Virus record (IMG/VR): IMGVR_UViG_3300030102_002108
Span: 1 to 23,471 of that record
Direction: 5' to 3' (one strand)
Origin: a virus
DNA length: 23,471 bases
This document shows positions 1 to 23,471 of this stretch, piece by piece. The position numbers and the translations under genes were made by a program. Under the pieces are notes generated by a model that made no database searches, was not told the DNA's origin, and was given only the letters and a program-made list of their open reading frames with translations. Every line of letters starts with the position of its first letter. The stretch's first letter is position 1.

Positions 1-1
1 G

Positions 2-292
2 TACCGCAGCAAGGATACTGGTGAGCTTCACATGCTCGCGGACTGGGTGTTCCTGCAGCCAATCGAAGAGGAGGAGCCAGAGGAGAGCGAGATTATTGTC
101 GTTGACCTCAAGCCCAAGACTCACCTCAAAGCAAAAGTTTTCTGCTGCCCCAAGGACATGATTACTCAAGGCGTCAAGCCGGGAGACATCGTAGGGTTTA
201 AGAAGAACAGAGACTATGAGATGCGATTGGAGGACGACACTACTGTCTTCCGTATGCGCTCAGAAGAAATGATGTATGTCGAGGAGTCCTAA
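2..292 (+). CDS. GroES/gp31-like co-chaperonin (5'-partial at window edge)
   Basis: The frame is open to the left edge, so the start may lie outside the window; the first internal ATG is at 32 but homologous residues appear before it. The alignment to GroES (Cpn10) is by eye. LHMLADWVFLQP matches the first strand (RPLHDRVIV in E. coli). EIIVVD matches the mobile loop with its I-V-L GroEL-binding tripeptide. KAKVFCC matches RGEVLAVG, VKPGDIVGF matches VKVGDIVIF, and the end (VFRMRSEEMMYVEE) matches VLIMSESDILAIVE. The stretch between mobile loop and the next strand is short, so the roof hairpin may be reduced. The family caps host GroEL to fold large substrates; T4 gp31 does this for the capsid protein. 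It stands directly upstream of the packaging and capsid genes, which suits that role. Its stop overlaps the next gene's start by 17 bp. Family fairly sure, capsid role inferred. Confidence 0.72.
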   Translation, partial: YRSKDTGELHMLADWVFLQPIEEEEPEESEIIVVDLKPKTHLKAKVFCCPKDMITQGVKPGDIVGFKKNRDYEMRLEDDTTVFRMRSEEMMYVEES

Positions 293-569
293 GTTCGAGA
301 CCATCGAAGCTTCTCGCAGGCTGATGGATAGCATGGCAGTCGCAATCAACAACATGATTGAAGAGGTTAAGCGTCCTGTAGACCCGGAGGCTGGCGGTGC
401 TGCACGCAAGGCTGAGCTGCAGTCTATCAAGCAGACCGCTACAGATTGCAAAGAGCTGTTAATCGAAAGGCAGCGGCTGGAGCAGATGGTCAAAGACCTG
501 AGCGAGAACGGCAGCATCGACGAGGATAAGGACTACTCAGGCGGCTTTGCAGAAAGATTCAGTAAGTGA
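276..569 (+). CDS. Small helical protein, candidate terminase small subunit
   Basis: A 97-residue protein, largely alpha-helical and charged. A helix-forming segment (about residues 8-31) is followed by a second, coiled-coil-like one (about 45-75, with K-E-L-L-I-E-R-Q-R-L-E-Q-M-V) and an acidic tail ending GGFAERFSK. The ATG at 276 lies inside the last codons of the co-chaperonin, and its stop overlaps the GTG start of the large terminase by 4 bp (GTGA), so the three genes are probably translationally coupled. Small terminases usually sit just before the large subunit and are short helical proteins. The call rests on that position and the composition, and on my recollection that Bacteroidota phages carry similar proteins ending in GFAE-K-like tails here. 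I see no clear helix-turn-helix. It could instead be an unrelated small assembly factor. Confidence 0.45.
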   Translation: MSRSPKFETIEASRRLMDSMAVAINNMIEEVKRPVDPEAGGAARKAELQSIKQTATDCKELLIERQRLEQMVKDLSENGSIDEDKDYSGGFAERFSK

Positions 570-2707
570 CGGGGCTGGTAGACATAGAGAAGTACGACGA
601 ACCAGTCGTATCCATTTGCCCGCGCGGCACTCTCGGGGACGTCATTGACATCTCCGGTCTACCTATCTGTTTGCCTAAGCAGCCACGAAAGAAAGACATT
701 GCAGGGTACGACCTACCCGCTCACCTACAGACTTGGGCTAGGACAGAGATGCCTAGTGAGCTTGCTCGCATCAAGTCTATGGACGAGTGGTACGAAATGC
801 CCAAGGAGTTTCGCCAAAGGTTCTCTCCCTTTATCGAGGAGGAGTTCCGCAGGCGCAGAGAAGGGTACTGGTTCTACAACAACGGAGAACCTACCTACAT
901 CACTGGGCGTCACTACATGATGCTTCAGTGGAGCAAGATAGATATTGGCTATCCTAGTTTCCTAGACTTCCAACGGAAGCTCTTCGTCCATCAGGCCGCG
1001 TGTGAGGCTGACCCCAGATGCCTTGGTCAACTGTATACCAAGTGTCGTCGCTCAGGGTACACCAACATGTCCGCCTGCGTTCTTGTAGACGAAGCCACAC
1101 AGGTCAAGGACAAACTTTTGGGTATCCAGTCGAAGACGGGTAAGGACGCGCAGGAGAACGTCTTCATGAAGAAGGTCGTTGCTATCTTCAAGTCCTACCC
1201 GTTCTTCTTTAAGCCTATCCAAGACGGTACTACCAACCCGCGTATGGAGTTGGCGTTCAGAGAACCGTCCAAAAGGATTACCAAGAACAACAAGACCTCT
1301 GTCAAAGGGGATGCCCTGAACACAATCATCAACTGGAAGAATACCACGAACAATGCCTACGATGGCGAGAAATTACATATCTTGTATCTCGATGAGGCAG
1401 GCAAGTGGGAGAAACCAACAGACATCAGAGAAGCATGGAGGATACAACGGACTTGCTTGATTGTGGGACGCCGTGTTATCGGGAAGGCGCTTGTGGGCAG
1501 CACCGTCAACCCGATGGACAAAGGTGGTCAAGAATACAAAGAGCTTTGGAAAGATTCAGACCCACAAGAACGCAACAAAAACGGAAGGACAACCTCAGGA
1601 TTGTACAAAATCTTCATTCCGGCTTACGAAGCCTTAGAGGGCTTCTTCGACAAGTACGGCAAGCCAATCATCGAGACTCCGGAGCAGGAGGTGGAGACGC
1701 TGGACGGGGAAACCGTAGAGATAGGCGCAAGGGAGTTTCTAAAAAACGAAAGGGACGCTCTAAAGCATGACGCCCGGGAGATGAACGAAATTGTTCGTCA
1801 GTTCCCCTTTACTACAGACGAGGCGTTCCGCGATAGCGTCGAGGGCTCTCTGTTCAACATCGGAAAGATTTACGAGCAGATTGACCACAACGAAAACATG
1901 TATCCAGACCCTGTGGTCCGTGGCAACTTCACATGGAAGGGAGGCGTCAGGGACACGGAGGTTGTGTTTGTTCCTACCTCAGAGGGCAGATGGTTCGTGT
2001 CTTGGATGCCGCCACTCGACCTCAGGAATCAAAAGGTAACTGAAAGGGGGAAGCTTGTAGCCCCCAACAAACTGATTGGCTGTGGTGGTGTTGACTCTTA
2101 TGACATCGACGCTACTACAGACGGGAGGGGTTCAAAGGGAGCGTGTCACATCTACAACAAGTTTAACATGCGGGCCCCCTCTAACATGTTTGTTGCAGAG
2201 TACTGCTCCCGCCCTCCTATGGCAAAAATCTTCTACGAGGATGTGCTGATGGCAGCCTACTTCTTTGGCTACCCACTCCTCGTGGAGAACAACAAGTACG
2301 GTATCGTAAGATACTTTGAGTCAAGAGGTTACGACGGCTACCTACTGGATAGACCACAGCATCTCACCACGGCGGGGTCTGTTGCAACCAAGACCAAGGG
2401 TATCCCGTCTAACTCACAGGATGTCATCCACACACATGCACAAGCGATTGAGGACTACATACACAACCACGTGGGAATCAATGAGAAGGGAGAGGTTGGC
2501 AGGATGTATTTTAACCGCACTCTCGAGGATTGGATTGGCTACAGAATTGACAACAGAACTAAGTTTGACTTGACAATTAGTGCGGGGCTTGCGTTGCTTG
2601 CTGCACAGACTGTCGTACAGAAGAAAAAAGCGGCTGACTTTACAGGCAAGAAGTTCTTCCGCAAATACACCTACACACCGGGCGGGCTCTCAAAACCCTC
2701 TAAGTGA
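566..2707 (+). CDS. Terminase large subunit (packaging ATPase and nuclease)
   Basis: This 713-residue motor cuts concatemeric DNA and pumps it through the portal into the procapsid. In order: an N-terminal region to about 150; a degenerate P-loop KCRRSGYTNMS (159-169); Walker B HILYLDEA (271-278, D276/E277); a coupling motif GSTVNP (311-316); then an RNase H-like nuclease with GGVDSYDID (D510, D513), VEN (E574) and a third acidic cluster DVIHTHAQAIEDY (D619, E629, D630). The P-loop lacks the usual G-K-[ST]; arginines at 161-162 may take over, as in several terminase families with a shifted or substituted lysine. The start is GTG at 566, four bases inside the preceding gene; the first residues MTGLVDIEKYD continue without an in-frame ATG nearby. 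Motif order and length are normal for the family, so I am confident of function. Confidence 0.93.
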   Translation: MTGLVDIEKYDEPVVSICPRGTLGDVIDISGLPICLPKQPRKKDIAGYDLPAHLQTWARTEMPSELARIKSMDEWYEMPKEFRQRFSPFIEEEFRRRREGYWFYNNGEPTYITGRHYMMLQWSKIDIGYPSFLDFQRKLFVHQAACEADPRCLGQLYTKCRRSGYTNMSACVLVDEATQVKDKLLGIQSKTGKDAQENVFMKKVVAIFKSYPFFFKPIQDGTTNPRMELAFREPSKRITKNNKTSVKGDALNTIINWKNTTNNAYDGEKLHILYLDEAGKWEKPTDIREAWRIQRTCLIVGRRVIGKALVGSTVNPMDKGGQEYKELWKDSDPQERNKNGRTTSGLYKIFIPAYEALEGFFDKYGKPIIETPEQEVETLDGETVEIGAREFLKNERDALKHDAREMNEIVRQFPFTTDEAFRDSVEGSLFNIGKIYEQIDHNENMYPDPVVRGNFTWKGGVRDTEVVFVPTSEGRWFVSWMPPLDLRNQKVTERGKLVAPNKLIGCGGVDSYDIDATTDGRGSKGACHIYNKFNMRAPSNMFVAEYCSRPPMAKIFYEDVLMAAYFFGYPLLVENNKYGIVRYFESRGYDGYLLDRPQHLTTAGSVATKTKGIPSNSQDVIHTHAQAIEDYIHNHVGINEKGEVGRMYFNRTLEDWIGYRIDNRTKFDLTISAGLALLAAQTVVQKKKAADFTGKKFFRKYTYTPGGLSKPSK

Positions 2708-2714
2708 TTTTGTT

Positions 2715-2722
2715 TATATTTG
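2715..2722 (+). promoter_or_regulatory. Putative Bacteroidota-type promoter upstream of portal
   Basis: TATATTTG fits the Bacteroidota -7 consensus TAnnTTTG. It lies in the 40-bp gap between terminase and portal, 26 bp before the portal ATG, inside the 16-mer TTTTGTTTATATTTGC (2708-2723) that recurs exactly at 11124-11139. No TTG -33 element is found at the usual 19-20 bp distance, so the promoter may depend on a phage factor or extended -7 contacts. Predicted from sequence only. Confidence 0.55.
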
Positions 2723-2747
2723 CACATTGCCTGTAATACAGTAAGTA

Positions 2748-5186
2748 ATGAAGGGTCACAAGCCAAAGTCGTATTCCCAGTTCCCAGACCCTATGGCGCC
2801 AGCGAGCGTCAAGGCAAGTGAGGACTATGGAATCGCTTATGCTAAATCTATCGAGGCACAATGGGGAGGCCTCGACGATTTTTCTCACGGGTTCGGAAAG
2901 CGACTCGTCGAGTTCAATCGAAACAGAGATTACGCTAACGGTACGCAAGATACATCAATCTACAAACAAATCCTAAACAGCATGGACACCCAAGCGGGTG
3001 ACGGAACGCTGCTTAACCTTGATTGGTCACCAGTTCCAATCGTTCCTAAGTTTGTTCGGATTGTAGTAAACAAGATTCTTTCTCGCAAGTTCCGCCCCAA
3101 CGTGGAGGCGATTGACCCCATGTCAAAGGACGAGAAGGAGAAGAAAAAGATTCTAGCCAAGTTTGCTATTGAAGAAAGAGAGGTCATTGAGGAAGCCAAG
3201 TCGCTTGGCCTCAACACAGCTGCTGTGCCAGAAGGACTCCCCGACAACAGCGAAGAGGCTGAGATTTACTTGGCTGATAGTATCAAGACTAGTGCTGAGG
3301 TGGCTGCTCAACTTGCTACTAAACTTACTCTTGATTGGAATGACTTTGATGACGTCGTATTCCGTAGAGCTGTGGAGGACCTTGTGGTCAATGGCATGGC
3401 TGTGGTTAAGAGGAGCAACGACCCGACTTACGGAATCAAGACGGAGTATGTAGACCCCGCTCAGTTCATCCACTCCAGCACGGAGGACCCCAACTTCTCT
3501 GACATCGTATACGCCGGGCATGTCAAGCGCATGTCCATCCAAGAGCTCAAGAGAGTTGCTGGGACTGACATCCCGGAGGAGGAGTACAAGAAGATTGCGA
3601 AGGCGGTGATGAATCGCACCTACAACAACGCGGCTCAGTTCAACCAAACTGTCTACGACAGAACTCGCGGCACTCACGTCTACGGCTACGACGAATACTT
3701 GGTCGACGTCTTGGACTTTGAGTTCCTCGGTGTCGATGATATGATTTACGAGGAGAAGACCTCGCAGTTCGGCAACATTGGTTTCTACTACAAGGGAGAA
3801 AGCTACAAGCTGCCCAACGACTCTGTCTACGACAGGAAGATTCACACCATGCCAAACATGTGTGTGTACGGAGGTTCCTACGTCATCGGTAGCGGCCTGT
3901 TGTTCGGGTACGGCATGAAGAGGGACATCCCCAAGAACATGCACGACCTGACTCGCGCTCGTCTTTCGTACAGCGTAGTCGCCACAAACTTCCGTCGTCA
4001 GATGCCCAAGTCTATGGTGTCATCTGTCATCGGCTTTGCTGACCAGCTCCAGCTTACCCACCTCAAGATTCAACAAGCCATCGCCAAGGCCAAGCCTGAC
4101 GGATTGATTGTAGACATCGAAGGTTTGGAGAATGTGCAGCTTGGTGCAGGAGGAGAGCTTCAACCGCTCGACATCCAAGACATCTACGAGCAGACTGGTG
4201 TCTTCTACTACAGAAGCAAGAACCCAGAGGGTGGATTCCAAAACCCACCTGTTCGTCCTCTTGACAACACCATCCGAAACATCAACGAGCTGATTGGTTT
4301 GTACAACCACTACCTCCGTATGATTCGTGACGTCACGGGTGTTAACGAGGTTCTTGATGGTAGCTCACCAAAGTCTGACGCTCTTGTCGGCGTTCGCCAG
4401 CAGCAACTCGCTGCAGGGAACAACGCTATCAACGACATCACCAACGGAGCATCTGTCTTGTACAAGAGAGTGTGCGATGACGTAGTGAAGTGCTTGCAGG
4501 TTCTGCCTCCTGACTCAATCATCTACGAGGCGTACGAAAGAGCTATTGGAACTACCAGCATGGAAGTACTTTCTTCGTTTGCTTCTCTGCCACTTCACAA
4601 CTACGGTGTGATTGTGGAACGAGAGATGTCAGACGAAGCCAAACTGTTACTCGAACAAAACATCCAGCAGTCACTTGCACAAAGAGAGATTGACCTTGAG
4701 GACGCTATGGCAATCCGCCGTCTCAAAGATTTGGACCAAGCGGAAAGACTCCTCATCATCAGGCGCAAGCGTAGAATCGCCGCGTTGCAGCAGCAACAGC
4801 AGCAACAAATGCAGATGCAAGCGCAGGTGAACATGCAGTCTCAGCAGGCCGCTGCTCAGCTCCGCATGCAAGAAGTCCAGATGAAGGGGCAGATTGACAT
4901 GCAGAAGATTCAGGCTCAGGGTCAAGTCGAGCTTCAGATTCTTCAGGCCCGTCAGCAAATGGAGGGTCAGGTCCAGATGGCTAAGATGCAGATGAATGCA
5001 CAAACTCAGGCAGCTGACAAGCAGTTCCGCATGGAGCTTGAGAAGAGCAAGGATGACAGAAAGGACTCTCGCGTTGACAAGCAGGCTGTGGCTCAGTCCA
5101 AGCTTATCTCTCAGCGCAAGGGCACGCGCCCTGAGCTTGAAGACCAAGACAGCAGAGACATCATCCAAGAACTGATGAGACGATGA
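2748..5186 (+). CDS. Portal protein with long C-terminal hendecad helix
   Basis: An 812-residue protein directly after the large terminase. The portal is the dodecameric ring at one capsid vertex that binds terminase and through which DNA enters and leaves. The body is rich in helices with a stem/wing-like middle: VEDLVVNGMAVVKRS (207-221), YVDPAQFIHSS, and RDVTGVNEVLDGSSPKSDALVGVRQQQLAAG (527-557), the last typical of large podovirus portals. The C-terminus is unusual: seven glutamines (681-687), then seven 11-residue repeats (690-766) with Q at position 4 and a hydrophobic residue at position 5 of every unit. I infer a helical barrel projecting into the capsid, as in P22 portal. Start ATG at 2748 follows an A/T-rich leader and a promoter-like element; the stop overlaps the next ATG (ATGA). 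Length is in the range I recall for crAss-like portals. Confidence 0.88.
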   Translation: MKGHKPKSYSQFPDPMAPASVKASEDYGIAYAKSIEAQWGGLDDFSHGFGKRLVEFNRNRDYANGTQDTSIYKQILNSMDTQAGDGTLLNLDWSPVPIVPKFVRIVVNKILSRKFRPNVEAIDPMSKDEKEKKKILAKFAIEEREVIEEAKSLGLNTAAVPEGLPDNSEEAEIYLADSIKTSAEVAAQLATKLTLDWNDFDDVVFRRAVEDLVVNGMAVVKRSNDPTYGIKTEYVDPAQFIHSSTEDPNFSDIVYAGHVKRMSIQELKRVAGTDIPEEEYKKIAKAVMNRTYNNAAQFNQTVYDRTRGTHVYGYDEYLVDVLDFEFLGVDDMIYEEKTSQFGNIGFYYKGESYKLPNDSVYDRKIHTMPNMCVYGGSYVIGSGLLFGYGMKRDIPKNMHDLTRARLSYSVVATNFRRQMPKSMVSSVIGFADQLQLTHLKIQQAIAKAKPDGLIVDIEGLENVQLGAGGELQPLDIQDIYEQTGVFYYRSKNPEGGFQNPPVRPLDNTIRNINELIGLYNHYLRMIRDVTGVNEVLDGSSPKSDALVGVRQQQLAAGNNAINDITNGASVLYKRVCDDVVKCLQVLPPDSIIYEAYERAIGTTSMEVLSSFASLPLHNYGVIVEREMSDEAKLLLEQNIQQSLAQREIDLEDAMAIRRLKDLDQAERLLIIRRKRRIAALQQQQQQQMQMQAQVNMQSQQAAAQLRMQEVQMKGQIDMQKIQAQGQVELQILQARQQMEGQVQMAKMQMNAQTQAADKQFRMELEKSKDDRKDSRVDKQAVAQSKLISQRKGTRPELEDQDSRDIIQELMRR
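4815..5045 (+). repeat. Seven degenerate 33-bp units encoding hendecad repeats in the portal
   Basis: Residues 690-766 of the portal divide into seven consecutive 11-residue units: MQAQVNMQSQQ, AAAQLRMQEVQ, MKGQIDMQKIQ, AQGQVELQILQ, ARQQMEGQVQM, AKMQMNAQTQA, ADKQFRMELEK. Position 4 is Q in all seven, position 5 is V/L/I/M/F in all seven, position 8 is Q in six and E in one, and position 1 is A or M. The DNA units are diverged, so the period is held at the protein level. Confidence 0.85.
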
Positions 5187-5488
5187 GCAAGGAGGCAATG
5201 AGAGCGCGAATCAAGCGCATGCTCAAGAAGCACGGACTCAGCGGTGTAAACAAACCCAAGAAGACTCCAAGTCACCCGAAGAAATCCCACATGGTATTGG
5301 CCAAGGAGGGAGACAAGATTAAGCTTATCCGCTTCGGAGAACAGGGCGCTAAGACTGCTGGTAAACCAAAAGCAGGAGAGTCTGACAAGATGAAGAAGAA
5401 GCGAGCGAGCTTCAAGTCAAGACACTCAAGAAACATCAAGAAGGGCAAGATGAGTGCCGCCTACTGGGCCAACAAAGTCAAGTGGTAA
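5183..5488 (+). CDS. Small very basic conserved phage protein
   Basis: A 101-residue lysine/arginine-rich protein, coupled to the portal through a 4-bp ATGA overlap. The N-terminal third is basic (ARIKRMLKKHGLSG, KPKKTPSHPKKS). The rest forms a compact motif: KLIRFGEQGAKTAGKP, then KKKRASFKSRHSRNIKKGK and MSAAYWANKVKW at the C-terminus. From memory, the RFG-QG ... ARH-NI-KGK-S-AYWA-KVKW pattern recurs in short proteins of marine phages and some algal viruses, with no assigned function that I can state. The charge suggests nucleic acid binding, and the position between portal and head genes suggests a virion or packaging part. No transmembrane segment or signal peptide is present. Its start has no Shine-Dalgarno sequence. 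Confidence 0.75.
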   Translation: MSKEAMRARIKRMLKKHGLSGVNKPKKTPSHPKKSHMVLAKEGDKIKLIRFGEQGAKTAGKPKAGESDKMKKKRASFKSRHSRNIKKGKMSAAYWANKVKW

Positions 5489-5495
5489 TGTTTCA

Positions 5496-5503
5496 TATAT
5501 TTG
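5496..5503 (+). promoter_or_regulatory. Putative Bacteroidota-type promoter of the head block
   Basis: TATATTTG in the 31-bp gap before the 130-residue gene, 16 bp upstream of its ATG, so the leader would be about 10 nt. The surrounding TGTTTCATATATTTGC resembles but is not identical to the 16-mer shared by the other two sites. No -33 TTG is seen at the expected distance. Confidence 0.5.
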
Positions 5504-5519
5504 CATCAAAGAATAACTA

Positions 5520-5912
5520 ATGGCAACAGTAACCGCACAAATCAATTTGACCAGCACAGACTTGCTGTCTGATGAACTGTCTGTCAGTGTTTCTACAGAT
5601 GTCACTGCAGCCAACACTACAGGCTTGGCTCGCCGCCCTGTGACGGCCACAAGTGTAGGAGGCAGCGCAACGCTATTGTTTGAAGCATCAGACTTCAGCG
5701 CACCAGCGTACTTGTATGTCAAGAACACAGATAGCACTGCAACAGACTACATCTTTGTGTACGACGGAACCACAAGTGGCAACCCTGTCATCTTAAAACT
5801 GGCTGGTGGTGACTGGGCATTCCTGCCGCTCAACGCAGGAATCCAGCTCAAAGCATACGCTACAACTAACCCAACACTCGTTGAGTTCATGGTAATCGGA
5901 ACTGACGCCTAA
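5520..5912 (+). CDS. Small beta-rich virion protein, possible head decoration
   Basis: A 130-residue protein, first gene after a promoter-like element. It is rich in S, T, A and V with alternating hydrophobic patterns expected of a beta sandwich: LLFEASDFSAPAYLYVKNTD near residues 50-70, then DYIFVYDG and GDWAFLPLNAGIQLKAY. The YLYVKNTDS... WAFLPL-G pattern reminds me of short structural proteins in marine phage virions, but I cannot name a characterised homologue. Function is unproven; a capsid decoration or vertex protein fits the place between portal and capsid genes. There are no cysteines and no membrane segment. The ATG at 5520 follows AAAGAATAACTA, without a Shine-Dalgarno. Confidence 0.72.
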   Translation: MATVTAQINLTSTDLLSDELSVSVSTDVTAANTTGLARRPVTATSVGGSATLLFEASDFSAPAYLYVKNTDSTATDYIFVYDGTTSGNPVILKLAGGDWAFLPLNAGIQLKAYATTNPTLVEFMVIGTDA

Positions 5913-5922
5913 TAGATAAGAC

Positions 5923-6762
5923 ATGGGATTTCAAAGACACGATGTAAGAAACGGCGCTAAGAATCTCGGAAGAGATGTGCTGACAAACCGCATGCTCACG
6001 GGCGGGACGCAAACAGTAATCTTGCGTGGCAACACTGACGGAGAAAAGGACTTTGAGGCCGGGATGGTTTTGAAGAATGAAACCGTTGCTATGATTCCAG
6101 ACGATACGAGAGGCTGGGTTTACGACAGCTCCAACGACTACTACAAAGTTAAGATTGGAACGACCAACGTCTCTCCATTGAAAATTGTCAACATGTACGG
6201 AGAGGAGGCCACGTACTCCGCTAACTGTCTGTTGAAGGGGACTAAAGTGCTGGTTGACTCTGCGGAGTTTCCTCAGTACAATGGCAGCTACACTCTTGTT
6301 CAAGCCGCTATTGAGAACACCAATGACTGCGTGCTTTACCTTTCTGCAGACGCCCCCGGCAACCTGTTTGGTGATGCCGACCTCGGTGCAGAGCTCGCGG
6401 ACAGGGTTCACCGAACCAATGACCTCAACAAGATTTTCGTAACCGTCTTGCCATTTGCTCCTGCTTTCTGCGTGGAGATGCTTGGCGTTGACGGTGTCGA
6501 CGCGGGTACAGATGACGCTCGCACCACCCCAGCTACGTTCAGAATGAACAATGTGGCGGGCACGGCAGAGCAGCCAATCGACTACCCAGACGGTCAGGTG
6601 GTGTACGGTGAGATTACTCACTTTACACCCCAAGCCGCCAACACGCACTACGCCATCCTTTACTGCCAAGACAAGCCTAGCTTGGAGTTCTCACCATACA
6701 ACCAAAACGTGAGATTCACTGCAAGCAACAAGAAGTCTGCAGGTTCAGGACGGCACTCGTAA
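5923..6762 (+). CDS. Hypothetical protein in the head gene block
   Basis: A 279-residue protein I do not recognise. It begins MGFQRHDVRNGAKNLGRD and is then mostly beta-rich with few long helices: GWVYDSSNDYYKVKIGTTN (67-85), KGTKVLVDSAEFPQYNGSYTLV (105-126), CVLYLSADAPGN and YGEITHFTPQAANTHYAILY (227-246). The C-terminus is small and polar (KKSAGSGRHS). It starts 10 bp after the preceding stop, so both probably share one transcript from the 5496 promoter. Together with the 130-residue gene it may form a pair of virion surface proteins (head fibre or auxiliary), since it stands between portal and scaffold; this is inference from position. No signal peptide, catalytic motif or coiled coil is visible. 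Confidence 0.7.
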   Translation: MGFQRHDVRNGAKNLGRDVLTNRMLTGGTQTVILRGNTDGEKDFEAGMVLKNETVAMIPDDTRGWVYDSSNDYYKVKIGTTNVSPLKIVNMYGEEATYSANCLLKGTKVLVDSAEFPQYNGSYTLVQAAIENTNDCVLYLSADAPGNLFGDADLGAELADRVHRTNDLNKIFVTVLPFAPAFCVEMLGVDGVDAGTDDARTTPATFRMNNVAGTAEQPIDYPDGQVVYGEITHFTPQAANTHYAILYCQDKPSLEFSPYNQNVRFTASNKKSAGSGRHS

Positions 6763-6786
6763 TTAACATTCACCAAATTCAATTAA

Positions 6787-7947
6787 ATGGCTAAGCACGA
6801 ATTAGAAGTTGCAGCTGAAGCATCGGGAGTGAAACTTAGTGACACCCCCGACTTCTTGAACACACCTCAGGAAGCTCCCGCGCCCTCGCCGGAGCCTGAA
6901 CCCTCGGAACCACAGGCTACACAACCCGTAGTGGAAGAAGCTCCCGAGCCCGTGCAGGAGACTCCTGAGCCCGCTCCACAACCGGAGCCCGAACCTCAAG
7001 AGGTTGTCTTCAGACAAGAATACACGGAGCCACAAGCTCCGACACAAGAACCTGTGCAACCGCAGGCAATCGACGAAGATGCCATTGCACTTCAGAAACT
7101 CAGCGAAAGGCTGAACATGAAGTTCGATAGCTTCGACGACGTGAGCCAGCAGTTTAACAGGAAGGCTGACATCGACCCTAGTGTCGCAGCTATTAACGAG
7201 TTCGTCACCGAGACGGGTCGTTCCGTTGATGATTGGTATAAGTACCAGTCCTTGAACACTTCCGAAATGGATGATAGCAGGGCTGTGCGTATGCAGATGC
7301 AGATGGAACACCCCAACCTGACGTCCGAAGAGGTTGATACGCTTATGAACAATAAGTACAAGCTCGACACGGACAGGTACACCGATGAGGAAATCGCTAC
7401 ATCAGCTGTGGAACTGAAGGTGGCAGCCGACAAGGCTCGTCAATCTATCGAGGAGATTCGTGAAGCGTTCGCTACGCCGGACCCCAATCGAACCGCCGAA
7501 GATGAATTTATGAGCCCCATTGACGACCAGTGGGTCGCAAACATGTCCCGGGAGGTTGACAATCTGGACGGCATTTCATTTGATTTGCCCACGGGTAAGA
7601 CATTTACCTACGGCCTAGCCGACCAGTACAAGTCAGCATTGAAGGACAAGAATGCGAACCTCGAATCGTTTTTTGATTCCTACGTCTCTGACGATGGCAA
7701 GTGGGACTACGACCTTCTTAACTCTCATCGAGCAGTAATGGACAACATCGACAACATTGTCAACGCAGTGTACCGACAGGGTATGAGCGATGGGCAGCGT
7801 CGTGTGGTCCACCAAGCCTCTAACGTCGCCCCTGTGACTCCACAGTCTCAGCAGGTAGACACCTCGGCTGAAGCTCAGAGAAGCAAGATTATCGACCAGC
7901 TCGCAGCTGCCATGGGAGGGGACAAGGGAATGACTTTCAAGTTTTAA
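6787..7947 (+). CDS. Capsid scaffolding protein
   Basis: A 386-residue acidic protein directly upstream of the major capsid protein, the usual scaffold position. Residues 20-95 are a disordered P/E/Q-rich linker (SPEPEPSEPQATQPV and similar). Residues 95-240 are helical, with NEFVTETGRSVDDWYKYQSL, then MDDSRAVRMQMQMEHPNLTSEEV and a tyrosine-containing helix; I recall this D-W---Q-L ... N-LT-EEV arrangement from scaffold-like proteins of other marine phages. A globular middle and a helical end (SKIIDQLAAAMGG) follow; a C-terminal helix commonly docks on the capsid protein. Scaffolds drive procapsid assembly and are expelled or cleaved; no protease motif is evident here, and no separate maturation protease gene is seen. 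The ATG at 6787 lies behind AAATTCAATTAA. Confidence 0.78.
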   Translation: MAKHELEVAAEASGVKLSDTPDFLNTPQEAPAPSPEPEPSEPQATQPVVEEAPEPVQETPEPAPQPEPEPQEVVFRQEYTEPQAPTQEPVQPQAIDEDAIALQKLSERLNMKFDSFDDVSQQFNRKADIDPSVAAINEFVTETGRSVDDWYKYQSLNTSEMDDSRAVRMQMQMEHPNLTSEEVDTLMNNKYKLDTDRYTDEEIATSAVELKVAADKARQSIEEIREAFATPDPNRTAEDEFMSPIDDQWVANMSREVDNLDGISFDLPTGKTFTYGLADQYKSALKDKNANLESFFDSYVSDDGKWDYDLLNSHRAVMDNIDNIVNAVYRQGMSDGQRRVVHQASNVAPVTPQSQQVDTSAEAQRSKIIDQLAAAMGGDKGMTFKF

Positions 7948-7969
7948 CTCTCTCTAACAGAAAACAATT

Positions 7970-9418
7970 ATGGCTATTACTGCGCCAAATGTTCACGGTC
8001 AGCTTGGAGGAAGTACTGGCGGTGGTGCCTCAGCTATTGGCTTGGCAACCCCCGAGAAGTACGCTTCTCTCGGTGACTTTATGAACACAATCAACGCCCT
8101 TGATGTCCGCCCCGAGCTCATCAAAACTTACGGTAATCAGGGCATTACCGGATTCTTGCGTATGACCGGAGCTGTCAAGGCTGCTGGCTCTGCCGAAAAA
8201 ATCACTTACTACGAGGAGGCTCGTTTGCACCAAAAGGTTCGCGCCTTGGCAAAGAACGATTCAAGTGGTGACGCTGCAGCGGACACCGCCAACCAAACGT
8301 TGGTGTTTGTGGCTGACGCTAACGCTGCTATTGACGCTGACAACCTTACTGATGTAAGACAAAACACCCCAATGAAGGGTGACATCTTGCTCATCAACGG
8401 CAAGGACCGTCTCGTCGTGACTGCCACGAGCGCTGCCAACTCTGGCACAGAGTTTACGTGTGCTTACATGAATCAGCCAACCGTTGCTGTTACTCGAAAC
8501 AATGTGTTCGAGATGCCAGTGATTGGTAACATCTTCGAGGAAGGCAGCGAGCAGCCTGACCGCTTCGTTGAGTCTAACGTGGTTCGCTACCAGAAGCCTT
8601 ACGCCATCATCAAGGGTAACTTTGAGGTGACAGGTTCACAGGCCACCAACATCGGCTACATCGACGTCGGAGGTGGTGACTACCGTTGGTACATCAAGGG
8701 CGAGATGGATGCCCGTCAGCGTTTCTTGGACAAGCGTGAGATGACTCTCTTGTTCGGTCAAGAAGTGGCAAACCAAACCAACTTGACAATGAGCGGTAAC
8801 GAAGGTTACATCACTGCTCTCGAAGACCGTGGCTTGGTTACCTCTAACTTCATCGGAAGCGACGGCGGATTCACTGACTTGGACGACCTCATCACTGAGT
8901 TCGACAAGCAGGGCTCTGCTCCTGAGTACGCCATCTACGCCAACACCAAGCAGAACTTGCTCCTCGACGACATGGTCGCTCAGGGTGGTGGTTCTTCTAA
9001 GGCTGGCATCGCTGGTGTTACTGCCTCTTACGGTGCGTTCCAGAACTCACCTGACATGGCCGTACAGCTCGGATTCTCTTCATTCTCTCGCGGTGGATAC
9101 ACGTTCCACAAGCACAGCTGGAAGTTGTTGAACGACCCAACTCTCTTGGGCGCTGACAGCGCCATCCAACAGAAGCTCGTTGCTGGTGTAATGTGCCCAT
9201 TGGCTACAGTGACTGACCCAACTACGGGTGACCGCTCTCCTGCTTTGGAGTTGAACTACAAGGCTGCAGGTGGATACTCTCGTGAGTTGGAGCACTGGGT
9301 GACTGGCTCTATCCTCGGATTCCGTAACACGACTGAGGACACGGCTAAGTTCAACTACCGTTCTGAGTGTGCATTGGTTACTCGCGCTGCTAATCAACAC
9401 GTCTTGATTAAGGCCTAA
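7970..9418 (+). CDS. Major capsid protein (HK97-type fold inferred)
   Basis: A 482-residue protein after the scaffold. It starts with a flexible G/S/A-rich arm (HGQLGGSTGGGASAIG) and continues LGDFMNTINALDVRPELIKTYG, ITYYEEARLHQKVRAL, and in the middle GGGDYRWYIKGEMDARQRFLDKREMTLLFGQ (about 235-265), which resembles the spine-helix neighbourhood of crAss-type capsid proteins as I recall them. The HK97 fold is inferred; no signature proves it. Codon use is strongly biased: nearly all arginines are CGT or CGC with a single AGA, unlike the giant gene downstream, matching a very abundant product. The start ATG at 7970 follows CAGAAAACAATT. No frameshift or internal break is seen. It is the most probable client of the co-chaperonin. 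Confidence 0.9.
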   Translation: MAITAPNVHGQLGGSTGGGASAIGLATPEKYASLGDFMNTINALDVRPELIKTYGNQGITGFLRMTGAVKAAGSAEKITYYEEARLHQKVRALAKNDSSGDAAADTANQTLVFVADANAAIDADNLTDVRQNTPMKGDILLINGKDRLVVTATSAANSGTEFTCAYMNQPTVAVTRNNVFEMPVIGNIFEEGSEQPDRFVESNVVRYQKPYAIIKGNFEVTGSQATNIGYIDVGGGDYRWYIKGEMDARQRFLDKREMTLLFGQEVANQTNLTMSGNEGYITALEDRGLVTSNFIGSDGGFTDLDDLITEFDKQGSAPEYAIYANTKQNLLLDDMVAQGGGSSKAGIAGVTASYGAFQNSPDMAVQLGFSSFSRGGYTFHKHSWKLLNDPTLLGADSAIQQKLVAGVMCPLATVTDPTTGDRSPALELNYKAAGGYSRELEHWVTGSILGFRNTTEDTAKFNYRSECALVTRAANQHVLIKA

Positions 9419-9445
9419 TCGTTAACCTCTAAACACTAAGAAACT

Positions 9446-10147
9446 ATGATTATCGTAAAGACCGCCTCTAACGCAGGGGCAATCTTCAATCCAGTTGCAT
9501 TCGAGTCAATGAATGTTGCTGCGGAAACGGTGACTGCAAACTTTGCTACAGTTGACTCAGGAGACACGCCTACGCGCGACGCCTTGATTGTGAGCTGCAC
9601 TGCAGGTAAGGAGCACGCTGTTGCTAACGACCTGTTGCAACTCATCAAGAGCGAGCGCACGGTTACCCTCGACGATGTAAACGACGACTTTGAAGGCATC
9701 TCTGATGTCGTAAGCTTGAGCGTTACGTTGAACGGAACTCCTGTGAACAGAACCTTTAGTGTAATCACACCTGCTGACGGGGCTACAATCTCTACTGCAG
9801 ACTCAGGTGCTATGGTCATTCTCGGCACTGCCATTGACGTTAAGTTGCCTGCTCCACAGCTCGGCTTGGAGTACACTTTCGTTAACGGTGACGCGACCAT
9901 TGCTACTGCAGCTACTGTGATTGCCACATCAGACGGAAGCACTGAGAAGGATTTGTTCTTCGGACACTTCGAGGTCGCTAACGCAAATGTACCTGTTGCA
10001 AACGTAGGTAAGGTTACATTCTCAACCGACTCTGTTGAGGGTGACTTCTTCACTTGCAGATGTGTGGGTACTAGCACAACTGACAACGACCCAGTTTGGC
10101 ACGTATTCGGCTTGGCCGATGCCACAGGTGCGTTGGCTGGTAGCTAA
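9446..10147 (+). CDS. Candidate capsid decoration/auxiliary protein
   Basis: A 233-residue protein, 27 bp after the major capsid gene, presumably on the same transcript. It is rich in A, T, V, D and S and predicted beta: repeated short strands such as ESMNVAAETVTANFATVDSG, TFSVITPADGATISTADSG, DVKLPAPQLGLEYTFVNGDA (about 131-150) and HVFGLADATGALAGS at the end. The LPAPQLGLEYTF motif is of the sort found in phage head-fibre and surface proteins, where a stacked beta domain ends in a trimeric cap; this is from memory and not specific. Position, size and composition favour a head surface protein. A strong hairpin lies just downstream, which could reduce read-through and raise this gene and the capsid gene over later ones. 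Confidence 0.68.
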   Translation: MIIVKTASNAGAIFNPVAFESMNVAAETVTANFATVDSGDTPTRDALIVSCTAGKEHAVANDLLQLIKSERTVTLDDVNDDFEGISDVVSLSVTLNGTPVNRTFSVITPADGATISTADSGAMVILGTAIDVKLPAPQLGLEYTFVNGDATIATAATVIATSDGSTEKDLFFGHFEVANANVPVANVGKVTFSTDSVEGDFFTCRCVGTSTTDNDPVWHVFGLADATGALAGS

Positions 10148-10157
10148 TTAACCTATG

Positions 10158-10191
10158 GTAAGGGGAGGGGGAAAGGCCTCCTCCCACTTAC
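10158..10191 (+). terminator. Strong GC-rich hairpin after the decoration gene
   Basis: GTAAG-GGGAGG-GGG (10158-10171) pairs with CCT-CCTCCC-(A)-CTTAC (10177-10191) around the loop AAAGG. That gives 14 pairs with one bulged A and one G-U. There is no immediate T-run, but a T-rich stretch (TTTGACTTTAATTTCTTTT) follows about 7 nt later. It may be a weak or partial terminator, or an mRNA-stabilising 3' end for the capsid genes. Confidence 0.6.
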
Positions 10192-10220
10192 TACTCGTTT
10201 GACTTTAATTTCTTTTAATC

Positions 10221-11081
10221 ATGTCTACAGAAACTATCCAGCGGAAACCCGCTAAGAAGTCCGCGCCCAAGGCTGCGGCAAAGCCTGTCGTTGAGGAACA
10301 GGCAACAGAAATCCCTCAAGCTCCCGCTGCTAAGAAGCCGGAAATCAAAAGAAACCTCAAGGACAAAAGCAAGGAGACGCAGTTTTACGCCTCTATCATG
10401 GGGGGTATTTACTTCAAGCTTGCCAACAGCAACATCAATGTCTTCGACGAAGAGTCTGGACAGGTTCGTCAAATTAGATACTGCGCCAGCGAGCCATCTA
10501 TCTATGTCGACGAGCAGTCTCCTGCTGCTACAAGAACGCAGGTAATCTTCCGCAACAACGGATTGGCTGTGCCTTACACCAAGCCCAACCTGCGTGAGTT
10601 CCTCGAAGCTCACCCTGAGAACAGGGCCAACGGCGGCAGCTCCTTCCACCTCATTGACACGGAGACAAAGATTCAGGAGTCTGTTGATATGGACTTCTTG
10701 GTTACCGATGCCATCCAGATGATTAAGACTCGCAGCATTACGGACTTGCTGCCTGTAGCTATCGCACTGAATATCAATACAGACCAAGACAACTTGGCCA
10801 TCAAGCGAGAGCTTGTGTTGGCTGCCAAGCGCAAGCCACAAGAGTTCATCGACCTCTTTGACAACCCAGTCGTTCAGACTCGCGTCACTGTGATGCAGGC
10901 CTTTGACTTTCAGATTGTCAGATTCAAGGGCGGTGCTGTAACGTGGTTTGACAGCGGTGCAATCGTAGTCGGCGTGCCCGTTGGGCAGAACGAAGTGGAT
11001 GTACTCACTCGATTCTGCATGACCGACAAGGGCGCTACCGTCCTGTCCGAAATCGAACGGCAACTCTCGGAGATTGCCTAA
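10221..11081 (+). CDS. Conserved phage structural protein of unknown function
   Basis: A 286-residue protein with a disordered, basic, Ala/Lys/Pro-rich N-terminus (about 1-45) and a folded core. The core begins KETQFYASIMGGIYFKLANS, passes VRQIRYCASEPSIYVDEQ (about 87-105), TQVIFRNNGLAVPYTKPNLREFLEAHPEN (113-140), a helical region with IKRELVLAAKRKPQEFIDLFDN (199-220), and ends in a helix. I recall proteins with this order (variable linker, RYA---S-FVDEQ, LREFL--HP, LKRELL--AK--P-EFL) near capsid genes of several environmental phages, annotated only as structural. It sits between the hairpin at 10158 and the terminator at 11098, so it can be transcribed by read-through from the capsid genes. 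A head completion or inner capsid role is possible but unsupported by any motif. Confidence 0.72.
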   Translation: MSTETIQRKPAKKSAPKAAAKPVVEEQATEIPQAPAAKKPEIKRNLKDKSKETQFYASIMGGIYFKLANSNINVFDEESGQVRQIRYCASEPSIYVDEQSPAATRTQVIFRNNGLAVPYTKPNLREFLEAHPENRANGGSSFHLIDTETKIQESVDMDFLVTDAIQMIKTRSITDLLPVAIALNINTDQDNLAIKRELVLAAKRKPQEFIDLFDNPVVQTRVTVMQAFDFQIVRFKGGAVTWFDSGAIVVGVPVGQNEVDVLTRFCMTDKGATVLSEIERQLSEIA

Positions 11082-11097
11082 CCTATAACCCTAGCGG

Positions 11098-11127
11098 AAA
11101 GGGGCTGCCTTCGGGCGGCCCTTTTTT
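11098..11127 (+). terminator. Rho-independent terminator at the end of the head block
   Basis: AAAGGGGCTGCC (11098-11109) pairs with GGCGGCCC plus four T (11114-11125) around a stable TTCG tetraloop. This gives 12 pairs including one or two G-U. It runs directly into six T (11122-11127). It begins 16 bp after the stop of the 286-residue gene and is a textbook intrinsic terminator. Its T-run is the first part of the following promoter block. Confidence 0.9.
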
Positions 11128-11130
11128 GTT

Positions 11131-11138
11131 TATATTTG
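11131..11138 (+). promoter_or_regulatory. Putative promoter of the head-tail block, fused to the terminator
   Basis: TATATTTG within TTTTGTTTATATTTGC (11124-11139), the exact 16-mer also found before the portal at 2708-2723. It lies 20 bp before the ATG at 11159 and begins within the T-run of the preceding terminator. This lets one transcript end and the next begin within about 20 bp. No -33 TTG is present; that region is the terminator stem. Confidence 0.6.
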
Positions 11139-11158
11139 CTGATAGTAATTACAACACC

Positions 11159-12004
11159 ATGGCGAGCGTACGAGAGGTCTATACAACGCTTCAGGGACTA
11201 GCAAACAAGGACGAGAGAGGGTTCGTCACCCCTGCAGTATTCAACCAGTTTGCAGCTGTCGCACAGCAGAAGGTATTCAACAATATCTTCTTGGAGCTGG
11301 AGCGGGCTCAGGCTCAGCGCCTGCGTCTCCTAGACCCCGGGCTATCCGAGTCGCGTATCCGTGGACTCAAGCAGGACTTGGGGAGGTTTGTCACTAGGGT
11401 GCAGCTTGACGAAGCACCGGACACTACATACCCAAGGCTCAAGACATCCTTGAATCTGCCGACCAACTTCAACAGAGTCATCGAGGTAAACTACGAGCCA
11501 GCTGCTGCGAGCATCACATCTCCGGCTGCAAGCGCGTCTGTCAATGCCTCAACCAATGCGGAGGTGATTCCTGTGGAGGTCATCGAGGATGCAAACAAGC
11601 TTCAGGCAATCCTGTCAAGCACGCTGTCTAGACCAACCAAGGACTTTCCTGCGTGCTACATCACAGGGCTTACGCTCGAGCTGTACCCTCATGACTTGGT
11701 TCTAAACAAGGACACGTCGTCCGCTGGAACAGCAGACCAAATCGGAGTTGACTTTGTGTACTACAAGAACCCAGCCTCTCTCACTACTGCAGGTGCGCTC
11801 GACGCTTCGATGCCCAAGATTGGTTTTACTCTTACCAACAACAAAGAGGTATACAACGCTTCGACCAGCAGAGACTTTGAGCTGCCTGACCACTACGTCA
11901 TGGACTTGGTGATTGAGATGGCAAAGCTGATTGGTGTCAACCTCAAGGACAAAGAGGTGTACCAGCACGGAGCCCAAGAGGATGTTAAAGAACAAAGAGT
12001 GTAA
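11159..12004 (+). CDS. Head-tail ring/connector protein (first of two)
   Basis: The start is taken as ATG at 11159, giving 281 residues. An in-frame TTG at 11126 would begin inside the terminator T-run and translate the promoter, so it is rejected. The N-terminus is helical: VREVYTTLQGLANKDERGFVTPAVFNQFAAVAQQKVFNNIF. The order NKD-RG-(V/Y)TP--FN-FA--A---(L/V)F I remember from ring or adaptor proteins of Bacteroidota podoviruses. The middle has IPVEVIEDANKLQAILSSTLSRPTKDFPACYI and a beta segment LTLELYP...VDFVYYKNP. The end FELPDHYVMDLVIEMAKLIGVNLKD is a helix. Such proteins stack as twelvefold rings below the portal. An Ala/Ser/Thr-rich loop (around 118-137) is variable-looking. It is the first gene after the promoter at 11131. 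Confidence 0.75.
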   Translation: MASVREVYTTLQGLANKDERGFVTPAVFNQFAAVAQQKVFNNIFLELERAQAQRLRLLDPGLSESRIRGLKQDLGRFVTRVQLDEAPDTTYPRLKTSLNLPTNFNRVIEVNYEPAAASITSPAASASVNASTNAEVIPVEVIEDANKLQAILSSTLSRPTKDFPACYITGLTLELYPHDLVLNKDTSSAGTADQIGVDFVYYKNPASLTTAGALDASMPKIGFTLTNNKEVYNASTSRDFELPDHYVMDLVIEMAKLIGVNLKDKEVYQHGAQEDVKEQRV

Positions 12005-12007
12005 CAG

Positions 12008-12805
12008 ATGGCACACAACCTAGTAGGACTATCCGACATCATCAACGACTTCATCATCTCTTTGGAGGGTGATGACTACGCTATCAATGTCACTCGCCCC
12101 ATGCTCCGCTCAGTAGCGCTGCGCGGCTTGCGTGAGTTCGGCTTTGACCTTTCGGGCAAGGTGCGCTCTTTGAAGCTGTCCCCTGAATCCAACGGAACCT
12201 ATCAGTTGCCCGATGACTTTGCAAGCATCGCTCGGGTCGGCTTGGCTGGCTCAGACGGGATGGTGTACCCACTTGCGCACAACACAAACCTCAACATGTC
12301 GCAGGCCTACACGAACGTAACCGACCCTGTGGACAGTGATGGTGATGGTTTTTTTGATAGGGTAGACGATACAACGGGAAGCGGTGGAGGTATCCTCGGT
12401 GAAGAGGAGGCGCTCATCTTTAACAACTACGCCTACAACCAAGCCACGGGTAGAACCTACGGCATGGGTGGTGGCATCTACGCAGGCGAGTACAGGCTCA
12501 ACAGAGACCAAAACAGAATCGAGACTGACTCTGGAACTACTGGTGTGATTGTTGTAGAGTACGTGGCAGACGAAGCTCGGGCCAAGAACCCGCAGGTTCC
12601 TGTCGAAGCCGAAGAAGCTCTGCGCTCTTACATGTACTACAAAATCATCGAGCGCAAGAGAAGTGTACCTAACGTAGAGAAGTCTCGCGCTAGGCAGGAA
12701 TACTACAACGAAAGACGCAAGGCCAACGCCCGCCTCAAGACATTCAACAAGGATGAGGCAATGCGCGTGATTCGCAAGAACTTTAAGCAAGCGCCTAAGT
12801 ACTGA
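12008..12805 (+). CDS. Head-tail ring/connector protein (second) with a calcium-type loop
   Basis: A 265-residue protein, 3 bp after the preceding stop. The N-terminal helices MAHNLVGLSDIINDFI and TRPMLRSVALRGLREFGFDL are followed by beta strands KVRSLKLSPESNGTYQLPDDF, the arrangement of gp4/adaptor-like connectors in podoviruses. A polar insertion at 100-160 carries DSDGDGFFDRVDD (109-121), which matches the D-x-D-G-D-G-x-x-D calcium loop of thrombospondin type 3 repeats. The C-terminus is a long basic helix (EEALRSYMYYKIIERKRSV ... RARQEYYNERRKANARLK) and KNFKQAPKY. Likely a ring under the portal that receives the muzzle protein. Its TGA overlaps the next ATG in TGATG, so the next gene is probably coupled. 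A run of seven T lies in the loop codons but the frame is intact. Confidence 0.75.
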   Translation: MAHNLVGLSDIINDFIISLEGDDYAINVTRPMLRSVALRGLREFGFDLSGKVRSLKLSPESNGTYQLPDDFASIARVGLAGSDGMVYPLAHNTNLNMSQAYTNVTDPVDSDGDGFFDRVDDTTGSGGGILGEEEALIFNNYAYNQATGRTYGMGGGIYAGEYRLNRDQNRIETDSGTTGVIVVEYVADEARAKNPQVPVEAEEALRSYMYYKIIERKRSVPNVEKSRARQEYYNERRKANARLKTFNKDEAMRVIRKNFKQAPKY

Positions 12806-15800
12806 TGGCTATTGACAAACTGATACCTCGGCATCTGAACTTGGATGACGACGAACGCTTGGTGCAGTCCATGCAGATGACGAATGCAGAAAATGTGTTC
12901 ATCTCTGGAGACCAAGAAAACGATGCGGGTGTTGTAAAGCAGGCTGATGGGAACAGCGAGGTCACCCCGAAAACCGTTGCCGATACAATCCCTGCGAGCG
13001 GCATCAATGTCATCATTGGCTCTGTCAACTTTGACGCAGGGGGCGTGGTGTTCTACTTCTTGTACAACACTGAAAATAACCACGGTGTGTACATGTACGA
13101 GCAAGACGAAAACAGATACGTCAAGCTCTACCAAAACAGCGCTCTTGCCTTTCAGAAGGGCATGCACATTCAGGGTGATGTTGTGAAGACTGGTAAGGGA
13201 GATACCTTGCTGTACTTTACTGACGGAGAAAACGAACCTCGAAAGCTCAACGTATCTAGGCTCTTGAGCAACAGCTACGAGGACGCTATTGACGACAATA
13301 CCCCAAGCACGGTAAGCAACTACATCACAGTCTGCAAGCGCCCACCAATGAGGCCGCCACGGTTTACCTTTGGGCAGTCTGGGGAAGCCAACTCAAACAA
13401 CAGGGTCATTGACCGCGTGTTTCAGTTTGCGACTCAGTATGTCTATGCTGACGGTGAAGTTTCTGCGATTGGTCCTTACTCGAAACTGACCTACGAGGAC
13501 AACCACTTTAACGTGGATGGGACTATGGCTGACCTCTACAACACGCCCTTTGATTCTATTGACGTCATTCAAGACAAGGTTAAGCTTAGCAATGAGAATC
13601 AGGATGGTGACGTAGTAGCGGTTAGGTTTTTGGCTAGAGCTGGGAACACAGGTTCTTTCGTGGTGTTTGATGAGGTGGATACCGCATACACCAACGGCAC
13701 TTGCAGTTCTAACTTCACCAACACGAAGGCTTATCGTTTTATTTCAGAGCAGGAAACCAACAAGCTCTTTGATGCCGTGCCCCTGAAGGCAAAAACCCTT
13801 AGCGTCGTTGAGAACAGATTGTTCTTTGGCAACTATGTCGATGGGTTCGACACCTCAGAATGGGTGCAAACCAAATCCACCAACACCAGAAGTCAATCGT
13901 TTCCTGTAACCGTAGGGATACAGGAAGCCAGCTTTGAGGCTGTAGCGAACCTGCAATCACAGGCGCAAATGAGCAGCTCCGAAGTACCTGCTTACATCGT
14001 CCTCAAAAATTCTGACTCTACTGAAAATGCAAATGAAAATCTAGACCACTTCAATCCAGATTCAGGTGGTGTTGGACTTAGCAGCAGCCCCCAAAACTCG
14101 TTAGGCTACTACCAAAGACCTGAGACCGTTATCCAAAACATGGAGTGGCTATTGACAAGCGATGGCGACGACGGGCTTGAAACTGGTGAACAAAGCGCTA
14201 GACTGGGTTTGTCAACCGCCTTCGCCATGGAGGTTGATATTGACCTCTCAGACATTCCAGCAGAGGGCATTGGCACCACTGCCGAAATGACTTTAACGTA
14301 CATCCTCACAGGTGGCAGGCCATACATGATTCCTACATACGGGGACCAAGATGGAAAGCAAGAACACAGAATTAGATACAGGCCGGGACTGGGCTCTGTA
14401 GCAGAGGGTCAGACAAGAGACTTGGACTTAAAGTTTTGGCACGGTGGAGACAGCATTGGTGACGAGATTGTTAATCAATTAAACAACGCAAACATTAGCC
14501 CCAACATCGGTAAGGTGTGTGGGGTAGGATTTATCGGCGCCAAACCTGATACTTACTGGACCAAAAGTGTTCAAGTTCAGGTAAACGTAAACACCACAGA
14601 CACAAGGCTTACCATCGCTCAAAAGGTTGTTGACCAAATTGAGGTTGACAATTTTGGGGTTGAGATTAAAGGAACTGGGTACCTCACCGCTCACGGAATC
14701 AACTATCAAAGAGTATCGGGCATCGTGTCAGACAGACCGGGTTCAAAAGCCTGCAGGTATTTTTGTGACGGCAGGAATACTGGTCAAGATTCTAAAATTA
14801 TTATCGAGCCAGCGTTTGCCATCGTACAAGACAATGGCAACAAGGTTCGCGTCACATACAAGGGTAGAAGTGGAGAATTTCATGTTGGACACATTCAGCA
14901 CGGCGGGCCTGTTGCTCAAGTTGTGGACAATGGCTTTGGGGCGATTCCTATTTTCCCACAGTATGGAGCCAATCGTCAGGAAATTATTCAAGGCAGCTCA
15001 CCGACTACACTTCAGGCTACTTGCTCCGCTGTAGACGGGAGTGTCAATAACGTCAATCAAGAAGACCTTTTCAGGTGCATGATTCTGGAGTGGATGCACA
15101 CCAAAACAGCTGCCACCATAGTGTTTGGCAATGCCGGGTCTATTCAGGGTGACGAAGGTGACAACAGACTTACTTTCCGTTCTGGGGCTAGTCATCCTCT
15201 TGGCTGCGTGTTTTACGACCACAGAAACAGAAGCTCCACGGTAAAGCTTTTGAGAGAGGCCTATGTTCCTTTCAGTGGAGACGCAGCCTCTACTGTTGGT
15301 AACGAAGTGGACCGTCTTGTTCCTTATGACATTGACGTGACATTTCCAACTTCCTACATCCCAGATTGGGCGGAAAGGTATCAGATTGTTTACGCGGGTA
15401 ACTCTCAGTACGAGTTCTCTCTCACGCACAGCATTCCTGAGGCACTTGTTGCTGACATGAGTAGGGTTGTAATTAGAGACCCTTCACTCACTGACAGTGA
15501 AGACCTCGAGGAGACTCTTGATTCTTCTACCGCTTCCGGAACAGATGCAGCGGCGGAAGCAAACTTCCCGAGCTTGGCTGCGGCTGAGTCTGCTGGCATT
15601 CTCAGTAACGCCATCTATCTTCCCTTTAGATTCTTTGAGGGCAAGACGGATTCGTACAAGTCATCCTTTGGAGTAAAACTTGATTACCAGTTTAGACCGG
15701 GAGACAAGCTTCGGATTGTTAGCTATCAAGACATTTCTCAAGGTGCTGATGGCCCTGAAGTAACCACAAACTTTCCGGAGAATCACTTCTTCGACATCAT

Positions 15801-18477
15801 CGACTACAAGTACTTTGAGCACAACTCAGATAAGAACGTGCTGTCCTTGCCTCATGCCGCCGACGGTAACTTCACCAAGGAGGGTGAGTACAGGCGCTCA
15901 GGCTGGATGTTGATTGTTAAAGAAAACAATATACACACAGGGTTCTCGGTTGCAGACATTCAAGGGACTGGTAGCAGCGACAACTGGACAAAGAACTGTG
16001 TTGTAGAAATCTTGAGGCCGAAGGTGCAGCCAGTAGACGACGAGATTGTGTACTATGAGATTGGTGAGTCATTCAATATCTCGGACGACTCTAGGGAAGA
16101 TGTATACAGCCAAGCAGCCTCGGAAGGACCCATAGCGTTTACGGGGACCAACGAAATTACAAGCAGGGTGAGGCTCTTTAGGGGCGACGCCATCCGGCCA
16201 GTTTCATTTCCTTCCAACAACAATGCGAACGCAGACTTCTTTGGGATACCCGGATTTGGCCCTGCTGGAGGTGATTTCGTATCACTAAGCTTAGCAACTC
16301 ACCAAGTACAACGACCACTAGGCATGTACGAGGATGGCAGCGGCACGTACTACAGGTACAAAGTTTCAGCAGCAGCAGGCCCCGGTACAGCGCCAGCCAA
16401 TGGCTTTGACCCGGTAAATGGTGTGACCCTTGCAGATGGAACCTTCATTGCAAGTCCCGGGACGGCTATTCAGGCAGCATTCTGTGTGTTCACAAAGGGC
16501 TCGTTCAGGGCAGTACACCTGACAGACCAAGGCGACACATACTATCGCAGGAGAGACATGAGGACGTCGGCGTTTAACTCGACGACACTTGAGTTTGACC
16601 CGAGCGACCTGACTGAAGCTACATCTGTAAACTTTAGGCTTACGAACGTCGAAGACCCGGGCTTCAATGATTACTTGGACTCTACCGTTACAAGAAACTA
16701 TCATTTCGGAAGACCTCACTTTTACAACCCAGATTTTCAGGTAAACGTAAGGGGCTCGTCGGTCACATACAGCGACCCTTACGCATCTGACGGTGAAGTG
16801 CTCAACCTTTCTAGTTTCAACCCATCACTGTTTCCGTTCAAGGATTATTCCCTCAGGTACGGTGACATCTGCAAACTAATTGACGAAGGTGCTGGGATAG
16901 CGGTGTTGCAAGAAAGAAAATGCTCCAAGACTCCTGTCAGTAGAGACTACATCAATACCGCAGAGGGGGGTATGCTTATTACCTCTACCAATGTCCTTGG
17001 CAAAGAGATATACCTACCTAGCGACTACGGCCCGGGCAAATTCAGCATGGGCATTAAGGAACATGACGGAATCATCTACTTTGTTGATGCGGAGAAGGGT
17101 GTTGTCTGTGCTCTTGCTGGCAACCAAATAAAGGTTATCAGCGATGCTAAGGCTAGCAGTTTCTTTTCCACCCAACTCAGAAGCGTACAGGCTGGAGGTT
17201 CTGCCGCAGGAGTTATTACTGGCGTACACATGGACCAGAATGAAGTTGTGTTTGCCCTTAACAGCGTGCGTCGTAGAACCATTTCTGCTGGAGGAACTAC
17301 ATTTGGAAGAGGGCTTCCGGTAGACCCCGACACTAGTACGAGCTTTGACCTAAGCGGTTTGAGAAAAGTTTACACGATTAAGGGTTCTCCGCTTGACATC
17401 ATCAACGAAACTCAAAACTGGGATGGACATGTGCTGGATTGGGATGAGGCTGGTAAGGGCGTTGTCTTTGTTGACCACCCAACTGAAATTGGTTTTGTAG
17501 AATCAGGGCTTGACACCAAAGGGACTCAAGACTTTCTTGTTACAAATCAGCGCAATGATTTCTATGGCAAGATGGTTAGGCAGGCCGGGACTGAAATGAG
17601 GGGCGTTCTTAATGAAGGTGCTGGTGGCGGTTCAAAAGACAACTCAGCATCTACACTTTCAAAAAGCTCAGCGTCCGTTGCCGACAGAACCACGATTGCT
17701 TACAACTACAAGCAAGGCGTTTGGACCAGCAAGTATAGCTACAAGCCTGAAGACATGTGCCCAATCTTTGAGGACATGGTAAGCTTTGCGTCTGGAAAGG
17801 TATTCCTCCACAGCCCTTCAGCAACGCCGCTCAACTATTACGGTGTTTCTTACAATGCTGTCATTGAGGTCATCGCAAAGAAGAATCCATCCATGGTCAA
17901 GCTCTACAAGGCGCTTAGCCTTGAGGGTAATTCAGTGTGGACCGCAGAGCTATCTAACAGAGAACAGACCTCTACAATTACCACAAACATGTGGAAGGAC
18001 CAAGACATTGACGGCAACGTACGAGCTGGCGATGGGTTCCGAGAGGGCATGTTGTACTGTGATATGCCCGGTGACACCAGCACTAGCAGCAAGCTAGACG
18101 AGATTGCTGTTGGAGTTGTGGCTACGTCGGGTGTTGACGCTGTGAACAACAGAGTGACCTTTACGTCTCGCGTAGACAACATTCCATTCAACATTGGAGA
18201 TACGCTGTTCGATGCAGCAGACGGCGCTACCACGGGCAACACAATCACGGGTGTCCACGACAGGTTCACCTTGAATGTAAGTGGAGTCAGTGGACTTGCG
18301 GATGCAGACAACCTAATCGCAAAGAACGCTTCTGACACAGGTCACGTTACAGGAGACCCACTGCGCGACTACTTCTTAAAAATCAAACTCACGAACAGCT
18401 CTACCACCAAGAACGAGTTGTACGCTGTGAACGCTATCTTTGAGCGCTCACGCCTTCATAACGACAGAGTTAACTAA
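12805..18477 (+). CDS. Giant tail muzzle / stabilisation protein (1890 aa)
   Basis: By position and motifs this is the large protein that closes the tail under the ring proteins (muzzle or stabilisation protein of crAss-like phages). It starts MAIDKLIPRHLNLDDDERLVQ. Segments I recall from the family are DTLLYFTDGENEPRKLNV (131-148), SVVENRLFFGNYVDGFD (333-349), RLTFRSGASHPLGCVFYDHRNR (788-809), GIIYFVDAEKGVVCALAGNQ (1422-1441), and NPSMVKLYKALSLEGNSVW (1694-1712) with YNYKQGVWTSKYSY just before it. It is longer than the roughly 1000-1500 residues I expect. Most of the excess seems to be an insertion between 350 and 787, more A/T-rich and with strand-rich domains. A second variable region lies around 1110-1290. 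Arginine codons are mixed (AGA, AGG, CGN), unlike the capsid gene. Short A/T-rich runs occur but no frame break. Function inferred from position and motif memory. Confidence 0.8.
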   Translation: MAIDKLIPRHLNLDDDERLVQSMQMTNAENVFISGDQENDAGVVKQADGNSEVTPKTVADTIPASGINVIIGSVNFDAGGVVFYFLYNTENNHGVYMYEQDENRYVKLYQNSALAFQKGMHIQGDVVKTGKGDTLLYFTDGENEPRKLNVSRLLSNSYEDAIDDNTPSTVSNYITVCKRPPMRPPRFTFGQSGEANSNNRVIDRVFQFATQYVYADGEVSAIGPYSKLTYEDNHFNVDGTMADLYNTPFDSIDVIQDKVKLSNENQDGDVVAVRFLARAGNTGSFVVFDEVDTAYTNGTCSSNFTNTKAYRFISEQETNKLFDAVPLKAKTLSVVENRLFFGNYVDGFDTSEWVQTKSTNTRSQSFPVTVGIQEASFEAVANLQSQAQMSSSEVPAYIVLKNSDSTENANENLDHFNPDSGGVGLSSSPQNSLGYYQRPETVIQNMEWLLTSDGDDGLETGEQSARLGLSTAFAMEVDIDLSDIPAEGIGTTAEMTLTYILTGGRPYMIPTYGDQDGKQEHRIRYRPGLGSVAEGQTRDLDLKFWHGGDSIGDEIVNQLNNANISPNIGKVCGVGFIGAKPDTYWTKSVQVQVNVNTTDTRLTIAQKVVDQIEVDNFGVEIKGTGYLTAHGINYQRVSGIVSDRPGSKACRYFCDGRNTGQDSKIIIEPAFAIVQDNGNKVRVTYKGRSGEFHVGHIQHGGPVAQVVDNGFGAIPIFPQYGANRQEIIQGSSPTTLQATCSAVDGSVNNVNQEDLFRCMILEWMHTKTAATIVFGNAGSIQGDEGDNRLTFRSGASHPLGCVFYDHRNRSSTVKLLREAYVPFSGDAASTVGNEVDRLVPYDIDVTFPTSYIPDWAERYQIVYAGNSQYEFSLTHSIPEALVADMSRVVIRDPSLTDSEDLEETLDSSTASGTDAAAEANFPSLAAAESAGILSNAIYLPFRFFEGKTDSYKSSFGVKLDYQFRPGDKLRIVSYQDISQGADGPEVTTNFPENHFFDIIDYKYFEHNSDKNVLSLPHAADGNFTKEGEYRRSGWMLIVKENNIHTGFSVADIQGTGSSDNWTKNCVVEILRPKVQPVDDEIVYYEIGESFNISDDSREDVYSQAASEGPIAFTGTNEITSRVRLFRGDAIRPVSFPSNNNANADFFGIPGFGPAGGDFVSLSLATHQVQRPLGMYEDGSGTYYRYKVSAAAGPGTAPANGFDPVNGVTLADGTFIASPGTAIQAAFCVFTKGSFRAVHLTDQGDTYYRRRDMRTSAFNSTTLEFDPSDLTEATSVNFRLTNVEDPGFNDYLDSTVTRNYHFGRPHFYNPDFQVNVRGSSVTYSDPYASDGEVLNLSSFNPSLFPFKDYSLRYGDICKLIDEGAGIAVLQERKCSKTPVSRDYINTAEGGMLITSTNVLGKEIYLPSDYGPGKFSMGIKEHDGIIYFVDAEKGVVCALAGNQIKVISDAKASSFFSTQLRSVQAGGSAAGVITGVHMDQNEVVFALNSVRRRTISAGGTTFGRGLPVDPDTSTSFDLSGLRKVYTIKGSPLDIINETQNWDGHVLDWDEAGKGVVFVDHPTEIGFVESGLDTKGTQDFLVTNQRNDFYGKMVRQAGTEMRGVLNEGAGGGSKDNSASTLSKSSASVADRTTIAYNYKQGVWTSKYSYKPEDMCPIFEDMVSFASGKVFLHSPSATPLNYYGVSYNAVIEVIAKKNPSMVKLYKALSLEGNSVWTAELSNREQTSTITTNMWKDQDIDGNVRAGDGFREGMLYCDMPGDTSTSSKLDEIAVGVVATSGVDAVNNRVTFTSRVDNIPFNIGDTLFDAADGATTGNTITGVHDRFTLNVSGVSGLADADNLIAKNASDTGHVTGDPLRDYFLKIKLTNSSTTKNELYAVNAIFERSRLHNDRVN

Positions 18478-18482
18478 ATTTG
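18475..18482 (+). promoter_or_regulatory. Weak promoter-like element before the ejection genes
   Basis: TAAATTTG fits TAnnTTTG and overlaps the stop of the giant gene, ending 4 bp before the ATG at 18487 (TTTGCAGTATG). A start site the normal distance downstream would fall on the ATG, implying a leaderless message. This makes a true promoter less certain than the three TATATTTG sites. Confidence 0.3.
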
Positions 18483-18486
18483 CAGT

Positions 18487-19866
18487 ATGGCCAACTTTAA
18501 GTACAACGACCCGCTTCTGGACGCAGCCCGTAGCTTTGCGGAAAGGGGCTATGGACGTAGCGACATGGCGCCTCGAATTTCTGGGGCTTACGGACACAAT
18601 ATGAACCCGTCGGGTGGCCAAATGCCCTACGCCCCTACACAGATGGCTTTTCTTGATGTGAATGCCGGATACGAATTGCCCCAACCTTTCGACCCTCAGA
18701 TGCAATTCTTTGGTCAATACGAAGGCGGTAGATTCTTAGGCGCTACGAGGGGCGGAGAGCCGCTTCAGTTTGGCTACGATACCCTTGGGGCTCCAGACCC
18801 AAATGCACAAGGAATCACGCCGTCAGCAGGGTTTCAACCCATCGACTTTAACCAAGACGGGGTTACTTCTATACAGGACCCTTTTATTGGACCTACTATG
18901 CCGCCCGAGTATAGAACGCAAAGCGAGATTGGCTCAGCAGTTACAGAGGCTCCACCCGAGCTTAGAGTGGGAACTGCAGCCGCCACAGGCACAGCAGCTA
19001 CAGGGACAGCAGCAGCAGGCGCGGGCACTGGAAGCGAAGCCGATTTAATTAAAGCTGGAGCGGAGTCTCGAGGTATGAAGGCGGCAGGCGCGGCTACTGG
19101 AGTTGGTCAGATTGTAGGCGGTATCACCAACATCGTCATGGGGGCAAGAGCTCTCAGAGATGTAGACATCGCAGGCGCAGAGGGTGCCGTCAGGGATGCT
19201 TACGCCACTAGACCCGGACTCGGCACTCCATCTGAGTTTTATCAGATGCAAAAGGAGGCGTATGACCAAAGACTTGTAGCGATGCGGTTAGAGGACATCA
19301 ACCGTGGCATTGCAACAAACGTAGCAGCCGCACAGCAGTACGGGGCCAGAGGCCTTGGCTCTACCTTGGCAGCTACAGCTCAGGCTCAGCGTGCTCAACA
19401 GCAAGAGGTTCTGCAGCAGCAAAGATTCCAAACCAGTGCTCTTGGCGCATTGGCCTCGGCTAGAGAGCGTGAGATTCAGAGAAGAGAGCAGCGTGCTACC
19501 TTTGACATTGGCATTGCTTACGACCAGCTCAAGGCAGAGCAGGCTAGAGAGCAGTATGCTAGACAACAAATTGCTCAAGGTATTGTCGGGACAGCGGCAG
19601 GTATTGCGAGAACCGCTGTTACATTTGGTGCAGAGCAGGGGGCGAAGGTCACACCGGGAGAGTTCTCTCACGACACCAACCCCATTGACATCGTACAAGA
19701 GGGAACTAAGATTGGAGAGATGACAGGGGGCGAGTACATCTTCAACCCACAGCAAGCTGGCAAGATGGCGCGTGAGGCGAAGAAGGGCAACTCGCCATTG
19801 CACAAGTTCGTTCGCAAGACCTTGAACAAGTTCCACAAAGACGCAGAGAAGTATGAAGGCAAGTAA
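18487..19866 (+). CDS. Internal virion (ejection) protein candidate, 459 aa
   Basis: The first gene after the muzzle protein. The N-terminal 155 residues are Gly/Pro/Gln-rich and include a calcium loop DFNQDGVTSIQD (120-131), dockerin/EF-hand-like. A low-complexity A/T/G linker (158-180) follows, with the run TAAATGTAATGTAAAGAG-like in composition. Two glycine/alanine-rich hydrophobic stretches (GMKAAGAATGVGQIVGGI from 197, and QGIVGTAAGIARTAVTFG from 363) flank a long charged helix region (260-360, rich in Q, R, E, A). The C-terminus has KVTPGEFSHDTNPIDIVQEG (380-399) then IGEMTGGEYIFNPQQAGKM, a motif I know from the ends of tape-measure-like and internal virion proteins. Likely membrane-interacting and ejected with DNA, like podovirus internal core proteins. 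The stop overlaps the next gene by 14 bp. Confidence 0.68.
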   Translation: MANFKYNDPLLDAARSFAERGYGRSDMAPRISGAYGHNMNPSGGQMPYAPTQMAFLDVNAGYELPQPFDPQMQFFGQYEGGRFLGATRGGEPLQFGYDTLGAPDPNAQGITPSAGFQPIDFNQDGVTSIQDPFIGPTMPPEYRTQSEIGSAVTEAPPELRVGTAAATGTAATGTAAAGAGTGSEADLIKAGAESRGMKAAGAATGVGQIVGGITNIVMGARALRDVDIAGAEGAVRDAYATRPGLGTPSEFYQMQKEAYDQRLVAMRLEDINRGIATNVAAAQQYGARGLGSTLAATAQAQRAQQQEVLQQQRFQTSALGALASAREREIQRREQRATFDIGIAYDQLKAEQAREQYARQQIAQGIVGTAAGIARTAVTFGAEQGAKVTPGEFSHDTNPIDIVQEGTKIGEMTGGEYIFNPQQAGKMAREAKKGNSPLHKFVRKTLNKFHKDAEKYEGK

Positions 19867-21655
19867 GAGAAAGTTCAATCAAGGCGGGTACTACGAGAAC
19901 AAAACAGACTTCGTTCTCAAGCCTACCGACTTCGCAGCTCTCGGGGCCAACTACGACCAGTTGACCCTGAAGTATTTGGATGCTCAGAAGAAAGCAAAGC
20001 TGGAGCAGGAAAAGAAAGCCAAGGAGGGCATCAAACAGTTCGAGAGCCGTACCAAGGTGATGGACAGACACAACGGTGTCCTTCAAGCCTCGTATGACAT
20101 TTGGGAGAATGCCCGCCTAACAGCTATCAGCAATCCTTCTGCAGCAAACAAGCAAGCGGCTGACGAGGCGTACAGCCAATACTCGGTTATCAAGGAGAAC
20201 GCTGTGGCGATTACGGCTGACTATCAGAAGGAGGTCAACGATTTGAACAAGGGCTCTTTGGACCAGAACCTTCTCGGCACGAGAGCGCAGGCTGTGGCTG
20301 AGGCTCAGTCTTTCAACCAAGAGATTCCTTTCCAAGTAGTGGGTGGGCGAATCTTGGTCCCGGGTGCAGACGGAGAGCCTGTGGAATACCTGCAGTCTAC
20401 GTTTGTGAACGAGGGTGTGTTCGGTCAAAACGGGAGAAACTTCATTGCCTCGCGTCGTGCGCCGGGTACGGACTTCATGTTTGCCCCGCTCAGTGATACC
20501 TATGCAAAGCAACTCGAATCAGACGCAGACATCTTCGCCATGGTCGGTGACAGGAAGAAGGGCATCAACCCTGAGTACGTCGGTAGCCGTGTTGCTCAAA
20601 GACTTCGCACTGACTTCATGGCCAACCCCGCTGCATTCGTGGACGCTGTGTCTACGCAGTACGGCGCGTTCTCTTACGGTGTGCAGAACCTGAATGTTGA
20701 CAACATGAACAAGGCAACTGCCGACTATGGTGGCATTGACCTGTACTCCAACAGCAAGTTCTTGACAGACTGGAAGCTCGCATACACTGAGCCTACAGAA
20801 GAGAACCCAGAGGGCAAGTTTACCATTGCGTTCCCCAATGTAGATGACGCTATGAATGACGGGGGATTGAGTCCTCAGGCAGCTGCAGCCATCAAGAACA
20901 GACAGGAGGCGCTGAGCTATCAGATTACCAACACAGCTGACCAGACGCTGTTCAAGCTGAAGAACCAGTTCCAGCCATCACCTCAGGGCAGCGGCCTTAG
21001 CTTCGGTGGAGGCTTCAAGAGCCAGAATATCCCGTCGTTCAGAAACATTGACCTGTACACCACTGTTGGTGACAAGCAGCAGAAGACAGGTCAGAAGGGT
21101 AGCATCCTTGACTTCCGCAACGCTCCGCTTAGCTTCCGGTACAAGGACACCAACTCGAAGATTACCAACATTCAGTTCGACGAGAACAAGAACATCGTTG
21201 CGTTTGACATCGAGTCAAAGCCAATGCGCGATGCTTTAGTTCAGGCCTATGGTGATGAAATCTCCAGCTTGGATAGACAGCTCGACAGAATCGTGGAAGA
21301 ACTGAAGGTGCCGGGGTTGCTCTCGGAGCGTAAGGACGAACTGAAGCAGCAGCAGACTGAGCTCAATAAGGAAAGAAATATGTTTGACAATGCCCGTAAG
21401 TCCATGAGAAGAAAGGATTCTAAGCTTGTCATCCCGAGAACAGGGGCTGGTGGGCAGGAGGGTTCTAACCTCTACATGGCTGGTAACGTCGCTGACATCC
21501 CAACCTTCGATGAGATTCTTAACTCACTGCTTGCTGGTGAAAGCCAGTTGATGGAGATGATTGCGAAGGAGACGGGAGTAGACCCGGGAGTCTTTAATGA
21601 GGAATACTTCGAGCAAGCTCCGGGTGCAGGTGGGGTCGATGCCTCACAATACTGA
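19853..21655 (+). CDS. Large internal/cargo virion protein candidate, 600 aa
   Basis: A 600-residue protein I do not recognise by name. It starts within the preceding gene (14-bp overlap, ATG at 19853) with a short basic tip (MKASKRKFNQGGYYENK). Residues 40-145 are predicted helical and charged (KKAKLEQEKKAKEGIKQFE onward). From about 155 the sequence is beta-rich (FQVVGGRILVPGADGEPVEYL). The region 200-450 is mixed, and 460-523 looks coiled-coil (ISSLDRQLDRIVEEL, ERKDELKQQQTELNKERNMF). The C-terminal end is acidic and small (NEEYFEQAPGAGGVDASQY). No membrane span or catalytic triad was seen. It is placed between two probable ejection proteins in one transcript, so I infer a cargo protein of the virion. 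It could also be part of the tail hub. Confidence 0.62.
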   Translation: MKASKRKFNQGGYYENKTDFVLKPTDFAALGANYDQLTLKYLDAQKKAKLEQEKKAKEGIKQFESRTKVMDRHNGVLQASYDIWENARLTAISNPSAANKQAADEAYSQYSVIKENAVAITADYQKEVNDLNKGSLDQNLLGTRAQAVAEAQSFNQEIPFQVVGGRILVPGADGEPVEYLQSTFVNEGVFGQNGRNFIASRRAPGTDFMFAPLSDTYAKQLESDADIFAMVGDRKKGINPEYVGSRVAQRLRTDFMANPAAFVDAVSTQYGAFSYGVQNLNVDNMNKATADYGGIDLYSNSKFLTDWKLAYTEPTEENPEGKFTIAFPNVDDAMNDGGLSPQAAAAIKNRQEALSYQITNTADQTLFKLKNQFQPSPQGSGLSFGGGFKSQNIPSFRNIDLYTTVGDKQQKTGQKGSILDFRNAPLSFRYKDTNSKITNIQFDENKNIVAFDIESKPMRDALVQAYGDEISSLDRQLDRIVEELKVPGLLSERKDELKQQQTELNKERNMFDNARKSMRRKDSKLVIPRTGAGGQEGSNLYMAGNVADIPTFDEILNSLLAGESQLMEMIAKETGVDPGVFNEEYFEQAPGAGGVDASQY

Positions 21656-21663
21656 TAATTTAG

Positions 21664-21671
21664 TATTTTAG
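21664..21671 (+). promoter_or_regulatory. Very weak promoter-like element before last gene
   Basis: TATTTTAG is one mismatch from TAnnTTTG, in the 20-bp gap before ATG 21676. With the 18475 site it shares the pattern TTnGCAG just before the ATG (TTAGCAGAATG against TTTGCAGTATG). Either a weak promoter or a shared translation leader; low certainty. Confidence 0.2.
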
Positions 21672-21675
21672 CAGA

Positions 21676-23471
21676 ATGAACGAACAGGCACTACAGGACG
21701 CCTACACTCTGTTTCAAGGAGCAGGGTACGGCAAGTCGTTTGACGAGTTTGTTAATTTGATTAACACCAACGACCAAGCCCTTGGGGACGCCTACAAGTT
21801 GTTCCAAGACAGCGGCTACGGCAAAAGCCTCGATGAGTTCAGCACCTTGATGGGTGTAAAAAAAAAAGACGATACGTCAGTATTGGTTGCTCAGCCGGAA
21901 GAGGTTTCTACGGAATCTACCTCAGCTACGGCTCCTCTACCGGAACAAGAGTCTGGAGATTCGGCTTCAGTTCTAGCAGAGCCTGAGCTTACAGAGCAAC
22001 AACTCGCTGACATCCAGCGTGCGGCACAAGACCTCGACCCTAACGTCGAGACGCAAACGCCGTACATGCAAGTCAATGACTTCAACACGTCGGTTCCGAA
22101 GTTTGGTACGACTGTAGAGGATGCCATTGCAGCTGTAAGCAATGTGCCTCAAGAGGCTAGAAGACTTGGCTTTGAGACTCCAGAGCAACAACAGATTTTC
22201 TTTGAAGGTGAGCTTGCAGACATCCTGCTCGACATGGATGGCGTGGAGAAAGAGCGGCTCTCTAGGGTCGCAGGCGGCGAGTCTTTCTTCATGCAAGAAG
22301 AGAAGGCCAATGCAGCACTAGCTGTAGATGAGGAGTTCCAGCGTCTTGCCGAAGAGTCTGCCAAGGGCCTCATGCTTATTGAGGACGACATGGCCAAAAT
22401 CCTTACTGGTGAAGTCGTGTTGGCAGGTGACCTTACTCTCGAAGACAGAGTCAAAGACCTGAAAGAGCAGTACACTCAAGAGCTGCCCGCTCAGTTTCGT
22501 GAACGTGTTGAGCGCATGGACCTCGACGAGTTTGCGAACTACACCTTGGAGAATGCACAGAGAAGAAACTTTGCAGAGGCACTAGTTGGGATGTCAGGGC
22601 TTGAGTCTTACGACCTTGAAGCTCGGGTCGGGAAGATGGAGGGTGCCTATGTAGCGCTTGGTAACAAAGAAGAGATAGAGTCATCTAGCTGGATTACCCA
22701 AGCCATTTACAACCCTTGGAGGGACATTCTTGGCAGCTATGACGGTGTAGGGTACGGGAAGGGTAAGGCGGGTGCCGAACAGACAGCTGCTGTAATTGAC
22801 AAGCTTGACTCTGCGATTGACAAGTTCGGAGGACCCGGCATGACTGACGAAGATTACGAGGAGCTTGGCTCTCTCGTTTACGACCCGGTAGTTGGCAGGG
22901 ACATCAGGCAAATGTCTGACGAAGACATTGCAGCCCGGACGTTCTTCAATCCTGAGATGCGACGCAAGTATCGTGTTGAGTTAGGTAAAAAGATTTTTCA
23001 GTCAATCCCTGCGGACGACCTGCGTGGATTGAGAAAAGAAATGGCCGAGCTTAGACAGTCCAACATAGAGATGGCTGACGTCTACGCAAGAGACTTCAAC
23101 TACAGCGGAGGTCTGAGGGATGTTACAGCAAGCCTTATCTCTGAGAAGGTGATGACCAAGGAGCAGGCTCAGAAGGGAGCTTGGGAAAACTTTCTAGACG
23201 GAGACTACGAAGCCTTTGGGTACAGTAGCCTCGGCTTTATCTTTGACCTTGCTCCAGACATGGCTAAGGCTGTGGCCGCGAACTACATCGGTGGGCCTAA
23301 CCTTATGGCTGCAGTCTTTGGTGCGGAGTCTATGTCTCAGACAACAGGTGAGTACGCATCAAGAGCAGACGTAAGTGGCGTAGAGGCTTTGGAGGTGGGT
23401 ATTCGAGCTGGCATCATTGAAGGTGGTGTGACTAGAATCTTCCCCGGCCTACAAAACTTGCAGGCTGGTGC
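21676..23471 (+). CDS. Large internal virion protein, 3'-partial
   Basis: Open from ATG 21676 to the window end without a stop (598 complete codons), so it is cut by the right edge. It begins with two 30-residue repeats (4-33, 34-63): DAYTLFQGAGYGKSFDEF and DAYKLFQDSGYGKSLDEF. Ten A follow (codons V-K-K-K), then an acidic P/E/S/T linker (66-105) and mostly helical charged sequence. Near the visible end a hydrophobic, Ala/Gly-rich section appears (GFIFDLAPDMAKAVAANYIGG, then EVGIRAGIIEGGVTRIFPG), typical of membrane-penetrating parts of very large internal virion proteins. I recall similar Gly-Tyr repeat N-termini on giant Bacteroidota phage proteins. It may be an ejected enzyme (lytic or RNA polymerase) but no active site is visible in this part. 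The N-terminal repeats could act as a virion packaging tag; that is speculation. Confidence 0.75.
   Translation, partial: MNEQALQDAYTLFQGAGYGKSFDEFVNLINTNDQALGDAYKLFQDSGYGKSLDEFSTLMGVKKKDDTSVLVAQPEEVSTESTSATAPLPEQESGDSASVLAEPELTEQQLADIQRAAQDLDPNVETQTPYMQVNDFNTSVPKFGTTVEDAIAAVSNVPQEARRLGFETPEQQQIFFEGELADILLDMDGVEKERLSRVAGGESFFMQEEKANAALAVDEEFQRLAEESAKGLMLIEDDMAKILTGEVVLAGDLTLEDRVKDLKEQYTQELPAQFRERVERMDLDEFANYTLENAQRRNFAEALVGMSGLESYDLEARVGKMEGAYVALGNKEEIESSSWITQAIYNPWRDILGSYDGVGYGKGKAGAEQTAAVIDKLDSAIDKFGGPGMTDEDYEELGSLVYDPVVGRDIRQMSDEDIAARTFFNPEMRRKYRVELGKKIFQSIPADDLRGLRKEMAELRQSNIEMADVYARDFNYSGGLRDVTASLISEKVMTKEQAQKGAWENFLDGDYEAFGYSSLGFIFDLAPDMAKAVAANYIGGPNLMAAVFGAESMSQTTGEYASRADVSGVEALEVGIRAGIIEGGVTRIFPGLQNLQAG
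21685..21864 (+). repeat. Two tandem 90-bp repeats encoding a 30-residue motif
   Basis: Units 21685-21774 and 21775-21864 encode residues 4-33 and 34-63 of the last gene. By eye 18 of 30 residues are identical, including QAL-DAY-LFQ, GYGKS and DEF. The period is exactly 30 residues. The DNA has diverged at third positions, so this is an old duplication under protein-level selection. Confidence 0.9.

What the first reader, a model, noticed from the sequence alone, without database searches (positions are those of the whole stretch)
4788..5045. Seven perfect-register hendecads plus a glutamine run in the portal C-terminus
Residues 690-766 fall into seven 11-residue units with Q fixed at position 4, a hydrophobic at position 5 and Q/E at position 8, preceded by seven Q. 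Hendecads favour straight or slightly right-handed helices; in a twelve-subunit portal they would form a long tube lined with glutamine and methionine. A Q/M-rich tube inside the capsid is an interesting variation on the P22 barrel.
Basis: seen in the sequence. Interest (0 to 1): 0.62.

Follow-up and report, generated by a model that had tools for sequence, protein, structure and literature searches.

The report
Two-seam eleven-residue helix in phage portal
The tail end of this marine phage's DNA-gateway protein is a long helix whose oily residues form two opposite seams repeating every 11 residues, which looks like the sequence code for a twelve-helix tube inside the virus head, built to a different twist from the solved tubes of N4-like phages.

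Summary
ORF 2748-5186 encodes an 812-aa portal protein. Residues 690-766 are seven gap-free 11-mers with Q at position 4 and a hydrophobic at position 5 in all seven; no composition-matched shuffle reproduced this. The finding is more specific than reported. Hydrophobicity does not repeat at 3.67 residues, as in an ordinary hendecad coiled coil. It repeats at 2.18-2.20 residues (11/5), the alias of two stripes on opposite faces of a helix with about 3.69 residues per turn. The wheel has four faces: bulky hydrophobic, charged, small/Met and glutamine. All four recur in related lineages at 25-32% identity, with no gap in 690-766 across 85 sequences. A helix with two seams is what a ring of helices needs. 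The solved 12-helix barrel of phage DEV and its relatives shows the same two-seam signal at 2.33 (bifacial heptads), so this family looks like a bifacial-hendecad version. AlphaFold predicts a helical tail (662-791), and the fold matches crassvirus and P22 portals. 'Lined with methionine' is not: methionines mostly sit in the seams. The Q-run is clade-specific. A conserved tip (767-797) follows. No dodecamer could be modelled, so lumen facing and handedness are inferred.

The parts
2748..5186 (+). Portal protein, 812 aa
   Evidence: phrog_6547 portal protein E 1.5e-194; AF2 model on an 85-sequence alignment, pLDDT 72.5, pTM 0.66; Foldseek best PDB hit is the phicrAss001 portal, E 1.9e-21, then P22 portal E 9.1e-11; hhalign to crassvirus portals prob 97.6, E 3.5e-12
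4731..5120 (+). Predicted helical tail, residues 662-791, about 195 A if one straight helix
   Evidence: AF2 helices 662-720 and 727-791, pLDDT about 45-78, break at 721-726 low confidence; thin-alignment model gave 662-748 and 756-788
4788..4808 (+). Run of seven glutamines (residues 681-687), clade-specific
4815..5045 (+). Seven 11-residue units (residues 690-766), bifacial hendecads; hydrophobicity period 2.18-2.20
   Evidence: phase-coherent two-stripe signal from about 679 to 766
5046..5138 (+). Conserved barrel tip, residues 767-797; K772, R775 and S784 invariant across five lineages
   Evidence: 76.7% mean pairwise identity against 51% in the barrel; invariant columns; 9 of 24 columns at least 90% conserved in 767-790 against 2 of 77 in 690-766
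566..2707 (+). Terminase large subunit directly upstream (portal synteny)
   Evidence: phrog_6681 E 4.3e-207

Best explanation
Residues about 679-766 are the barrel helix of a dodecameric phage portal. Each helix carries two hydrophobic seams on nearly opposite faces. One is bulky (V/L/I/M; positions 1, 5, 9), the other small/Met (A/G/S/M; positions 3, 7 and partly 10). The bulky seam of one subunit packs on the small seam of the next, so twelve helices close into a tube about 115-130 A long projecting from the portal crown into the capsid. Of the two polar faces, one is a nearly uncharged glutamine ladder (positions 4, 8, 11) and the other carries charge pairs at i,i+4 (positions 2, 6). I expect the Gln face to line the lumen as a neutral low-friction surface for DNA and ejected proteins, and the charged face to look out at packed DNA and cargo; this orientation is a guess, about 60:40. 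The conserved tip (767-797) is the likely dock for ejection/cargo proteins, by analogy with P22. Shown here: portal identity, predicted helix, two-seam 11-residue code, frozen length, four-face wheel in five lineages. Inferred: oligomeric state, tube, facing, handedness (straight to slightly right-handed), tip function.
For: Portal identity. Predicted helical tail; no proline in 676-766 in the window clade. Two-stripe power at period 2.2 is 19.3 with 0 of 20,000 shuffles as high, while 3.667, 3.5 and 3.6 are null. The signal is phase-coherent only from about 679 to 766. Same period in MW202828, elemo and phi19:3 relatives at about 27-32% identity. Same four-face wheel in five lineages with no gaps. 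Anchor spacing is 146 residues in MW202828, Calle_2 and elemoD and, by reading the sequence, also in the window (E636 to A782). Positive control: DEV gp80, whose barrel 620-721 was resolved by cryo-EM as a stable dodecamer (PMC10925440), gives 2.32-2.33, and every family member long enough to test gives 2.28-2.37. Background: of 65 phage proteins and 30,247 windows, this portal ranks first and the DEV portal second. Charge pairs at positions 2/6 are rarely like-signed in the window clade and swap sign in phi19:3. crAss001 portal has a long C-terminal barrel (PMC10172136). P22: distal barrel and ejection proteins (PMC4992974).
Against: No dodecamer was modelled or measured. AF2 confidence in the tract is low (pLDDT 45-60 in 700-760) and the two models place the helix break differently. 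Gundel_1 shows no signal and Calle_2 only a weak one (P 0.085), although they are relatives. crAss001, the closest solved relative, shows only a weak signal (2.22, P 0.04), in a region distal to the aligned tract. The angle between the two seams (176 +/- 5 degrees) does not reproduce the 150 degrees ideal for 12 helices and does not say which face is inside. A non-portal ejection protein (N4 gp54) also scores 11.8, so the signature is not exclusive to portals.
Confidence: 0.74

Rival explanations
1. The tail is a Q-rich, largely disordered tether in the procapsid and in solution that orders into a barrel only when packed DNA presses on it, as in P22, and its main role is to hold ejection proteins.
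For: P22's barrel is unfolded without DNA and in the procapsid (PMC5290284; PMC12005531) and its distal part is proposed to be disordered and to bind ejection proteins (PMC4992974). AF2 confidence is low in 700-760. The tip 767-797 is the most conserved part of the tail.
Against: The frozen length, coherent two-seam phase and four-face wheel imply that a defined helical packing is under selection. P22's own two-stripe signal is weak, whereas DEV, whose barrel is stable without DNA, has a strong one.
Confidence: 0.17
2. The period of 2.2 marks a beta-strand-like alternation (Q-x-Q-x), i.e. a beta or amyloid-like Q-rich segment.
For: 2.2 lies in the range of beta-strand periodicities, and the sequence alternates polar and apolar residues locally.
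Against: Power at exactly 2.0 is nil (0.83). Phase stays coherent over about 88 residues, far longer than a strand. Predicted all-helical. A solved helical barrel gives the analogous alias at 7/3.
Confidence: 0.03
3. Low-complexity drift: glutamine-rich sequence spread by slippage of CAG/CAA codons, with no structural meaning.
For: The seven-Q run is limited to part of one clade and varies from 1 to 7 Q.
Against: No DNA tandem array in the tract; units only 46% identical at DNA level; no indel in 690-766 over 85 sequences, while slippage would make indels. Another Q-rich ORF in the window (18487-19866) is not among the top 22 two-stripe scores.
Confidence: 0.04
4. Ordinary hendecad coiled coil: a dimer, trimer or tetramer with a single hydrophobic stripe, not a large ring.
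For: 11-residue repeat with hydrophobic and Gln positions.
Against: Single-stripe power at 3.667 is 0.91 (P 0.41); the two seams lie 176 +/- 5 degrees apart, as needed for two neighbours per helix rather than one core.
Confidence: 0.02

Closest known systems
phicrAss001 portal gp20 (PDB 7QOG/7QOI)
   Same: Best fold match (E 1.9e-21), detectable profile homology (E 3.5e-12), and a long C-terminal barrel reported by cryo-EM (PMC10172136).
   Different: Barrel sequences do not align beyond about residue 713; crAss001 has only a weak two-stripe signal, at 2.22, in a different stretch.
P22 gp1 portal barrel (residues 603-725; PDB 3LJ5)
   Same: C-terminal helical barrel projecting into the head, Gln-rich; portal core fold shared (P22 entries among the PDB hits).
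   Different: No profile homology detected. Weak two-stripe signal at 2.28-2.32, about 3.55 residues per turn; published as unfolded without DNA.
DEV gp80 / N4 gp59 (Schitoviridae) portal barrel
   Same: Solved 12-helix barrel (DEV 620-721), also with two hydrophobic seams per helix by the same test.
   Different: Seams repeat at 2.33 = 7/3, i.e. bifacial heptads (3.50 residues per turn); here 11/5, bifacial hendecads (3.69).
Portals of Flavobacterium elemovirus, Cellulophaga phi19:3 / Calle_2 and Caudoviricetes MW202828
   Same: Homologues at about 25-32% identity; same four-face wheel and no gaps in the tract; 2.18-2.20 period in elemo, MW202828 and phi19:3.
   Different: Less Gln (15-20% against 26%), no Q7 run, charge-pair sign swapped in phi19:3.

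Membership tests
Phage portal protein | Sequence family assignment and portal fold | tested here: met
   phrog_6547 E 1.5e-194; Foldseek to portals from 1.9e-21
Phage portal protein | Encoded next to the large terminase | tested here: met
   TerL at 566-2707 directly upstream
Phage portal protein | Dodecameric ring | not testable with these tools
   No multimer prediction available
Portal with C-terminal helical barrel (P22/crassvirus/DEV type) | Long C-terminal helix after the crown | tested here: met
   Predicted helices 662-720 and 727-791 at moderate to low confidence
Portal with C-terminal helical barrel (P22/crassvirus/DEV type) | Two inter-subunit faces per helix | tested here: met
   Two-stripe period 2.2, P < 1/20,000; faces 176 +/- 5 degrees apart; same class of signal in the solved DEV barrel
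Portal with C-terminal helical barrel (P22/crassvirus/DEV type) | Tube observed in the virion | not testable with these tools
   Needs cryo-EM
Crassvirus-type portal | Profile homology to Crassvirales portals | tested here: met
   hhalign prob 97.6, E 3.5e-12, 600 columns
P22 gp1 family | Sequence-profile homology to P22 gp1 | tested here: not met
   hhalign best prob 0.8%, 23 columns; only the fold is shared
Canonical hendecad coiled coil | 11-residue repeat | tested here: met
Canonical hendecad coiled coil | Single hydrophobic stripe at 3.667 residues | tested here: not met
   power 0.91, P 0.41
Schitoviridae-type bifacial-heptad barrel | Seam period 7/3 (3.50 residues per turn) | tested here: not met
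   power 0.01 at 2.333 in the window tract; peak at 2.18-2.20

The most novel reading that the evidence does not exclude
Portal barrels fall into at least two superhelical classes that can be read from sequence: bifacial heptads (DEV/N4) and bifacial hendecads (this marine Bacteroidota-phage group, related to crassvirus portals). The hendecad class would form a straighter or right-handed tube with a neutral glutamine ladder on one wall, tuned as a fixed-length, stably folded conduit, with a conserved docking tip for ejection proteins. The two-seam spectrum would be a sequence test for barrel-bearing portals.
Probability: 0.5. Interest if true: 0.6.

Novelty: new variant of a known kind. Interest (0 to 1): 0.46.

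Why it matters
Portal barrels are hard to resolve (P22's is disordered outside packed heads), and what makes some fold stably, as in DEV, while others do not is open. Here a simple spectral test sees two seams per helix, gives the seam pitch, and separates a hendecad class from the solved heptad class. That yields checkable predictions of tube handedness, length and stability from sequence alone, and points to a conserved tip that may hold ejection proteins in a large, poorly studied group of marine phages.

Tried and rejected
Looked for the canonical single-stripe 3.5, 3.6 and 3.667 periods: absent. Looked for a DNA-level tandem array: none in the tract, units only 46% identical. Pfam: no hit for the portal. 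PDB by sequence: only a keratin coiled coil at E 9.7, and nothing with the profile. First AF2 on 36 close sequences was poor (pLDDT 51.5), so I rebuilt it with five lineages. P22 as homologue: no profile match. Tried to infer which face is inside from the seam angle: 176 +/- 5 degrees via the charged face, not decisive. Gundel_1 and SU10 portals show no clear two-stripe signal, so the test is not universal. Literature searches listed no paper describing hendecads in a portal barrel; the key P22 barrel paper (Tang 2011) is not held.

Full report
WHAT IS THERE. ORF 2748-5186 (+, 812 aa) lies directly downstream of a terminase large subunit (566-2707) and is a portal protein (phrog_6547, E 1.5e-194). 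The window is the first 23,471 bases of a 53,709-base virus record. Residues 681-687 are seven Gln. Only period 11 of those from 5 to 15 gives full columns, and 0 of 20,000 shuffles of the tail hold the pattern. The units are not a DNA repeat.

THE KEY POINT. A normal hendecad coiled coil would show one hydrophobic stripe with period 11/3 = 3.667. That signal is absent (power 0.91, P 0.41). The whole signal sits at 11/5 = 2.2 (power 19.3; 0 of 20,000 shuffles; the same with binary scales). On a helix with 11 residues per 3 turns, two stripes on opposite faces have frequency 6/11, which on integer positions appears as 5/11. The tract therefore encodes a helix with two seams. The signal is phase-coherent from about residue 679 to 766 and fades on either side. 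Fitted over 64 sequences, the seams run at 3.687 +/- 0.007 residues per turn.

THE WHEEL. Ordered by angle on an 11/3 wheel, the positions form four faces: 1, 5, 9 hydrophobic (V/L/I/M/A); 2, 6 charged; 10, 3, 7 small or Met (A/G/S/M), with position 10 mixed; 11, 4, 8 glutamine (57-82% Q). The two hydrophobic faces are 176 +/- 5 degrees apart. Positions 2 and 6 are i,i+4 and form charge pairs that are rarely like-signed in the window clade; their sign is swapped in phi19:3. Methionines therefore lie mostly in the seams and do not line a lumen.

CONSERVATION. In 64 distinct relatives the stretch 676-797 has no gap, although the barrel is among the less conserved parts (51% mean pairwise identity against 72% for residues 1-675 and 77% for 767-797). 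In an 85-sequence alignment spanning five lineages, the other four at 25-32% identity to the window, there is no gap in 690-766, and the four faces recur in each lineage. The distance between an upstream and a downstream anchor is 146 residues in MW202828, Calle_2 and elemoD and also in the window by direct reading of the sequence. The seven-Q run is present in only 7 of 64. Letters drift while length and register are held.

STRUCTURE. With the deep alignment AlphaFold2 gives pLDDT 72.5, pTM 0.66, and helices 662-720 and 727-791; confidence inside the tract is low. Foldseek's best PDB hit is the phicrAss001 portal (E 1.9e-21), followed by other podophage portals including P22, Sf6, N4 and DEV. 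Profile comparison gives E 3.5e-12 to crassvirus portals and nothing to P22. The phicrAss001 portal has a long P22-like C-terminal barrel (PMC10172136).

CALIBRATION. The same test was run on portals with solved barrels. DEV gp80, whose barrel 620-721 is a stable dodecamer even without DNA (PMC10925440), gives a two-stripe signal at 2.32-2.33 = 7/3. Family members with usable tails give 2.28-2.37, and the family mean peaks at 16.9 at 2.33. P22 (2.29), N4 (2.35) and Sf6 (2.34) are weaker (P 0.04-0.135), crAss001 weak at 2.22 (P 0.04), SU10 and Gundel_1 not significant. Among 65 phage proteins and 30,247 windows, this portal ranks first and the DEV portal second. So two seams per helix go with a solved helical barrel, and the window's group differs from DEV in seam pitch: 3.69 against 3.50 residues per turn.

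MECHANISM. I propose that each subunit's bulky seam packs on the neighbour's small seam, closing a 12-helix tube of about 115-130 A (77-88 residues at 1.5 A per residue) above the crown. The uncharged Gln ladder and the charged face are the two walls. I favour Gln on the lumen as a neutral surface for DNA and ejected proteins, at about 60:40, because no test here decided it. The conserved tip beyond the tube (767-797; K772, R775, S784 invariant) is a candidate dock for ejection proteins, since P22's distal barrel appears to serve that role (PMC4992974). Handedness (straight to slightly right-handed) follows from 3.69 being larger than 3.6 and is inference.

LIMITS. No multimer model could be run. 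The tract has low AF2 confidence. The scan windows were chosen by maximum for several comparison proteins, which the shuffles allow for. One non-portal protein (N4 gp54) also scores high, so the signature indicates a bifacial helix and is not proof of a portal barrel.

VERDICT. Real and conserved, and more specific than reported: a bifacial-hendecad portal barrel, a new variant of a known kind.

Noticed in passing
window 5183-5488 (+): 101-aa ORF overlapping the portal stop; phrog_7595, and residues 30-101 match phrog_220 'minor head protein and DNA pilot', with the motif SFKSRHSRNIKKGKMSAAYWANKVKW.
   Followed up: no
window 12805-18477 (+): 1890-aa ORF with a sub-threshold match to the crassvirus muzzle C-terminal domain (PF25729, E 2.8e-5, 24.9 bits against a cut-off of 27): a crassvirus-like tail tip in a marine phage record of about 54 kb.
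   Followed up: no
window 18487-19866 (+): 459-aa ORF with a Q-rich 15-bp tandem repeat (18977-19020) and no Pfam or PHROG match; not among the top two-stripe scores.
   Followed up: partly
window 32-292 (+): GroES-like co-chaperonin upstream of the terminase; a co-chaperonin is also annotated upstream of the terminase in elemo, phi19:3 and Calle_2 phages.
   Followed up: no
L401:4199-5098 (N4 gp54): An N4 virion structural protein shows a strong two-stripe helical signal (11.8 at 2.31), so bifacial helices may also build its ring or tube.
   Followed up: no
window 5046-5138 (+), portal residues 767-797: The tip after the barrel is the most conserved part of the tail across five lineages (KxDRKDxR...QxxQSKLIxQR) and has no assigned function.
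   Followed up: partly
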